Shown here piece after piece: positions 1 to 64,000 of a DNA stretch of 64,000 nucleotides. The stretch comes from Phycisphaerales bacterium (GTDB taxonomy: Bacteria > Planctomycetota > Phycisphaerae > Phycisphaerales > UBA5793): the NCBI GenBank assembly GCA_020852515.1, contig JADZAS010000023.1:62001-126000 (forward strand), written 5' to 3'. Numbering within the stretch: the first letter of the stretch is position 1; each line of letters opens with the position of its first letter. The notes under the pieces are model-generated. The model searched no databases, was not told the origin of the DNA, and was given only the letters and a program-made list of their open reading frames with translations. The translations under genes and the position numbers were made by a program.

Positions 1-237
1 CTCATGGGAACTCAAGTTTATGCATCGGCTGGATCGGGTGGCGCTGGAGTGAAAGTCTGCGGCCGCCGTTGGGGTCAGGTCGATAGTCGCTGGATGACCG
101 CCTTGACGGATCTGCATCGTCAGGGCACGCACGGCTCACCGCGGATAAGATGCCAAAGGCCGAGTTCCGGCCCACGGCGCCCTCCCGCGGCCCGCGCCGC
201 AGCCCAGCCGATTCTCCCTTCATCGGAGTTCGACACG

Positions 238-1836
238 ATGACCGTCGATTCGACCCGCTCTGAGACAAGTTTCACCCGACGCAGCCCGCTGGCGATGCGG
301 CGCTGCGTCCTTTCCAATGTCGCGCGGCCGCGGCCGTTTTTTGCCCGCGCGGGGCTCTGCGGCATGGTCCTTTCCGCGGTCAGCCTGACCGGCTGCCAGT
401 GGGACTCGTTCATGGACCCGTCCGTGACGGGCCGCTTCGACGAGACGCCGATCCGCGTACCCATTCTCGACCGCATCGCCGTGATCGAAACCGATCAGGA
501 CGATTCGATCCAGGCGACGGAGATCCAGCCGTCGGATCTGATTGCCGAGCCGGTCATCTACAAAGTCGGCCCCGGCGATCTGCTGACGATCGATGTCTTC
601 GAGTTCATCGCGCCCGGCCAGCCTTACGTCATTCAGCGCAGCGTGGATGAGCGCGGTTTCATCACCATCCCACAGTTGGGACAGGTGTACGTGGCGGAAC
701 TGACCGAGGCCGAGATCCGCGACAAGATCGCCGATCTCGTTGATCCGCAGTTCGTGCGCAATCCGGTGGTGAGCGTCGTTTCGGAAACCAAGCGCCAGAC
801 CACCTACAACGTGATCGCCGGCGTGGGCACCTCGAACACCTACTTCATTCCCGAGCCGAACTTCCGCCTGCTCGACGCCATCGCAACGGCCGGCGGCATT
901 CCCGACACCGTGCGAACCATCAGGATCGTGCGCCAAGTTCCGCTTAAGCGCGAGGTCGAACTCGGCCACGGCAGCCCGGAGCGCGACGATCCGATGGACG
1001 ATGAAGTCCCGGTAGAAATGCCCGAGCCGCGGAGCCCGGACGAGGACATTCTCGATCTCATCGATGACGTGATTGAGGGCACGCCCGACAAGCCCGGTGT
1101 GGTCGGAGCCGACGCCTCTGATTTGCGGCACCGCACGAGCCGGCGCCAGCCGCCCGCCGGCGATGGCGCGCAAAATGTTCCGCCGGCGATCGATATGCCC
1201 GCTCCAGCAAGCGAGGACCGCGACACCGATTGGGCCTACCTCGGCGGCAAGTGGGTGCAGATCGCGCGCAGTCCTGAATCCAAGGCCCTGGCGGCCAAAC
1301 AGGAGACGCAAGAAGCCGAGCAGGAGTTCGAGCAACTCGTGACGCAGCGCGTGATCGAGGTGCCCGTCGAGCCGCTCATGGATGGGCTCGCGTCGTACAA
1401 CATCGTCATTCGCCCCAACGACATCATCATGATCCCGCGACCGCTGCAGGGCCTGGTGCACCTCGATGGCGAAGTCGCGCGAGGCGGCACGCTGGCCATC
1501 CCGCTCAACGGCCGCCTGACGCTCAAGCGGGCCATCGCGGCCTCCGGCGGCCTTGGGCCGCTGGCCATTCCCGAACGCCTTGAGATCCACCGCATCCTCA
1601 ACGACAACCTCGAAGCGATCGTCATGCTCAATTACCGGGCGATCAAGGAGGGCGTCGAGCCGGACGTGTATCTCAAGCCTGACGATCTGATTGTCGTGGG
1701 CACGACGTGGTACGCAGCGCCGCTGGCGGTGATCCGCAACGGCTTCCGGACCTCGTATGGGTTCGGATTCCTGCTCGACCGGAACTTCGGCAATGACGTG
1801 TTCGGGGCGCCTCCAGTGAACAGGGTTGGCCAATAG
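238..1836 (+). CDS. Wza-like polysaccharide export lipoprotein
   Basis: Outer-membrane polysaccharide biosynthesis/export protein (Poly_export plus SLBB family), 532 aa. The reading frame is open from position 4, but I chose ATG 238 because GGAG sits about 11 nt upstream and the product then has a hydrophobic stretch ending in a lipobox (SLTGC, Cys53), so it should be a lipoprotein. The segment from about residue 105 (YKVGPGDLLTIDVFE) is the typical start of the export domain; SLBB-like segments follow, with NIVIRPNDIIMIP and the LNGRLTLKRAIAASGGL stretch in the C-terminal half. An acidic, proline-rich region between about residues 245 and 340 looks like a linker insertion. It heads the exopolysaccharide/exosortase locus and should form the export channel paired with the Wzz/BY-kinase protein at 8632. 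Family call is firm; the exact polymer is unknown. Confidence 0.88.
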   Translation: MTVDSTRSETSFTRRSPLAMRRCVLSNVARPRPFFARAGLCGMVLSAVSLTGCQWDSFMDPSVTGRFDETPIRVPILDRIAVIETDQDDSIQATEIQPSDLIAEPVIYKVGPGDLLTIDVFEFIAPGQPYVIQRSVDERGFITIPQLGQVYVAELTEAEIRDKIADLVDPQFVRNPVVSVVSETKRQTTYNVIAGVGTSNTYFIPEPNFRLLDAIATAGGIPDTVRTIRIVRQVPLKREVELGHGSPERDDPMDDEVPVEMPEPRSPDEDILDLIDDVIEGTPDKPGVVGADASDLRHRTSRRQPPAGDGAQNVPPAIDMPAPASEDRDTDWAYLGGKWVQIARSPESKALAAKQETQEAEQEFEQLVTQRVIEVPVEPLMDGLASYNIVIRPNDIIMIPRPLQGLVHLDGEVARGGTLAIPLNGRLTLKRAIAASGGLGPLAIPERLEIHRILNDNLEAIVMLNYRAIKEGVEPDVYLKPDDLIVVGTTWYAAPLAVIRNGFRTSYGFGFLLDRNFGNDVFGAPPVNRVGQ

Positions 1837-1868
1837 TCCTGAAAAACCGGTCCAATAACGGAGCATCT

Positions 1869-1877
1869 TGCTACAAT
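1869..1877 (+). promoter_or_regulatory. Putative extended -10 promoter upstream of the exosortase gene
   Basis: TGCTACAAT reads as an extended -10 (TGn followed by TACAAT, 5 of 6 matches to TATAAT) about 100 nt before the exosortase start. I see no good -35 at the normal distance. It lies in the 143-nt gap between the export lipoprotein and the exosortase gene, the largest gap in this locus. Inference only. Confidence 0.35.
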
Positions 1878-1979
1878 CCGGTGTTTTGGAAACCGGAAGC
1901 GGCCGATGGTGATGCTGCCCGGTACGGGTATTCCCGGACCCGGGTCCTATGAGCGGATCGATCGGGCAGACCAGGCAAC

Positions 1980-3866
1980 ATGCAACCTCGTGCAGGGACA
2001 GGCAAATCCGAGGCCCGCTTAGCGCCAGGGACGTGGGTCAGCATCCTTCTGCTGGGCCTCGCGTTCTGCGCGTTCTTCTACCATTTTCTGCTCAATCAGA
2101 TCGAGCACAGCCGTGACCCGGACTGGTCGCACGCGTACTTGGTGCCGTTCATCTCGCTCTACTACATCTACGAGAACCGCCGTCGGATCCTGACGCTGCC
2201 GGCGCGCGTGAATCTGCTCGGCCTGCCGCTGATTCTCTTCGGTGTGGCCGCGTACTTTTTCTTCACCTTCGGGCCGACCTTCAATCACTTCTTTCAGGGA
2301 ATGGCGATGGTCACGACGCTGATGGGCGTCGTACTGCTGATGGTCGGGTGGCGCATGTGGCTGGCGCTGATGTTCCCCATGCTCTATCTGATCATGGGCA
2401 TTCGCATGCCGCCGCGCCTGCTGCTCCAGGTCACGCCGACGCTGCAGGTCTGGGCGTCCAAGGGCTCGTACTACCTGCTCAACATGATCGGCTATGACAC
2501 CGACATCTCAGGTACGGTGCTGACGCTGTACCGGAACGGACAGTCGATTCCGCTCAATGTCGCCGAAGCGTGCGCGGGAATGCGCATGATCGTCGCGTTC
2601 ATCGCCCTGGGCATCGCCATTGCGTTTCTGATGACGAGCAAGTGGTGGCAGCGCATCGCGCTGGTCCTTCTCGGCGTGCCCGTGGCGATCCTGATCAACG
2701 TGCTGCGCGTCACGACGCTCGGCGTGGCGGCCACGTACAACGTCGATCTGGCCAAGGGCCAGACGCACCTCTACATCGGCATGCTGTGGCTGATTCCCGC
2801 GTTTCTGCTCTACATGGGAATCGTCTGGGTCATTCAACATCTCTTCATCGATGGCGCGGACTCCCACCCCGCGGACAAAACCGCGCGCACGGCGCCGCCG
2901 GCCGTCATCATGCGCTCGCCGTCGCCGCTGCATCGGCGCCTGGTTCCAATCATGGTGGCGCTCTTTGCGGGCGGCGCGCTCGGCTTTGCCCCCGCGCAGC
3001 AGTGGCTCGGCGTCTATCTTCGAAAAGAGCCCGTCCCGCTGCGCCGCCAGTTGAGCGAACTGCCGATGCAAGTCGGCCGCTGGAAGACGATCGGCAACGA
3101 CGAAGTCGTATCGGAGGAGATTCTGCGCGAATTTGGCACGGAGGAGTACGTCACCCGGAACTTCGCCATCGACGGCGATCCCGCCAACGGAATTCTCCAG
3201 CTGCATGTGTCGTACTACACCGGCGGCATCGACGCCGTACCGCATATTCCCGATCGCTGCTACGTCGGCGGCGGCCTGACGAGGTCGGCAACCACCTCCG
3301 CCATTCGGCTTGACATTGATGACTCGCTGTGGTGGCCCGATCCCGAGTTTGACCCGAGCGATCCTCAGGCAGGCGCCGAGCCGTACCGCATGGCGCAGAC
3401 GTCGGATCAGAGCCGGCAAGTCGTTCGCATGCCGCGCCTGCCCAACGGCCTGCACCTCAATGCGGCGGAGTACTGGGATCAGCGAAAGCCCGATGACACG
3501 ATTGCGGCCGGCTACCTGTTCGTCGCCAACGGCGGCGTCACGGCTTCTCCGGAGGGCGTGCGCCTGCTCGCGTACGACCGATCATCCGAGTTCGCGTACT
3601 ACTGCAAGTTGCAGGTCACACTCCAGCGGCCCGACCGCGGCGTCGATCGCCATGAACTGGCCGCGGTCGCCTCCGAGTTCCTCAGCGCGATGTTGCCCGA
3701 TTTGATGTCCTGCCTGCCCGACTGGTGGGAGGTGGAGCACGGCCAGTGGCCGCAGATTAAGGCATCGGATGATTCCGAATCGGGGGAAAGCCCTTTAGGC
3801 TACAGGACTTCAGAAGATGCTGGCGTCCCGGGCAGTCGGCAAGTGCCGCTGCACGGCAATGGATGA
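1980..3866 (+). CDS. Exosortase with fused EpsI domain
   Basis: Membrane transpeptidase-like exosortase (EpsH/Xrt family) fused to an EpsI-type C-terminal domain, 628 aa. Residues about 20-300 hold multiple membrane segments. The three expected active-site residues are visible: Cys198 in AEACAGMR, Arg243 in INVLRVTT and His263 in GQTHLYIG. After about residue 325 comes a soluble EpsI-like domain with LPMQVGRWK and the SYYTGG...HIPDRCYVGGG motif. Exosortases cleave and anchor proteins bearing C-terminal PEP-CTERM-like signals, and EpsI-type proteins accompany them in exopolysaccharide loci. The gene ends 10 nt before the next start, so it is cotranscribed with the large TPR protein. No protein encoded in this window shows an obvious PEP-CTERM tail, so the substrates are elsewhere. 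Confidence 0.92.
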   Translation: MQPRAGTGKSEARLAPGTWVSILLLGLAFCAFFYHFLLNQIEHSRDPDWSHAYLVPFISLYYIYENRRRILTLPARVNLLGLPLILFGVAAYFFFTFGPTFNHFFQGMAMVTTLMGVVLLMVGWRMWLALMFPMLYLIMGIRMPPRLLLQVTPTLQVWASKGSYYLLNMIGYDTDISGTVLTLYRNGQSIPLNVAEACAGMRMIVAFIALGIAIAFLMTSKWWQRIALVLLGVPVAILINVLRVTTLGVAATYNVDLAKGQTHLYIGMLWLIPAFLLYMGIVWVIQHLFIDGADSHPADKTARTAPPAVIMRSPSPLHRRLVPIMVALFAGGALGFAPAQQWLGVYLRKEPVPLRRQLSELPMQVGRWKTIGNDEVVSEEILREFGTEEYVTRNFAIDGDPANGILQLHVSYYTGGIDAVPHIPDRCYVGGGLTRSATTSAIRLDIDDSLWWPDPEFDPSDPQAGAEPYRMAQTSDQSRQVVRMPRLPNGLHLNAAEYWDQRKPDDTIAAGYLFVANGGVTASPEGVRLLAYDRSSEFAYYCKLQVTLQRPDRGVDRHELAAVASEFLSAMLPDLMSCLPDWWEVEHGQWPQIKASDDSESGESPLGYRTSEDAGVPGSRQVPLHGNG

Positions 3867-3876
3867 AAGGCTCTCT

Positions 3877-6800
3877 ATGCCCGCTCGGATCAACACGAAA
3901 GTCGTCATTCCGCTCATCGTCATCCTTGCCGTACTCGCTGGCGGCGTAATCGGTCTGGCCTGGTACACCGTGCGTCGAAGTCCCGAGTACTACCAGCGCA
4001 AGGGAGATGCGGCTGCAGCCACGAGCGACTGGCGCACCGCCGAGGAGTTCTACTCGAAAGCGGTCTTCCAGGATCAGGGCAACATCGAGTTGCTCGATAC
4101 GTGGCGCGAAGCCATCCTCAAGATCGTGCCCGCCGACGCGATTGAGGCGGAGAAATACTGGCGCGACGCCCAGGGTGTGCTGAAGAAGAAGACCGAGAGC
4201 CGCCCTTTCGAGCCGCAGTACCACATTGACTGGCTCAGTCACATTCTGGAGCTGGTCATGCCCGACATCAGCTCGGGCAATGCGACGTACCTGGCGGACC
4301 AGGCGAACCTGATGATCGAAGGCAAGCCGAGCAGCGACGACAACCCGCTCTGGGAACAGGCATACCGGTTCCGCGGCATTGCCAATGCGCACCGGGTTCG
4401 CGAGACAGGCCTCGATCCGCAGATACGGGCGCAGGCCATGGAGGACCTCAATCACTGGCTGGCGCAGCAGCCCGATGACGCCGTCGCGACCGCCGCGAAG
4501 ATGAAGTGGCACGCGTTCTCGGCCGAGTCGATGGCGTCCGGCTCCAAGCCGCGTGAAGCACTGGCCGAGGTCGATCAGGCCGAGTCGATAGGCACTGAGT
4601 ACCTCAAGGCGCATCCGAACAGCGTGCTGGTCGCCACCACGCTCGTGGAGACGCTCGAGGTTCGCCGGTCCATCGAGCGCCGGCTTCCGGAGGGCCCGAG
4701 CGACGCGGCGGCGAGGCAGCAGGAGTTGCTCGCGACGGCCGAGCGCATGGCGCTGGACCAGTCTGATCTGCCCCCGTGGATGAGCCGCCGCCTGGCGATG
4801 GTGATTGATGGGCTTTCGGATGATCGAAACCAGGCCGCGCCTCGCGCCTTGAAAGTGCTCGAACACGCTCTCGAATCGAAACCGGAGAACCCGAGTCTGC
4901 GCTTCGAGCGGGCCAGATACCTCGCGCGAAGCGGCGAGTCAGAGCAGTCGCAGGCCGCGTACGAGGCGATCATCGAGAGCGCGAATCTTCCGGTGAGTTA
5001 TCCCTCGGTGAAGCTCTTCGAACTGCGGCCGGCTGCCGTCAGCGAAATGTTCGATCTGGACTTCGAAGCCTGGGCAAGGACGAGTCCAAACGATGCCGCG
5101 GCGTCGCAACAGGCGCGCGACCAGGTCAAAGCGAGGCTGAATCAGTATCGAAGTATGGTTTCGGACACCGATCCGCAACTGCTGTTCATGGACGGATGCG
5201 TGGCACTGACCGACGGCAAGGCCGAAGTCGCCGCCAACCGCTTCAACCAGTACCTGTCCACGGTTGGTGACAACGAAATCACGACCAACAAACGCATCAG
5301 CGCGCTGCTGCTGCTCGCGTCGTCACTGCGCCAGTCCAACCAGATAGGCGCGGCATACGGATACCTGGCTCAAGCCGACCAGCTCGCCGGCTCCGTCAGC
5401 CCCCGAATCATCCGAGGACTGATCGAAACGGACCTCGCATCGCGCAACTTCGACCGGGCCGAGCGGAATCTGAACCGACTCGTCGCCCTGGATCCTGATT
5501 CGCCCGCGACGACGGATCTGCGCAACAGCCTGGCCATCGCACGCGACGGGGCCGGCGCCGGCGTTGTCGATAACGAGGTTCTCGCCGCCATCGTCGAGGC
5601 CAACGGCCTGCTGGCAAAGAAGGAAGTGGATCAGGCGCGGTCGATGCTGCTCTCCGCGCGCCAGAAGTATCCTGAGAACATCGCGCTGATCTTCAACATG
5701 GTCCGGCTTGAGCAGAGCCAGGGCAACACCGAGAAGGCAATCGAGTACGCCGATGAGGCGCTGGCCATCAATCCAAAGTCCGAGGAACTGCGAATTCTCA
5801 GAGTGATGCTCGCCGGCGGAGACCTCAAGGCCGCCATCAGCGAAGTGATCGAAGACCGAGCGGGCCTCACCGAATTCGAACGGCACATGGCCAAGGCCAT
5901 GGCGTACGCCAAACGAGGCTTTGCCGCCGAAGCGAATGCGGAGTTTGACGCGGCAAAGGCCATCAACCCGGATGCACCGGCCATCATCGAACGGGACTTT
6001 GGGCTCGCGTTCCAGCAGAACGATCTTTCGGCCATGCTCAAGGTGGTGCGCCATGCGCAGGAGACCAATGCCGATCTCGCTAAGGGCCTCACGTACCGGG
6101 GGCGCTATGAACTGGCCAGCGGCGACGTCGCCGCGGCGATCGCCACGCTCCTGCAGGCGAGTAATCTCAAACCCTACGACGGCGCGGTGTGGCGCTTCCT
6201 GGGCATTGCGTACCGCGAAGCCGGCAACTACACCGGCGCGATCGATGCCTTCGGCAAGGCGCTCGACAGAGAGCCGGACAACGTCGCCACCCTGAAGGAA
6301 CTGGCGACGCTTCAGGTTCAGCGTGAGGAGTACACCAAGGCGCTCGAGAGTATTCGAAAGGCCCAGGCCTACGCGCCCTCGGATGTCGAAATCCAGAACC
6401 GCCTGCTCGAACTGGAAGGAATGCATGGCAATCGCGCCCGAGCGATCGAGATCCGCGAGAGCATGCGCGACAGCGGCGGTGGCGTCGAAAATTCGCTGCT
6501 GCTGGCCCAGTTGTACGAACTCGACGGGAAGTACGACGAGGCCAGGGAAGTGCTCGATTCGGTTACGCCAGCCGACGAACGGGAGCGCCTTCTGCTCGCT
6601 CAGTCGCGCGCCCTCTGGCACCAGCGTCAGAACCAGGCGCAGGAAGCGCGAGACGCACTGCTTGGGTTCATCGAGTCAACTCCCCCGCCGTCCAACGAGA
6701 TGATGATTCAGGCGATGCTCGCCTTGATGGGACACTACGTCGAGACCGGCCAGACCGACGAAGCGATCAAGACGGCCGAGCGGGCCGTTCAGTATCAGCA

Positions 6801-8559
6801 TCCCATTCGGCGCGAAGCCGATTTCAATCTGGCGGCTCTCTATGAGAAGCAAGGTCGGATGGAAGACGCCGTCAAGAAGTACGAAGAGGCGTTTGTCAGC
6901 GGCGAGGAAACGCCCCACTTGGGGCTCCTGCTGATCGACCTGCACCTGGCCCTTGCCGGCCCGACGGAAACGCAGGACCCGGCAGGCGCCGCCCGGCACC
7001 GCGCGCGAGCCGCGGAACTGCTCGATGAGATCGAAAAGGAAAATGGCACGAGCGTCGAAGCGCTGCTGCTTCGCGGGCAACTGCTCGTACAGAACCGGGA
7101 GATCGACGCGGCGGAGCGGCTGTTCAATGACGCCGTGGCGCGCTACCCGCAGGATTCACGCGTTTATACGGCGCGGGCCCAGTTCAACCTCGCCTGCATC
7201 ATCGAATCGGCCGACGTCGGGCGCGCCAACCGCGTCCGCGCTGATGTCGATCAGGCGATGGAGCTGAGCCCCAATGACCACAAGCCGCTCCTCACGCTCG
7301 TCGATCTGGCGAGGGCGCGACGTGATCCGGCGACCGGGGCTTTCAGCCCGGACTACGACACGATGATCGCCACATGGCGGCGAATCCTGGAGATCGATCC
7401 AAACCAGGATGAGGTACGCGCCGAGATGATTGAAACCGCCTTCTCTCGAGGCCAAAACTCGCAAGCGCGAATGCTCCTTCAACAGGCGATGGACCTGCAG
7501 CCGGATCGCGCCGCATGGTTCACGATTCGCGGCGATCTCGAGCGCAAGACGGGCGAGCGGCCAGAGGTCTACACGCCGTTCTACCTGCAGGCGTTCGAGA
7601 AGCAGCCCAGCGCCGACCGACTCGCCAAACTCTCGCAAGGCTTTCTGCTGTACAATCCGCCGCGCGCGTCCGAAGTCATCGCACTCTACGCGGAGTGGGG
7701 GGCAGGAGTCGGCGATGATCCGACGCATCGGCTCATCCTCGCCCGGGCGCAGGCGGCCGAGAAGAACTGGCCGGCGGCCCTGGAGGGCCTGCGCGAAGCG
7801 GCCCAAGTGACACTGCGGGTGACGGATGAGAATCGCCGCGACTTCCTGATCCAGGACTGGTATCAGACGTTGCCGGTGGTCGCCGCGCCCGATCAGTACA
7901 TCAGCCTGAGCGAGGAGTGCTTCGGCTCGTTCGATGACCCCTGGCCGCAGGGATTGCTGGGCAACGCGCTGTACATCGCCTCCACTCAACCGCAAACGAC
8001 TGACCCCGAGGGGCTGCGCCAGGCGGGAATCGAGCGGCTCGAAGCGGCGAGGCGCCGCATCGTCGCGATGGCCCCCTCGCAGCGCAAGACGCGCCTGCAG
8101 CAAGAAGTCGGCTGGAGCCTCGCGGGGGCCTACCACAGTGCCGGCGAGCCGGCAAAGGCCGTCGAGGTGTGGCGTTGGGTGCTCGAATCGGCTCCGGATC
8201 ACTTTGGCACCCTCAACAACCTCGCCTTCGTCCTCGCCAACGACCTCAACGACCCGGTGGCGGCGCTGGAACCGGCAAAACGTGCTTACGAGGCCGATCC
8301 TGCCGACCCGACGGTGCTCGATACCTATGGTTATGTGCTGTTTCGGAACAATCGGCTTGATGACGCGGAGAGGGTGCTGCGCGACAGCTTGGATCGACTC
8401 GAGCAGGCCGCAGCCCGGATGCACCTCGGACAGGTTCTTGCGGCCAAGGGCAGCGTCGAGGCGGCCCGTCGCGAACTCACGCGGGCTCGAAGCCTCTCCG
8501 AGCAGCAGGGCAACGCAGCGCGAGTCAAGGAGATCGACGAGATTCTCAAGACCCTCTAG
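3877..8559 (+). CDS. Very large TPR-repeat membrane-anchored protein
   Basis: 1560-aa protein with one N-terminal membrane segment (about residues 9-31) followed by tetratricopeptide-type helical repeats over nearly the whole length, for example around DNA positions 5700, 6180, 6790 and 8200. The start is ATG 3877, preceded by GAAAGG at a good distance; upstream in-frame ATGs would overlap the exosortase gene. Large TPR proteins, such as PrsT-type proteins, are known companions of exosortase/exopolysaccharide loci and are thought to scaffold assembly or export. Position directly after the exosortase and before the Wzz/BY-kinase supports that role here. I see no catalytic domain. The specific partner is unknown. 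Confidence 0.85.
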   Translation: MPARINTKVVIPLIVILAVLAGGVIGLAWYTVRRSPEYYQRKGDAAAATSDWRTAEEFYSKAVFQDQGNIELLDTWREAILKIVPADAIEAEKYWRDAQGVLKKKTESRPFEPQYHIDWLSHILELVMPDISSGNATYLADQANLMIEGKPSSDDNPLWEQAYRFRGIANAHRVRETGLDPQIRAQAMEDLNHWLAQQPDDAVATAAKMKWHAFSAESMASGSKPREALAEVDQAESIGTEYLKAHPNSVLVATTLVETLEVRRSIERRLPEGPSDAAARQQELLATAERMALDQSDLPPWMSRRLAMVIDGLSDDRNQAAPRALKVLEHALESKPENPSLRFERARYLARSGESEQSQAAYEAIIESANLPVSYPSVKLFELRPAAVSEMFDLDFEAWARTSPNDAAASQQARDQVKARLNQYRSMVSDTDPQLLFMDGCVALTDGKAEVAANRFNQYLSTVGDNEITTNKRISALLLLASSLRQSNQIGAAYGYLAQADQLAGSVSPRIIRGLIETDLASRNFDRAERNLNRLVALDPDSPATTDLRNSLAIARDGAGAGVVDNEVLAAIVEANGLLAKKEVDQARSMLLSARQKYPENIALIFNMVRLEQSQGNTEKAIEYADEALAINPKSEELRILRVMLAGGDLKAAISEVIEDRAGLTEFERHMAKAMAYAKRGFAAEANAEFDAAKAINPDAPAIIERDFGLAFQQNDLSAMLKVVRHAQETNADLAKGLTYRGRYELASGDVAAAIATLLQASNLKPYDGAVWRFLGIAYREAGNYTGAIDAFGKALDREPDNVATLKELATLQVQREEYTKALESIRKAQAYAPSDVEIQNRLLELEGMHGNRARAIEIRESMRDSGGGVENSLLLAQLYELDGKYDEAREVLDSVTPADERERLLLAQSRALWHQRQNQAQEARDALLGFIESTPPPSNEMMIQAMLALMGHYVETGQTDEAIKTAERAVQYQHPIRREADFNLAALYEKQGRMEDAVKKYEEAFVSGEETPHLGLLLIDLHLALAGPTETQDPAGAARHRARAAELLDEIEKENGTSVEALLLRGQLLVQNREIDAAERLFNDAVARYPQDSRVYTARAQFNLACIIESADVGRANRVRADVDQAMELSPNDHKPLLTLVDLARARRDPATGAFSPDYDTMIATWRRILEIDPNQDEVRAEMIETAFSRGQNSQARMLLQQAMDLQPDRAAWFTIRGDLERKTGERPEVYTPFYLQAFEKQPSADRLAKLSQGFLLYNPPRASEVIALYAEWGAGVGDDPTHRLILARAQAAEKNWPAALEGLREAAQVTLRVTDENRRDFLIQDWYQTLPVVAAPDQYISLSEECFGSFDDPWPQGLLGNALYIASTQPQTTDPEGLRQAGIERLEAARRRIVAMAPSQRKTRLQQEVGWSLAGAYHSAGEPAKAVEVWRWVLESAPDHFGTLNNLAFVLANDLNDPVAALEPAKRAYEADPADPTVLDTYGYVLFRNNRLDDAERVLRDSLDRLEQAAARMHLGQVLAAKGSVEAARRELTRARSLSEQQGNAARVKEIDEILKTL

Positions 8560-8631
8560 CGCCAAAGGCTGCGACCACTGGCGACTCGCCGGATTACCGG
8601 CATTTGGTGCGCGATTGAAGGGATCGACCCT

Positions 8632-10845
8632 ATGACGACCATGCAAAGTTCAACCCCCACGACCTCTCCGCCGCGCCCTGGCCCGCCGCGCCTGCCCCGT
8701 CCCGCCAGTTCTGCCGCAAGACCGGCCGCGGCCGTGGCGACCGTCGATCCGCTGCGCGTGGTGCGCCAGTACTTCTGGTGGATCGCGCTGAGCGTTGTCA
8801 TCGGCGCTGCCGTGGGACTGGGGGCGCATTTCATCTGGGCCTGGACGGCTCCGGTCTACTCCGCGACCACCACGTGGCGCATCAATCCGCCCAAACGAAC
8901 TCTGGCATCGATCAACGACCCATCCAGCGTCACCGGCGAGCAGATGGACCGGTCCATCGCCACCGTCGCGGTCATGATCACCAGCCCGAACATCCTCAGG
9001 CCGGCCATCACGTCGCCGGAGGTGCGCCGAACGGAGTGGATTCAGGAGTTCATGGGTTCGTCGGGCAACATCGAGATCGACAACGCCCTGGCGGACCTCG
9101 AAGATCGCCTTGACGCCTCGACCGACGGCTCGCTGCTGGTCGGCATCACCGCAAAGGGGCCAAAGAAGGAAGACCTCGTCTCGATCCTGACCGCCATCAA
9201 CCAGGAATACAGGAACTTCCTCGCCAAGGAGCGCGAGCGCGTCAAGACCGGCACCGTCGCCGCCTTTCGCACCCAGCGCGAGACGCTGGAATCTGAGATC
9301 CAGTCGATTGGCGAGCAGATCGCCCAGCGCATCGAGCGCGACAAAATCAATCTGAACGTCGAGAGTTCGGACCAGGCGATGGCGCTGAACCTGATTCGCC
9401 AGTCCATCAACCAGAGGCAATCGGACCTGTCGCTGGTCATGGCGTCAAGAGCCGCGGCTGAGCAGCGGCTCAGTGAGCCTTCGCTCACCTTTAATGATGA
9501 CGAACGGGCCGCTGCACGGCAGGCCCCGAATATCATGCGGCTCGAAGCGGAGATCCTCCAGTTGCGCACGGACATCCGCGATGCCCGCCAGCGCTTTGGC
9601 GACAACCACCGATACGTAACGGGGCTTGAGGATCGGCTGAGCGCCACTGAGGCCGAGTTTGACACCGAACTCGACCAGGTGATGCGCCGTGATTTCCTGG
9701 GTCGCCTCGAGACCGCTCGGAACAACGAGAACAGCATCCGCCAGATGCTCAGCCAGCTCGAGACCGAGCGCGCGGCCGCGGAAGCCAGACTTAACGATCT
9801 GCAGAAGGCCGTCGAGTGGGTGAACACGAAGAAGGCGGACCTCGCTCGCGCCCAGGCGCGGCGCGACGCCCTCGAGTCGCAGATCACCGAAGCCGTCATG
9901 GCCAGCCAGATGCAGGATACGCTTCAGGCGAGCGAAGCGCAGCCGCCGGAAGCCGATGCGCTCCCGGTGTTTCCCCAACTGATCGTCATGGTGCCCCTGG
10001 GCATCTTTCTCGTAGCAGGCTTCACGACCGGCGCGATTTTCCTCCGCGAGATGACCGACCGACGCATCAGAGGACCGGGCTGCGTCGGCGTTCTGCCGCA
10101 CGGCCAGGTGCTCGGCGTCGTGCCTCACACCGACGAGGACCCGAGCCATCCCAAGCGCATCGAACTCGTGCAGGTCGACGTGCCGCGCAGCGTCCTCGCC
10201 GAGAGCGTGCGCCACATCTTCGCCCCGCTCTCGCGCCGCATGAGTGAGAATGGGCATCACTCGCTGCTGCTCGTGGGCGGGCAACCGGGCGCCGGCTGCA
10301 CGTCGCTGATTTCGAATCTCTCCGCCTGCTTTGCCGGCAGCGAGCGGCGCGTGCTCGTCATCGACGGCAACTTCCGCCGGCCGCGCATTGCCGAGGTGTT
10401 CGGCGTGGCGGCCTCGCCGGGTCTTGGCGACGTGCTCAACGGGGCGGCAACGCTCGATCAATCCGTGCAGGACTCGCGCGTGGAGAAAGTCTCCGTACTC
10501 ACGGCCGGCAGCGAATCGAGCCGGCAGGTCGATCTGCTCACGACGCCGCGCTTCGGCCGCGTCATGGCCGAAGCGAGGCAGAAGTTCGACTTCGTGCTCG
10601 TTGATGCTCCAGCCGCGGTCGTCTCGGGCGACTGGCAGACCCTGGCCAACCACGTGGACGCCACGGTGCTCGTCGTGCGCTGCATGCAGGAAGAGCGCGG
10701 CCTGGTGTCGCGGCTCATCTCGCAATTGCGCGACGCCAAGCCCGAGCACCTGGGCGTCGTCATCAATGCAGTGCGCAGCGAAGCCGGAGGATACCTCAAG
10801 CGCAATCTCAAGCAGATGGACCAGTACCAGCGAGCCGGAAGATGA
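8632..10845 (+). CDS. Wzz/BY-kinase fusion with degenerate ATP site
   Basis: Polysaccharide co-polymerase fused to a tyrosine-autokinase-type P-loop domain (Wzc/ExoP architecture), 737 aa. Membrane segment one is at about residues 47-70, a long coiled-coil periplasmic region at about 180-430, membrane segment two at about 448-470, and the cytoplasmic ATPase domain at about 540-710. GAAGGGA precedes ATG 8632. The P-loop reads GQPGAGCTS: Cys556 stands where the conserved Walker A lysine belongs, and the Walker A-prime motif reads VIDGNFRRP (Asp578, Asn580) in place of DxD. Walker B (FVLVDAPA, Asp658) is intact. The C-terminus has only two tyrosines instead of a Tyr cluster. I infer regulation of polymer length with weak or no kinase activity. 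Confidence 0.9.
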   Translation: MTTMQSSTPTTSPPRPGPPRLPRPASSAARPAAAVATVDPLRVVRQYFWWIALSVVIGAAVGLGAHFIWAWTAPVYSATTTWRINPPKRTLASINDPSSVTGEQMDRSIATVAVMITSPNILRPAITSPEVRRTEWIQEFMGSSGNIEIDNALADLEDRLDASTDGSLLVGITAKGPKKEDLVSILTAINQEYRNFLAKERERVKTGTVAAFRTQRETLESEIQSIGEQIAQRIERDKINLNVESSDQAMALNLIRQSINQRQSDLSLVMASRAAAEQRLSEPSLTFNDDERAAARQAPNIMRLEAEILQLRTDIRDARQRFGDNHRYVTGLEDRLSATEAEFDTELDQVMRRDFLGRLETARNNENSIRQMLSQLETERAAAEARLNDLQKAVEWVNTKKADLARAQARRDALESQITEAVMASQMQDTLQASEAQPPEADALPVFPQLIVMVPLGIFLVAGFTTGAIFLREMTDRRIRGPGCVGVLPHGQVLGVVPHTDEDPSHPKRIELVQVDVPRSVLAESVRHIFAPLSRRMSENGHHSLLLVGGQPGAGCTSLISNLSACFAGSERRVLVIDGNFRRPRIAEVFGVAASPGLGDVLNGAATLDQSVQDSRVEKVSVLTAGSESSRQVDLLTTPRFGRVMAEARQKFDFVLVDAPAAVVSGDWQTLANHVDATVLVVRCMQEERGLVSRLISQLRDAKPEHLGVVINAVRSEAGGYLKRNLKQMDQYQRAGR

Positions 10846-10894
10846 GCATGGCCTCTGACGGGCGCCCGGCAGCCCAATTGCGGCCGTTTCCCAG

Positions 10895-11926
10895 ATGACC
10901 AACCCACCGACCACTACGGCGCTCATCACGGGAGGCGCAGGGTTCATCGGCTCGCACCTCGCCGAGCGCCTGCTCGCCCAAGGCTGCCGCGTGGTTGCGG
11001 TGGATGACCTGTCAACCGGCAGCGAAGCGAACGTGGCGCACCTGCCGCCCGATCGATTCAAGCTCGTTCGGTCTGCCGTGGTCGATGCCATGGACCAACT
11101 TCGCGCGAGGCAGTTCGACGAGGTCTATCACCTCGCGGCGGGCGTCGGAGTCGATCTCGTGCTCGAGCGCCCTCTTGAAGTGATCGAAGGCAGCCTGCGC
11201 AATGCGGTCGCACTCCTCGAAGCGGCGCGATCCTGGGGCCGCGGCGGCCGAGCCTGCCCGGTCCTGATGGCCTCTTCCAGCGAAGTTTACGGCAAGTCGG
11301 CGAAAGTCCCCTTTCGCGAGGATGACGACGTCGTCTACGGCCCGACCACGATGACGCGCTGGTCCTACGCTTACGCCAAGGGCATGGATGAATTCGTGGC
11401 GCTTTCCTACCATGCGCGGCACCAGTTGCCGGTCGTGCTCGCGCGGTTTTTCAACACCGTCGGCCCACGGCAGTCCGGCTCATGGGGCATGGTGCTGCCG
11501 CGATTCGTCCAGGCCGCGCTGCAGGGCCAGCCGCTGCGCATCTTCGGAGATGGAACGCAGCAGCGATGCTTCTGCGACGTGCGCGATGTCGTGTCCGTCC
11601 TGCCCGCGCTGCTTCGCAATCCCGCCTGCCGCGGCGGGGTTTACAACGTCGGCAGCAGCCAACTGCTGAGCATCCGGCAACTCGCCGAGACAGTGATCCA
11701 GGTGCTGGGCAGCACGAGCCGACTGGAACTCGTGCCGTACGACCACGCCTACGGCCCGGGATTCGAGGACGTTGCGGTGCGGCAGCCGGATCTCACCCGG
11801 CTGGAAACCGCGACCGGATTCGAGCCGACGATTACCATCATGCAGACGATCCGGGACCTGGCCGAGTCAATGGAGTCCGTAGGGGCCGATCGCACGTCCG
11901 CGTCGGCGGCGCCGGGGGGAGAGTAA
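10895..11926 (+). CDS. NAD-dependent sugar-nucleotide epimerase/dehydratase
   Basis: Extended short-chain dehydrogenase acting on a nucleotide sugar, 343 aa. The N-terminus has the NAD-binding motif TGGAGFIGSH, then the VDDLSTG segment typical of UDP-sugar enzymes. The active site is visible as SSSEVYG and YAYAK (Tyr-x3-Lys). RFFNTVGPRQ and a late VYNVGS segment complete the family pattern. It lies 49 nt after the Wzz/BY-kinase gene and 6 nt before a phosphoglycosyl transferase gene, so it probably supplies a modified sugar for the same polymer. Sequence alone does not separate 4-epimerase, dehydratase and UDP-glucuronate decarboxylase activities. Confidence 0.88.
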   Translation: MTNPPTTTALITGGAGFIGSHLAERLLAQGCRVVAVDDLSTGSEANVAHLPPDRFKLVRSAVVDAMDQLRARQFDEVYHLAAGVGVDLVLERPLEVIEGSLRNAVALLEAARSWGRGGRACPVLMASSSEVYGKSAKVPFREDDDVVYGPTTMTRWSYAYAKGMDEFVALSYHARHQLPVVLARFFNTVGPRQSGSWGMVLPRFVQAALQGQPLRIFGDGTQQRCFCDVRDVVSVLPALLRNPACRGGVYNVGSSQLLSIRQLAETVIQVLGSTSRLELVPYDHAYGPGFEDVAVRQPDLTRLETATGFEPTITIMQTIRDLAESMESVGADRTSASAAPGGE

Positions 11927-11932
11927 GCGGCG

Positions 11933-13396
11933 ATGCTCGCGGAACTCATGCAGTTGGTCGATCAGGCGCAGCGCCAGTTTGGCTCGCTCGACGACGAGAC
12001 CGGCAGCAGCCTGCTCAACTTGCCGACAGGCGGGAGCACCGATGCCGGCGCCGGGGCGACAGGAGCATCACCCGGCGGGATTCTCACCGCCAACGGCGTG
12101 ATCAACGATTATCTCGTCGTCTTCATGGTGGCGTTCCTCGTGACGCTGATCGTCACACCGCTCGTGCGGCGCATCGCGCTCAAAGCGAGGATCGTTGACT
12201 GGCCCGACCAGGGGCGAAAGGTGCATCGCGAGCCGGTGGCGTACCTGGGCGGCGTGGCGGTGTTCGCCGGGCTGCTATCGGGCATCATGACCAGTTACAT
12301 CACGGCTCTCTACCACCCTACGCTCGCAACCGTCCCTCTCAACATCGTGATCGCCATGGCGATCATCATGTTCACGGGTCTGTTCGACGACGTGTTTCAC
12401 TGGGATCCCAATCTCAAGGTTGGGCTCCAATTCACCGCCGCCGCCGTGCTGGCGCTGGATGAGCAGATCGGTGGTCGCGTGGCCGCAGGGCTTCTGCATC
12501 CCGTCGAAGAATTCATGAATGGCGCGATGGGGCTGGCCGTCAATCTCTCGCGGCTGGACATCATGCCCGGATCGGGCTCGGTGGAGATCGACCTCGTCTA
12601 CTGGACGGGCGCGATCATCATCGGGGCCTTCGTCATCGGCGGATGCAACGCGGCCAACCTCATCGACGGCCTCGACGGCCTGCTCACAGGCACGACGGCC
12701 ATCATGGCCGCATCTCTGCTTGTCATCACGCTCGTGGTGGCGGCGATGTTTCCGCACATGGCGGGGCAACTCACCGGCACCCGCGTGATCCTGTGCTTCG
12801 CGCTGCTCGGCGCCGCGCTGGGCTTCCTGCCTCACAATTTCAGACCGGCGTCGATTTTTCTTGGCGACGCCGGGTCGCTGCTGGTCGGCTTTACCGTCAT
12901 CGTGATCATCCTGCTGCTCGGGGAGACCGGCTACACCCACCTGGTCTTTGCCGGGCTCATTGTCTTCGGCCTGCCGATTCTCGACACGACGCTGGCCATC
13001 ATCCGCCGCCGACTCAATGGCATGCCCATTTCCGCTCCGGATGACAACCACCTCCACCACATGCTCAAGCGAACCAAACTGGGCGTGGTCGGGGCCGTGT
13101 TTGTCCTGTACGCGATCAGCATCGCCTTTTCGAGCGTCGCGCTGCTGCTCGTGCTGCTGCGGGCGCGCGTCGTGTACGCGCTGGTCATCGTCATGGCGGG
13201 GTTCATCGTGGTGATCGGCGTCAAAGCCGCGCGGCGCAAGCAGCAGATGGCCGACCTCGACGGGCTCACCATACCGCGCAGTCGCAGGGCCGGCGGATCC
13301 GTCGAGCGGATCGCGCCCCGGCCTGCGCCTCGCGCTGCACCCGAGCGGTCCGCCACCCTCGCCGCCGCCGAGAGCCCCGGCACCGAGGCGGTCTGA
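11933..13396 (+). CDS. WecA/TagO/MraY-type undecaprenyl-phosphate sugar-1-phosphate transferase
   Basis: Polytopic glycosyl-1-phosphate transferase, 487 aa, expected to load the first sugar phosphate onto undecaprenyl phosphate at the cytoplasmic face of the membrane. Family motifs appear in order: HREPVAYLGG, the Asp pair in GLFDDVF, NLIDGLDGL, FLGDAGSL and the late DDNHLHHML His motif. About ten hydrophobic segments are visible. A roughly 55-residue soluble, glycine-rich N-terminus precedes the first membrane segment, and a basic, Ala/Arg-rich tail follows the last one. Its start is 6 nt after the epimerase stop, consistent with one operon. WecA-like activity with GlcNAc-1-P is the likeliest guess; the substrate is not shown by the sequence. 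Confidence 0.9.
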   Translation: MLAELMQLVDQAQRQFGSLDDETGSSLLNLPTGGSTDAGAGATGASPGGILTANGVINDYLVVFMVAFLVTLIVTPLVRRIALKARIVDWPDQGRKVHREPVAYLGGVAVFAGLLSGIMTSYITALYHPTLATVPLNIVIAMAIIMFTGLFDDVFHWDPNLKVGLQFTAAAVLALDEQIGGRVAAGLLHPVEEFMNGAMGLAVNLSRLDIMPGSGSVEIDLVYWTGAIIIGAFVIGGCNAANLIDGLDGLLTGTTAIMAASLLVITLVVAAMFPHMAGQLTGTRVILCFALLGAALGFLPHNFRPASIFLGDAGSLLVGFTVIVIILLLGETGYTHLVFAGLIVFGLPILDTTLAIIRRRLNGMPISAPDDNHLHHMLKRTKLGVVGAVFVLYAISIAFSSVALLLVLLRARVVYALVIVMAGFIVVIGVKAARRKQQMADLDGLTIPRSRRAGGSVERIAPRPAPRAAPERSATLAAAESPGTEAV

Positions 13397-13454
13397 GTCG
13401 CCCGCCGCCGGTCGGCCTCAAGTCGCACATGAATCGGGTCGATGCGCCCGGTGT

Positions 13455-13685
13455 ATGTTCAGCTCCATTCCGCAAAGCGCGATACCTCTCATCATCGGGA
13501 TAATCGTCTTCACCATCATGGAGATGCTCCGTGTACTCTCGGTCTGGAAGCAGAGCGCCACGAAGTTGCACCAGTTGAAGTACGACACGCATTCCCTGCG
13601 CCTGCGGCTCAAGCGACAGTCGGCCGAGCGCATCGTCGCCGAAGAGCGCCACCGCGCTTCGTTCTCAAATCAACTCGCCGCCTGA
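13455..13685 (+). CDS. Small single-span membrane protein
   Basis: Possible 76-aa protein with one hydrophobic segment (about residues 8-26) and a basic helical tail of coiled-coil character. It has no recognised family. I see no clear ribosome binding site, and the frame ends exactly next to the stop of the opposite-strand peptidase gene. It could be a real accessory gene of the exopolysaccharide locus or chance coding; the coherent membrane-plus-coil layout favours real. Confidence 0.45.
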   Translation: MFSSIPQSAIPLIIGIIVFTIMEMLRVLSVWKQSATKLHQLKYDTHSLRLRLKRQSAERIVAEERHRASFSNQLAA

Positions 13686-15107
13686 TCAGCGGCCCTTCAA
13701 TGCGGCAAGTCGCTGCAGCAGCACCGCGTGCGAACGCTGGCCGTTGCGGAAGCACGCGAGTTCGAACTTCTCGTTGGGCGAGTGCACGCGATCGTCATTG
13801 AGCCCGAATCCGATGAGCAGCGTTTCGAGGCCGAGAACGCTCTTGAAGCCTTCGACGATCGGAATCGATCCGCCGGATCGGATGAGCACCGCCTCGCGGC
13901 CCATCGCCTCCTTCAGGGCGGCGCGCGCCGCCGCCATCGCCGGGTGATCGATCGGCGTCAGGCAGGGCCGGCCGATGCCGTGATCCACAACCTCGACCCG
14001 GCAGCCGGGCGCGAGTTGGGACTCGATCCACTTGCGGAAAGCGGCGGTAATCTTCTTCGGATCCTGGTCGGGCACGAGGCGAAATGAGATCTTGGCGGAA
14101 GCGGATGACGAGATGACGGTCTTGGCGCCCTGTCCGATGTAGCCGCCCTTGATGCCGTTGACATCGCACGTGGGTCGGCCCCACTGCCGCTCAAGCAGGC
14201 TGTAGCCCGCTTCGCCGTAGCCCTGCGACAGTCCCGCCTCGTCGAGAAACGCCCGTTCATCAAAGTCCAGTGCCGCCCACGCCTGGCGCTCCTGCTTCGT
14301 GAGAGGAAGGACATCGTCATAGAACCCCGGCAGCGTGATGCGCCGATCGCCGTCGTGCAGCAGGCCGATGATCCGCGCCAGTTCGTTGATCGGGTTGGGC
14401 ACGCAGCCGCCATACAGGCCCGAGTGAAGGTCGCGGCTCGGGCCGTACAGGAACACTTCAAGATAGACCAGCCCGCGCAGCGAATAGGTGATCGCCGGGG
14501 TATTCACATCCCACATGCCCGTGTCGCTGACGACGGCGAAATCGCACGGCGAGCCGGGTGCGTCGCGCCCGACGAGCTCATCGCGCGACTGCTTCAGGAA
14601 TTCGTGCAGGTTGACGCTGCCGCACTCTTCCTCGCCCTCGATTACGCAGGTGATGCGGCACGGCACGCCGCCGCCGGCCTCGTTCCAGGCGCGGCAGGCC
14701 TCGACGAACGTCATCACCTGTCCCTTGTCATCGACGGCGCCGCGGGCCACGATGCGCTGGCCGTGCGGCCCTTCGACAATCTCCGGCTCAAACGGCGGCG
14801 AGTCCCACAACTCGAGCGGATCAGGCGGCTGCACGTCATAGTGACCGTAGAAGAGCAGATGCGGTCCTTCGTAGCCCTTGGGCCCCGGATGGTGTGCAAA
14901 CACGACCGGATGCCCCTTCGTGTCGCGCAGCGAGGCGGTGAACCCGATCGACTTGAGGTCGTCTGCGAGCCACTGGGCGGCGCGTCGGCAGTCGGGCTTG
15001 AAGGCTGGATCGGTGCTCACGCTGGGGATGCGCAACCAGTCGCTCAGCCGCTCGACCGACGCGTCAAACTGGCTGTCGAGATGATTCAGGATCGCAGACG
15101 TGTTCAC
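13686..15107 (-). CDS. M20 family metallopeptidase (dipeptidase-type)
   Basis: Cytosolic zinc amidohydrolase of the M20 peptidase family, carnosinase/CNDP-like group, 473 aa, expected to cleave dipeptides or related amides. The metal and catalytic motifs are present: YGHYDVQP (His89, Asp91), ARGAVDDKG (Asp126) and EGEEECGS (Glu157-Glu161), and a late H-containing motif. A dimerisation (lid) domain occupies the middle, including the SLRGLVYLEV segment. No signal peptide. It follows the glycosyltransferase gene on the same strand by 45 nt. Substrate is unknown. Confidence 0.92.
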   Translation of the reverse strand: MNTSAILNHLDSQFDASVERLSDWLRIPSVSTDPAFKPDCRRAAQWLADDLKSIGFTASLRDTKGHPVVFAHHPGPKGYEGPHLLFYGHYDVQPPDPLELWDSPPFEPEIVEGPHGQRIVARGAVDDKGQVMTFVEACRAWNEAGGGVPCRITCVIEGEEECGSVNLHEFLKQSRDELVGRDAPGSPCDFAVVSDTGMWDVNTPAITYSLRGLVYLEVFLYGPSRDLHSGLYGGCVPNPINELARIIGLLHDGDRRITLPGFYDDVLPLTKQERQAWAALDFDERAFLDEAGLSQGYGEAGYSLLERQWGRPTCDVNGIKGGYIGQGAKTVISSSASAKISFRLVPDQDPKKITAAFRKWIESQLAPGCRVEVVDHGIGRPCLTPIDHPAMAAARAALKEAMGREAVLIRSGGSIPIVEGFKSVLGLETLLIGFGLNDDRVHSPNEKFELACFRNGQRSHAVLLQRLAALKGR

Positions 15108-15152
15108 GATCTTCCTCCCTGTGACTGTGATGTCCGTCGCTTGCGCGGTGGA

Positions 15153-16637
15153 TCAGACGCGCGGCTTGCGCCGCTGCATGGCGGCAACCGCTTCATGGTA
15201 GACTTCGACGCACTTTCGCGCAGCGCCGTCCCATGTGAGCAGCCGAAGTTCCATGGCGCCGTTGCGCTTGAGCGTGTTGCGCAGCGGTGGATGGCGGAGC
15301 ACTGCGATGATCTTGTTGGCCATCTCGTCCACGTCCCAGAAGTCGACCTTGAGCACGTGCGTGAGCGCTTCGGACACGCCGGACTGCTTGGAGATGATCA
15401 CCGGTACATCATGGCTCATGGCCTCCAGCGGCGCGATGCCGAACGGCTCCGAGACGGAGGGCATGACGTAGCAATCCGCCATCTTGTAAGCCCGCGCCAC
15501 GTCATCGCCGCGCAGAAAGCCCGTGAAGAGGACCTTCTGGCCGATGCCCATCTGCGCCGCGAGTTCGATCATGCGCGTCACCATGTCGCCTGAGCCGGCC
15601 ACGACGAACTTCACGTTGTCGATCTTCTCCAGCACGCGCTTCGCGGCGGCAATAAAATACTCCGGCCCCTTCTGCATGGTAATGCGGCCCAGGAAGAGCA
15701 CAATCTTGTCCGTCGGGCGGATCTTGGTCGGCGCCGTCGCGGGCGACTGACCCTGCTCCACGCCGTTCCACACCACGCGGATTTTCTCCGGACTCACGTT
15801 GTAGCGGTGGATGGCGATGTTGCGCGTCCAGAAGCTGACGGTGATCACGCGCATTGCGCTGTGCATGCCTCGGCGCTCGATCTCGTACAACTGCCGGTTG
15901 ACGTTTTCGCCGGAGCGGTCGAATTCGGTCGAGTGCAGGTGGACGATGAGCGGGATGCCCGTGAGCCTCGCAATGGCCATGCCGGCGGGATAGGTGAGCC
16001 AGTCGTGCGCGTGGATGACGTCGTAGTGCTCGCCGCGAGTGAGCAGCACGCACAGTTCGGCGTAGCGGCGCACGTCGCCGATCAGATCGCCGCCATAATC
16101 GCCGCCGCTGGACGGCCGGCTGAGCCCGAGAAAGCCCGGCGTGCTCGCCTGCGCCGCCGAGATTTCGCCCAGCGACTGGCCGCCGCCGGGTGTGCCCTGC
16201 TGGGCAGCGTCGCCGCGGCGCACGTACTCGCCCTTGCGGATCAGTTCCTCGATCTGCTCCTGCGTCAGCCCCGCGCCGGCGCCATAGGGCGAACTCACGC
16301 CCGACGGGACGGCGCGAAAGGTGACGTGCGAGAATTCCGACGTGCGGAAGTCATACGCCTCGGCGGCACGCAGCGCCGCCCCGCCGCCGGCCGGCACTTC
16401 GCCGGTGGCTCGGTATTGCCGCAGGACCGGCTCGGCGCGAGCCACGTCCCCCGCCGTCACCTGCTCGGGGCTCAACAGCCGCACGTGCGAGGCGTGCGAG
16501 CGATTCACGGCCTTGGGAAGGACGAAGGTGATCTCATGCCCGAGCGCATCGAGCGCCTTGGTCAGGCCGTAGCAGGCCGTTCCAAGTCCGCCGGCTATGA
16601 ACGGCGGGAATTCCCAGCCGAGCATCAGGATGCGCAT
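15153..16637 (-). CDS. GT-B glycosyltransferase (GT4/GT5-like)
   Basis: Glycosyltransferase with the two-Rossmann GT-B fold, 494 aa. The N-terminus (MRILMLGWEFPPFIAGGLG) matches glycogen-synthase-like enzymes that bind a nucleotide sugar. The C-terminal half has VLFLGRITMQKGPEYF, VVAGSGDM and the donor-binding SVSEPFGIAPLEAM motif. Between about residues 115 and 190 there is a Gly/Ser/Gln-rich segment unlike the core fold, probably a loop insertion. It may serve glycogen or surface-glycan synthesis; it lies close to, but opposite, the exopolysaccharide locus. Acceptor and donor are unknown. Confidence 0.9.
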   Translation of the reverse strand: MRILMLGWEFPPFIAGGLGTACYGLTKALDALGHEITFVLPKAVNRSHASHVRLLSPEQVTAGDVARAEPVLRQYRATGEVPAGGGAALRAAEAYDFRTSEFSHVTFRAVPSGVSSPYGAGAGLTQEQIEELIRKGEYVRRGDAAQQGTPGGGQSLGEISAAQASTPGFLGLSRPSSGGDYGGDLIGDVRRYAELCVLLTRGEHYDVIHAHDWLTYPAGMAIARLTGIPLIVHLHSTEFDRSGENVNRQLYEIERRGMHSAMRVITVSFWTRNIAIHRYNVSPEKIRVVWNGVEQGQSPATAPTKIRPTDKIVLFLGRITMQKGPEYFIAAAKRVLEKIDNVKFVVAGSGDMVTRMIELAAQMGIGQKVLFTGFLRGDDVARAYKMADCYVMPSVSEPFGIAPLEAMSHDVPVIISKQSGVSEALTHVLKVDFWDVDEMANKIIAVLRHPPLRNTLKRNGAMELRLLTWDGAARKCVEVYHEAVAAMQRRKPRV

Positions 16638-16697
16638 GACTCACCACTCTCATTCGTCGCCAAAGGTCTGCCGCGCTATTCGCCACACCGTTTCTCG

Positions 16698-17165
16698 TTA
16701 CATCTCTTCCTTCGACCCAGCCACGTCGCCCAGCTCCCGGAACGCCGCCTCGTACGCCAGCAGGTGCATCGCGGCGAACTGGACTGCGGCACGAAGGTCA
16801 CCGAGGCCGCCGATTTCGACCGGCGTGCGAAACGTGAACAGCCGGTCTTCACTGCGGTAGTGCTGGTAGGTGATCTCGGCTTCGATGCCGAGTTCGGCCA
16901 GTTCCTCTTCAATGAGCTCTTCAAGCTCGTCGCCGGTGTGTTCGAGATCAGCTTCGATGGACTCGCTCAGCCAGCGGTCGGGCGTGACGAAACTGACCCA
17001 CACCTGCGCGGGATCGGACTCATCCGGCTCGACGCGAAAGTAGGCCTCGCTCTCACAGCCGCGCGCGCGGCATTCGAGGCGGGCGCCATTCAGTTGCACC
17101 GAGTCGAAGACATCTGCATCGCGCGCTCGCGCCCGCACCTGTTCGAGCAATGACTTGAGATCCAC
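16698..17165 (-). CDS. Hypothetical acidic protein
   Basis: 155-aa soluble protein without recognised family. I chose GTG 17165 because AGGA lies about 8 nt upstream and the longer reading frame would run into the promoter region of prmC. The sequence is strongly acidic in the middle (GDELEELIEEELAELG) and ends in a helix with two tyrosines. Its size and pattern recall YbjN/secretion-chaperone-like folds, but that is only an impression. It is 60 nt upstream of the glycosyltransferase gene on the same strand and divergent from prmC. Confidence 0.65.
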   Translation of the reverse strand: MDLKSLLEQVRARARDADVFDSVQLNGARLECRARGCESEAYFRVEPDESDPAQVWVSFVTPDRWLSESIEADLEHTGDELEELIEEELAELGIEAEITYQHYRSEDRLFTFRTPVEIGGLGDLRAAVQFAAMHLLAYEAAFRELGDVAGSKEEM

Positions 17166-17342
17166 ACCTGGTCCTTCCGGACGAAACTCAGAGGAGAACA
17201 CTAGACGCGGCGGCGGCGGACAACCATGCGATGCAACCTCACCGGGCGGAATGCGGGATATTCCCGACATCGCCGCATCGCGCCGGCGCCCGGACAGGCA
17301 GGTTTGCCGAGCGCCGCGGCCACGCGTCTACAATGCCGCGAC

Positions 17343-18257
17343 GTGACCGCCTCCACCAGCGCCGCCGAAACCTGGACGACGCGCCGCCTCCTCCACTGGA
17401 CGACGGAGTTCTTCACGCGCAAATCGCTCGATTCGCCAAGGCTTTGCGCTGAACTGCTCCTGGCGCACGTGATCGGCTGCGAACGGATGCGGCTCTACAT
17501 GGAGACGGAGCGGCCGGCGGCGCCCGAGGAACTCAAGACACTGCGAGGCCTCGTCGAACGGGCCGGCCGGCACGAGCCTGTCCAGTATCTGCTGGGCGAG
17601 GCCTGGTTCTACACCCGGCCCTTTGCCGTCACGCCCGCCGTGCTCATCCCCCGCCCTGCCACCGAGCGGATCGTCGAGGAGGTCCTGCAGACCGCCCGCG
17701 CGGGTGCGCAGCAAGAGACGGCGATGACGGTCATCGACATCGGCACCGGCAGCGGCATCCTCGCCGTCACCCTCGCCGCCGTGCTGCCCGCGGCGCGGAT
17801 CATCGCTACGGATATTTGCGCCGAGGCGCTCGCCGTGGCCCGAGGCAATGCCGCCCGGCACGGCGTGACCGATCGAATCGAGTTCGTTGAAGGCTCGCTG
17901 CTGGAGCCGCTGGCGGACCGCCGTCCTCCGGTTCGGGCGGATGTGCTCGTCTCGAATCCTCCTTACATTTCGGATTCGGAGTGGGACGACGTGGCGCCGA
18001 ACGTGCGCGATTACGAGCCGGCCTTGGCGCTGCGCGCCGGCGCGGATGGCCTGGACATCCTGCGGCCGCTGATTGCCGAGGCTCACCACTTCATCAGGCC
18101 CGGCGGGCGGCTGCTGCTCGAGATCGCCGCCTCGCAGGAGGCGGCAGTGAACTCGCTCGCCGCAGTCAATCCTGCGCTCAGTAGCGTGCGCGTGCTGAAG
18201 GATTACGAAGACCTGCCGCGCGTTCTGTCGGCCACGACTGAATCACACGGCGCTTGA
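17343..18257 (+). CDS. prmC: Peptide chain release factor N5-glutamine methyltransferase
   Basis: Methylates the GGQ glutamine of release factors using S-adenosylmethionine; 304 aa from GTG 17343, which aligns the N-terminal helical domain (SPRLCAELLLAHVIG) with the family. The SAM motif DIGTGSGILAV and the catalytic NPPY motif (VSNPPYISD) are both present, as is the TRPFAVTPAVLIPRP segment typical of PrmC. The upstream in-frame ATG at 17226 would give an odd Arg/Pro-rich leader, so I reject it. prfA is not adjacent. Confidence 0.93.
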   Translation: MTASTSAAETWTTRRLLHWTTEFFTRKSLDSPRLCAELLLAHVIGCERMRLYMETERPAAPEELKTLRGLVERAGRHEPVQYLLGEAWFYTRPFAVTPAVLIPRPATERIVEEVLQTARAGAQQETAMTVIDIGTGSGILAVTLAAVLPAARIIATDICAEALAVARGNAARHGVTDRIEFVEGSLLEPLADRRPPVRADVLVSNPPYISDSEWDDVAPNVRDYEPALALRAGADGLDILRPLIAEAHHFIRPGGRLLLEIAASQEAAVNSLAAVNPALSSVRVLKDYEDLPRVLSATTESHGA

Positions 18258-18267
18258 GGCGAAGCCT

Positions 18268-18615
18268 CTACTTCGCCTTGCCGTTCTTACTGCCTTTGGC
18301 GGAGTCGGCCGGCTTTGCGGCACACGTTCCTTCGCCGCAGGCGCAGGAGCCCGGCTTGCTGTCCTTGGACTCCTTGCCGCCGCTTTCGCCCGCCGGCTTC
18401 TTCTCCGCGTCGGCGGCCTTCTTGTAACCTTCCGATCGATAATCGGTCTGGTAAAAGCCGCTGCCCTTGAAGATCACGCCGGCCCCGGTGCCGATGAGGC
18501 GTTCAAGTTTCGCCTTGGCGCACTTGGGGCACTTGCGCTTGACCGAATCGGTCATCGACTGGAAGAGTTCAAACTCGTGGCCGCAGGCGCGGCAGACATA
18601 GTCATACGTTGGCAT
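18268..18615 (-). CDS. FmdB-type zinc ribbon protein
   Basis: 115-aa putative regulatory protein of the FmdB/CxxC_CxxC_SSSS family. The N-terminus holds the zinc ribbon (YVCRACGHEFE and RKCPKCAKAKL), followed by the GAGVIFKGSGFY segment usual in the family. The tail is Lys/Ala/Gly-rich and has a second Cys cluster (SCACGEGTC). It is the last gene of the chaperone cluster, 27 nt after grpE. Function of the family is not established. Confidence 0.85.
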   Translation of the reverse strand: MPTYDYVCRACGHEFELFQSMTDSVKRKCPKCAKAKLERLIGTGAGVIFKGSGFYQTDYRSEGYKKAADAEKKPAGESGGKESKDSKPGSCACGEGTCAAKPADSAKGSKNGKAK

Positions 18616-18642
18616 TCGTGTACTCCGTTACGTCGGCGAACT

Positions 18643-19176
18643 TCACTGCTCGCCTCGCGCCAGCGCGACCTTGGCCGGCCGCACGACGATATTGCCCACT
18701 GCGTAGCCGACCTGCATCTGCTGGGCAATGTGATTGGCTTCGATTCCCGGGGCGTCAATACGCATCATCGCCTCGTGCCGGTTCGGATCGAACTCATCAC
18801 CCGGCTGCACTTCGATCCGCGCGGCGCCGTGGGCGGACAGCACCTTGAGGATCTCATCGCGCACCATGCGCACGCCCTGCTGCACGCTCTTCTCGCTTCC
18901 CGGGCCGAGGTCCTGCTCGCTGACGAGGTCAAGATTCTCGAGCGCCGGCACGAGTTCGCGGATCAGATCCGCCCGCGCGCGAAGGCGAGCCTGCTCCTCG
19001 TTGGCGTAGGCGCGGCGCTGAAAGTTCTGGAAGTCGGCCAGCGCGCGCTGGTACTTGGCCGTCGCTTCGTCGCGCTCGGCTGTGAGCTGCTCGATAAGCG
19101 CCTGCGTTTCATCGACGGTGTCGCCGTCGTCCGGCGCCTGGTCGAGTTCGTCCTCGTGAAGTTCTCGTTCGCTCAT
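18643..19176 (-). CDS. grpE: GrpE nucleotide exchange factor
   Basis: Cochaperone that releases ADP from DnaK, 177 aa. It has an acidic N-terminus, a long coiled-coil (about residues 25-75, with ALADFQNFQRRA) and the C-terminal beta domain with VGYAVGNIVVRPAKVALARG, the classic GrpE ending. It starts 3 nt after the dnaJ stop, so translation is probably coupled. dnaK is not in the window. Confidence 0.95.
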   Translation of the reverse strand: MSERELHEDELDQAPDDGDTVDETQALIEQLTAERDEATAKYQRALADFQNFQRRAYANEEQARLRARADLIRELVPALENLDLVSEQDLGPGSEKSVQQGVRMVRDEILKVLSAHGAARIEVQPGDEFDPNRHEAMMRIDAPGIEANHIAQQMQVGYAVGNIVVRPAKVALARGEQ

Positions 19177-19179
19177 GGC

Positions 19180-20343
19180 TCAGTCTTCCTTCCCGGCCAG
19201 GAAGTCCTTGATTCGATTCCAAAAGCCCTGCGTCTCAGGCAGGACCGAGTGATCTTCCGTCTCCGCATACTCGCGCAGCAGCGCTTCCTGCCTGGGCGTG
19301 AGGCGCTGCGGAATTTCGATGCTCAATTGAACGAGCAAGTCGCCGCGCCGTCCGCTGCGAAGGTTGGGTAATCCCTGATTGGCCACCTTCACCACCCGCC
19401 CGTGCTGGGTGGCCTTGGGCACGACGACTTCGTGCTCGCCATCGAGTGTCGGGATCCGGACCTTGGCGCCCAGCGCCGCCTGCGTGAAACTGATTGGCAG
19501 GCGGATGGTGAGGTTGTCCTCTTCGCGTTCGAAGACCTTGTGCGGCGTGACGCGCACGACCACGTGCAGATCGCCCCGTATTCCCTGGCCGTGCGGCGCC
19601 TGCTCGGGGGATGGCGGCTCGCCCTCGCCGCGGATGGCCACGGCCTGACCCGAGCGGATGCCCGGCGGTATCTTGACCTCGAGCCGGCGGCGCTTGGGAA
19701 CTCGGCCCTGACCACGGCACGTCTCGCACGGCTCGGTGATGATCGTGCCCTGCCCGCGGCAGGTCGGGCACGTGGTGACCATGCGGAACATCCCGCCGAG
19801 GCCCGACTGAGCGACTTGCCCATGCCCGCCGCACGTCTGGCAGGGCGTGCGCTTGGTGCCGGGTTTGGCGCCTTCGCCGTGGCAGGTGTCGCAGACGTCC
19901 AGGCGCGTGAAGTCGACCTCGGCTGTCGTGCCCGAGAGGACCTGTTCGAGCGTGATTTCGACCTGGGTCTCGAGGTCGTAGCCGCGCGCCACGCCCTGCT
20001 GCCGGCGGCGCCCGCCTCCGCGCGATGCCCCGCCAAAGCCTCCGCCAAAAATCTCGTCGAACATCGAGAAGATGTCCTGCGGATCCATCGAGCGGAAGTC
20101 GTGCCCCGGCGTGCCGCGCAGTCCCGCGTGGCCGTACTGGTCGTAAGCCCTTCGGCGGCTGTCGTCGCTGAGGACCTCGTAGGCTTCGGCGGCTTCCTTG
20201 AACTTCGCCTCGGCCTCTGCGTTTCCGGGATTGCGATCCGGATGGTACTTCATGGCCAGGCGGCGATAGGAGCGCTTGATCTCGTCTCCATTCGCCGTCC
20301 GCTCGACGCCGAGCACTTCGTAGTAGTCGCGCGTGGTGGCCAT
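19180..20343 (-). CDS. dnaJ: DnaJ chaperone
   Basis: Hsp40 cochaperone of DnaK, 387 aa. The J domain ([17 protein letters not shown]) carries the HPD motif in [10 protein letters not shown], followed by a Gly/Phe-rich region and four CxxCxGxG zinc repeats ([32 protein letters not shown]) and the substrate-binding C-terminal domains. I set the start at ATG 20343 because GGAG lies 6 nt before it; the longer frame from 20418 adds a non-conserved leader. It sits between groEL1 and grpE in the same operon. Confidence 0.96.
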
Positions 20344-20434
20344 CGTCATCTCCGGGTCCGTCCGCTTACGAAAGCCCACGGAAGCGCGCGAGCGCTCCGT
20401 GGGGCTGTTTGAATCCATCGCGAAGCGCTGTTGA

Positions 20435-22048
20435 TCACGCCACGGCGCCTTCGGTCGGCTCCTTCTCGTCCTTGAGCTCCGTCACGAGCACATCCGTGGT
20501 GAGCATGAGACCCGCTACCGACGCGGCGTTCTGAAGCGCCGTGCGCACGACCAGGGCCGGATCGATGATGCCGGCCTTGACGAGATCGACGAACTCACCG
20601 GTCGCGGCGTTGAAGCCAAAGTTGCCCTTGCCTTCGCGGACCTTCTCGACGACAACGTCGCCGTCTTCACCCGCGTTTTCGGCGATCTGGCTGGCCGGGG
20701 CTTCGAGCGCGGCGGCGACGATGTCGAAACCGAACTTCTGATCGCCCTTGGCCTTCTTGCGGCCGTCGATGACCGCGTCGATCGCGCGAATGAGCGCCAC
20801 GCCTCCGCCCGCCACGTAGCCTTCCTTCGCGGCGGCACGGGTCGCGGCGAGAGCATCCTTCACGCGGTCCTTGCGCTCCTTCATCGCGGTCTCAGTCGCA
20901 GCGCCGACATTGAGGATGGCCACGCCGCTGGTCAGCTTGGCCAGACGCTCCATCAGCTTTTCGCGGTCGTAGTCGCTCGTCGAGCGGTCGTACTGGGTGC
21001 GAATCTGCTCGGCACGCGCCTGGATGTCCTTCTTCTTGCCCGCGCCTTGCACGATCGTGGTGTTGTCCTTGTTGACGACGATCTTCTTGGCGCTGCCCAG
21101 GTCGCTAAGTTCGATCGATTCGAGACTGCGGCCGAGATCTTCAGAAAAGAACGTGCCGCCCGTGAGCGTGGCGATGTCGCCGAGCATGGCCTTGCGCCGA
21201 TCGCCAAAGCCGGGCGCCTTGACCGCGCACACCCGCAGCACACCGCGCAGCCGATTGACCACGAGCGCCGCCAGCGCCTCGTTCTCGACATCCTCGGCGA
21301 TAATGAGCAGCGGCCGGCCGCTCCCCGCCACGCGGTTGAGCAGCGGCAGGAAGTCGGAAAGGTTACTGATCTTCTTCTCGTGAATGAGGATTGAGACGTC
21401 TTCGAGCACGCACTCGGCGGTTGCGGGATCGGTCATGAAGTACGGACTGAGATAGCCTTTGTCAAACTGCATGCCTTCGACGTATTCGAGCACCATCTCG
21501 GACGTCTTGCCTTCTTCGACTTCGACGACGCCCTCCGATCCGACCTTGTCGATCGCCTCGGCAATCAGTTTGCCGATCTCGCGATCGTGGTTGGCCGAGA
21601 CGGTGGCGACTTTCTCGTAGTCGTCGCGGCCCTTGCACTTGACGGCCATGCCCTCGATGGCGCTGCACGCGACCTCGGCGGCGGCGGTAATGCCGCGCTG
21701 TAGTTCAACGGAGTTGTGGCCGGCGGCGACGTAGCGCAGCCCCTGGCCAAAGATGGCCTCGGCGAGCACCGTCGCGGCCGTGGTGCCGTCGCCGGCCTTG
21801 TCGGCGGTCTTCTTGGCGACCTGCATGACCAGTTTGGCGCCCATGTTCTCGAACGCCTCGGCCAGATCGATCTCCTTGGCGACCGACACGCCGTCCTTGG
21901 TGACGGTCGGCCCGCCATAGGACTTCTGAATGAGCACATTGCGCCCGACGGGGCCCATCGTGACGCGGACGGCGTCGGCCAGGCGGGTGACGCCCTTGCG
22001 GATCTCGACCTGCGCCTCGTTGCCGAACATCATCTGTTTCGTGGACAT
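20435..22048 (-). CDS. groEL: GroEL chaperonin, paralogue 1 (no GGM tail)
   Basis: 60-kDa chaperonin subunit, 537 aa. Family motifs include the [13 protein letters not shown] start, [14 protein letters not shown] for ATP binding and the C-terminal [13 protein letters not shown] block. Unlike GroEL2 upstream, it ends in a charged segment ([16 protein letters not shown]) and lacks the Gly-Gly-Met tail. It follows groES by 49 nt, which is the usual groES-groEL order. Absence of the GGM tail and the divergent apical region suggest a specialised client range, but this is inference. Confidence 0.96.
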
Positions 22049-22097
22049 GATTCAGTATTCTCGCTTTGAGTTGGAGTGGTTATCGAGCCGCTCGCGA

Positions 22098-22388
22098 TCA
22101 CTTCTCGATGACGCCGAGCAATTCGGATTCCTCGATGATCACGTGCTTGACGCCCTTGATCTCGATTTCGCTGCCCGCGTACTTGCCGTAGACGACGGTC
22201 TCGCCCTTCTTGACGCCGACGGCGGCGCGCTTGCCGTCCTTGAGCAGCCGGCCCGGCCCGGTGGCGACGACGGTGCCCTGCTGGGGCTTCTCTTTGGCGC
22301 CTTCGGGCAGGTACAGCCCTGAAGCGGTCTTCTGCTCCGGGTCGTTGGGTTTGATCAGCACTCGATCATCGAGCGGTTTGACTTGCAT
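22098..22388 (-). CDS. groES: GroES co-chaperonin
   Basis: 10-kDa lid of the GroEL chamber, 96 aa, normal family length. MQVKPLDDRVLIKPN is the canonical N-terminus, and the mobile-loop and roof regions follow; the end is HVIIEESELLGVIEK. ATG 22388 has AGGAG about 9 nt upstream; the longer frame start at 22424 is not supported. It lies between a hypothetical gene and groEL1 and probably serves both GroEL paralogues. Confidence 0.96.
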   Translation of the reverse strand: MQVKPLDDRVLIKPNDPEQKTASGLYLPEGAKEKPQQGTVVATGPGRLLKDGKRAAVGVKKGETVVYGKYAGSEIEIKGVKHVIIEESELLGVIEK

Positions 22389-22420
22389 GGGTGAACTCTC
22401 CTGTGAGGGGTTGTTTCGTT

Positions 22421-22894
22421 TCATGATGTAATCGTCGCCAGCGCTTTCTCGCGCGGAATCCTGGTTGCAAATCCAAAGGGTGGCCGCTCCTCTTTATCCG
22501 GCACGTCGACCAGTTCGATCTTCAGGATGTCGCCCGGCCGCACCGACAGGGCCACGTTGCGCTTGCGCGAATCCTGCCCGATGAAGTGCATGCACACGAC
22601 CTCCTGCCAGCCGGTTGGATGCGTCACCACGCGCTTGCCGTGACCTGAGATCAGGTACTCCGAACCATCGCGCAGCGTCACGCGCACCACGAGCATTTTG
22701 CACTTGTCCGGCGTGTCGCACATCTCGCCCGCCAGATCGGAAAACAGCAGTTCGATCTCCTCGACCCAGTCGACCCCGGCCGGCGCGAACGGCGGCGGCT
22801 TGAGCGATGCGGGGCGCTTGCGGCTCGCCGCCCGGTCCGCACCGCGCTTCGCCTTCGTCTTCGCCTTCGATTTCTTCTTGCCGGGTGAGGGCAT
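22421..22894 (-). CDS. Hypothetical protein inside the chaperone operon
   Basis: 157-aa soluble protein without recognised family. The first 30 residues are Lys/Arg-rich and look disordered; from about residue 40 there is a compact domain with three cysteines (EMCDTPDKCKM and VVCMHF) and a beta-rich C-terminal part (VALSVRPGDILKIELVDVP). It lies 32 nt after groEL2 and 32 nt before groES, in the same orientation, so it should be cotranscribed with both. Interruption of a groEL/groES pair by another gene is unusual. Confidence 0.75.
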   Translation of the reverse strand: MPSPGKKKSKAKTKAKRGADRAASRKRPASLKPPPFAPAGVDWVEEIELLFSDLAGEMCDTPDKCKMLVVRVTLRDGSEYLISGHGKRVVTHPTGWQEVVCMHFIGQDSRKRNVALSVRPGDILKIELVDVPDKEERPPFGFATRIPREKALATITS

Positions 22895-22926
22895 CGGCTC
22901 CTTTCATCAAGACGGAAGCGGCGCGG

Positions 22927-24618
<1,692 letters not shown>

Positions 24619-24774
24619 GGGACCGTTTCTCCGGTTGTCTCTGGTGGATTGGTTCGTGGAAGCGTCGGCCAACGGATCACGGCGCGGCGGATCTGGACCC
24701 TCCGCGCCGGCCCGGCATGACTGCAACGCCGGTGCCGGGCCGCGGGGCCACCCCAGCCGCTTCAGAGAGTCGCA

Positions 24775-24808
24775 AATATCTTATCTGCAACTGTTTACGG
24801 TAAACAAC
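24775..24808 (-). promoter_or_regulatory. Putative promoter with dyad operator for the chaperone cluster
   Basis: On the minus strand TTGTTT (24802-24807) and TAAGAT (24778-24783) are 18 nt apart and resemble -35 and -10 boxes; GATATT (24775-24780) is an alternative -10. The -35 side overlaps a perfect 15-nt dyad, TGTTTAC-G-GTAAACA (24792-24806). Transcription from here would start about 155 nt before groEL2. The dyad is not CIRCE and could bind an unidentified regulator. Inference from sequence only. Confidence 0.4.
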
Positions 24809-24887
24809 GAGCCCGCAGGCTGCCGGCGGGGCCTGTCAGGACTCACGAGGCTGCCGCCCCGACCTGCCAGCATGGCAGGCGGGCGCC

Positions 24888-25835
24888 TCAGCCGATCACC
24901 TCATCCAGCCGGTACAGCGGCCTCGCCAGATTTCGAGCCATGCGGCTTGAGTCGATCAGCAGGTTGAGCAGCGCCAGCAGGAGCATCGCAGAGCCAATGA
25001 GCAGCAGCATGGCCCCCGCCAGGGCGGAATTGTCCACGACGGCCCCCGCGAGCCCACGGGAATCGAGGACCGCGGAAATCACTCGCAGCGCGTCTCCCAG
25101 GAGGATGACGCCGAGCAGAACAAAGATGGCGAGGAAGCCCTGGCGGCTGGCGCCTCCGAGGCGGTGCGGGACGCTGTACCGGGCCAGCAGGAGCACAACG
25201 GGTCGAAAGCCGACGATCATCGCCAGCGCCGCGGCGTCGAGCGCCAGCCGGAGAACGGACCTCGCCACATTGGCGTGCACCAGATCGACCCACTCGTTCA
25301 CGGGCTGACGCGACCGAACGTCGTAGAAGAGCACAGCGCCGTGCAGCAGCGCCCAGCAGATCAGGCCGCCGCGAGCGAGGTTCAGGCCCCTGCGATAGTC
25401 GCGCGGCGCGGCGGCGCCGGTGGGACGCTGAAGGCAGAACGTGGCCAGCAGAGCCGCGCCGGCCAACACGCCGATGAGCACGTAATGCCCGATGGTGACG
25501 TCGCCCATCAGCGGCGCGCCCGGCGAGCGGATTCGGCGGACCAGCGCCAGCAGGTACGGCCACCAGAGCAGCGCAGCGCTGAGCAGCATGGCCATCGTGA
25601 CCATAACGAGGCACACCCCCAGGCGTCGCGGGCGATTCAGCAGCGCCAGGCGCACGTCCGCAGGATCAACGATCGGCCGCAGCGAAGGCCACGCCGCGGC
25701 GCCGCACTCCGGGCAGGCGCCGGCGGGATCCACGCCCTTGAGGTTGTAGCCGCACTGCTGGCAACGAACGGTCAGCAGGATGGCGCCTGCGGGGAATGCA
25801 GGGGTGGCATCTTCGCGCTGTTGCTTCGAGTCCAT
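24888..25835 (-). CDS. Zinc-ribbon multi-span membrane protein
   Basis: 315-aa membrane protein of unknown function. An N-terminal zinc ribbon (CQQCGYNLKG, then CPECG about 11 residues on; roughly residues 25-45) is followed by six to seven hydrophobic segments. I placed the start at ATG 25835; the longer frame adds an Arg/Trp-rich stretch. Members of this architecture recur three more times in the window (25970, 51600, 63137). The last residues are hydrophobic helices plus a basic end. Confidence 0.75.
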   Translation of the reverse strand: MDSKQQREDATPAFPAGAILLTVRCQQCGYNLKGVDPAGACPECGAAAWPSLRPIVDPADVRLALLNRPRRLGVCLVMVTMAMLLSAALLWWPYLLALVRRIRSPGAPLMGDVTIGHYVLIGVLAGAALLATFCLQRPTGAAAPRDYRRGLNLARGGLICWALLHGAVLFYDVRSRQPVNEWVDLVHANVARSVLRLALDAAALAMIVGFRPVVLLLARYSVPHRLGGASRQGFLAIFVLLGVILLGDALRVISAVLDSRGLAGAVVDNSALAGAMLLLIGSAMLLLALLNLLIDSSRMARNLARPLYRLDEVIG

Positions 25836-25969
25836 TGAGACACAGGCCCACGCGGATACGAACACGCCTCGGCTCGCACATCGTCTTCGCCAACCGCGGC
25901 ACCGAGCAGAGGATTCTAACCATCGGATGAACGGGAAGTGTCGGCGAAAGACGGCGTAGGATGCCATCG

Positions 25970-26788
25970 ATGTCTCCTGCGTCGTCATCACCGCTCAGCG
26001 GAGCCGTCCGGCCCCGCGCTCGCGCCCGTTGGCTGTGGCGGACACTGGTTTCAGTGGGCCTCGGAAGTCTGATCACCATCTCAATTGCCTGGGCTGGCGC
26101 TGTCTCCGGGCGCCTCAACTCGGTCAGCCGAAGTGACAATGGCGGCTTGGGCTACCTCGATGATCATGTCATCACGTTTGCAATGCGATCGAAATGTTGG
26201 TCCGGGACGCGCCTTCTCTGGTCCTGGCGGACGGACCTGCAGCCCGTGGAGTCGCTGAGCGACAAATCGCGCCGCTTTCGCGAGTTGGTGCTTGACGGCG
26301 GCAGCGCACCCCCATGGAGCCGAGTGCGCACATGGCCGACGCCTTACGCCGGCGTGAGCCAGCGCTACCTGCGCACTCTTCCACCGGACATCGTTGCGCG
26401 AGCCATGTTGGAAGATGGATTCGGCTGGCCGAAGCGCTGTCTTTCGATCGTCTACGGCTATGACCTCAAAGGCATGCGCTGGATCGTCGCAGTTGACGGT
26501 GCTGCGATTGAGTTATCAGGTCAGGCCACCGGCCTATCGGGCACTATCCAGCGCGCACTTCCCCTACTTCCCTACTGGCCGGGCCTGCTCATCAACTCGG
26601 CCCTCTGGGCCGCGGTGGTATTCACTGTGCTTTGGGGATGGACGGTCTTGCGGCACCGGCGTCGAGTCCGAAACGGCTGGTGCACCGCATGCGGCTACGA
26701 CCTGCGCGCCCAGCGTGGGCAGACCGACGGCGACGGGCGTTGCCCCGAGTGCGGTGCCGGATTCAAGAGCGCACGCAGCGCGATATAG
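25970..26788 (+). CDS. Membrane protein with C-terminal zinc ribbon
   Basis: 272-aa protein of unknown function. AGGA is 8 nt before ATG 25970. It has a membrane segment near residues 24-45, a soluble central part of about 150 residues, a second membrane segment near 205-225, and a C-terminal zinc ribbon (CTACGYDLR ... CPECG) in the last 35 residues. Topology suggests an extracytoplasmic central domain and a cytoplasmic ribbon. It is divergent from the zinc-ribbon gene at 24888 and ends 8 nt before the MATE transporter start. Confidence 0.7.
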   Translation: MSPASSSPLSGAVRPRARARWLWRTLVSVGLGSLITISIAWAGAVSGRLNSVSRSDNGGLGYLDDHVITFAMRSKCWSGTRLLWSWRTDLQPVESLSDKSRRFRELVLDGGSAPPWSRVRTWPTPYAGVSQRYLRTLPPDIVARAMLEDGFGWPKRCLSIVYGYDLKGMRWIVAVDGAAIELSGQATGLSGTIQRALPLLPYWPGLLINSALWAAVVFTVLWGWTVLRHRRRVRNGWCTACGYDLRAQRGQTDGDGRCPECGAGFKSARSAI

Positions 26789-26796
26789 TCCCGGCT

Positions 26797-28290
26797 ATGC
26801 CTGTACGGGAGGTGAGCAAGCGAGAAGACGCCGCACCGACGGAATCAAAACTGACTGTTGATTCCAAGGACGGCCCGACCATCCGCTCGGGCAAACTGGC
26901 CGGCCGGTCGCTCTATTCGGCGATCTGGATCATCGCTCTGCCCGTGCTGCTGGGCCAGTGCGCCAATGCGATGGTCAGCCTGGTGGACAAGATTTTCGCC
27001 GGCTTCCTGCCGGCCGAACTCGTCAAGCCGGCTCTCGACGGCCTCGGACTGGCCGGGTACGTCACGTGGTTCATCAGCATCTCGATGATGGCCATTGGAG
27101 TTGGCGGCATGGCCATTATCGCCCGGGCCGTCGGCGCCGGACAGCGTGAACTGGCCGAACGAACGCTGGCGCAGTGCGGGCTGCTCTCCATCGTCTGGGG
27201 TACCGTGGTCGGGGCGGCGCTATGGATCACGTGCCCGGCGATGGCGCGCATCGCACACCTCAGCCCGGACGCCACGGCCGACTGCGTGTCCTACATCCGC
27301 ATTCTCGCGGCGGGTCTTCCCGCCACGGCCTACCTGCTCGTGAGCATGAGCTGCCTGCAGGGCGCGGGCGAGACGGCGCGGCCGTTTCTCATTCTCGTCG
27401 TCGTCAACATCATCAACGTGATCGCGAGTTGGGCCTACTCCGGCGTTGAAATCACTGTCGCCGGGAGCATCATCTACAACCCCGTGGGCATCAACGCCAA
27501 CGTGCAGGGCATCGCCTTTGGCACCATCACCGCCCAGGCCTGCGGCGCCGTACTGATGCACCTGCTCATGCGGCACGGCATCGCCGATCTCAGATTCCAC
27601 CTCGCCTTCATGCAATTCGACCGCGACCTGTTTCGGCGCATCGTGCGCATTGGCGGGCCCGGCTTCATCGACGGGTTGGGCATCTGGCTGGGGCAGTTGT
27701 TCGCGGTGCTGTGGGTGCTCGGCGCGATCGTAGAGCGATCGGATCTCGACGAGGGAATGATCGGCGCCCACGAAATTGCCATTCAATGGGAGTCATTCAG
27801 TTTCCTGCCGGGTTACGCGATGGGCGTTGCGGCCGGTGCATTGGCGGGCCAGTATCTCGGGGCGGGCAATCCGAAGATGGCGCGGCGGGCGATCCGCGCG
27901 TGCCTGTACGTGGCCATGGCCATCATGGGATTGGCAGGCCTCGTCTTCATTCTCGCGGGAGATCAACTTACGCTGCTCATCAGCCGCGATCCGGTGCACC
28001 TTGAACTCGCGCCCAAGGCGCTGTTCATCGGCGGCTTTGTCCAGGTGTTTTTCGCCATGTCGATGGTGCTGCGCGGCGCGCTGAGCGGCGCCGGCGACAC
28101 GCGCATGAGCATGATCCTCGCGTGGACGAGCACCTACGGCGTGCGCCTGCCGGCGTCGTGGATTCTCGGCTACGTGCTCGGCTATGGCTTCGTGGGCGTC
28201 TGGATCGCGCTGAGCGGCGAACTCGTCGTACGCGGCCTGTTGTACTTCGCCCGCTACCTCTACGGCGGCTGGGCGAAAATCGAAGTGTGA
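26797..28290 (+). CDS. MATE family efflux transporter
   Basis: Polytopic cation-coupled exporter of the MATE/MatE family, 497 aa with about twelve hydrophobic segments. The first repeat starts with LPVLLGQCANAMVSLVDKIFAG and the second with IVRIGGPGFIDGLGIWLGQLF, showing the internal duplication typical of MATE proteins; AGDTRMSMI in the late part also fits. The start at ATG 26797 follows the upstream stop by 8 nt, and the preceding soluble stretch is poorly conserved. Substrate is unknown; drug or metabolite export are usual roles. Confidence 0.9.
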   Translation: MPVREVSKREDAAPTESKLTVDSKDGPTIRSGKLAGRSLYSAIWIIALPVLLGQCANAMVSLVDKIFAGFLPAELVKPALDGLGLAGYVTWFISISMMAIGVGGMAIIARAVGAGQRELAERTLAQCGLLSIVWGTVVGAALWITCPAMARIAHLSPDATADCVSYIRILAAGLPATAYLLVSMSCLQGAGETARPFLILVVVNIINVIASWAYSGVEITVAGSIIYNPVGINANVQGIAFGTITAQACGAVLMHLLMRHGIADLRFHLAFMQFDRDLFRRIVRIGGPGFIDGLGIWLGQLFAVLWVLGAIVERSDLDEGMIGAHEIAIQWESFSFLPGYAMGVAAGALAGQYLGAGNPKMARRAIRACLYVAMAIMGLAGLVFILAGDQLTLLISRDPVHLELAPKALFIGGFVQVFFAMSMVLRGALSGAGDTRMSMILAWTSTYGVRLPASWILGYVLGYGFVGVWIALSGELVVRGLLYFARYLYGGWAKIEV

Positions 28291-28342
28291 AACGCAATCC
28301 AGGTCACAACGGAATCACAGCCAAGACACCCGGCATTGATTG

Positions 28343-28370
28343 CTTCGTGTCTTCGTGTCTTCGCGGTGAA
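28343..28370 (+). repeat. Tandem 8-mer repeat in the MATE-thiolase gap
   Basis: Two exact copies of CTTCGTGT (28343-28350, 28351-28358) and a third degenerate copy CTTCGCGG (28359-28366), followed by TGAA. It lies between two convergent genes. From memory, closely similar motifs occur often in intergenic DNA of unrelated bacteria; I cannot confirm copy number here. Confidence 0.55.
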
Positions 28371-28395
28371 CGTTGGTTGTCCAATGCGAAGACCG

Positions 28396-29577
28396 TCAGA
28401 CGCGCTCGATGAGCATCGCCACCGCGTTGCCGCCGCCCAGGCACAGCGACGCCACGCCTCGCTTCAGGTTGAGCCGCTTGAGCTGATGAACGAGCGTCAC
28501 GAGCACGCGCGCGCCCGAAGCGCCGATGGGGTGCCCGATCGCCACGCCGCCGCCGCACACGTTGACCCTGTCTTCGGAGATCTCGAGCGACTTGAGGTCG
28601 GCGAGCATCTGCGCCGCAAACGCTTCGTTGATCTCGAAGAGATCGACGTCCTCGACGCCGAGGCCCGCCTTGGAGACGCAGCCGCGAATGGCTTCCACGG
28701 GCGCGATGAACAGTTCCTTCGGGTCGACGCCGTGTGTGTGGTAACTGACAATGCGCGCCAACGGCCTGAGACCCATGGCCTGCGCCCGGCTCTCGGAGGC
28801 AATCGCCAGCGCCGCGGCGCCATCGGAGATCTGGCTCGAGTTCGCCGCGGTCACCGTGCCGGCCTTGTCGAACGCGGGCTTGAGTTTGCCGACAGATTCG
28901 AGCGTCGTGTCGGCGCGCACGCCTTCGTCGGCGGTGATGTCCTGCTTCTGCTTCGCGTCGGCGGCGGAGACGGGCACGATCGCACTGCCGTACCAGCCTT
29001 TCGCCTGCGCCGCCGCAGCGCGCTGGTGCGACTGCACGGCGAAGCGGTCCTGTTCAGCGCGAGAAATGTTGTACTCCTTGGCGATCCATTCCGCGGCTGA
29101 TCCCATGCCCCAGTCGCAGAACGGGCAGTGCAGCCCGTCGGCGCGCATGTGGTCGATGAGCTGCGCGTCGCCGAATTTGATCCCGGCGCGGACATACGTC
29201 AGATGCGGCGCCAGCGACATGTTCTCCATGCCGCCCACGATGAACGAGTCGCCGTCGCCTGCCTTGATTGCCTGCGCTGCGAGCATCGCCGCTTTGAGCG
29301 ATGAGCCGCAGACCTTGTTGACGGTGAACGCGTTGAGGCTGTTGGACAGACCTGCCTTGAGGCCCGCCTGCCGCGCCGGATTCTGTCCCAGCCCGGCCTG
29401 CAGCACCACGCCCATGATGACCTCGTCCACCTTCTCCTTCAGCGCCGGCGCATCGGCGAGCACCGCTTTGATCGCCAATGCGCCCAGCTCCGTGGCGGGC
29501 ACGCGCGAAAGTCCTCCCATGAACCGGCCGATCGGAGTGCGCTTGGCGGAGACGATGACTGGCGTGGCGGTAGGCAT
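28396..29577 (-). CDS. Acetyl-CoA acetyltransferase (thiolase)
   Basis: Thiolase II-type enzyme, 393 aa, that condenses or cleaves acyl-CoA with CoA. The nucleophile is Cys90 (VNKVCGSSLKA); the HPIGASG motif with its catalytic His and the late SLCLGGGNA Cys motif are present, as are ENMS and EAFA. Length is normal for the family. It is divergent from the prpDBC cluster and could feed acetyl- or propionyl-CoA metabolism. A TATGAT box at 29639-29644 on the minus strand, about 60 nt upstream, is a possible -10. Confidence 0.94.
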   Translation of the reverse strand: MPTATPVIVSAKRTPIGRFMGGLSRVPATELGALAIKAVLADAPALKEKVDEVIMGVVLQAGLGQNPARQAGLKAGLSNSLNAFTVNKVCGSSLKAAMLAAQAIKAGDGDSFIVGGMENMSLAPHLTYVRAGIKFGDAQLIDHMRADGLHCPFCDWGMGSAAEWIAKEYNISRAEQDRFAVQSHQRAAAAQAKGWYGSAIVPVSAADAKQKQDITADEGVRADTTLESVGKLKPAFDKAGTVTAANSSQISDGAAALAIASESRAQAMGLRPLARIVSYHTHGVDPKELFIAPVEAIRGCVSKAGLGVEDVDLFEINEAFAAQMLADLKSLEISEDRVNVCGGGVAIGHPIGASGARVLVTLVHQLKRLNLKRGVASLCLGGGNAVAMLIERV

Positions 29578-29844
29578 GTGTCGTCCATCCTTGACTGGTC
29601 AACGGCGTGCGGCGTCGAATCGCTTCGACAATCGGGAAATCATAGAACAAGGCGTTTGGCACGGTAAGGTTGCGCACGCTGCGGGGCGCCGGATTGGGGA
29701 TTTCGCCCGCAAGCGTTTGCCCGAGGGCGCGTCTAAACTGCCGTACGTTCGGATGTCGCCTCGCCCATGCCGGCGCGCGGCCCGAGTGTTCAATCGCCGT
29801 CCACGCTTCCGAGCCGCTGCCCGGCCCTTTCGAGACCCCCTCCC

Positions 29845-31410
29845 ATGACCGTCGATCTGCACCATCGCGTCACCCTCAAGCACGACACGAACCAGGCGCT
29901 GGGAATCGGCCGATTTGCCGTGGATTTCATGGCCGGCAAGATCGGAAAGCCCGCGGAGAGCGTTTTCGACCGCGTCACTCTTTTCCACACCGACGCCGTG
30001 CTGTGCGGACTCTCAGCGCTGGCGCTGCGCACCAATGCGCCGACGGTGCTGCGGCAGGAGGCGATGGAGTACGAAGACTCCCGCGGCGCCTGCGTCTTCG
30101 GCTCGGCGAAGCGCGTGCACGCGGAAAAGGCAGTGGTGGCCAACAGTTCCGCAGTGCGCGAGTGGGACTCGAACGGCACGAATTTCGGGTATAACCCCGA
30201 CCTCGGTCACACCGCCGGAGAGTTCGGACACAACGACTTCTATCCCGTCGTGATCGCCGCGGCCCAGATGCGCGGCCTCGACGGCCGTACGGCGCTGCGC
30301 GGCATGATCCTTCTGGACGAGATTCGCGGGCGTCTGGCGGAAGTGTTCTCGCTCAAGTCGTACAAGATCGACCACGTCGTTCACGGCGCGATCGCTTCCG
30401 CAGCGACGTTGGGCGCGATGATGGGCGCGACGGCCGAGCAGATCGAGTCGGCCATCGGCATGGTCGTCGCGCATTACATCCCCTTCCGCGCCATCCGCGC
30501 CGGCAAGCAGTTGAGCGACTCCAAAGGCGCCTCGGCCGCCATCAGCGCCGAAGTCGCCGTGCTGTCGATGCTGCGCTCGATGCGCGGCTTCGTCGGACCG
30601 CGCGACATCTTCCGCAACAAGGAAGCCATCTTCCGCCTCAACGAACCGACGGATGGCGACCGCTCGCCGTTTGACATCGTCCTCTGCCACAGCGGCGACC
30701 AGTTCGCGGTGATGGGCATGCACTTCAAACTGGGCCTCTACGAGCACCAGTCCGCCGGCGCGCTGCAGGGGTTGATCAATCTGCTGCAGCAGTCGCCGGC
30801 GCTGCTCAACGAGCCAACGGGCAGGCACATCCGGTCCATCGTCATCAAGGCTTACCAGCCCGCGTTTGGAATCATCGGCGATCCGGCCAAGCGCGACCCG
30901 CACACGCGCCAGAGCGCCGATCACTCGATGGTCTACATCGTGGCGACCAAATTGCGCAAGGCGCTCGAACTCGCCGCGAGCAAGGGGTCAACGCACCTGG
31001 CCAACGACAACGACGGCTACTGGAAATCGCTCATGCTCTCGCCGTTCGACTACAACGAGCCGGCGATCTTCAACAGCGACACGCGGCGCCTGATGGAGCG
31101 CATCACCTTCGAGCACGGAGGGCCGGAGTACGACGCGAAGTATCCGGATGGCATCCCGACCTCGATGGTGATCACGGACGACGCCGGCCGGCGGCACGAC
31201 AGCGGGCTGGTCATGTACCCCGCCGGGCACGCCCGCAACACGACCGCGAACCTCAAGAACATCCTCGATCACAAGTTTCGCATGCTTGGCGAACTGGCTG
31301 CGGCAGATCCGGACGCGCTTCTGAAACGGCTCGATCTGGCCGATAAGACGGCAGAGGACGTCGCCGCCCTGTACGACGTTGAGATTCTTGATCGCGGGAA
31401 GTTTGAATGA
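29845..31410 (+). CDS. prpD: 2-methylcitrate dehydratase (MmgE/PrpD family)
   Basis: 521-aa MmgE/PrpD family protein, expected to dehydrate 2-methylcitrate to 2-methyl-cis-aconitate. Family signatures visible are NFGYNPDLGHTAGEFGHNDF, YKIDHVVHGAIASAATLGAMMGAT and KQLSDSKGASAA. I chose ATG 29845 (MTVDLHHRV) since the longer frame from 29767 is Arg-rich and non-conserved. The stop overlaps a short space of 1 nt before prpB, and prpC follows, which supports a propionate-catabolic role over other MmgE activities. Confidence 0.88.
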   Translation: MTVDLHHRVTLKHDTNQALGIGRFAVDFMAGKIGKPAESVFDRVTLFHTDAVLCGLSALALRTNAPTVLRQEAMEYEDSRGACVFGSAKRVHAEKAVVANSSAVREWDSNGTNFGYNPDLGHTAGEFGHNDFYPVVIAAAQMRGLDGRTALRGMILLDEIRGRLAEVFSLKSYKIDHVVHGAIASAATLGAMMGATAEQIESAIGMVVAHYIPFRAIRAGKQLSDSKGASAAISAEVAVLSMLRSMRGFVGPRDIFRNKEAIFRLNEPTDGDRSPFDIVLCHSGDQFAVMGMHFKLGLYEHQSAGALQGLINLLQQSPALLNEPTGRHIRSIVIKAYQPAFGIIGDPAKRDPHTRQSADHSMVYIVATKLRKALELAASKGSTHLANDNDGYWKSLMLSPFDYNEPAIFNSDTRRLMERITFEHGGPEYDAKYPDGIPTSMVITDDAGRRHDSGLVMYPAGHARNTTANLKNILDHKFRMLGELAAADPDALLKRLDLADKTAEDVAALYDVEILDRGKFE

Positions 31411-31411
31411 T

Positions 31412-32305
31412 ATGACGACGCACCCGGGACGAGTGCTGCGGGAACGGATGCAACGCTCTGCGGTCATGGCGCCCGGCGCGTTTGACGCACTGGTCGCGCG
31501 CGCCGTGGGCCGCGCCGGCTTTGAAGCGGTCTACATCTCCGGCGGCGCCACGGCCAACGTCGCGGGGTATCCCGACATCGGCCTCATCACCCTCAGCGAG
31601 ATGACGCGCACCATCCGCGAAATCAGCCAGGCGTCCGGACTGCCGACCATCGTTGACGCCGACACGGGCTATGGCGAGGTCGAGTGCGTCATCCGCACCA
31701 CGATCGAATACGAGCGGGCCGGCGCTGCGGCGATGCACATCGAAGATCAGGTCTTCCCGAAGCGCTGCGGGCATCTCGACGGCAAGGAACTCATCTCCAT
31801 CGACGCGATGTGCGACAAGATCGCTGCTGCCGCGCGGAGCCGGCTTTCGGAGGACTTCATCATCATCGCGCGAACTGACGCGGCCGGGGTGAGCGGATTC
31901 GAGGCGGCCGTCGAGCGAGCCAATGCCTACCGCGCTGCCGGGGCGGACATGGTTTTCCCCGAGGGGCTCACGAGCGAAGAGCAGTTCGGCGAGATGGCGC
32001 AGCGGTCTCCGGGCCTGCTGCTGGCCAACATGACTGAGTTCGGTAAGACGCCGCTCATCACCGCCGAACGCTTTGCCCGGCTGGGCTACGCGCTGATCAT
32101 CTATCCTCTCAGTATGATGCGGCTGGCCATGGGACACGTCGTGCGCGGTCTCGAAACGCTGAGGCGCGATGGCTCCGCGGCAGCGCTCATCGACGACATG
32201 CAGACTCGGGCCGAACTGTACGAACTGCTCGACTACACACCCGGCCGGCAATGGAACTACCCCGGCCGCAGCGGGCGCGATCTGGGCCACTCAACCAACG
32301 ACTGA
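31412..32305 (+). CDS. prpB: 2-methylisocitrate lyase
   Basis: 297-aa isocitrate lyase/PEP mutase superfamily enzyme, expected to split 2-methylisocitrate into pyruvate and succinate. The magnesium-binding VDADTGYG segment and the active-site loop KRCGHLDGK (Cys119) are present. Start ATG 31412 is 1 nt after the prpD stop, so translation is coupled. The order prpD-prpB-prpC makes the assignment as a PrpB rather than as another superfamily member convincing. Confidence 0.92.
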   Translation: MTTHPGRVLRERMQRSAVMAPGAFDALVARAVGRAGFEAVYISGGATANVAGYPDIGLITLSEMTRTIREISQASGLPTIVDADTGYGEVECVIRTTIEYERAGAAAMHIEDQVFPKRCGHLDGKELISIDAMCDKIAAAARSRLSEDFIIIARTDAAGVSGFEAAVERANAYRAAGADMVFPEGLTSEEQFGEMAQRSPGLLLANMTEFGKTPLITAERFARLGYALIIYPLSMMRLAMGHVVRGLETLRRDGSAAALIDDMQTRAELYELLDYTPGRQWNYPGRSGRDLGHSTND

Positions 32306-32344
32306 TGACTGCATACAGATTGATCAAGTGGAGGCTCGACATCC

Positions 32345-33466
32345 ATGACACCCTCACAAGCCACAGCCGCCAGTTCAGGACTTGAAGGCATCGAAGCCGG
32401 CTCGACCACTATCTGCAACGTCGGCCAGGGCCAGTTGCTCTACCGGGGCTACGAAATCCACGACCTGGCGGAGAACGCCACGTTCGAGCAGGTGGCGCAC
32501 CTGCTGCTGGTCGGCCACAAGCCCAGCTCCGCCGAACTCACACGATTCAAGAGCGAACTCGTCAGTCTGCGCTCGGTGCCGGACTGGATCATCGACATCG
32601 TCCGCCGCGTCGCACCCAAGTCGCACCCCATGGACACGCTGCGCACCGGCGTGAGCCTGCTCAGCCACGTCGATGCGCATATCGGCAGTAACTCGCCCGA
32701 GCACAATCTCGCCAAGGCCAAGCGGCTGCTGGCGGCGATCCCGACGATCATCGGCGCCGGCCAACGGGCCATAGACGGGAAAGCCGCCGTCGCCCCCGAT
32801 CCGTCGCTTGATCATCCCGCAAACCTGCTCTACATGATGACCGGCAATCGGCCGAGCGAACTGGTTGCCCGCGCGATGGACGTCTCGCTCATTCTCTATG
32901 CTGAGCACGAGTTCAACGCTTCGACGTTCACCTGCCGCACGATCGCCGGCACGCTGAGCGACATGCACTCGGCGGTGGTCGGCGGCATCGGCGCGCTCAA
33001 GGGGCCGCTGCACGGCGGCGCCAACGAAGCGGCGATGGACATGCTCAAGGAAGTCGGCACACTCGACAACGTCCGGCCCTTCATGGACGATGCGTTCGCC
33101 ACCAAGCGCAAGATCATGGGATTCGGCCACCGCGTCTATAAGAACGGCGACCACCGCGCGCCGATCCTGCGCTCCTGGGGCCTCAAACTCACCAAAGAGC
33201 GACCGGAATTCAAGAAGTGGTTCGACATCGGCGATGCGGTACAGAAGATCATGCTCGACGAGAAGCACATCCACCCCAACGTGGACTTTCCGTGCGGCAT
33301 GACGTACTTCACGATGGGCATTCCCGTGCCGCAGTACACGCCGATTTTCGTCGCCTCGCGCATCACCGGCTGGTGCGCGCACATCATGGAGCAGCACGAG
33401 AACAACCGGCTGATCCGCCCGCTGAGCACCTACGTTGGGCCGGATCGGCGGGAGTGGAACGGGTAA
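32345..33466 (+). CDS. prpC: 2-methylcitrate synthase / citrate synthase
   Basis: 373-aa citrate-synthase-fold enzyme, expected to condense propionyl-CoA (or acetyl-CoA) with oxaloacetate. Active-site His motifs are AEHEFNAST and GFGHRVYK, and the catalytic Asp lies in HPNVDF. The LHGGANEA motif also fits. Length is that of the short bacterial type II or methylcitrate synthases. It is the third gene of the prp cluster, 39 nt after prpB, so methylcitrate synthase is preferred over housekeeping citrate synthase. It is convergent with mnmA. Confidence 0.9.
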   Translation: MTPSQATAASSGLEGIEAGSTTICNVGQGQLLYRGYEIHDLAENATFEQVAHLLLVGHKPSSAELTRFKSELVSLRSVPDWIIDIVRRVAPKSHPMDTLRTGVSLLSHVDAHIGSNSPEHNLAKAKRLLAAIPTIIGAGQRAIDGKAAVAPDPSLDHPANLLYMMTGNRPSELVARAMDVSLILYAEHEFNASTFTCRTIAGTLSDMHSAVVGGIGALKGPLHGGANEAAMDMLKEVGTLDNVRPFMDDAFATKRKIMGFGHRVYKNGDHRAPILRSWGLKLTKERPEFKKWFDIGDAVQKIMLDEKHIHPNVDFPCGMTYFTMGIPVPQYTPIFVASRITGWCAHIMEQHENNRLIRPLSTYVGPDRREWNG

Positions 33467-33499
33467 TCGGCGTGCCCACATGTGTGGAGCAGAGGCAGC

Positions 33500-34669
33500 C
33501 TACAGCGCCGCGTCGATCCAGCCGCCTCCAATGACGACATCCGGCTCGGCCGCGTCATAGCAGACCACCGCCTGTCCTGGCGCGACGGCGAATTGTGGTT
33601 CGTCGAAGCGCACTTCGATCACGCCCTCGCCCGTGCGCTGCACGCGCGCGGGAACCGGCTCGCTGTTGTAGCGGATCTTCGCCAGGCAGGAGCGCCACTC
33701 GCCGAGGGCCGGTTCGTCGATGAGCCAGTTCGATTCCCGCGCCGTGCATCCATCCGAGAGCAGCATCTCGCGCGGGCCGACGGTAATCGTGTTCGCCTGC
33801 GGGTCGCGATCGACGACATAGATCGGATAGCCCAGCGCCACACCGACGCCGCGGCGCTGACCGATGGTGAAGTGCTGATGGCCGGCGTGGGCGCCGATCT
33901 CCCGTCCGTCGGGATCGAGAATCGCCCCGGCGCTGACCGCATCCGGCGTGCGCCGCTTCACCAGTCCCGCGTAGTCGTTGTCGGGCACGAAGCAGATCTC
34001 CTGCGAATCGGGCTTGTCGAAGACGGGCAGGTCGAACTCGCGGGCCAGCGCGCGGATCTCGCTCTTGCGATACCCGCCGATGGGCAGGAGCATTTCGTTC
34101 AATCTCTCGCGCGGCGCCCCGAAGAGCACGTAACTCTGGTCCTTGTCGCGATCGACGCCGCGCAGCAGTCGCGGCGATGCCCAGGGATGACTATCCCTGG
34201 GCGTTGACGTCCCGTTACGATCGATTCTCGCATAGTGGCCCGAGGCGACGTATCGCGCGTCGATCTGCTTCGCGTATTCGTGCAGCCGGCCGAACTTCAG
34301 CCAGTCATTGCAGCGCACGCAGGGGTTCGGCGTTCGGCCGGCGTTGTACTCGCCGACGAAGTAATCGATGATGCGCCCGAAGTCCTTCTTGAAGTTGACG
34401 ACGTAGAACGGCACGCCGAGTCTCGCCGCCACCAGCCGGGCGTCGGCTGCGTCGTTGATCGAGCAGCAGCCCTGATGGCCGATGCGGAGCTTCGACGGAT
34501 CGCACGATTCGCTGTCCGGGGTGAGTTCATCGAATGTCTCGCCGGGCGAGCCCAGGCGCATGAAGCAGCCAACGACTTCGTGGCCTTGGCGCAGCAGCAG
34601 CGCTGCGGCGACGCTGCTGTCAACGCCGCCGGACATGGCCACCAGCACCTTTTCCCGCCTGCCGCTCAT
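33500..34669 (-). CDS. mnmA: tRNA-specific 2-thiouridylase
   Basis: Thiolates U34 of Glu, Gln and Lys tRNAs, 389 aa from ATG 34669. The ATP pyrophosphatase loop AMSGGVDSSVAAALL and both catalytic Cys motifs (NPCVRCNDW and SQEICFVPD) are present, followed by the HFTIGQRRGVG domain and a beta-barrel end. The longer frame to 35329 runs through the neighbouring opposite-strand gene and is rejected. It is divergent from the RNase HII-like gene by 42 nt. Confidence 0.95.
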   Translation of the reverse strand: MSGRREKVLVAMSGGVDSSVAAALLLRQGHEVVGCFMRLGSPGETFDELTPDSESCDPSKLRIGHQGCCSINDAADARLVAARLGVPFYVVNFKKDFGRIIDYFVGEYNAGRTPNPCVRCNDWLKFGRLHEYAKQIDARYVASGHYARIDRNGTSTPRDSHPWASPRLLRGVDRDKDQSYVLFGAPRERLNEMLLPIGGYRKSEIRALAREFDLPVFDKPDSQEICFVPDNDYAGLVKRRTPDAVSAGAILDPDGREIGAHAGHQHFTIGQRRGVGVALGYPIYVVDRDPQANTITVGPREMLLSDGCTARESNWLIDEPALGEWRSCLAKIRYNSEPVPARVQRTGEGVIEVRFDEPQFAVAPGQAVVCYDAAEPDVVIGGGWIDAAL

Positions 34670-34711
34670 TTCCGTTCGCAAGGATAGACGGCCGCCGCTA
34701 AACTGACGCTG

Positions 34712-35713
34712 ATGCTGGTCTACGCGGGGATTGACGAGGCGGGATATGGGCCGATGTTCGGCCCCCTCACCGTCGCGTGCGCCACGCTGATTCTGAGCAA
34801 CCACGAACCCGCCGGCGGGGCGCCGAAGATGTGGTCCCTCCTCCGCGGCGCCGTGGCTCGCCAACTGACCTCCGCCAAGGGCCGCATCGTCGTCTGCGAC
34901 TCGAAGAGACTGAAGCGATCCAACGGCGATCCGGACAGTCGAGACCGCCACCCGCTCACCCACCTCGAGCGCGGCGTGATGACTTTTCTCGCGGCGGATC
35001 GGCAGACCGCGCTTCCCGCGCATGACCGCGCGCTGCTGGACTTCGTGTCGGCAGGCGCCTGGGCCGATCTTGAGCGCACGCCGTGGTACGCGGGGGCTGA
35101 TGTGCCGCTGCCGGTGGGCAATGACGCCAGTCGGCTGCGCATCGACGCCAACGTGCTGGGCAACGCCCTGAAGCGCAACGGCGTCGTGGTCGATTCGTTG
35201 TGCTGCCATCCGCTGACGGAAGCGCAGTTCAACGAGGCGGTCGGCCGAGTGCGCACCAAGGCCGCGGCGAGTTTCCACCTCGTCGGCCGTCACCTCGCGG
35301 CGATCTTTGACAGGCACGGAGAGCGCCACCCGCGCGTCGTGGTCGATCGCCAGGGCGGGCGCATGCGCTACCGCGAACAGTTGCAGATCTTGTTTCCCGA
35401 GTCGATGATCCGGATCCTCGATGAAGAGGAGGCGCTGAGCCGCTACGAGCTGTCAGCCGATGGCGGGCGCATGACGATCACGTTTGTCGAGAAAGCAGAA
35501 GAGTCGCACCTGCCCGTCGCGCTGGCGTCGATGCTCGCCAAGTACGTGCGCGAGCTGCTCATGATCCGCTTCAACCGCTACTTTGCAGCGCTTCGGCCCG
35601 AACTCAAACCGACCGCGGGCTACGTCGAAGACGGCCGGAGATTCCTCGCCGATATCGAAGACCTCATCGAACAGCATCGTCTGCCGCGCGAGCGGCTGGT
35701 GCGCTGCTGTTGA
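34712..35713 (+). CDS. RNase HII-like protein with altered motif
   Basis: 333-aa protein of the RNase HII superfamily. The N-terminus AGIDEAGYGPMFGPL carries the metal-binding Asp8-Glu9 but has GYG where RNase HII has GRG, the motif that senses the ribonucleotide junction. CDSKRL matches the DSKKL motif, VVVDRQGG matches the third acidic site, and ASMLAKYVREL matches ASIVAKVxRD. The KGDA motif is replaced by EKAEESH. It is about 120 residues longer than typical RNase HII. It may be a diverged nuclease with another substrate. It is followed by ribD after 28 nt. Confidence 0.75.
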   Translation: MLVYAGIDEAGYGPMFGPLTVACATLILSNHEPAGGAPKMWSLLRGAVARQLTSAKGRIVVCDSKRLKRSNGDPDSRDRHPLTHLERGVMTFLAADRQTALPAHDRALLDFVSAGAWADLERTPWYAGADVPLPVGNDASRLRIDANVLGNALKRNGVVVDSLCCHPLTEAQFNEAVGRVRTKAAASFHLVGRHLAAIFDRHGERHPRVVVDRQGGRMRYREQLQILFPESMIRILDEEEALSRYELSADGGRMTITFVEKAEESHLPVALASMLAKYVRELLMIRFNRYFAALRPELKPTAGYVEDGRRFLADIEDLIEQHRLPRERLVRCC

Positions 35714-35741
35714 CAGTGCGGGCCGCCCTACGATTTCGTCA

Positions 35742-36866
35742 ATGAATGCAGATATGGCCATGATGAACCGCGCGGCGCGCCTCGGAGCGCGGGGTATTGG
35801 CCGCGTCGAGCCCAATCCGCTGGTTGGCTGCATCATCACGGACGAATCCGGCGAGATCATCGGCCGCGGCTGGCATCAGCGATTCGGCGGTCCCCACGCC
35901 GAAGCTAACGCGCTCGAAGACTGCAGACAGGGCGGCCGCGACCCGCACGGCTCTACGTTGTACGTCACCCTCGAACCCTGCAACCACACCGGCAAGACCC
36001 CGCCGTGCACCGAGGCCATCATCGCCGCCGGAATCGCGCGCTGCGTCATCGCCCGGCGCGATCCGAGCGCGGCCGGGGGCGGGGCGCGACGACTGGAATC
36101 GGCCGGCATCCAAGTAGACTGGATCGACTGCCCGCGCGCGGCACGCCTGACCGATTCGTTCATGCATCGCATCGCCACGAAGCGGCCGTGGGTGATTGTG
36201 AAGTGGGCCCAGACGCTCGACGGCGCGATCGCGACGCGCGATGGCAGGAGTCGCTGGATTTCCAACGCCTCCAGCCGCGCCGCAGTTCATCGCCTGCGGG
36301 CCCGCATGGATGTGATCATGACCGGCGTGGGCACAGTGCTCAGCGATGACCCGATGCTCACGCCGCGCAACACGCGCCGCATCGCCCGGCCGGTCCGCCG
36401 CGTGATCGTCGATCCTTCGCTCATCACGCCGATCGAGTCTCAGATTGTGCGGACGGCCGTCGATGTGCCAACGACGATCGCCGTGGACGCCACTGTGGCG
36501 GCAAGCCATATCCCCCTCGTCGAACAGTTCGAAGAGCGAGGCGTCGAGATTCTCTCTGTGACGCCTCTGCAGGGCGATGTCGATCTCACCGAGCTGCTCG
36601 AGACGCTCGCGGACCGTCACCGCGCCTCGCGTGTTCTCGTCGAGGCCGGCGGTGGACTCGTCGGCAAATTACTTCGCTCGCAGCTGGTTGATGAAGTGAT
36701 CACCTACATTGCGCCCACGGTCCTCGGTGATGCGGAAGCGATCGGACCCGTGCGCGGGCTCAACCCAAAGTCGATGGACGCAGCCGCAGCTCTCCGGCTC
36801 GTGCGCATTCGGCAGATTGGCAGCGACGTCGAGGCGATCTACCGCCCGGCGCGGCAGCAGGCCTGA
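35742..36866 (+). CDS. ribD: Bifunctional riboflavin deaminase/reductase
   Basis: Diaminohydroxyphosphoribosylaminopyrimidine deaminase and 5-amino-6-(phosphoribosylamino)uracil reductase of riboflavin synthesis, 374 aa. The N-terminal deaminase zinc site HAEANAL and PCNHTGKTPPC is intact, with the reductase domain starting near KWAQTLDGAIATRDG and ending with a GGLVGKLL segment. Start ATG 35742 gives MNADMAMMNRAARL, which aligns with the family; the longer frame overlaps the upstream gene. ribBA is at 61912, far away. Confidence 0.95.
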   Translation: MNADMAMMNRAARLGARGIGRVEPNPLVGCIITDESGEIIGRGWHQRFGGPHAEANALEDCRQGGRDPHGSTLYVTLEPCNHTGKTPPCTEAIIAAGIARCVIARRDPSAAGGGARRLESAGIQVDWIDCPRAARLTDSFMHRIATKRPWVIVKWAQTLDGAIATRDGRSRWISNASSRAAVHRLRARMDVIMTGVGTVLSDDPMLTPRNTRRIARPVRRVIVDPSLITPIESQIVRTAVDVPTTIAVDATVAASHIPLVEQFEERGVEILSVTPLQGDVDLTELLETLADRHRASRVLVEAGGGLVGKLLRSQLVDEVITYIAPTVLGDAEAIGPVRGLNPKSMDAAAALRLVRIRQIGSDVEAIYRPARQQA

Positions 36867-36911
36867 CGCGAAGGCTCAGTGCCTCCGCAACTGCTCTTTC
36901 GATGCGTGTAC

Positions 36912-37328
36912 TCAGATGCCGCGGGTATTCGCCGCTCGGGCCATGCGGTTCTTCTCGCGCGCGGCCTGGAGCGCGGCAGTACGGGCCTTTTGCGAACCTT
37001 CGTCGGTGGCGGTCATCGCCAGCGCGGCTTCGAGTTCCCTGTTCGCGTCCGAAGCGATGAGATTCTCCGCCGGCGTGGACTTGTCGCTGAGGATCGTGAG
37101 CTGGTCGCCGAGCATCTGGGCGAATCCGCCTTCAAGCAGGTACCACCGGCTGGCGCCGCTCGCGAAGTCGAGCCGCATCGAGCCGATTCCGACGCGCGCC
37201 AGCAGCGCGCTGCGGCCGGGGGCGATGCCAACCTGCCCGTCCCATGCGGGAAAGGTCACGTAGGTCACCTGCTCGTCGAGCACCTGAGCTTCGGGGGTCA
37301 CCAGGGTGCAGCGGAACGTCTCGGCCAT
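36912..37328 (-). CDS. atpC: F1F0 ATP synthase epsilon subunit (orphan)
   Basis: 138-aa epsilon subunit of ATP synthase, with the N-terminal beta domain (FRCTLVTPEAQVLDEQVTYVTFPAWDGQVGIAPGRS split across residues 4-38) and a C-terminal helical hairpin. ATG 37328 was chosen since MAETFR is the usual start. No other atp gene is nearby; asnB lies upstream on the same strand. The subunit couples rotation and inhibits ATPase activity. The isolation of the gene is odd for a subunit usually next to atpD. Confidence 0.88.
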   Translation of the reverse strand: MAETFRCTLVTPEAQVLDEQVTYVTFPAWDGQVGIAPGRSALLARVGIGSMRLDFASGASRWYLLEGGFAQMLGDQLTILSDKSTPAENLIASDANRELEAALAMTATDEGSQKARTAALQAAREKNRMARAANTRGI

Positions 37329-37409
37329 GCTCAGCGGTCTCCGGAGAGTGGGAGCAGAGTGTAGACCCGGGTGGGAAACGGTCAACGCTGCCCGCCGCGC
37401 ATGAGAGAT

Positions 37410-39368
37410 TCACCCCAGTTCGGAGGCAGCGGCGAGTGCGGCGCTGCCCGTCAGATCGTCAGAACTGGGCAGGCCGTCGCCCCAGTGCAACTCAAACCAG
37501 AGGGCGATATTGAGCACGGGCCACAGGGTAAGCCACTGGCCGCCGGGATCGCTCGCGAGGGCGAGGGCGTCGCGCCGGCGGAACAGCTCCCCAGCCGCGG
37601 CGGCCCGCGGCAGCCACGACGCCGCCGGAGCCAGCCACTTCTGGAATGAAAGCGGGAAACTTGCCTTGGGCCGCTGGAGCACGTCGAGGGGGATGTCGCG
37701 CGCGAATGCGGCCCGGAGCACGCGCTTGGTTTCGACCCCGCCGCGCGCCAGGGTCTGCGCGGCGCTGGACCATCCCCCATCCGCCGCCGGTCGGGCGCCG
37801 AACTTGTACTCGAACGGGAGCGTCGCGGCGAGTTCCGCCAGACGAACATCGGCAAACGGCGTGCGGCCCTCGACGCTTTCCGCCATCGTCGATGTGTCGA
37901 GCCGGCCCAGCAGTCCGGACAGGTTGATGCGCTGGTGCACGCGCAGCAGGCGCTGCTCGGCTCGAATATCGACTTCATCAGCACGGCCGAACTGCGCGGC
38001 GATCTCCTCGTGCAGCAGCCGGTCGTACTCGGCGGTCTTGAGCACCTCGTCCGTCAACAACGAACCTTTACGCGCAGTGTGAATCCACGAGTTGGATCGA
38101 AGGTAATGCTCCGCCTCGCTGCCCAGAGACGGCGAGCCGTACTGCGCTGCGAGTTCCGCGCGGAATCGCGCCGGTGAATCGGACTGCTGCGCGTGGATGG
38201 CGTCGAGGCCGCAGAGGATGGGCAGAGCATAGCCGCCGAAGAGTTCATCAGCGCCCTCGCCGCTGAGCGCCACGGTCGCGTGCGGTTTGAGGGCCGCGGC
38301 GACAGCCCGGATCGCCGTCTCGTTGGGTGTGCTCACCGGGATGGCGTTGCAGGCGATGAGATCGAACCAGGCGCCGGTGAATCGGTCGGCATCCACAAGC
38401 GTGTCGTGATGTTGCGCGCCAAACTGCGCGGCGACGCGTGACGCGAAGCGGCGGTCCTCGCCGCAGTCGTCGGGGTCGGCGGCGCACCAGGTCCGCAGAG
38501 CGTCACTGGCTCCCAGATCGCGGCAGACGGAGGCGATGATCGCGCTGTCCAGCCCGCCCGACAGCAGCAGGCAGCGCGGCACGTCGCTGCGCAGATGTGC
38601 CGCAACCGAGTCGATCACCGCCTCTCGAACCAGTTCCGCCGCGTCGTTGAATTCGATATCCGTACGTTCGAGCGACGGCTCGCACCAGTATTCGTGCATC
38701 TTCCAGCGCGGCTGCCCGCCCGCGAAGGACACCTCGATGCACTCACCGGGCAGCGCGGTGTGCACGCCGGCAAAGAGAGTCCGGCGGCCAAGCGTCGTGC
38801 GGATCGTCGAGAGGTAGGCGGACACCACAGCCGCATCAGGCTGGCTCGTCATGCCGGGGTGGGCCAGGATGGCAGCGGGCGCGCTGGCGACGACGATCTC
38901 GCGTCCGATGGTGGCGTAGTAGAGCGGCTTGATCCCGAACGGATCGCGAGCCAGCAAGACCCGGTTCTCGACGAAGTCGTAGAGCGCAAAGGCGAACATG
39001 CCTCGCAACCGCGTCAGCGCCTCGCTTCCCCAGGCGATAAGTGCGTGCAGGAGTGTTTCGGTATCGCAGCGCGTGCGGAACTCGATGCGATACCGCTGCT
39101 GGAGTTGGCGCCGAATCTCCGCGTCGTTGTAGAGTTCGCCGTTGTAGATGAGCAGGTAGCGCCGGTCCGGCGACCACATGGGCTGCGCGCCGCCGTCCGG
39201 GTCGATCACTTTCAGGCGGCGATGGGCAAAGAGCACGTTGCGGTGCTCGGCGAACCCGGCGTCATCAGGTCCGCGCTGTCTCATGCAGTCGCGCATGCCG
39301 GCCGCGACGTCTGTCGAGACGCTCGGCCGCTTTCCCGGCGGGGCGATGATTCCAAGGATGCCGCACAT
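37410..39368 (-). CDS. asnB: Asparagine synthase, glutamine-hydrolysing
   Basis: 652-aa AsnB family enzyme converting aspartate, glutamine and ATP to asparagine. The N-terminal amidotransferase domain starts MCGILGI with nucleophile Cys2 and has RGPDDAG and LIYNGELYN. The synthetase domain has the ATP motif LSGGLDSAI and the GEGADELFGGY motif, ending in a helical C-terminal part. AsnB paralogues also occur in exopolysaccharide and antibiotic clusters, so amidation of another substrate is possible, but there is no such cluster here. It is 81 nt upstream of atpC on the same strand. Confidence 0.93.
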   Translation of the reverse strand: MCGILGIIAPPGKRPSVSTDVAAGMRDCMRQRGPDDAGFAEHRNVLFAHRRLKVIDPDGGAQPMWSPDRRYLLIYNGELYNDAEIRRQLQQRYRIEFRTRCDTETLLHALIAWGSEALTRLRGMFAFALYDFVENRVLLARDPFGIKPLYYATIGREIVVASAPAAILAHPGMTSQPDAAVVSAYLSTIRTTLGRRTLFAGVHTALPGECIEVSFAGGQPRWKMHEYWCEPSLERTDIEFNDAAELVREAVIDSVAAHLRSDVPRCLLLSGGLDSAIIASVCRDLGASDALRTWCAADPDDCGEDRRFASRVAAQFGAQHHDTLVDADRFTGAWFDLIACNAIPVSTPNETAIRAVAAALKPHATVALSGEGADELFGGYALPILCGLDAIHAQQSDSPARFRAELAAQYGSPSLGSEAEHYLRSNSWIHTARKGSLLTDEVLKTAEYDRLLHEEIAAQFGRADEVDIRAEQRLLRVHQRINLSGLLGRLDTSTMAESVEGRTPFADVRLAELAATLPFEYKFGARPAADGGWSSAAQTLARGGVETKRVLRAAFARDIPLDVLQRPKASFPLSFQKWLAPAASWLPRAAAAGELFRRRDALALASDPGGQWLTLWPVLNIALWFELHWGDGLPSSDDLTGSAALAAASELG

Positions 39369-39434
39369 TCCAAGCCTCCCAAACCGACACCAGAATATCG
39401 GCTCAGCGGAGGCTCCCCGGCCACGAACTCGCCG

Positions 39435-39872
39435 TCAAACCCAGACCTGGCAGATCAGAGCCGGCTCGCGCACCTTGCCGGTAAACTCGCCAATCGTCGA
39501 AGTGACGAACTTCACCTCGTATTCGGGGTGGGCGTCGAGCCACTCGTTGATGGTCTGATCCATGAATGCCAGCGAATCGGAGTTGAGTTTCGAGTGAAAC
39601 GTCCGGACATGAATCGCGCCCGCGCCCGTGACATTGGGCCGACGATTCCATTCCGATTCAGGTCCTCCGCCGTGGCGCTCGAAGGTGCGAATCTTCTTGC
39701 TGCCTTCGACCAGCGGCGCCGGATTGGGCAGATCGACCGGGCTCAATTCTTCGTGCTCAACCTCGAAGCCCGAAGATCCGCTCGACGCAGATGATGATGA
39801 CGCTCCAAAGCCCGTCGGCTCGGAGAATCGGATCTTGGGGTGCTGCGGGTTGTGGTCCTGCGATCCGCTCAT
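39435..39872 (-). CDS. Hypothetical protein
   Basis: 145-aa protein of unknown function, from ATG 39872 with GGGGG upstream. The first 50 residues are Ser/Gly/Glu-rich and likely disordered. A compact domain begins near residue 70 (HVRTFHSKLNSDSLAFMDQ) and ends with a beta-rich segment (EYEVKFVTSTIGEFTG). The regular domain pattern supports a real protein. It is downstream of no obvious operon partner on this strand. Confidence 0.65.
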   Translation of the reverse strand: MSGSQDHNPQHPKIRFSEPTGFGASSSSASSGSSGFEVEHEELSPVDLPNPAPLVEGSKKIRTFERHGGGPESEWNRRPNVTGAGAIHVRTFHSKLNSDSLAFMDQTINEWLDAHPEYEVKFVTSTIGEFTGKVREPALICQVWV

Positions 39873-39969
39873 GGAAACCCCCGTTTCGAGAATTGGGACA
39901 TGACTGCGGCTGATACAGGCTACCACGACCAAGACGGCCTTGCAAGCGAAATCCGGATTCGCGGCGAAA

Positions 39970-40344
39970 TCAACTCAGCCGATGGGCCTGCTGATGTCTG
40001 ATCGACCATTGCTGCGGCGCGGGATCACCGTCCCAGTGCACACTGAGCAGCAGGTGCTCGGCGGCGGGCTCAACTTCTGCAGCAGGCGTCCACCAGCCGG
40101 ACCGGACGCGCCGGACCAGGCCGCGGTCGCCGGCCACCGGGCCTTCGTAGTCGAGATACGTCGCGCGGTGGTCGGCGAGAGGTTCGACGGCAAGGTCTTC
40201 ACCTGGCGGGACTTCGTCTGGCCGGAGCGCAACCCGCCATGTCCGCAGGCGCTTGGTCGCCGGGTCGTCCACGGCGAGCATCCAGTCGAAGTGCGCGCTG
40301 CCATCGGGCTGCTCGTGGCGGAGGATGACCGTTCGCAATCGCAC
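39970..40344 (-). CDS. Stand-alone LigD-type 3'-phosphoesterase domain
   Basis: 124-aa protein resembling the DNA polymerase/ligase phosphoesterase domain of LigD, here without ligase or polymerase domains. The metal-site region is recognisable as LRHEQPDGSAHFDWML, followed by LRTWRVAL and a final WDGDPAPQQW. Start codon is GTG 40344. The LigD domain removes 3' ribonucleotides or phosphates during end joining. Stand-alone versions exist; the activity here is inferred. It is divergent from the TPR lipoprotein gene at 40444. Confidence 0.7.
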   Translation of the reverse strand: MRLRTVILRHEQPDGSAHFDWMLAVDDPATKRLRTWRVALRPDEVPPGEDLAVEPLADHRATYLDYEGPVAGDRGLVRRVRSGWWTPAAEVEPAAEHLLLSVHWDGDPAPQQWSIRHQQAHRLS

Positions 40345-40401
40345 CGGTGGAGGATACGGCCCGCCTTGCTGACCCGCCGTTCGCCACTGCGGCCCGGAGC
40401 G

Positions 40402-40410
40402 TGATATGAT
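40402..40410 (+). promoter_or_regulatory. Putative extended -10 promoter of the TPR lipoprotein gene
   Basis: TGATATGAT is a TGn-extended -10 (TATGAT, 5 of 6 matches), 33 nt before ATG 40444, whose AAGGAG ribosome binding site lies between. No clear -35. The predicted start of transcription is about 40417. Confidence 0.45.
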
Positions 40411-40443
40411 GCCCCTGAACCCTGCGACACAAGGAGTCCACGC

Positions 40444-41112
40444 ATGGCACGGTGGATGGCCGTCCTGCTGATCGCCGCCTCACTCTGGCCGATTGGCTGT
40501 TCGAACAAGAGATCGCTCCCCGAATTGCGCGCCGACGGGCAGTACGCGCTCGACCACGAGCATTTTCAGGATGCGCTGGTCGCGTACCAGCAGGTTCTCG
40601 AGGTCAAGCCTGAGGATACCGAAGCGAACTACGGCCTCGGCAGGGCCCACCTCGCGCTGGGCGATCCGATGCGGGCTCGCACGCATCTGGGCATCGCTTA
40701 TCAGCAGTCGAGCCACAACCCGGACCTCACGTTCCAGATTGGCGAGCAGCTGGCCGAAGCCATGGCCCGGAGCGGCGACCAGCAAGGCATGGTGATGTTC
40801 CTCAGGGACGCCGCCCAGAGCCGCGGCGAAGTGCGCGACTATCTCCTTTGGGGCGATATGGCCGCGAAATACGGCGACCCCGATTCGGCGGAACTCGCCT
40901 ACCGCACCGCCATCCGCATCGAACCCACGCCCACCGTGCTGCCCTACTGGAAACTGGCCACCTTCTACGAATCGATCGGCAAGACCGAAGCCGCGACCCA
41001 GCGCCTGCGCCAGGCCTACTGGATTGAGCCGGAGAACCAGCAGGTCATCGAAAAACTCGAAACGTACTTCGCCGTGGTCGGTCCGAGTTTGAAACTCGCA
41101 CCCGATCGCTGA
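40444..41112 (+). CDS. TPR-repeat lipoprotein
   Basis: 222-aa lipoprotein with tetratricopeptide repeats. A strong AAGGAG precedes ATG 40444. The signal peptide ends in a lipobox (WPIGC, Cys19). Repeats cover about residues 30-210, for example DALVAYQQVLEVKPEDTEAN and TEAATQRLRQAYWIEPENQ. It should be a periplasmic or outer-membrane-anchored scaffold. No enzyme domain and no informative neighbour; the next gene is a separate regulator. Confidence 0.82.
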   Translation: MARWMAVLLIAASLWPIGCSNKRSLPELRADGQYALDHEHFQDALVAYQQVLEVKPEDTEANYGLGRAHLALGDPMRARTHLGIAYQQSSHNPDLTFQIGEQLAEAMARSGDQQGMVMFLRDAAQSRGEVRDYLLWGDMAAKYGDPDSAELAYRTAIRIEPTPTVLPYWKLATFYESIGKTEAATQRLRQAYWIEPENQQVIEKLETYFAVVGPSLKLAPDR

Positions 41113-41148
41113 GCAGTGCCGGCTGATTGAAGCGCGATCCTGATCGTC

Positions 41149-42102
41149 ATGGCATCCACCGCACCTCGCCAACGCCTGACTGACCGCCTCGCGCTGCTGA
41201 GCGAAATGACGCGCCTGCGCCTGCTTCGGCTGCTCGAGATTGAGGAACTCGGCGTCGGCGAACTCGCATCCATTCTGCAACTGCCCCAGAGCACCGTCAG
41301 CCGGCATCTCAAGTCGCTGCTTGAAGGCGGCTGGATCGTGCGCCGCTCCGAAGGCACGGCCAGCATGTACCGCCTCGTGAACGAATCGCTGAGCGAGGAA
41401 GCGCGCGAACTGTGGCAACTCACCCGCAGGCAACTCGGCGAGCCGCCGCAGGTGCGCCAGGATGAGCATCGCCTCAAGCAGATCCTCGCCAAGCGCGAGA
41501 CGGACACGATTGCCTACTTCGGCCGCGTGGGCGGCGAGTGGGACGCGATCCGCAGCGAACTGTTCGGCTCGAGCTTTGTGGATGAGGCCCTGCTGGCTCT
41601 TCTGCCTCCTCAGTGGACCGTGGCCGATCTTGGCTGCGGCACCGGCGACATTGCCGTGCGCCTGGCCACGCTGGTCGAGACGGTGCATCTCGTGGACATG
41701 AGCAAAGCGATGCTCGCCGCCGCCCGCAAGCGCCTTGCCAGGCACAAGAACGTCCACTTCCACCACAGCGATCTCACGGGCCTGCCGCTCGATGATGCCA
41801 GTGTGGATGCAGCAATCATCTCGCTCGTCCTGCACCACGTGAACCACCCGGCGACGGCGATCCGCGAAGCCGCGCGCATCCTCAAGCCCGGCGGCCGCCT
41901 GCTCGTCATCGACATGCTCGAACACGACCGCGAGCAGTACCGCCAAACGATGGGCCACAAGTGGCTCGGCTTCAAGCCGGCGGAGATGAGCGAGTGGTTC
42001 ACCGCCGCGGGCCTGGGCCATCTCCGGACCGTCCACCTGCCCTCTGACCCACAGGCCAAGGGCCCGGACCTGTTCGTCATGGCCGGTTCGCGCGGGGCAT
42101 AG
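41149..42102 (+). CDS. ArsR-family regulator fused to SAM methyltransferase domain (SahR-like)
   Basis: 317-aa fusion. The N-terminal winged helix (residues about 10-90, with TVSRHLKSLLEGGWIVRRSEG) is ArsR type; the C-terminal domain has the SAM motif VADLGCGTGDIAVRL and LKPGGRLLVIDML. This fusion is encoded next to ahcY in other bacteria, as with the SahR-type regulators of S-adenosylhomocysteine recycling, and ahcY follows here. I infer that it senses S-adenosylmethionine or S-adenosylhomocysteine and controls ahcY. Whether the methyltransferase domain catalyses or only senses is not shown by the sequence. Confidence 0.88.
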   Translation: MASTAPRQRLTDRLALLSEMTRLRLLRLLEIEELGVGELASILQLPQSTVSRHLKSLLEGGWIVRRSEGTASMYRLVNESLSEEARELWQLTRRQLGEPPQVRQDEHRLKQILAKRETDTIAYFGRVGGEWDAIRSELFGSSFVDEALLALLPPQWTVADLGCGTGDIAVRLATLVETVHLVDMSKAMLAAARKRLARHKNVHFHHSDLTGLPLDDASVDAAIISLVLHHVNHPATAIREAARILKPGGRLLVIDMLEHDREQYRQTMGHKWLGFKPAEMSEWFTAAGLGHLRTVHLPSDPQAKGPDLFVMAGSRGA

Positions 42103-42376
42103 CGACAGCGGCATCAGTGCCATCGGGTGCCATGGTCAAGCGAGGCTCTGCGAGCGCGGGCCATGCGGGCGCGCGGCACTCGATTCATCGACAGGCCCAC
42201 CGCGCGAACGGCGTGGCCCGCGGGTCGCAGCCTTCGACTCAGGCTCAGACCAGGAACCCGACCTCTGGACCACGGCACCAGCGCCACGCCCCTTCCACTT
42301 CTGAGCCTTCTGTGCCTCTTTGCGGCTGATCCGACGGGAAACCGGATGGCACCGATTCCTCGCGGCCGCTCGGCCC

Positions 42377-42405
42377 TTGTCCGCCGCCGAATCTGCTTCT
42401 ACACT
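42377..42405 (+). promoter_or_regulatory. ahcY: Putative sigma70-type promoter of ahcY
   Basis: TTGTCC (42377-42382) and TACACT (42400-42405) are separated by 17 nt, each matching 4 of 6 consensus bases. Transcription would start near 42412, about 107 nt before ATG 42519. Confidence 0.45.
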
Positions 42406-42410
42406 CTATC

Positions 42411-42426
42411 CGGATGAACGGATGAA
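42411..42426 (+). promoter_or_regulatory. Tandem CGGATGAA repeats at the ahcY start site
   Basis: Two exact, adjacent copies of CGGATGAA (42411-42418 and 42419-42426) overlap the predicted transcription start of ahcY. They are a candidate binding site for the SahR-like regulator encoded just upstream. Inference; no family consensus was available to check against. Confidence 0.3.
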
Positions 42427-42518
42427 TGCCGGCTCTCTCATGGCCGCCCGACCGCCCCGTCTTGACGAAATACCCCGAGAAAACCACACCAGAACGCTCT
42501 CGAAAGGACCTCTTGCCC

Positions 42519-44015
<1,497 letters not shown>

Positions 44016-44039
44016 GCGGCGCCGCAGCACGACTTGAAC

Positions 44040-44073
44040 ACAAAGCCCAGGTAATGCGTTACCTGGGCTTTGT
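44040..44073. terminator. Bidirectional terminator after ahcY and rarD-like gene
   Basis: A perfect 15-bp stem (44040-44054 with 44059-44073) and TGCG tetraloop lies 25 nt after the ahcY stop. The minus-strand transporter gene ends inside it: its stop codon is at 44059-44061. The flanking T-rich and A-rich ends are modest, but the stem is very stable in both directions. Confidence 0.7.
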
Positions 44074-44994
44074 TCTTGCGCCGCGGATCGCGTCAAACGA
44101 ATAGATCGCCAGCGCGATCCAGATGATGACGAAGCACACGAGGCGGGGGGTGCTCAGTGGTTCGTGGAAGATGAGCCAGGCGATGAGGAACTGGCCCGAG
44201 GGCGCGAGGTATTGCAGGAAACCGACCGTGACCAGCCGCAGCCGGCGCGCTGCGCAGGTGAACCACAACAGCGGCAGCGCGGTGATGACACCGCCGGCGA
44301 TGAGCAGCGTATCCGTGAGCCCTGATCCGCTGCCAAACGCTCCCCCGCCGTTCATTCCCGTCCAGATGAGATAGCCGATGCACAGCGGGGCGAGCAGCAG
44401 CGTTTCGACCGTCTGTCCGACCATCGCCTCGACGGGAACGAGTTTGCGAATCAGGCCGTAGGCCGCGAAAGTGCACGCCAGCGCCAGGGCGATGACGGGC
44501 GCCTCGCGCGAGGCGATGGAGAGGTAGATCACGCCGGCAGCCGCGATCGCCACGGCGAGCACCTGCAGGCGCCGCAGACGCTCGCCGAGAATCAGATAGC
44601 CCATCGCCACACTGATGAGCGGGTTGATGAAGTAGCCCAGGCTTGCCTGCAGCACCTGGCCGGTTTCGTGCACCCAGATGAAGAGGTACCAATTGACGCA
44701 GATGAGCGCCGCCGTACCCACGAGCACCACGAGCACGCGCGGCGTGCGAAACAGCACTCTCCACAGCGCCGGCCCCTGCCGACGGATGAGCACGAGCGAG
44801 ACGAGAAAGACCGCCGACCAGAGAATGCGATGCGCCAGGACCTCGCGGCCGGGCGCGCGGGCGACGATGATCTTGAAGTAGAGCGGCGCCACGCCCCACC
44901 AGAGATAGGCCGCGAGTCCGTAGGCGACGCCTGCGCGAGCCCGCGCTGCGGCATCACTTCTGGACAGCAGTGGATCAGCAGCCGCGTCACTCAT
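44059..44994 (-). CDS. RarD-type EamA family transporter
   Basis: 311-aa membrane protein with about ten hydrophobic segments, of the EamA/RarD group of drug/metabolite transporters. The first segment region (GVAYGLAAYLWWGVAPLYFK) and LAHRILWSAVF match the RarD signature, as do NWYLFIWVHETGQVLQASLGYFI (residues split here across two segments) and the late GFLQYLAPSGQFLIA. Start is ATG 44994, 11 nt after the exchanger stop at 45006. Substrate is unknown. Confidence 0.88.
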   Translation of the reverse strand: MSDAAADPLLSRSDAAARARAGVAYGLAAYLWWGVAPLYFKIIVARAPGREVLAHRILWSAVFLVSLVLIRRQGPALWRVLFRTPRVLVVLVGTAALICVNWYLFIWVHETGQVLQASLGYFINPLISVAMGYLILGERLRRLQVLAVAIAAAGVIYLSIASREAPVIALALACTFAAYGLIRKLVPVEAMVGQTVETLLLAPLCIGYLIWTGMNGGGAFGSGSGLTDTLLIAGGVITALPLLWFTCAARRLRLVTVGFLQYLAPSGQFLIAWLIFHEPLSTPRLVCFVIIWIALAIYSFDAIRGARTKPR

Positions 44995-45005
44995 GCGCCG
45001 CGCCG

Positions 45006-46013
45006 TCAGTTTCCATTGTGCACCATGAGCACGCGCCAGGAGATATACGCCGCGTACGCGAGCAGCAGGAAGAGCCCTTCGCGCCGGATCAGGCGCTGGT
45101 TTGCCGTGAGCACCATCGGCACGAGCACAAACGACAGCCCCGCCAGCCAGATGAGATCGAACCACCCTCCGGCCGGAACAGGGATAGGTCGAACGGCCGA
45201 ACTCACACCCATGATGAGCAGCAGGTTGAAGATGTTCGAGCCGATCACATTGCCCACAGCTATGTCTGACTGGCCGCGGTACACCGCCACCACCGACGTA
45301 ACCAGTTCCGGCAGGCTGGTGCCCACGGCCACGAGCGTCAGGCCCACGACAACCTGCGGCACTCCAAAGGACAGCGCCAGCATTGTGGCCTGCTCCACTG
45401 TCACCTGCCCGCCGCCGATGAGCAGCCCGAGACCGACAATGCTCATGACAGCGCTCACCGCCAGCGACCGATCTTTGCTCTCGGGCGCGACTTGATCGAG
45501 CACCTGGGCCGACTCGGTCCGAATAGTGTCCTCGGGACTGGACTTGTAGAGCACCTCGGCCGCGGTGTAGTACAGAAACACGCCAAAGAGCAGCAGCATG
45601 ATGAGCCCGTCGCTGCGATCGAACGCCCCGGCGCTGGCGCGGAGCCAGTTGTCGGCCGCCATTACGCACACGGCGATCGTGGCCAGAAGCATCATGGGCA
45701 GTTCGCGGCGGATGACCTGGCTGCGGATCTGCAGCGGTCGAATGAGCGCGGCGATGCCGAGGATGAGCCCTATGTTGGCGATGTTGCTGCCAACGATGTT
45801 GCCAAACGAAATGTCGCCCTTGTCCTCCCAGGCCGCGAGAACGTTGACAGCCAGTTCGGGCGCGCTGGTCCCGAACGCGACGACCGTCAGGCCGACGACC
45901 AGTTCGGATACGCCCAGGACGCGGGCCATCGTCGAGGCGCCGCGCACGAGCAGATCGCCGCCGACGATCAGCATGACGAGGCCGAGAATGAGCAGCAGCA
46001 GCGGAATCAGCAT
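45006..46013 (-). CDS. Calcium/sodium antiporter (CaCA family)
   Basis: 335-aa K+-independent Na+/Ca2+-exchanger family protein with the YrbG pattern. Two inverted repeats are visible: GLTVVAFGTSAPELAVNVLAA and GLTLVAVGTSLPELVTSVVA, each followed by GNIVGSNIAN or GNVIGSNIFN, the ion-binding alpha repeats. A soluble acidic loop (SSPEDTIRTESAQVLDQ) lies between the halves. I set the start at ATG 46013; the longer frame is Arg-rich. It is upstream of the RarD-type gene. Confidence 0.92.
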   Translation of the reverse strand: MLIPLLLLILGLVMLIVGGDLLVRGASTMARVLGVSELVVGLTVVAFGTSAPELAVNVLAAWEDKGDISFGNIVGSNIANIGLILGIAALIRPLQIRSQVIRRELPMMLLATIAVCVMAADNWLRASAGAFDRSDGLIMLLLFGVFLYYTAAEVLYKSSPEDTIRTESAQVLDQVAPESKDRSLAVSAVMSIVGLGLLIGGGQVTVEQATMLALSFGVPQVVVGLTLVAVGTSLPELVTSVVAVYRGQSDIAVGNVIGSNIFNLLLIMGVSSAVRPIPVPAGGWFDLIWLAGLSFVLVPMVLTANQRLIRREGLFLLLAYAAYISWRVLMVHNGN

Positions 46014-46126
46014 CTCGAAATCGAACTCGCTTCGGGTGTCGTGGCCATGAGTGAAGGCAAGGATAGCCGCGCGCGATGGCGCATCCCGCAGGCTCGACTC
46101 GCAAGCCCGCGATGCTAATCTCCGCC

Positions 46127-47362
46127 ATGTCGCCAGGGTCAAACCGCAGGCACGAACGGATGACCGCGGCGCAGGCGCGCCTGCTGCTGCTCGATGCGCA
46201 GGGCCTGGCCGCCGCGCCAACCGGCGCCGCCGATGCGCAGCGCGTCTACGACCTCGTCGAGCGCATGGGCTTCGTGCAGATCGACTCGATCAACGTCGTG
46301 GACCGCGCGCACCACCTCATTCTCGCGGCACGTCTCGATCGGTTTCGCCCGGCCATGCTCGACCGACTCGTCGAGCGCGACCGCCTGCTCTTCGAGCACT
46401 GGACGCACGATGCATCGCTCATCCCGACAAAGTGGTATCGCCACTGGCTGCCGCGCTTCAACCGCCAGCGCACCGGCAAGTGGTGGCGCGAGCGGATGGG
46501 GCCGAAGTTCCCGCAGGTGATTGCCCACGTGCGCGAGCGCATCGCCGCCGAGGGTCCCCTGCTCTCGCGCGACTTCGAGCACGATCGCAACGGAGAGTCC
46601 GGCGCCTGGTGGGGCTGGAAGCCGCAGAAGGCCGCCCTCGAGCATCTCTGGCGCACGGGCGATCTGCTCATTGCGCGGCGCGACAACTTTCAAAAGGTCT
46701 ACGACCTCGCGCCGCGCGTGCTCGGCGAGTTCACGCAGTCTGAGCCGCCCACTGGTGAGGAGCAGGTCGAGTGGGCCTGTGTTACGGCGCTGCAGCGCCT
46801 GGGCTGCGCGACTCCCAGTGAAATAGCGAAGTTCTGGAATGCGATTTCCCTCGCCGAGGCTCGCGCCTGGTGCGACGCCGCGCTTCGGGTCGGCCGGGCG
46901 GTTCCCGTTGAAGTGGAGGCCGCCGATGGCGCCAAGCCGCGCCTCGCCGTGGCTTTTCACGACTGGCGCAGCCGTCTTGATGCGGCGCCGCGGCCGCCGA
47001 AGCGCGCTCGGCTGCTGTGCCCGTTCGATCCGGTGCTGCGCGACCGGGCTCGCGCCGGCCGGCTGTTCAACTTCGACTATCGCTTCGAAGCCTTCGTCCC
47101 CGAGGCGATGCGCCGCTTCGGTTATTACGTCATGCCGGTGCTCGACGGCGATCGGCTCGTGGCCCGCGTCGATCCGAAGTTCCATCGCGACAAGGGCGTG
47201 CTGCGCATCGCTCGACTCTGGTGGGAGCCGGATGTCAGCGTCAGCGACGCCATGCTCAGTCGCATCGAGGCAGCCGTGGATCGCCTCGCGCGCTTCGTCG
47301 GAGCCGACTCGTGGTCCATCGGCCGCACGAGCGTGCGGCGAAGCAAGAGGTTCGCCGTTTAG
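46127..47362 (+). CDS. YcaQ-type DNA glycosylase/winged-helix protein
   Basis: 411-aa member of the YcaQ/AlkZ family of DNA glycosylases that remove crosslinked or alkylated bases. The N-terminal helix motif GFVQIDSINVVDRAHHLIL and the middle LFEHWTHDASLIP (catalytic QxQ/QxD-type region in relatives) and the final FGYYVMPVLDGDRLVARVDPK fit the family. Start could be 46112, 46127 or 46160; I chose 46127. It is divergent from the exchanger gene. The gene overlaps the stop of the next minus-strand gene by 4 nt. Confidence 0.85.
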   Translation: MSPGSNRRHERMTAAQARLLLLDAQGLAAAPTGAADAQRVYDLVERMGFVQIDSINVVDRAHHLILAARLDRFRPAMLDRLVERDRLLFEHWTHDASLIPTKWYRHWLPRFNRQRTGKWWRERMGPKFPQVIAHVRERIAAEGPLLSRDFEHDRNGESGAWWGWKPQKAALEHLWRTGDLLIARRDNFQKVYDLAPRVLGEFTQSEPPTGEEQVEWACVTALQRLGCATPSEIAKFWNAISLAEARAWCDAALRVGRAVPVEVEAADGAKPRLAVAFHDWRSRLDAAPRPPKRARLLCPFDPVLRDRARAGRLFNFDYRFEAFVPEAMRRFGYYVMPVLDGDRLVARVDPKFHRDKGVLRIARLWWEPDVSVSDAMLSRIEAAVDRLARFVGADSWSIGRTSVRRSKRFAV

Positions 47363-47607
47363 ATGCGGTCAGACCACTCGCTGAATCGCGCCCAAGCCCA
47401 TCGGCTCAGCGGCATGCCGATCAGCGTCAACACCACGCCCATCGACAGGCCGATGATCAGCGTCCATTTCAGGTCGAACCAGATCGGCCCGAGAATGACG
47501 CACCAGATGATCAGCGGCCCCATGACGAAGATCATGTTGAATGTGATCGCGCCCGTCATCTCGCCGTGACGGTCTTCCTGTCCGGGTTTGGCGCGGTACT
47601 CGGCCAT
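47359..47607 (-). CDS. Small two-span membrane protein
   Basis: 82-aa protein with two hydrophobic segments (about residues 20-45 and 48-65), function unknown. Its stop overlaps the ycaQ-type stop by 4 nt in opposite orientation. The hydrophobic layout and normal start (ATG 47607) suggest a real gene. Confidence 0.65.
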   Translation of the reverse strand: MAEYRAKPGQEDRHGEMTGAITFNMIFVMGPLIIWCVILGPIWFDLKWTLIIGLSMGVVLTLIGMPLSRWAWARFSEWSDRI

Positions 47608-47636
47608 GTGCGAGCGATGCTATTCGTCCCATGCAA

Positions 47637-47664
47637 AGACCGCCCGGCGCAGGCCGGGCGGTCT
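47637..47664 (-). terminator. Terminator of the Cys-rich lipoprotein gene
   Basis: A perfect 12-bp GC-rich stem (47637-47648 with 47653-47664) and GCAG loop lies 29 nt after the lipoprotein stop at 47694 on the minus strand, followed there by TTTGC. T-tract is short; the stem is strong. Confidence 0.7.
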
Positions 47665-47693
47665 CGTAAATCAGGTCAAATGTGCAGGTCGAA

Positions 47694-47924
47694 TCAGTTC
47701 TCGTTCTTGCTGAAGGGGCACTCGCCGGTCTGGCCTTCGCAGTGCGACTTGTCGCCGACCACGGCGGGGCTGGCGGCCTTGGCTTCGGTGCAGTCGTCGC
47801 AAGCCTCGGCCTTGGCGCAGCACGAATCGGACGTCTCGGACATCGCCACGTCCTTGTCATTGCTGCTGCAGCCGACGAACGCGAAGCACGCCAACGAGGC
47901 GCCGATCAGGAACATCTTCTTCAT
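47694..47924 (-). CDS. Small Cys-rich lipoprotein
   Basis: 76-aa predicted lipoprotein. AAGGAG lies 9 nt before ATG 47924. The signal peptide ends in a lipobox (FAFVGC, Cys19). The mature part is about 57 residues, acidic, with seven cysteines after the lipid Cys, two as adjacent CC and CDDC pairs. This could bind a metal or be disulfide-rich. No family is recognised. A strong terminator follows. Confidence 0.75.
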   Translation of the reverse strand: MKKMFLIGASLACFAFVGCSSNDKDVAMSETSDSCCAKAEACDDCTEAKAASPAVVGDKSHCEGQTGECPFSKNEN

Positions 47925-48078
47925 GGGAGTCAACTCCTTCTGGTCCGCCCCACCTCAACGGATCAGGCGGCTGACGCATCCGCAACTGCGCGGCGCCCCA
48001 AGCGCCGGCGGTGGAATGCTGTTTGCAATCTGAACGAGTATACCGCCCTGCAGGTGGCCGGGTTCGGTCCGGCATGCG

Positions 48079-50103
48079 CTATTCACGCAAAACGGCGCCG
48101 ACCTGCCGGCCCATTTCCGCCACCACCGCTGCAATCTGGGGATCGACCTCATCGTGGCGGAGGGTCCGCAGTGGATCGCGAAACGTCAGACGCACCGTGA
48201 CGCTCTTGCGGCCCTTTTCGACTGGCTTGCCCCGATAAACACCCACGAAACGGATGGACTCGAGATTGGCCAGGTCGAGCGTTTCGATCCCACTCTCAAT
48301 CTGCATCCAGGGAATGGAGTCATCGACCACGAGCGACAGATCCCGCTGGATCGAGGGGTAGGCCGAAAGGGTGTCCAGGGCCGGCTCCCGACGCTCAAGA
48401 GCGAGCAGGGCTTCAAAGTTGAGTTCGGCGACGACCAGCGGCGTCTCGATGTCGAAGTTCGCCTGCTGCCGGCGGCTCAGAAGTCCCATGATGCCCAGCC
48501 TCGCGTCGCCGATGCTGACGGTCGCCCCTGCGCCCGGCTCGAACCACGCGATGTCTTGCGCATCCACTCGCACCGATCCGGCAGGTCCGAGCAAGGCCGT
48601 CGCGACGGCGTCTAGCGCGCTGCGCATGGCGCGCAGCCCCTGCTGCCGATCGGGTGCGTCGAGGCACAACCCGAGCATGACCTGCTCGGCCTTCTCGCCA
48701 TTGATGGTCGCAAAGCACGCCGCCTTCTCAAAAAGGCGCATTTCCTTCTGACCGAGATCCTGATTGCGCTTGCGGCAGCGCAGCAGACCCGGCAGCACGC
48801 TGGCCTGAAGCGCCGGCTCGGCCTTGCGGCGGTCGTCCTGCAGTGTGAGCAATTCAAATCCGGGATGCAGGAACGCTTCGGCGTCCTTCATCGGCAGGAA
48901 TGAAAAGGTCACGACTTCAAAGAAGCCACTGGCCGTAAGCGCCTGCTCGACCGTGCGGCGCCGCTGCACCGACTCCTGAAGTCCGACGACGTCGATCTCG
49001 ATTCGATCGCGCGGCTCGATCTGGTCGAGGCCGTGAATGCGCACGACTTCCTCGATCAGATCGATCTCGCGAGTCAGATCGAGTCGATGCGGCGCGATCG
49101 TGCACCTGATTTGCGACCCGTCGCCGTCCAGTGCGGGGTTCAGGCCGAGCCTCGCAAGAATGCCGACCATCGCTTCGTTGCCAATTTCGATCCCGGCGAT
49201 CTGCCGGCAGCGATCGCATCGCATCGCGACCACGGGTGGTTCGGGCAGCGATGCGGCCGCCACGATGGCGTTGCCATCCCATTGGCCGCCGCACAGCTCG
49301 GCGATCATCGCCGCAGCGCGGTCCGCGGCCGCGGCCACCGTGGCCGGATGAACGCCGCGCTCGAAGCGATAACTCGACGGCGACATGAGTTTGAGCCGCC
49401 GGCTCGTGGCGCGCACGCTGGCGCCGCTGAATGACGCGGCCTCGAGGATGATGTCAGTCGTCGCGCTGCTGACCTCCGTGTCGAGTCCTCCCATAACGCC
49501 GGCCAGCGCCACTGGCCGCTGCGCGTCGGCGATGGCGAGCATGGACTCGTCGAGCGTCAGTTTCGAGCCATCGATGGCGGTTAGGTTTTCACCCTTGCGG
49601 GCGCGGCGGATCACGATCTTCGGGCCGCTCAGTTTCGCCAGATCAAATGCGTGCAGCGGCTGGCCAAGTTCAAAGAGGACGAAGTTGGTGATGTCAACGA
49701 CGTTGTTGACGCTGCGCTGGCCGATGGACTCGATACGCTGCCTGAGCCAGTCCGGACTCGGGCCGACTCTGACGCCGCGAATGACGCGGGCGCTGTAGTA
49801 CGGGCAGAGGTCATGCTCGAGATTCTCGACGGGCACGCCCGACGCGGCCACCGGCTCCGGACGCGATGTCTGCGGAACGCGGAGTTGCCGGCCCGTCACC
49901 GCCGCGGCCTCACGCGCCAGGCCGACCATGCTGACGCAATCTCCGCGGTTGGACGTGATCTCGATGTCCAGACGCGTGTCGCCGCCCGGCAGGTCTTCGC
50001 GCGACTCGCAGCCGAAGCCTGCCCCGGACAGGGCATCGACCAGAGCATCGATGTCAAGCGGGCGATCCAGATACTCGTTGAGCCAGTGGGCAGTGATGAT
50101 CAT
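48079..50103 (-). CDS. pheT: Phenylalanyl-tRNA synthetase beta subunit, short form
   Basis: 674-aa beta subunit of PheRS. The N-terminal part has the usual start (TAHWLNEYLDRPLDIDAL), then goes directly to LDIEITSNRGDCVSMVGLARE; the tRNA-binding EMAP/OB domain normally found between them (about 110 residues) is absent. B3/B4 domain (SVNNVVDITNFVLFELGQPLHAFDL split over adjacent segments), B5 domain and the C-terminal FDX-ACB anticodon domain (YPSIQRDLSLVVDD to the end) are present. ATG 50103 is the start; pheS is not in the window. Confidence 0.93.
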   Translation of the reverse strand: MIITAHWLNEYLDRPLDIDALVDALSGAGFGCESREDLPGGDTRLDIEITSNRGDCVSMVGLAREAAAVTGRQLRVPQTSRPEPVAASGVPVENLEHDLCPYYSARVIRGVRVGPSPDWLRQRIESIGQRSVNNVVDITNFVLFELGQPLHAFDLAKLSGPKIVIRRARKGENLTAIDGSKLTLDESMLAIADAQRPVALAGVMGGLDTEVSSATTDIILEAASFSGASVRATSRRLKLMSPSSYRFERGVHPATVAAAADRAAAMIAELCGGQWDGNAIVAAASLPEPPVVAMRCDRCRQIAGIEIGNEAMVGILARLGLNPALDGDGSQIRCTIAPHRLDLTREIDLIEEVVRIHGLDQIEPRDRIEIDVVGLQESVQRRRTVEQALTASGFFEVVTFSFLPMKDAEAFLHPGFELLTLQDDRRKAEPALQASVLPGLLRCRKRNQDLGQKEMRLFEKAACFATINGEKAEQVMLGLCLDAPDRQQGLRAMRSALDAVATALLGPAGSVRVDAQDIAWFEPGAGATVSIGDARLGIMGLLSRRQQANFDIETPLVVAELNFEALLALERREPALDTLSAYPSIQRDLSLVVDDSIPWMQIESGIETLDLANLESIRFVGVYRGKPVEKGRKSVTVRLTFRDPLRTLRHDEVDPQIAAVVAEMGRQVGAVLRE

Positions 50104-50276
50104 GAGAGCCAAGGGTAGGTGAAGCAGGCGCGAGTGGCGATTTCGCCGCCCGCCGGCAGGCCGGAACGAAAACAGGGAAACGGCCCCGCACCAAATCTCG
50201 GCATATCGGCGGAAAATCGGATATATTAGTCATGTATTTGAGGCTGCGATCGGCACAAACCTTCGAAGGAGGCCAC

Positions 50277-51473
50277 ATGCGCGCGTACCGACACCTCACC
50301 CTTGCTCTGCTCGCCTGCTCGACAGCCTGGCTCGCCGCGACGGCCGCGCTCGCCGGGCCCGTCGATGAACTCGTCGCCCAGGTCAGTGCAACCACCTACC
50401 GCCACTACCTCGACGACCTCCTCTACACGCACCTGGGCCAGAACCGCGGCTACGGCGCGGAGCACGATCTGGCCCGCCAGAACATCTTCGACCACTTCCA
50501 GTCGCTCGGCCTTACGACGTCGCTCGAGCCGTTTGAGTACGGCAACACGTACTACAACGTCGTGGGCGTGCACGAGGGATACACCCGCCCCGAGCAGATC
50601 TACATCGTCGGCGCGCACTTCGACTCGGCCAACACGCCCGGAGCCGATGACAACGGCAGCGGCACCGCGTGCGTGATGGAACTCGCCCGGGTAATCGCAT
50701 CGCACCGCTTCGAAGCCACCATCGTCCTCATCGCGTTTGATCGCGAGGAGCAGGGCCTCTACGGCTCCAAGGCGTACGCGCAGTCCCACTCTGGCGATGA
50801 CATTCGCGGGATGATCTCCACCGACATGATCGCTTTCAATCCGGGCGGAGCGAACCGCGCCTCGATTTACGGCAGGACATCGTCCGATCCGTGCAAACAG
50901 GCGCTCGGAGACGCGCTCACGCAGTGGACTGGAATCGAGCCGATCTACCACGGCTCCATGGATCGCAGCGACCACGCCCCGTTCGAGTGGGAAGGTTTCG
51001 AAGCAGCCCTGCTCATCGAGGACGAGTGGGGCTCCAATCCCCACTACCACCGCTCGACGGACAGCGTCGATACGCCCGACTATATCGACTACGACTTTGC
51101 GGCTGACATGACGCGCGGCGTGCTGGGCTGGCTTGCCACGGCCGCGACCCCGATCGACGCCGTGCTGGCAGGCCCCGTGCCCGGCATCGCCGGCCAGGTG
51201 AATCAGTGGACGATCACCGGCGCGACGCCTGATACGCGAACCTACTTTGTCTACAGCATGGCCAACGGCTCGCATGAAGTGCCGGGTTGCCCCGGCGTAA
51301 CGGTTCAGATGGCCGCGCCGATCATTGCCGGCTCGATCGTGACCGACGGCAACGGAGACGGCACGTTTGCGCGGTTCGTGCCGGCCGGCGCCTCGGGCCG
51401 CAGCATCGGCCTGCAGGCGGCGCAACCAGCCTCGTGCATGATCAGCAACGCCGACTGGCACCAGTTTGAGTAA
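50277..51473 (+). CDS. Secreted M28 family metallopeptidase
   Basis: 398-aa zinc aminopeptidase of the M28 family. GAAGGAGG is an excellent ribosome binding site before ATG 50277. A signal peptide (hydrophobic, ending in ATAALA near residue 26) precedes the mature enzyme. Metal ligands are in GAHFDSAN, GADDNGSG, DREEQG and the late HYHRSTDS. The end is a beta-rich region with no PEP-CTERM-like sorting tail. A strong terminator follows. It is divergent from pheT. TATATT at 50222-50227 is a weak -10 candidate without a -35. Confidence 0.9.
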   Translation: MRAYRHLTLALLACSTAWLAATAALAGPVDELVAQVSATTYRHYLDDLLYTHLGQNRGYGAEHDLARQNIFDHFQSLGLTTSLEPFEYGNTYYNVVGVHEGYTRPEQIYIVGAHFDSANTPGADDNGSGTACVMELARVIASHRFEATIVLIAFDREEQGLYGSKAYAQSHSGDDIRGMISTDMIAFNPGGANRASIYGRTSSDPCKQALGDALTQWTGIEPIYHGSMDRSDHAPFEWEGFEAALLIEDEWGSNPHYHRSTDSVDTPDYIDYDFAADMTRGVLGWLATAATPIDAVLAGPVPGIAGQVNQWTITGATPDTRTYFVYSMANGSHEVPGCPGVTVQMAAPIIAGSIVTDGNGDGTFARFVPAGASGRSIGLQAAQPASCMISNADWHQFE

Positions 51474-51513
51474 CGCCGCGCGCTCGGCGCGCTTCGACCC
51501 TGGCTCTCCTCTT

Positions 51514-51556
51514 CCACGCCTGGCTTCGCCACAATGGCCGGGCGTGGTCTTTTTTT
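51514..51556 (+). terminator. Intrinsic terminator of the M28 peptidase gene
   Basis: An 11-bp stem (51514-51524 with 51537-51547, one G-U wobble) with a 12-nt loop is followed by seven consecutive T (51550-51556). It lies 40 nt after the peptidase stop and 44 nt before the CstA-type gene. Confidence 0.85.
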
Positions 51557-51599
51557 GTGCTGCTGACTCGCCAGAGGCGGATCGCTTATGCTTTGAGCG

Positions 51600-54362
51600 A
51601 TGACAACGCTGCTCATCGCCGTCGCGGCCGGGCTTGGCTTCATCATCGCCTACCACACCTACGGGCGCTGGCTGGGCCGGCGCATCTTCGCTCTGAGCAC
51701 AAAGGCCGTGTGCCCCTCGCACCGCCTGCGCGATGACAGCGACTACGTACCGACCAAAAAGGCCGTCATCTTCGGGCATCACTTCACGTCAATCGCCGGC
51801 ACCGGGCCGATCGTCGGGCCGGCGATCGCGGTGATGTGGGGCTGGCTGCCGGCGCTGATCTGGGTCGTGCTCGGCTCGGTGTTCATCGGGGCGGTGCATG
51901 ACCTGGGCGCACTGGTCGTGTCCCTGCGCCACAACGGGCAGACGATCGGCGACGTCGCCGGCCGAGTGCTCAATCGGCGCGTGCGCGTGCTCTTCCTGCT
52001 GATTCTCTTCATGGGCCTGACGATCGTGCTGGCGATCTTCGGCCTGGTCATCGCCACGGTCTTTCGCCAGTACCCGGCGTCGATCTTTCCGTGCACGGTG
52101 CAGATCCCCATCGCGGTGGCCATCGGCGTCTGGCTGCATCGCAAGGGCGCGAGCCTGCTGCTGCCGTCGATCATCGCCCTGGTGATCATGTACCTCACCG
52201 TCGTGATCGGCGATGAGAACTTCTCGACCGACCTGCCGGTGCTGGCCCACGTCATGCACGGCCTGCACGCGGCCAATGCGTGGATGGCGTCGTGGTCGAA
52301 CATGACGTGGGTCATCGTGCTGCTGATTTACTCATATGTGGCGTCGGTGCTGCCGGTGTGGCTGCTCCTCCAGCCGCGCGACTACATCAACAGCCTGCAA
52401 CTGCTCTCGGCGATGGGGCTGATCGTGCTTGGCCTGGTCGTGGCGGCGTTCATCGGCGGCGCTCCGCCGGTGGAAGGGGCAGCCCGCCAGCCGCTTGAGG
52501 TCGTGGCGCCGATGTGGAATCCGAATCCGATCGGGGCCCTGCCGATTTTTCCTTTTCTGTTCATCACGATTGCCTGCGGCGCGGTCAGCGGCTTCCACTG
52601 CCTGGTGAGCAGCGGCACGAGCAGCAAACAGATCGAAAGCGAACCCGATGCACGTTTTGTCGGCTACGGGTCGATGTTGACGGAGGGGTTTCTTGCGACG
52701 CTGGTCATTATCGCTTGCGTCGCCGGATTAGGTTTGGGATCGACGTTGCGAACCTCATCAGGTCCGAATTATTACCAGGCATTTGTATCTACGATTCGCG
52801 ACTTCGTCGATCCAACCGGCGTACAAAAAACGCTCGAGATCGCAGTTCCAGGGGACTCGCGCGCTGGCTCGACGCCTCTTGGTCTCCGTCTTGCACGACT
52901 AGGGCTGCAAGGAGGGATCAACTGGGGTTGGCACACGCAAGCTCCCAAGGAGGACATGGGACCTGAGACCGGTCTCTATCGGCCGCTTGGTCCAGATTCT
53001 CCGCCAACGGCGATCGTCTTTGGGACAGATGGTGTTGTAGTGCGCGGTGACGTGGAACTCGAATCAGAGATTCAGGCGGCGGTGGTAGGCCGGGCCGCAT
53101 TCAACACGCGCTATCAATCCTGGTCCGCCGCAGGCGGCCTCGCGCGGACCGTCGCCGCGTTCGTAGACGGCTCGGCCAATCTGCTCCGCGCCATCGGCCT
53201 GCCGCTCGGCGTGGCCGTCGCGCTGATGGGCGTGCTCGTCGCCTCATTCGCCGGCACGACACTTGACACCGCCTGCCGCCTGCAGCGCTACGTGGTGCAG
53301 GAACTCGCCGCGACGTTCCTGCCATCTCGCCCCGCAAGCGACTGTCCCAAGTGCGGCTACACACTCTGGCAACACGCGACATCACTGCAGTCGCAAAGCG
53401 ACGCGGCCTTCGCCCCGGAGGGGCGCGAGAATGTAGCCACGGGTGGAGTGAATCCCGAAGGGATGAGCGGAACCCGTGGACAGGATGCGCAGAAACTCCC
53501 AAGCCCCGAAGGGTCGACAGAAACACCCGGCGCGCGAGAAGGACACACGACTCCTTCGCCCCTCCGGGGCGATGATGATCGCGCGCACACTTCCCACGGG
53601 TTCCGCGATGCCCAGAGCAGCATCGCTCCACCCGTGGCTACGCTCGCCGGCCCCGCCGGGGCCGAAGACGCTGCGTTGCTTCGCTCTGCTCAGGCGGAAC
53701 GCAACAAGCCGCCGACCAGCGATATCCAATGCCCCGAGTGCGGCGAGATGATCACTCCCGAACAGATCGAGCACGCCGGACGCTCGATGCCCGGCAGCGC
53801 ATTCAACATCCTCAACCCCATTCACTGGCTCACCAACAAGCACGGCGCGACGATCTTCGCCATCGTCATCGCCACCGTGCTCGCGGCCCTGCCCACAACG
53901 CAGATCACGCCGGGCTTCTGGTCAACCTTGTTCACCGACGGGCCGGGCGGCGCCTGGACATGGATGACCACCAACGGCGGAATTGGCGGCCTGCTCCTCT
54001 GGCCGCTGTTCGGCGCGACGAATCAGCTCCTCGCCGGCTTGTCGTTCATCGTCATCACGATGTACCTCTGGCGGCGGCGCAAGCCGCTGTGGTTCCTCAT
54101 CGTGCCGATGGTGTTCATGCTCATCATGCCGATGTGGGCGATGACCTGGCAGGTGTTCATCGGCAGCGCCGACTCGCCGCGCTGGCTCACGCCCGAGATC
54201 GGCGCGACGAAGTGGCCGCTGGCGCTCATCGGCATCGCTTCGATCATCATCGAGATCTGGATGATCGTCGAAGCGCTGCTCGTGTGGCCGCGCGTGCGCG
54301 GCATTGTCGAGCGCGGCGCCACCGATGCGCCCTGTGCAACCGGCGCACCCGTGACGGCATGA
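51600..54362 (+). CDS. cstA: CstA-type peptide/pyruvate transporter with two large insertions
   Basis: 920-aa carbon-starvation (CstA) family membrane protein, taking up peptides or pyruvate. Family segments include VPTKKAVIFGHHFTSIAGTGPIVGP, HDLGALVVSLRHNG, FAGTTLDTACRLQRYVVQELA (given here in parts) and LLLWPLFGATNQLLAGL. Two segments are unlike the usual family. Residues about 380-505 form a soluble insertion whose DNA is poorer in GC. Residues about 580-715 hold a zinc ribbon split in two (CPKCG ... CPECG) by about 130 low-complexity residues encoded by hairpin repeats. The frame is intact throughout. Confidence 0.9.
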   Translation: MTTLLIAVAAGLGFIIAYHTYGRWLGRRIFALSTKAVCPSHRLRDDSDYVPTKKAVIFGHHFTSIAGTGPIVGPAIAVMWGWLPALIWVVLGSVFIGAVHDLGALVVSLRHNGQTIGDVAGRVLNRRVRVLFLLILFMGLTIVLAIFGLVIATVFRQYPASIFPCTVQIPIAVAIGVWLHRKGASLLLPSIIALVIMYLTVVIGDENFSTDLPVLAHVMHGLHAANAWMASWSNMTWVIVLLIYSYVASVLPVWLLLQPRDYINSLQLLSAMGLIVLGLVVAAFIGGAPPVEGAARQPLEVVAPMWNPNPIGALPIFPFLFITIACGAVSGFHCLVSSGTSSKQIESEPDARFVGYGSMLTEGFLATLVIIACVAGLGLGSTLRTSSGPNYYQAFVSTIRDFVDPTGVQKTLEIAVPGDSRAGSTPLGLRLARLGLQGGINWGWHTQAPKEDMGPETGLYRPLGPDSPPTAIVFGTDGVVVRGDVELESEIQAAVVGRAAFNTRYQSWSAAGGLARTVAAFVDGSANLLRAIGLPLGVAVALMGVLVASFAGTTLDTACRLQRYVVQELAATFLPSRPASDCPKCGYTLWQHATSLQSQSDAAFAPEGRENVATGGVNPEGMSGTRGQDAQKLPSPEGSTETPGAREGHTTPSPLRGDDDRAHTSHGFRDAQSSIAPPVATLAGPAGAEDAALLRSAQAERNKPPTSDIQCPECGEMITPEQIEHAGRSMPGSAFNILNPIHWLTNKHGATIFAIVIATVLAALPTTQITPGFWSTLFTDGPGGAWTWMTTNGGIGGLLLWPLFGATNQLLAGLSFIVITMYLWRRRKPLWFLIVPMVFMLIMPMWAMTWQVFIGSADSPRWLTPEIGATKWPLALIGIASIIIEIWMIVEALLVWPRVRGIVERGATDAPCATGAPVTA
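53405..53668. repeat. Inverted pair of hairpin repeat elements inside cstA
   Basis: Two related structured units lie in opposite orientation. Left unit: GC hairpin (53411-53416/53420-53425), then CCACGGGT (53437-53444) pairing with ACCCGTGG (53472-53479) around an inner hairpin (53452-53456/53460-53464). Right unit, inverted: hairpin 53558-53562/53566-53570, then CCACGGGT (53594-53601) pairing with ACCCGTGG (53630-53637) around an inner hairpin (53605-53611/53620-53626), then hairpin 53648-53654/53658-53664. CCACGGGTGGAG and GCGGAACCCGTGG cores are shared, while the inner hairpins differ. The whole is translated in frame. Confidence 0.8.
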
Positions 54363-54392
54363 CACGTGCAGCAGCGCAGAAGCCGCGATATG

Positions 54393-54483
54393 AAAAACAA
54401 AAAACCGCCGTGCGAAGCTCCGACACCCGCACGGCGGCAAGAAGACCGCGGTGACAAACCGCGATGTCCAAGGATAGACAGTC
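54393..54483 (-). ncRNA. Candidate small RNA
   Basis: A minus-strand transcription unit of about 91 nt. It begins about 7 nt after a -10 box, has a 6-bp hairpin (54447-54452/54458-54463, five-nt loop) and ends with a 10-bp stem (54405-54414/54428-54437, 13-nt loop) followed on the minus strand by TTTTTTGTTTTT (complement of 54393-54404), a textbook intrinsic terminator. No open reading frame of note. It is antisense to no gene. Similar compact units are typical of trans-acting sRNAs, but transcription is unproven. Confidence 0.5.
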
Positions 54484-54489
54484 GGACTG

Positions 54490-54519
54490 ACCATAGCCGC
54501 GACATGAAGCCCAAGTCAA
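54490..54519 (-). promoter_or_regulatory. Promoter of the candidate small RNA
   Basis: On the minus strand TTGACT (54514-54519, 5 of 6) and TATGGT (54490-54495, 4 of 6) are separated by 18 nt. A short dyad CAGTC-G-GACTG (54479-54489) overlaps the expected start of transcription. Confidence 0.5.
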
Positions 54520-54530
54520 TTGAGAAATCA

Positions 54531-54556
54531 GATGTTGAGCGAAATCGCGCAACATC
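54531..54556. promoter_or_regulatory. 26-bp near-perfect dyad, candidate operator
   Basis: Arms GATGTTG (54531-54537) and CAACATC (54550-54556) plus inner GCGA/TCGC pairs give 11 of 12 flanking pairs with a two-base centre. It lies 11 bp upstream of the -35 box of the small-RNA candidate. Symmetry of this length fits a dimeric transcription factor site. Confidence 0.45.
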
Positions 54557-54841
54557 TTACAACACAAGGACTTACAAAATCACCCAACTTGGACGCTCTC
54601 GGGTCAGTGCAATTTCGGGGCCGCCAACTCCAGTATCCTATCGTAATCCAAACAAACGTACCCCGGCACGACCGGCCCGATGGCCGGCCGCCTCGGCAGG
54701 AAACCGGGGCGTGCACCGAATGGTCAGCGCGATGGGCGCCCCTTCGACCGAAGCGTGCCGCGGCCGGACCGCCGGCTGCCGTGCAGCGCGTGAAAAGGGG
54801 CTCAGCGAGTAGTTGAGGGCGATTCCGGAGCATCCGCCAAG

Positions 54842-54870
54842 TTGACCGGATGGTGCATCACCGCTATCTT
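54842..54870 (+). promoter_or_regulatory. Putative promoter of the nuo operon
   Basis: TTGACC (54842-54847, 5 of 6) and TATCTT (54865-54870, 4 of 6) separated by 17 nt. Transcription should start near 54877, just before nuoJ. Confidence 0.55.
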
Positions 54871-54911
54871 GACCCCCTCATATTGTGTCCTTTTTCACAA
54901 GGGTGGTCCGG

Positions 54912-55481
54912 GTGCTCCTGGCACAGCAACCTCCGACGCTTGATCCGGTCGCGCCGTGGCTGTTTTACCTCTTTGCCGGGGTGGCGGTGCTCGGGGCTCT
55001 TGGCGTGGTCCTGTCCCAGCAGATCGTCCGCATGGCGGTGTTTCTGCTCTTCACGCTGGGCAGCGTGGCCATGCTGTACTTCTTCCTCGCCGCCGAGTTC
55101 CTGGCCGCCATCCAATTGATCGTCTACGTCGGCGGGACGCTGATTCTCATCATCTTCGGCGTCATGCTCACCAGCAAGAACCCCTTCATCCGCCTGACGG
55201 TGCCTCTGGGCCAGAGGATCGCCGGCTGGGGCATCGGCGGCCTGCTGGCGCTGCTCATGATCTTTCTTGGCGTGGTCGAGCTGGCCGGCGGCTTTCAACC
55301 CAGCACGCCGGGCGCGAGCGTCGAGCACTACGGCGTGGCTGAACTCGGTCAGAACCTGCTCAGCAAATACGCGCTGCCGTTTGAACTGGCCGGTGTGCTG
55401 CTGCTGGTTGTGATGATCGGCGCGGCCTACATCGCCAAGGGACGGCATTCGGATCTGGCCAAGGGCGAGGAGACGCCATGA
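54912..55481 (+). CDS. nuoJ: NADH-quinone oxidoreductase subunit J
   Basis: Membrane subunit of complex I, 189 aa from GTG 54912 (AAGGG about 8 nt upstream) or 198 aa from GTG 54885. Five hydrophobic segments are visible, with GALGVVLSQQIVRMAVFLLF and IQLIVYVGGTLILIIFGVML, the usual NuoJ core. Its stop overlaps the nuoK start (ATGA), so translation is coupled. It starts a nuoJKLMN run; nuoA-I are not present in the window. Confidence 0.93.
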   Translation: MLLAQQPPTLDPVAPWLFYLFAGVAVLGALGVVLSQQIVRMAVFLLFTLGSVAMLYFFLAAEFLAAIQLIVYVGGTLILIIFGVMLTSKNPFIRLTVPLGQRIAGWGIGGLLALLMIFLGVVELAGGFQPSTPGASVEHYGVAELGQNLLSKYALPFELAGVLLLVVMIGAAYIAKGRHSDLAKGEETP

Positions 55482-55813
55482 TCGGCCTGGGCCATTTCCT
55501 CACGCTTTCGGCGATCCTCTTTGGCTGCGGCGTCGCGACCATCCTCACCAAGCGCAACGCCATCGGCATCCTCATGGGCGTCGAACTCATCCTCAACGCG
55601 GCCAATGTCAACCTCGTCGCCTTCAACCGCTTCAGTTGGGCGGGCGAAGCGGTGGCGCAGGGCGGAGCCCCGGCGGTGGACGGGCTGATGTTTGCGATGT
55701 TTATCATCGTGCTCGCGGCGGCTGAGGCGGCTATTGCGCTGGCGATCTTCCTCAACTTCTACAACCACTTCTCGACCATCGACATCGAGCGTGCCCGCAT
55801 GCTCAGCGGCTGA
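55478..55813 (+). CDS. nuoK: NADH-quinone oxidoreductase subunit K
   Basis: Small antiporter-like membrane subunit of complex I, 111 aa with three segments. The conserved GVELILNAANVNLVAF stretch with its membrane Glu and FIIVLAAAEAAIALAIF with a second Glu, both implicated in proton transfer in the family, are intact. It overlaps nuoJ by 4 nt. Confidence 0.96.
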   Translation: MIGLGHFLTLSAILFGCGVATILTKRNAIGILMGVELILNAANVNLVAFNRFSWAGEAVAQGGAPAVDGLMFAMFIIVLAAAEAAIALAIFLNFYNHFSTIDIERARMLSG

Positions 55814-55866
55814 GCCTCCGCCGACGTCGAGGGTGATCCCATGCATCGCGATCGGATCCGGACCGC

Positions 55867-57990
55867 ATGACTCCTGCGAATCTTCTGGTACTGGCAACGG
55901 CGCTTCCGCTGATCGGCTTTGCGATCGTGGTGCTGCTGTCCTCGCGCATCGGCTCGCCCAGGTTCTGGCCGTGGTTCACGGTCGGCATGGTCGGCGCCTC
56001 TCTGGCGGCGTCGACGGTCGCCTACGTCACGTTCATGAGTGGCGACGGCGCGGTCGAGGTGCATGCGTGGAACTGGCTGCAGATCGGCTCGCACGCCGAC
56101 GGCAGCCCGCGGTATCTGCAGATCGGGCCGTATGTGGACAAGATGACCGTGCTGCTCTTTGCCATGGTCACACTGATCTCCACGCTCGTGCACATCTACT
56201 CGATCGGATACATGGAGGGTGATTCGCGCAAGAACCGCTTCATGGCCTACATGCAGCTGTTCACGTTCTCGATGCTCGGCATCGTACTGGGCAACAGCCT
56301 GCTGCAACTGTTCATCTTCTGGGAACTCGTGGGCATCTCAAGCTATCTGCTCATCGGCTTCTGGTACGAGAAGCGCGGCCCGCAACTGGCCTGCAAGAAG
56401 GCCTTCGTGATGAACCGCATCGGCGACATGGGATTCCTCGTGGGCATGGGAATCCTGTTCGTCAAGTTCGGCGGCGATCTGGTCCTGCGCGCCGCCGATC
56501 GCGAAGGTGGCGGCGTGTTCGGGTCGCTGCTGCTCAACTATCCCGGCGGCGCCATCGATGCTCTGCACGCGGGAGCCAACGAATGGTGGCTCACCATCGC
56601 CGGCATCGGCCTGTTCATGGGCGCGATGGGTAAGAGCGCCCAGTTCCCGCTGCAGACGTGGCTGCCGGACGCCATGGAAGGCCCGACGCCGGTCTCATCG
56701 ATCGTCCACAGCGCCACGATGGTCGCGGCCGGTGTCTACCTCACCGCCCGGATCTTCCCCCTGCTCACGCCCGCGGCGCATCTGTTCGTCGCGACGATTG
56801 GCCTGATTACTCTGGTGATGGCGGCGCTGATCGCCTGCGTGCAGACCGACATCAAGCGGGTGCTGGCGTATTCGACGCTTTCGCAACTTGGCTACATGGT
56901 GCTGGCTCTGGGCGCCGGGTCGTATACGTTTGCGATGTTTCACCTCGTGACGCACGCGTTCTTCAAGTGCTGCCTGTTCCAGTGTTCGGGTTCGGTGATC
57001 CACGCCGCGCACCATGAGCAGGAGATGACCAGTTACGGTGGGCTGATGAAGAAGATGCCCATCACCGCGGCATGCTTTGCGATCTGCACGCTGGCCATCG
57101 CCGGCGCTTCGATCCCTTACACTCCGTTTGGGCTGTCGGGCTATTACTCGAAGGACGGCATCATCGCCGCCACAGTGAACTACGGCGACGCCCTCGCCGC
57201 CGCGGGAATGAACTGGGGCGCCGTCTTCTACTGGGGCCCGACGATCATCGCCTACGTCACCGCGTTTTACATGACGCGCGCGTTCGTGCTCACCTTTCTC
57301 GGCAAGCCGCGCGACAAGCACCTCTACGACCACGCACACGAAGTGAATTGGACGATGTGGGCGCCGCAGGTCGTTCTGGCCGCGTTCGCCATCTTCATCG
57401 GCTGGGGTTTCTTCAAAGTCGGCGCCAACCTGCATGACACGGCGCCCGCTATGGCGCAGCCGTTTGAAGAACGCGAAATGGAGCACGGCTACCACTTTGT
57501 GCACGGCGCGCTGCTGCACGGCTTTGGCTGGATGCTCTCGATCGCGCTGGGTTTCGTGATCTACATCAACGGCTTCACCATCAGTTCGCGGATCGCCGCG
57601 ATTCCAGGCATCGCGCAGATCCATTGGTGGCTGTACAACAAGATGGGCTTTGACGGCCTATACGACATCATCGTCGTCAACATGTTCAAGGCGCTGGCCG
57701 GCCTGATGGGGGCGTTTGACAAACTCGTCGTGGATGGCATCGTCAACGGCGCCGCATGGGTGGGCAGGGAGCTGGGCTTCCTCATCGGCGGCTTCGATTA
57801 CCGCTACGTGGACGGCACGGTGCGCGGCAGCGGACGCGCGGCGGTGCGCCTCGGCTCGATTCTCCACCGGACCCAGGCGGGCAACATCCGCATGTACGTG
57901 CTCATACTCTTCGTCGGCGTCTTCACCGCCCTGGCGATTGCGACGCCCTTCGCGCTGGGATGGGTGTGGTTCGGCCTGCCGCAGCATTGA
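55867..57990 (+). CDS. nuoL: NADH-quinone oxidoreductase subunit L
   Basis: Largest antiporter-like subunit of complex I, 707 aa. The proton-channel core has FWELVGISSYLLIGFWYEK, the conserved Lys region QFPLQTWLPDAMEGPTPVSS (split over adjacent segments) and SQLGYMVLALG. The long amphipathic helix and final segments are at the C-terminus. It follows nuoK by 53 nt. Confidence 0.96.
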   Translation: MTPANLLVLATALPLIGFAIVVLLSSRIGSPRFWPWFTVGMVGASLAASTVAYVTFMSGDGAVEVHAWNWLQIGSHADGSPRYLQIGPYVDKMTVLLFAMVTLISTLVHIYSIGYMEGDSRKNRFMAYMQLFTFSMLGIVLGNSLLQLFIFWELVGISSYLLIGFWYEKRGPQLACKKAFVMNRIGDMGFLVGMGILFVKFGGDLVLRAADREGGGVFGSLLLNYPGGAIDALHAGANEWWLTIAGIGLFMGAMGKSAQFPLQTWLPDAMEGPTPVSSIVHSATMVAAGVYLTARIFPLLTPAAHLFVATIGLITLVMAALIACVQTDIKRVLAYSTLSQLGYMVLALGAGSYTFAMFHLVTHAFFKCCLFQCSGSVIHAAHHEQEMTSYGGLMKKMPITAACFAICTLAIAGASIPYTPFGLSGYYSKDGIIAATVNYGDALAAAGMNWGAVFYWGPTIIAYVTAFYMTRAFVLTFLGKPRDKHLYDHAHEVNWTMWAPQVVLAAFAIFIGWGFFKVGANLHDTAPAMAQPFEEREMEHGYHFVHGALLHGFGWMLSIALGFVIYINGFTISSRIAAIPGIAQIHWWLYNKMGFDGLYDIIVVNMFKALAGLMGAFDKLVVDGIVNGAAWVGRELGFLIGGFDYRYVDGTVRGSGRAAVRLGSILHRTQAGNIRMYVLILFVGVFTALAIATPFALGWVWFGLPQH

Positions 57991-58036
57991 CGCGATGGAA
58001 AGGATCTGACGCGGCCCATGCGGGCCGGAGATTGCC

Positions 58037-59695
58037 ATGAACGAAACGCTACTCAACCTGATGATCTTCCTGCCGCTCCTCGGCGCCGTGGGCTGCCTGC
58101 TGCCGAAGAACAACCCCGCGCTGAGCAAGATGATCGCGATGGTCACCGCCGTCGTCGTGCTGCTCATCAACATCGCCCTCGCCTGGGCGTTCTACGGACA
58201 GGCCGAAGGGCATGGCTATCTGCCAAGCGGCGGCGACACGGTCGTCCGGTTCATCACCGACAAGGTCTGGATCGAGAGCGTCAACATCCACTACCTCGTC
58301 GGCGTGGACGGCCTGAGCATGCCCCTGCTGCTGCTCACAAGCATCCTCAATGTCCTCATCATCGCCGCCGCGTGGAACGTCGAGAAGCACACCAAGGCGT
58401 TCATGGCGCTGTATCTCGTGCTCATGTTCGGTATGTACGGCGTGTTTCTCGCGCTCGACTTCTTCCTCTTCTACGTGTTCTTCGAAGTCAGCCTGCTGCC
58501 CATGTACTTCCTCATTGGCATCTGGGGCGGGCCGCGCAAGGAATACGCGGCGATCAAGTTCTTTATCTACACCCTCGTCGGCTCCATCTGCCTGCTCATG
58601 GTCATGCTCGGCTTCTATTTCCTCGTCCCCGACGTCGCCACCGGCGCCGCCGCGGCCGGCGGGAAAGCCTCGTTCAACATGATCGCTCTGGCGGCCGACG
58701 GCGGCGTGCAGCAGGCGTTCGCTCATGGCGGGGAGTACTGGACGTACGCGAAGTGGTTCTTCGTCCTGCTGTTCATCAGTTTCGCCATCAAGGTGCCGGC
58801 CGTGCCGTTCCACACCTGGCTGCCCGACGCGCACGTCGAAGCCCCCACGCCGATATCGATGATCCTGGCCGGCGTGCTGCTCAAGATGGGCGGCTACGCC
58901 CTCATGCGCATCAGTTACCCGATCTTTCCCGATGCGGCCATGTGGGCATGGTTCGGCGTGGCCATGGTCGGCGTGGTGTCGATCGTGTACGGCGCCTTCT
59001 GCGCCATGGCCCAGACCGACTGGAAGAAGCTCGTCGCGTATTCATCCGTAAGCCACATGGGCTACGTCATCCTCGGACTGGCGGTGCTCACTGAAGCCGG
59101 CCGCAACGGCGCCTACTTCCAGATGATCGGACACGGCATCTCCTCGGCGATGATGTTCTTCCTCGTCGGCGTCGTGTACGAGCGGGCCCACCATCGCGAC
59201 CTCAACCGTTTCGGCGGATTGTGGAACACGCTGCCGTCCTACACCGGCCTGGCCGCAGTTGGATTCTTTGCCGGCCTGGGCCTGCCGCTGCTGTGCGGCT
59301 TCCCCGGCGAGGTGCTCAGCCTGATGGGCACCTTCGGGGCGATCGGCTGGATCGAAAGCGCTCCGGACTGGGTGCCGTTTGCCGGCTCGGGATCCAGCGC
59401 CACGGTGATCACCCTGGGCATCTTCGCAGCATCGGGCGTGATTCTGACCGCCGGCTACATCCTGTGGATGTTCCAGCGCGTCTACCTCGGCCCGGCCAGG
59501 CCTGAGTACACCTGGTCCGGCCGCGACATGGTCAACTCGCGCGAGTACTTCGTCATGGCGGTGCTGGCGCTGTTCGCCATCCTGCTGGGCGTGTGGCCCG
59601 CGCTGGTGCTCGACATGATCAGCAACACCTTCAACGCTATTTACGCGCCCTTTGTAAGCCTGACGAGCACCGCTTCGGCGGCGCTTGGCTTCTGA
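58037..59695 (+). CDS. nuoM: NADH-quinone oxidoreductase subunit M
   Basis: Antiporter-like subunit of complex I, 552 aa. GGAG lies 8 nt before ATG 58037. Key segments are VGVDGLSMPLLLLTS, FFEVSLLPMYFLIGIWGG, FHTWLPDAHVEAPTPISM and SVSHMGYVILGL, all family-typical. An extra soluble stretch near residues 200-235 (GAAAAGGKASFN and following) looks lineage-specific. It is 46 nt after nuoL. Confidence 0.96.
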   Translation: MNETLLNLMIFLPLLGAVGCLLPKNNPALSKMIAMVTAVVVLLINIALAWAFYGQAEGHGYLPSGGDTVVRFITDKVWIESVNIHYLVGVDGLSMPLLLLTSILNVLIIAAAWNVEKHTKAFMALYLVLMFGMYGVFLALDFFLFYVFFEVSLLPMYFLIGIWGGPRKEYAAIKFFIYTLVGSICLLMVMLGFYFLVPDVATGAAAAGGKASFNMIALAADGGVQQAFAHGGEYWTYAKWFFVLLFISFAIKVPAVPFHTWLPDAHVEAPTPISMILAGVLLKMGGYALMRISYPIFPDAAMWAWFGVAMVGVVSIVYGAFCAMAQTDWKKLVAYSSVSHMGYVILGLAVLTEAGRNGAYFQMIGHGISSAMMFFLVGVVYERAHHRDLNRFGGLWNTLPSYTGLAAVGFFAGLGLPLLCGFPGEVLSLMGTFGAIGWIESAPDWVPFAGSGSSATVITLGIFAASGVILTAGYILWMFQRVYLGPARPEYTWSGRDMVNSREYFVMAVLALFAILLGVWPALVLDMISNTFNAIYAPFVSLTSTASAALGF

Positions 59696-59737
59696 ATTCA
59701 TTGGCGGCCGACGGGTCGCCTGGAGTGCTAGTCCACC

Positions 59738-61372
59738 ATGCTGGTTGGAATGTCCTGGTCAGAGACGCTGATGCTGCTGCCCGAGCTGTGCCTGCTCGTG
59801 GCAGTGTGCGTGGCCCTGGTCGCACCGGTCCTGCCTCCGCTGCGGGCGATGTTCCGCGCTTCGCACAGCCCGCTCACGGCGCTGGCGATCGTGGCGCTGC
59901 TTGCCGCCATCTTCTCCAGCATCGCGCTGCTTCGCGGGTTCGGCGGCCTGGCGCTGGCCGAGCACGCGGTGCTGGGCGGCATGGTGGTCGTCGATCAGTT
60001 CGCGCTGAGCGTGAAGATCATCATCTACATCTTCACGCTGCTGGTCATCATTCTCTGGTCCAATGTCACGCGGAATCAGGTGCGACTCACCGACGGCCCC
60101 GACTACGTCTCGCTGGTTCTCAGCGGCGCGCTGGGCATGAGCCTCATGGCCTCGGCGAGTAACTTCCTCATGGTCTTTCTGGCCATCGAGGCGGCGTCGT
60201 TTCCGAGTTACGCCCTGGCCGGCTTCAATAAACAGACCCGCCGCAGCAGCGAGGCGAGCCTCAAGTACGTTCTCATCGGAGCGGCCTCGTCGGCGCTGAT
60301 GCTCTACGGCCTGTCGATGCTTTACGGCTACTACGGCACGCTCGATCTCGTGCCCATCGCCCAGCGCGTCGCCGAGGACGGCATGAGCGTCGGCCTGCTT
60401 CTGGGTGTATTCGGCCTGCTGATCGGCATCGGCTTCAAACTGTCGGCCGTGCCGATCCACTTCTGGTGTCCCGACGTCTTTGAAGGCGCATCGATCGAGA
60501 TCACCACGTTCCTCAGCGTGGCATCCAAGGCCGGCGCCATCGCCCTGCTCGTGCGCATCATGATGACGCTGGGCCACTTCTCGAGCGGCGAGCATGCCAG
60601 GCAGATCCTGATCGGCATCGGCACGTTTGTCGGGCTCGTCGGCGTGATCACCGCGACCTGGGGCAACCTTGCCGCCTACTACCAGACGAACATCAAGCGG
60701 CTGCTCGCGTATTCGTCGATCGCGCACGCCGGGTACATGATCATGCTGGCGGGGCTGCTGACCGCCTCGATGGACAACATGCAGCCGACCGAAGTCGCGT
60801 ATGCCCTGCTGTTCTACCTCATTGTCTACGCGTGCATGAATCTCGGCGCGTTCGCCGTGGCTTCGGTCATTGCCAGGGAAAGCGGCAGCGAATCGCTCGA
60901 TGAATACGCCGGGCTGGGTCAGCGCAACGCGTTTCTCGCCGTGGCGATGGGCTGCTTCCTGCTGAGCCTGTTCGGCATGCCGCTGACCGGCGGCTTCTGG
61001 GGCAAAGTGCGGTTCGGCTTCCAGATGTGGCACGAAGGCATGTGGTGGCTGGTGGTCGCGCTGATCATCAACACCGTCTTCAGCCTCTACTTCTACCTCA
61101 AGCCGATCATCATCATGGTGTGGAAGCAGCCGGCCAGTTCGCGGGCGCTGTCCGTGGCGCCGGCGATGTACGGCATCATCGCCCTGTCTCTATTTGGCGT
61201 CTTCATCACCGGGCTCGCGCCCGATCCTTCCACCGCGTGGGCGAAGCGCAATGCGAATCTCGTCTTCGCCACCGCACCCGAAACGGCCGCACCCGAGACG
61301 GCGGCGGCCCCGGCGGGTGAGAGCACGCCGGCGGCGATCGCGGCTCGCACCGATTCGGAGGCCGGCCAGTGA
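59738..61372 (+). CDS. nuoN: NADH-quinone oxidoreductase subunit N
   Basis: Third antiporter-like subunit, 544 aa. It has SNFLMVFLAIEAASFPSYALAGF, the Lys-containing KLSAVPIHFWCPDVFEGASIEITTFLS region and YSSIAHAGYMIMLAG. The C-terminal 45 residues are Ala/Pro-rich (PETAAPETAAAPAGESTP) and look disordered. Its stop overlaps the GTG start of the next gene. The start could also be ATG 59750. Confidence 0.95.
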   Translation: MLVGMSWSETLMLLPELCLLVAVCVALVAPVLPPLRAMFRASHSPLTALAIVALLAAIFSSIALLRGFGGLALAEHAVLGGMVVVDQFALSVKIIIYIFTLLVIILWSNVTRNQVRLTDGPDYVSLVLSGALGMSLMASASNFLMVFLAIEAASFPSYALAGFNKQTRRSSEASLKYVLIGAASSALMLYGLSMLYGYYGTLDLVPIAQRVAEDGMSVGLLLGVFGLLIGIGFKLSAVPIHFWCPDVFEGASIEITTFLSVASKAGAIALLVRIMMTLGHFSSGEHARQILIGIGTFVGLVGVITATWGNLAAYYQTNIKRLLAYSSIAHAGYMIMLAGLLTASMDNMQPTEVAYALLFYLIVYACMNLGAFAVASVIARESGSESLDEYAGLGQRNAFLAVAMGCFLLSLFGMPLTGGFWGKVRFGFQMWHEGMWWLVVALIINTVFSLYFYLKPIIIMVWKQPASSRALSVAPAMYGIIALSLFGVFITGLAPDPSTAWAKRNANLVFATAPETAAPETAAAPAGESTPAAIAARTDSEAGQ

Positions 61373-61875
61373 ACGCCGCGGAAGACATCCATTTCGACGA
61401 CGCCTTTCTGGTCGTGCCCGACGAGGACGCGCCTGACTTTTCCGCGATTATCGCTTTGCTTAACGAACTTTACATCGCCGAGTCGCGCAGTTTCTTTCGC
61501 TACCTTGATTCGTGGGAGCCGTACACCGACGCAAACACGATCAAACTGCGCACGCTCTGCCGCGGCATGATGCGGACGAGTTTCCGGCACTCCGACCGGC
61601 TGGCGAAACTCATCGAATCGCTCGGCGGCGTCACCATCACCGGCGCCTACTCCAAGAGCAGCAGCGACGCAAACTACACAAGCTGGGCGAACCTGCTGCC
61701 CCGCTTCATCGCGACCAAGCGGGACATGATCGCACGGGGCCAGGTGGTGCTCAAGACGTTGCGCCATCTGCCCGGCGGCGCGGAGTCGGCGCCTGTTGTC
61801 GCCGAGTTGATGGAAGAAAACGCCGCCGAACTGGCCCTGCTTGAGCAGTGGCAGGCGCGGCTGGCGGCCGGTTGA
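61369..61875 (+). CDS. Ferritin-like four-helix protein
   Basis: 168-aa soluble protein. The GTG start overlaps the nuoN stop. Four helices are suggested, with Glu/His positions in [33 protein letters not shown] and [14 protein letters not shown] that could bind a diiron centre as in ferritin-like/DUF892 families. Function is unknown; iron storage or oxidative-stress roles are possible. Location between nuoN and ribBA suggests cotranscription with respiratory genes. Confidence 0.7.
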
Positions 61876-61911
61876 TCCTCGCGCCCTCCGCGCGGGCATA
61901 CGATTGGCCGC

Positions 61912-63108
61912 ATGCTCTCCCCCATTCCCGAGATTCTCGAAGACCTCCGCCAGGGGCGGATGATTATCCTCGTCGACGACGAAGACCGCGAGAACGAGGG
62001 CGATCTCGTCTGCGCCGCCGAGCGCATCTCGCCTGAGATCATCCACTTCATGACGCGCCACACTCCCGGCTATCTCTGCCTGGCGCTCACTGGCGAAGAT
62101 TGCGACCGCCTCGAACTGCATCCGCAGACGGCTATCAACACGTCGCTGCGCCACACCGCCATGACCGTGTCGATTGACGGCCATCCGAAGCATGGCGTCG
62201 GGACTGGGATTTCCGCCTCCGACCGCGCCCGCACCGTGCGCGTCGCCGTCGATCCGGCGAGCGGGCCGGGCGATCTTGTGCGGCCGGGCCACATGGTGCC
62301 GCTGCGAGCCCGCGATGGCGGCGTGCTGGTGCGGACCGGCCAGACCGAAGGCTCGGTCGATCTCGTCCGTCTTGCCGGTCTGAGGCCGGCCGCGGTCATC
62401 AGCGAGATCAGCCGCGACGACGGCGAGATGGCGCGCATGCCGGACCTCGAAGTCTTTGCGAAGCAGCACGGCCTGAAGATCTGCTCGGTCGAGGAGATCA
62501 TTCACTACCGGCTCGAGCGCGAGCGGCTCGTGCACCGGCTCGAGCCCGCCGAAGGCTCGCTCATCGACACCGACCACGGCCAGTTTCGCCTGTTCGCCTA
62601 CCAGAGCGTCGTCGATCCGCTGCCACACATCGCGCTGACAGTCGGGGGCGTGGGCGAGGTTGATGCGTCGGGCCGCGTCGTTGAACGCACCGAGCCGGTT
62701 CTCGTGCGCATGCATCGTCGCAATCTGCTGGGCGACATCTTCGGCGACCGCAGCCAGCCGACCAATCGCGTGCTCGCTGCTTCGCTTGAAGCAATCCAGA
62801 AGGAGGGGCGCGGCGCACTTGTCTATCTGCGTCCTTCCGACGTCGGCGAGGGCTTGCTGGGTCGCCTGCAGACGCTTTCGTCATCTGCTCATGCGAAGAT
62901 CGATTCGCGGCCGAATCTCACCGATCCGCACGGCGTGGGAGGCAGGGCCATGCCGATGGATCGGCGCGATTTTGGAGTGGGAGGCCAGATCCTGCGCGAT
63001 CTCGGACTCACAAAGCTGCGCGTGCTCACGAATCACCAGTTGAAACTGCACGGCCTCAGCGCGTTCGGCCTCGAAATCTTCGAAAGCGTGCCGATTCCTG
63101 CCGTCTAG
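61912..63108 (+). CDS. ribBA: RibBA: DHBP synthase with degenerate GTP cyclohydrolase half
   Basis: 398-aa fusion. The N-terminal half is 3,4-dihydroxy-2-butanone 4-phosphate synthase, with [26 protein letters not shown] and [12 protein letters not shown]. Its GHTE-type motif reads GQTEGSVDL, so the metal His position is Gln here; I recall this variant elsewhere but cannot verify. The C-terminal half has the fold of GTP cyclohydrolase II but no zinc Cys ([20 protein letters not shown] in place of the Cys-x10-Cys-x-Cys pattern) and lacks the REGRGIG motif (LRPSDVGEG). I infer only the RibB reaction is likely. Confidence 0.9.
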
Positions 63109-63136
63109 GCTCAGGCGATCCTCAAGGAAGAGCCTC

Positions 63137-63943
63137 ATGAATGCTCAGCCACCACCGATCGCGCCGCCCGCCGTGCCAGGCCCGGCTGCGACCGGCGCCG
63201 CCGTAACCGCGCATCTGATATGCGTCGGCTGCCGCTATGACCTGCATGGACTCGATGCCGGCGGCAACTGCCCGGAGTGTGGCTGGGAGGTCGGCGCCAC
63301 CATCCGCGCTTCTCAGCTGGACCCGGCGTGGCTCGCCGCGATGCGCACCGGTCTGCGCTGGATGCTGGCGAGCATGTACATGCTCGCTTTCTTCGCCGCA
63401 ACTCGCTATGTTGAGTCGATGGAGTTTCTGGCGCTGGCTGTCATGCACCTCGGCGCCGCGCTGACTCTGCTGACGCCGAACCCGAATCGACCCGATGACA
63501 CGCCGCTGGGCCGCTGGCCGCTGATCCTGCTGCTAGGCGCCTGCGGCGCGTACCTGCTCGGGTCATCGCGCTGGATGATGGACCCATACGTCGGCTGGTT
63601 CGTCGCCTCGATCGGCGCAGCGGTCCACGCGGCCGCGCTCACTACGCTGTGGTGGCGCATTCAGCAGGTGTTCGCGCAAGGCATCGCGCCCGCTTCGGCC
63701 GTGATCGCCCGCAATCTGGCGGCGCTGACAATCGTCGTGGGAGTGCTCGCGGTGCTGCCGCCGGTCCTGTGGGAGGTGTTGCCATCATCACTGATCAGCG
63801 GCGTCTCGGCGGGCCTGCGCCTGCTCTGGCTGCTGGCGCTCGTCGTGTGGTTCTTTGCGTCGATCATCACGCTGCACCTCGCGGGGATTTCGCTCCGCAG
63901 GCTCATTCAATCCCGGCCAGCTCGGACCGCCCATGACGCCTGA
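63137..63943 (+). CDS. Zinc-ribbon multi-span membrane protein
   Basis: 268-aa membrane protein of unknown function. GGAAGAG precedes ATG 63137. A Pro/Ala-rich start is followed by a zinc ribbon (CVGCRYDLHG ... CPECG, about residues 29-49) and six hydrophobic segments. It shares this ribbon with the genes at 24888, 25970 and 51600. It follows ribBA by 28 nt. Confidence 0.75.
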   Translation: MNAQPPPIAPPAVPGPAATGAAVTAHLICVGCRYDLHGLDAGGNCPECGWEVGATIRASQLDPAWLAAMRTGLRWMLASMYMLAFFAATRYVESMEFLALAVMHLGAALTLLTPNPNRPDDTPLGRWPLILLLGACGAYLLGSSRWMMDPYVGWFVASIGAAVHAAALTTLWWRIQQVFAQGIAPASAVIARNLAALTIVVGVLAVLPPVLWEVLPSSLISGVSAGLRLLWLLALVVWFFASIITLHLAGISLRRLIQSRPARTAHDA

Positions 63944-64000
63944 CGCCGTTGTCGCCGAAAGCGATCCCGCGCCACAAGCAGGGCTTCTCGATCACGTGCT
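63933..64000 (+). CDS. Start of a further gene (cut by the window end)
   Basis: ATG 63933 opens a frame running to the window end (MTPDAVVAESDPAPQAGLLD...), overlapping the previous gene by 11 nt. Only 22 residues are visible, with no recognisable family. Confidence 0.4.
   Translation, partial: MTPDAVVAESDPAPQAGLLDHV

Follow-up and report, generated by a model that had tools for sequence, protein, structure and literature searches.

Trans-encoded base-pairing small RNAs (sRNAs) possess their own promoter and intrinsic terminator, and expose an invariant seed, in a terminator or apical loop, that pairs with a site in the translation-initiation region of an mRNA. For the whole PVC group, a 2022 survey counted 8 sRNAs (PMC9029176). 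Within this superphylum, IhtA of Chlamydia, a host that lacks Hfq, represses hctA, encoding the H1-like protein HctA, through 7 base pairs (PMC4355289, PMC3469542); it is loop 1 of this RNA that pairs, over the AUG rather than the Shine-Dalgarno (SD) sequence, and its third stem-loop is the terminator. A different type, represented by CsrB and RsmZ, titrates the protein CsrA through GGA motifs exposed in hairpin loops, downstream of promoters driven by GacA/UvrY-like regulators. The hexaloop bound by CsrA with high affinity is ANGGAX (PMC4005645).

The locus described here lies in a 64,000 nt stretch (the window) of the 4.7 Mb genome of a planctomycete of the order Phycisphaerales. A sequence-only reading had proposed that a promoter, hairpins and a terminator are arranged on the minus strand at 54393-54519, between two plus-strand genes, and the same elements were present when the sequence was read again. 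The flanking genes, both on the plus strand, are cstA (Pfam CstA), ending at 54362, 37 nt from the unit, and nuoJ (Pfam Oxidored_q3), starting at 54885. The CstA homologue (51600-54362, 920 aa) has a low-complexity insertion with CxxC pairs (CPKCG...CPECG) that breaks its Pfam match into three stretches. The features of the minus-strand unit are as follows.

54535..54576, minus strand: upstream operator-like element, the locus's own copy of TAAGTnnnTTnnnnnnAAnnnACTTA plus ATTT and AA blocks, placed by its fixed position relative to the -35
54514..54519, minus strand: -35 hexamer TTGACT, from a promoter consensus scan; TTGAC is conserved family-wide
54490..54495, minus strand: -10 hexamer TATGGT, 18-nt spacer, from the consensus scan; this spacing is the commonest in relatives
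54399..54483, minus strand: predicted sRNA of about 85 nt, from folding and covariance model R3, with its start placed from the -10
54466..54479, minus strand: small 5' hairpin GUCUAUCCUUGGAC, from folding, in its own family only
54447..54463, minus strand: hairpin 1, CGCGGU-UUGUC-ACCGCG, from covariation
54405..54437, minus strand: hairpin 2, the intrinsic terminator stem-loop, with G+C-rich stem CCGCCGTGCG/CGCACGGCGG, from covariation
54417..54423, minus strand: putative seed, the terminator loop UCGGAGC, from near-invariance and unpaired probability
54399..54404, minus strand: terminator T tract (T6), from the sequence and its conservation in congeners

The promoter is one of 2 consensus sites found by the scan in 5 kb, against 0.8 expected, and the terminator is overlooked by a terminator scanner because its loop is 13 nt long. 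When folded, the predicted 86-nt RNA reaches -41.1 kcal/mol, compared with -26.7 for shuffled sequences (z -4.8), and model R3 run on the window scores the sRNA at 69.2 bits (E 1e-15).

The gap between cstA and nuoJ holds the unit in four congeners as well. Across the five congeneric genomes, the terminator is 100% identical, loop included, with identity at the background level just beyond the -35 and the T tract. In these congeners, conservation runs from the -35 to the T tract. Close relatives are recorded as Phycisphaerales UBA5793, KLAP200, PLA1, PLA5 and PNC21. A pattern made of the loop and terminator matched 22 genomes in the order Phycisphaerales, against 1 for the reversed pattern, and a covariance model built from family f1 alone recovered members of f3 at E values down to 3e-10. 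With a covariance model of 17 sequences, the RNA was found in at least 166 of 400 Phycisphaerales genomes, nearly always as one copy; the true rate is higher, since G047, negative by the model, harbours the RNA at the syntenic place with UCGGAGC intact. Two weak matches that look false (G453, G665) and one that is too weak (G437) were left out of the counts. The final covariance model placed the RNA in other orders of the class Phycisphaerae too. Outside the class, matches stayed at chance level, with only four marginal R3 matches among several hundred genomes; when read, each proved to be either an ordinary terminator or unrelated sequence. Matches to the hairpin-1 pattern outside the class were similarly rejected as coding or unrelated. 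A search of viral contigs for the loop-terminator pattern gave no match, Rfam 15 contains no family that hits the RNA above its gathering threshold, and no description of it was found in the literature searched. The RNA belongs to a family spanning the class Phycisphaerae that is absent from Rfam 15.

The structure is conserved along with the sequence. In an alignment of 86 related sequences, all 16 modelled pairs covary with changes on both sides and 97.6% of cells are paired, although fitting the alignment to the model tilts this count towards the modelled structure. Covariation scores 0.52, compared with 0.17 for shuffles, and is lost when the partner is slid. Hairpin 1 (6/6 pairs covarying, 96% of cells paired) and hairpin 2 (10/10, 98%) both contribute, and the picture is the same in the set of 17 sequences, where 100% of cells are paired. 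In the small 5' hairpin, a U-A pair is exchanged for C-G in the congener G002.

Of 105 copies, 102 have exactly UCGGAGC as the terminator loop; the remaining three, one in an f11 genome and the others in two distant orders, all keep GGA. Folding leaves the U, C, G, G and A of the loop unpaired, with mean probabilities of 0.91-1.0. Two genomes from distant orders, G508 (L153) and G625 (L155), carry the RNA with AGUGGAUGA in place of UCGGAGC, and offer a natural test of compensating change in a target, for which the matching sequence would be UCAUCCACU. A second conserved stretch, GCCGUGGCRCG, covers the 3' arm of hairpin 1 and the linker; it is common to f2, f5, f6, f11, f24 and f27 (for instance L153, L159 and L163) and has been lost in the window's genus.

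Promoter sequences accompany the RNA. Of 105 loci, 76 have an exact TTGAC with TAnnnT no more than 150 nt upstream, as against 0-3 of 105 in regions shifted by 200-1100 nt; a spacing of 18 nt is the commonest in relatives (60/87), and in the family the median length of the predicted RNA is 92 nt. These sequences mark a predicted sigma-70-type promoter that has stayed with the RNA. Among 87 promoters from genomes across the order, the palindrome TAAGTnnnTTnnnnnnAAnnnACTTA (TAAGT...ACTTA) keeps a constant distance upstream of the -35, and the form TAA[GA]-N17-[CT]TTA was observed 23 times where shuffles led to an expectation of 0.5. With f1 left out of training, an upstream profile gave the locus's own site the top rank among about 3019 positions in every f1 genome examined (6/6). 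The element is kept in f1 though the ancestral divergent neighbour, described below, is absent there, and it therefore belongs to the sRNA. The proposal that the unit constitutes an independent gene has been upheld by its sharp conservation limits, by the covariation of all 16 pairs, by the co-travelling promoter and by its class-wide occurrence as a single copy, and on this comparative evidence it is almost certainly a real sRNA gene.

The sequence GCTCCGACAC, complementary over 10 nt to the window's loop, is present 9-18 times per genome, no more often than a reversed control. In 4/4 congener species, one such site immediately precedes the SD of the same small gene, TTCTGCTCCGACACCTCCATCMAAGGAGAA...ATGGCGAAA, the product of which is extremely lysine-rich, histone-H1-like and 34-66 aa long; it has no match in Pfam or NCBIfam, as is expected from its low complexity. 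More widely, 36 of 80 genomes contained between them 39 matches to the pattern GCTCCGA-N6..36-M[A/P/S/T]KK, anchored at a start, whereas the reversed pattern gave about 5. In 35 genomes (f1, f2, f3, f5 and f6) the match is an H1-like ORF preceded by an SD, with 35-63% lysine and a length of 31-149 aa, a number that excludes the match in G038, which has no SD, and includes G287, a short contig-like stretch read in part. GCUCCGA begins 26-39 nt before the ATG and lies 7-19 nt upstream of the SD, in leaders that otherwise differ between families. The combination of GCUCCGA and an H1-like gene was found in 35 of 70 RNA-bearing genomes and in 0 of 10 genomes in which the RNA was not detected (Fisher P 0.004, with related genomes treated as independent). 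Half of the RNA-bearing genomes gave no match to this pattern, a point against the proposed target, although the pattern would miss H1-like genes with another start; as the search was seeded with the complement of the loop (the anti-seed), H1-like genes that do not have it stay outside the count. No further lysine-rich ORF appeared in the other loci fetched, which suggests that such genes are rare and that chance agreement would account for well under one case.

Pairing between loop and leader extends to as many as 12 contiguous base pairs in the window's genus. Cognate pairs run further than permuted ones (9.2 against 8.6, P 0.001, relatives being treated as independent), and the window's own loop-leader duplex, at -25.1 kcal/mol, ranks within the best 0.13% when set against random stretches of the window. 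Judged by this complementarity, the sRNA very probably pairs with the H1-like mRNA, and since its 7-letter loop matches the ribosome-binding region of that mRNA, it probably controls the amount of the protein.

The comparison yields a gene, its structure, a conserved seed and a conserved complementary site; from these we infer that the RNA is made and binds. It is likely to be a trans-acting, Hfq-independent antisense sRNA, the seed UCGGAGC of which pairs with the H1-like leader and which most likely represses translation. A regulated promoter of the sigma-70 type, with its palindromic upstream element, would drive an sRNA of ~85 nt; the intrinsic terminator would end the transcript and present UCGGAGC in its apical loop; the seed would pair with GCUCCGA, placed 7-19 nt ahead of the SD, in the mRNA for the H1-like, nucleoid-packing protein; and this pairing would block loading of the 30S subunit, such that the H1-like protein is repressed. 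Seven base pairs is short for an sRNA in an Hfq-less bacterium, which counts against the proposal, yet the same number is enough for IhtA.

Folding alone does not tell the sign of the regulation. CUCC within the anti-seed can pair with the SD, with a mean probability of 0.18 that rises to 0.63-0.72 in the window's genus, and a real sRNA might consequently displace an inhibitory CUCC:GGAG hairpin and thereby activate the H1-like mRNA, or might work via mRNA stability. However, when the anti-seed was blocked in folding, mean SD accessibility did not consistently change (0.26 to 0.27, P 0.78), so release of the SD is not supported, and we consider activation or an effect on stability possible but unlikely. 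Repression, the more plausible sign, is suggested with moderate confidence by analogy with IhtA, the repressor of H1-like HctA in Hfq-less Chlamydia.

The resemblance to IhtA and hctA extends to an sRNA from an Hfq-less member of the PVC superphylum, pairing of loop and mRNA over a short, G/C-rich stretch of about 7 nt, and a target encoding a small, basic, H1-like DNA-binding protein. It is a functional likeness, drawn from target and pairing and not from the sequence of the sRNA or homology between HctA and the K-rich protein. The site differs, in that it is the terminator loop which would pair here, upstream of the SD, and repression, proven for IhtA, is predicted for the present RNA. Among trans-encoded antisense sRNAs in general, the family has the usual attributes: its own promoter and terminator, evident from sequence and conservation; a conserved secondary structure; and an exposed, conserved seed with a complement near the ribosome-binding site of an mRNA encoded elsewhere. 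It departs from them in having no Rfam match, an Hfq-less host group and one dominant target across families.

CsrA was detected in 71 of 72 Phycisphaerae genomes, and Hfq above the cut-off in 0 of 72. Most of the 72 have a divergent CsrA paralogue beside the canonical one, while some reduced f3 genomes have only the divergent form. A host with CsrA, often in two forms, and no Hfq would suit an RNA of the CsrB/RsmZ type, the loop GGA of which captures CsrA under a promoter driven by a GacA/UvrY-like regulator; the present RNA also exposes a GGA that divergent loops retain, and its upstream palindrome has TGTAAG-like half-sites similar to those of the Gac box, TGTAAGN6CTTACA. These half-sites are, however, separated by 17 nt, rather than the 6 of the Gac box, and the loop reads UCGGAG, with an invariant U at -2, not ANGGA. 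A single conserved GGA is exposed, the 5' part of the RNA showing no enrichment (0.48 against 0.50 in shuffles), and capture of CsrA would leave the conserved complement in the H1-like leaders unexplained. This sponge function was rejected as very unlikely, neither the motif nor the number of sites fitting.

The sequence-only reading had put forward cstA and nuo mRNAs as possible targets, which was not borne out. With cstA only 37 nt away, and as the convergent neighbour in f1, f2 and f5, the unit could be imagined to act locally, on cstA or nuoJ, either as an antisense RNA or as an insulating terminator against minus-strand transcription. Yet pairing with the cstA and nuoJ leaders is no better than with shuffles, 0.82 and 0.24 of which, respectively, are as good, and an insulator requires neither a promoter nor a conserved loop. 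In most relatives the neighbours are different: a divergent gene of the MutT-type Nudix family lies 57-300 nt upstream of the sRNA in the majority of 31 genomes (loci L148, L151, L158, L163-L166 and 24 others) from five families including another order (f2, f3, f5, f6 and f11). This is its oldest neighbour, the place of which was taken by nuoJ in the window's genus. Because neighbours differ between families, action of the sRNA in trans is favoured, and a purely local role is highly improbable. As for a chance juxtaposition of promoter-like and terminator-like sequences without a gene, such promoter matches do arise randomly, at the rate given above, but conservation, covariation and promoter linkage across more than 100 genomes leave this with practically no credibility, covariation having already refuted it.

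Few regulatory sRNAs are known in the Planctomycetota, and this one comes with a candidate target at the level of sequence. It is conceivable, as a speculation we hold only tentatively, that Hfq-independent sRNA control of H1-like packing proteins is an old principle shared by the PVC bacteria, in which the Phycisphaerae RNA and IhtA would be equivalent, and possibly related, in adjusting the compaction of the nucleoid to the growth state, here through an activator binding TAAGT...ACTTA. If the proposed regulation is true, it would show how antisense control can work from a 7-nt seed in an Hfq-less bacterium, and would extend the link between an sRNA and histone-like chromatin to bacteria other than Chlamydia, making the reason why H1-like proteins are translationally regulated in some bacteria directly testable in free-living organisms.
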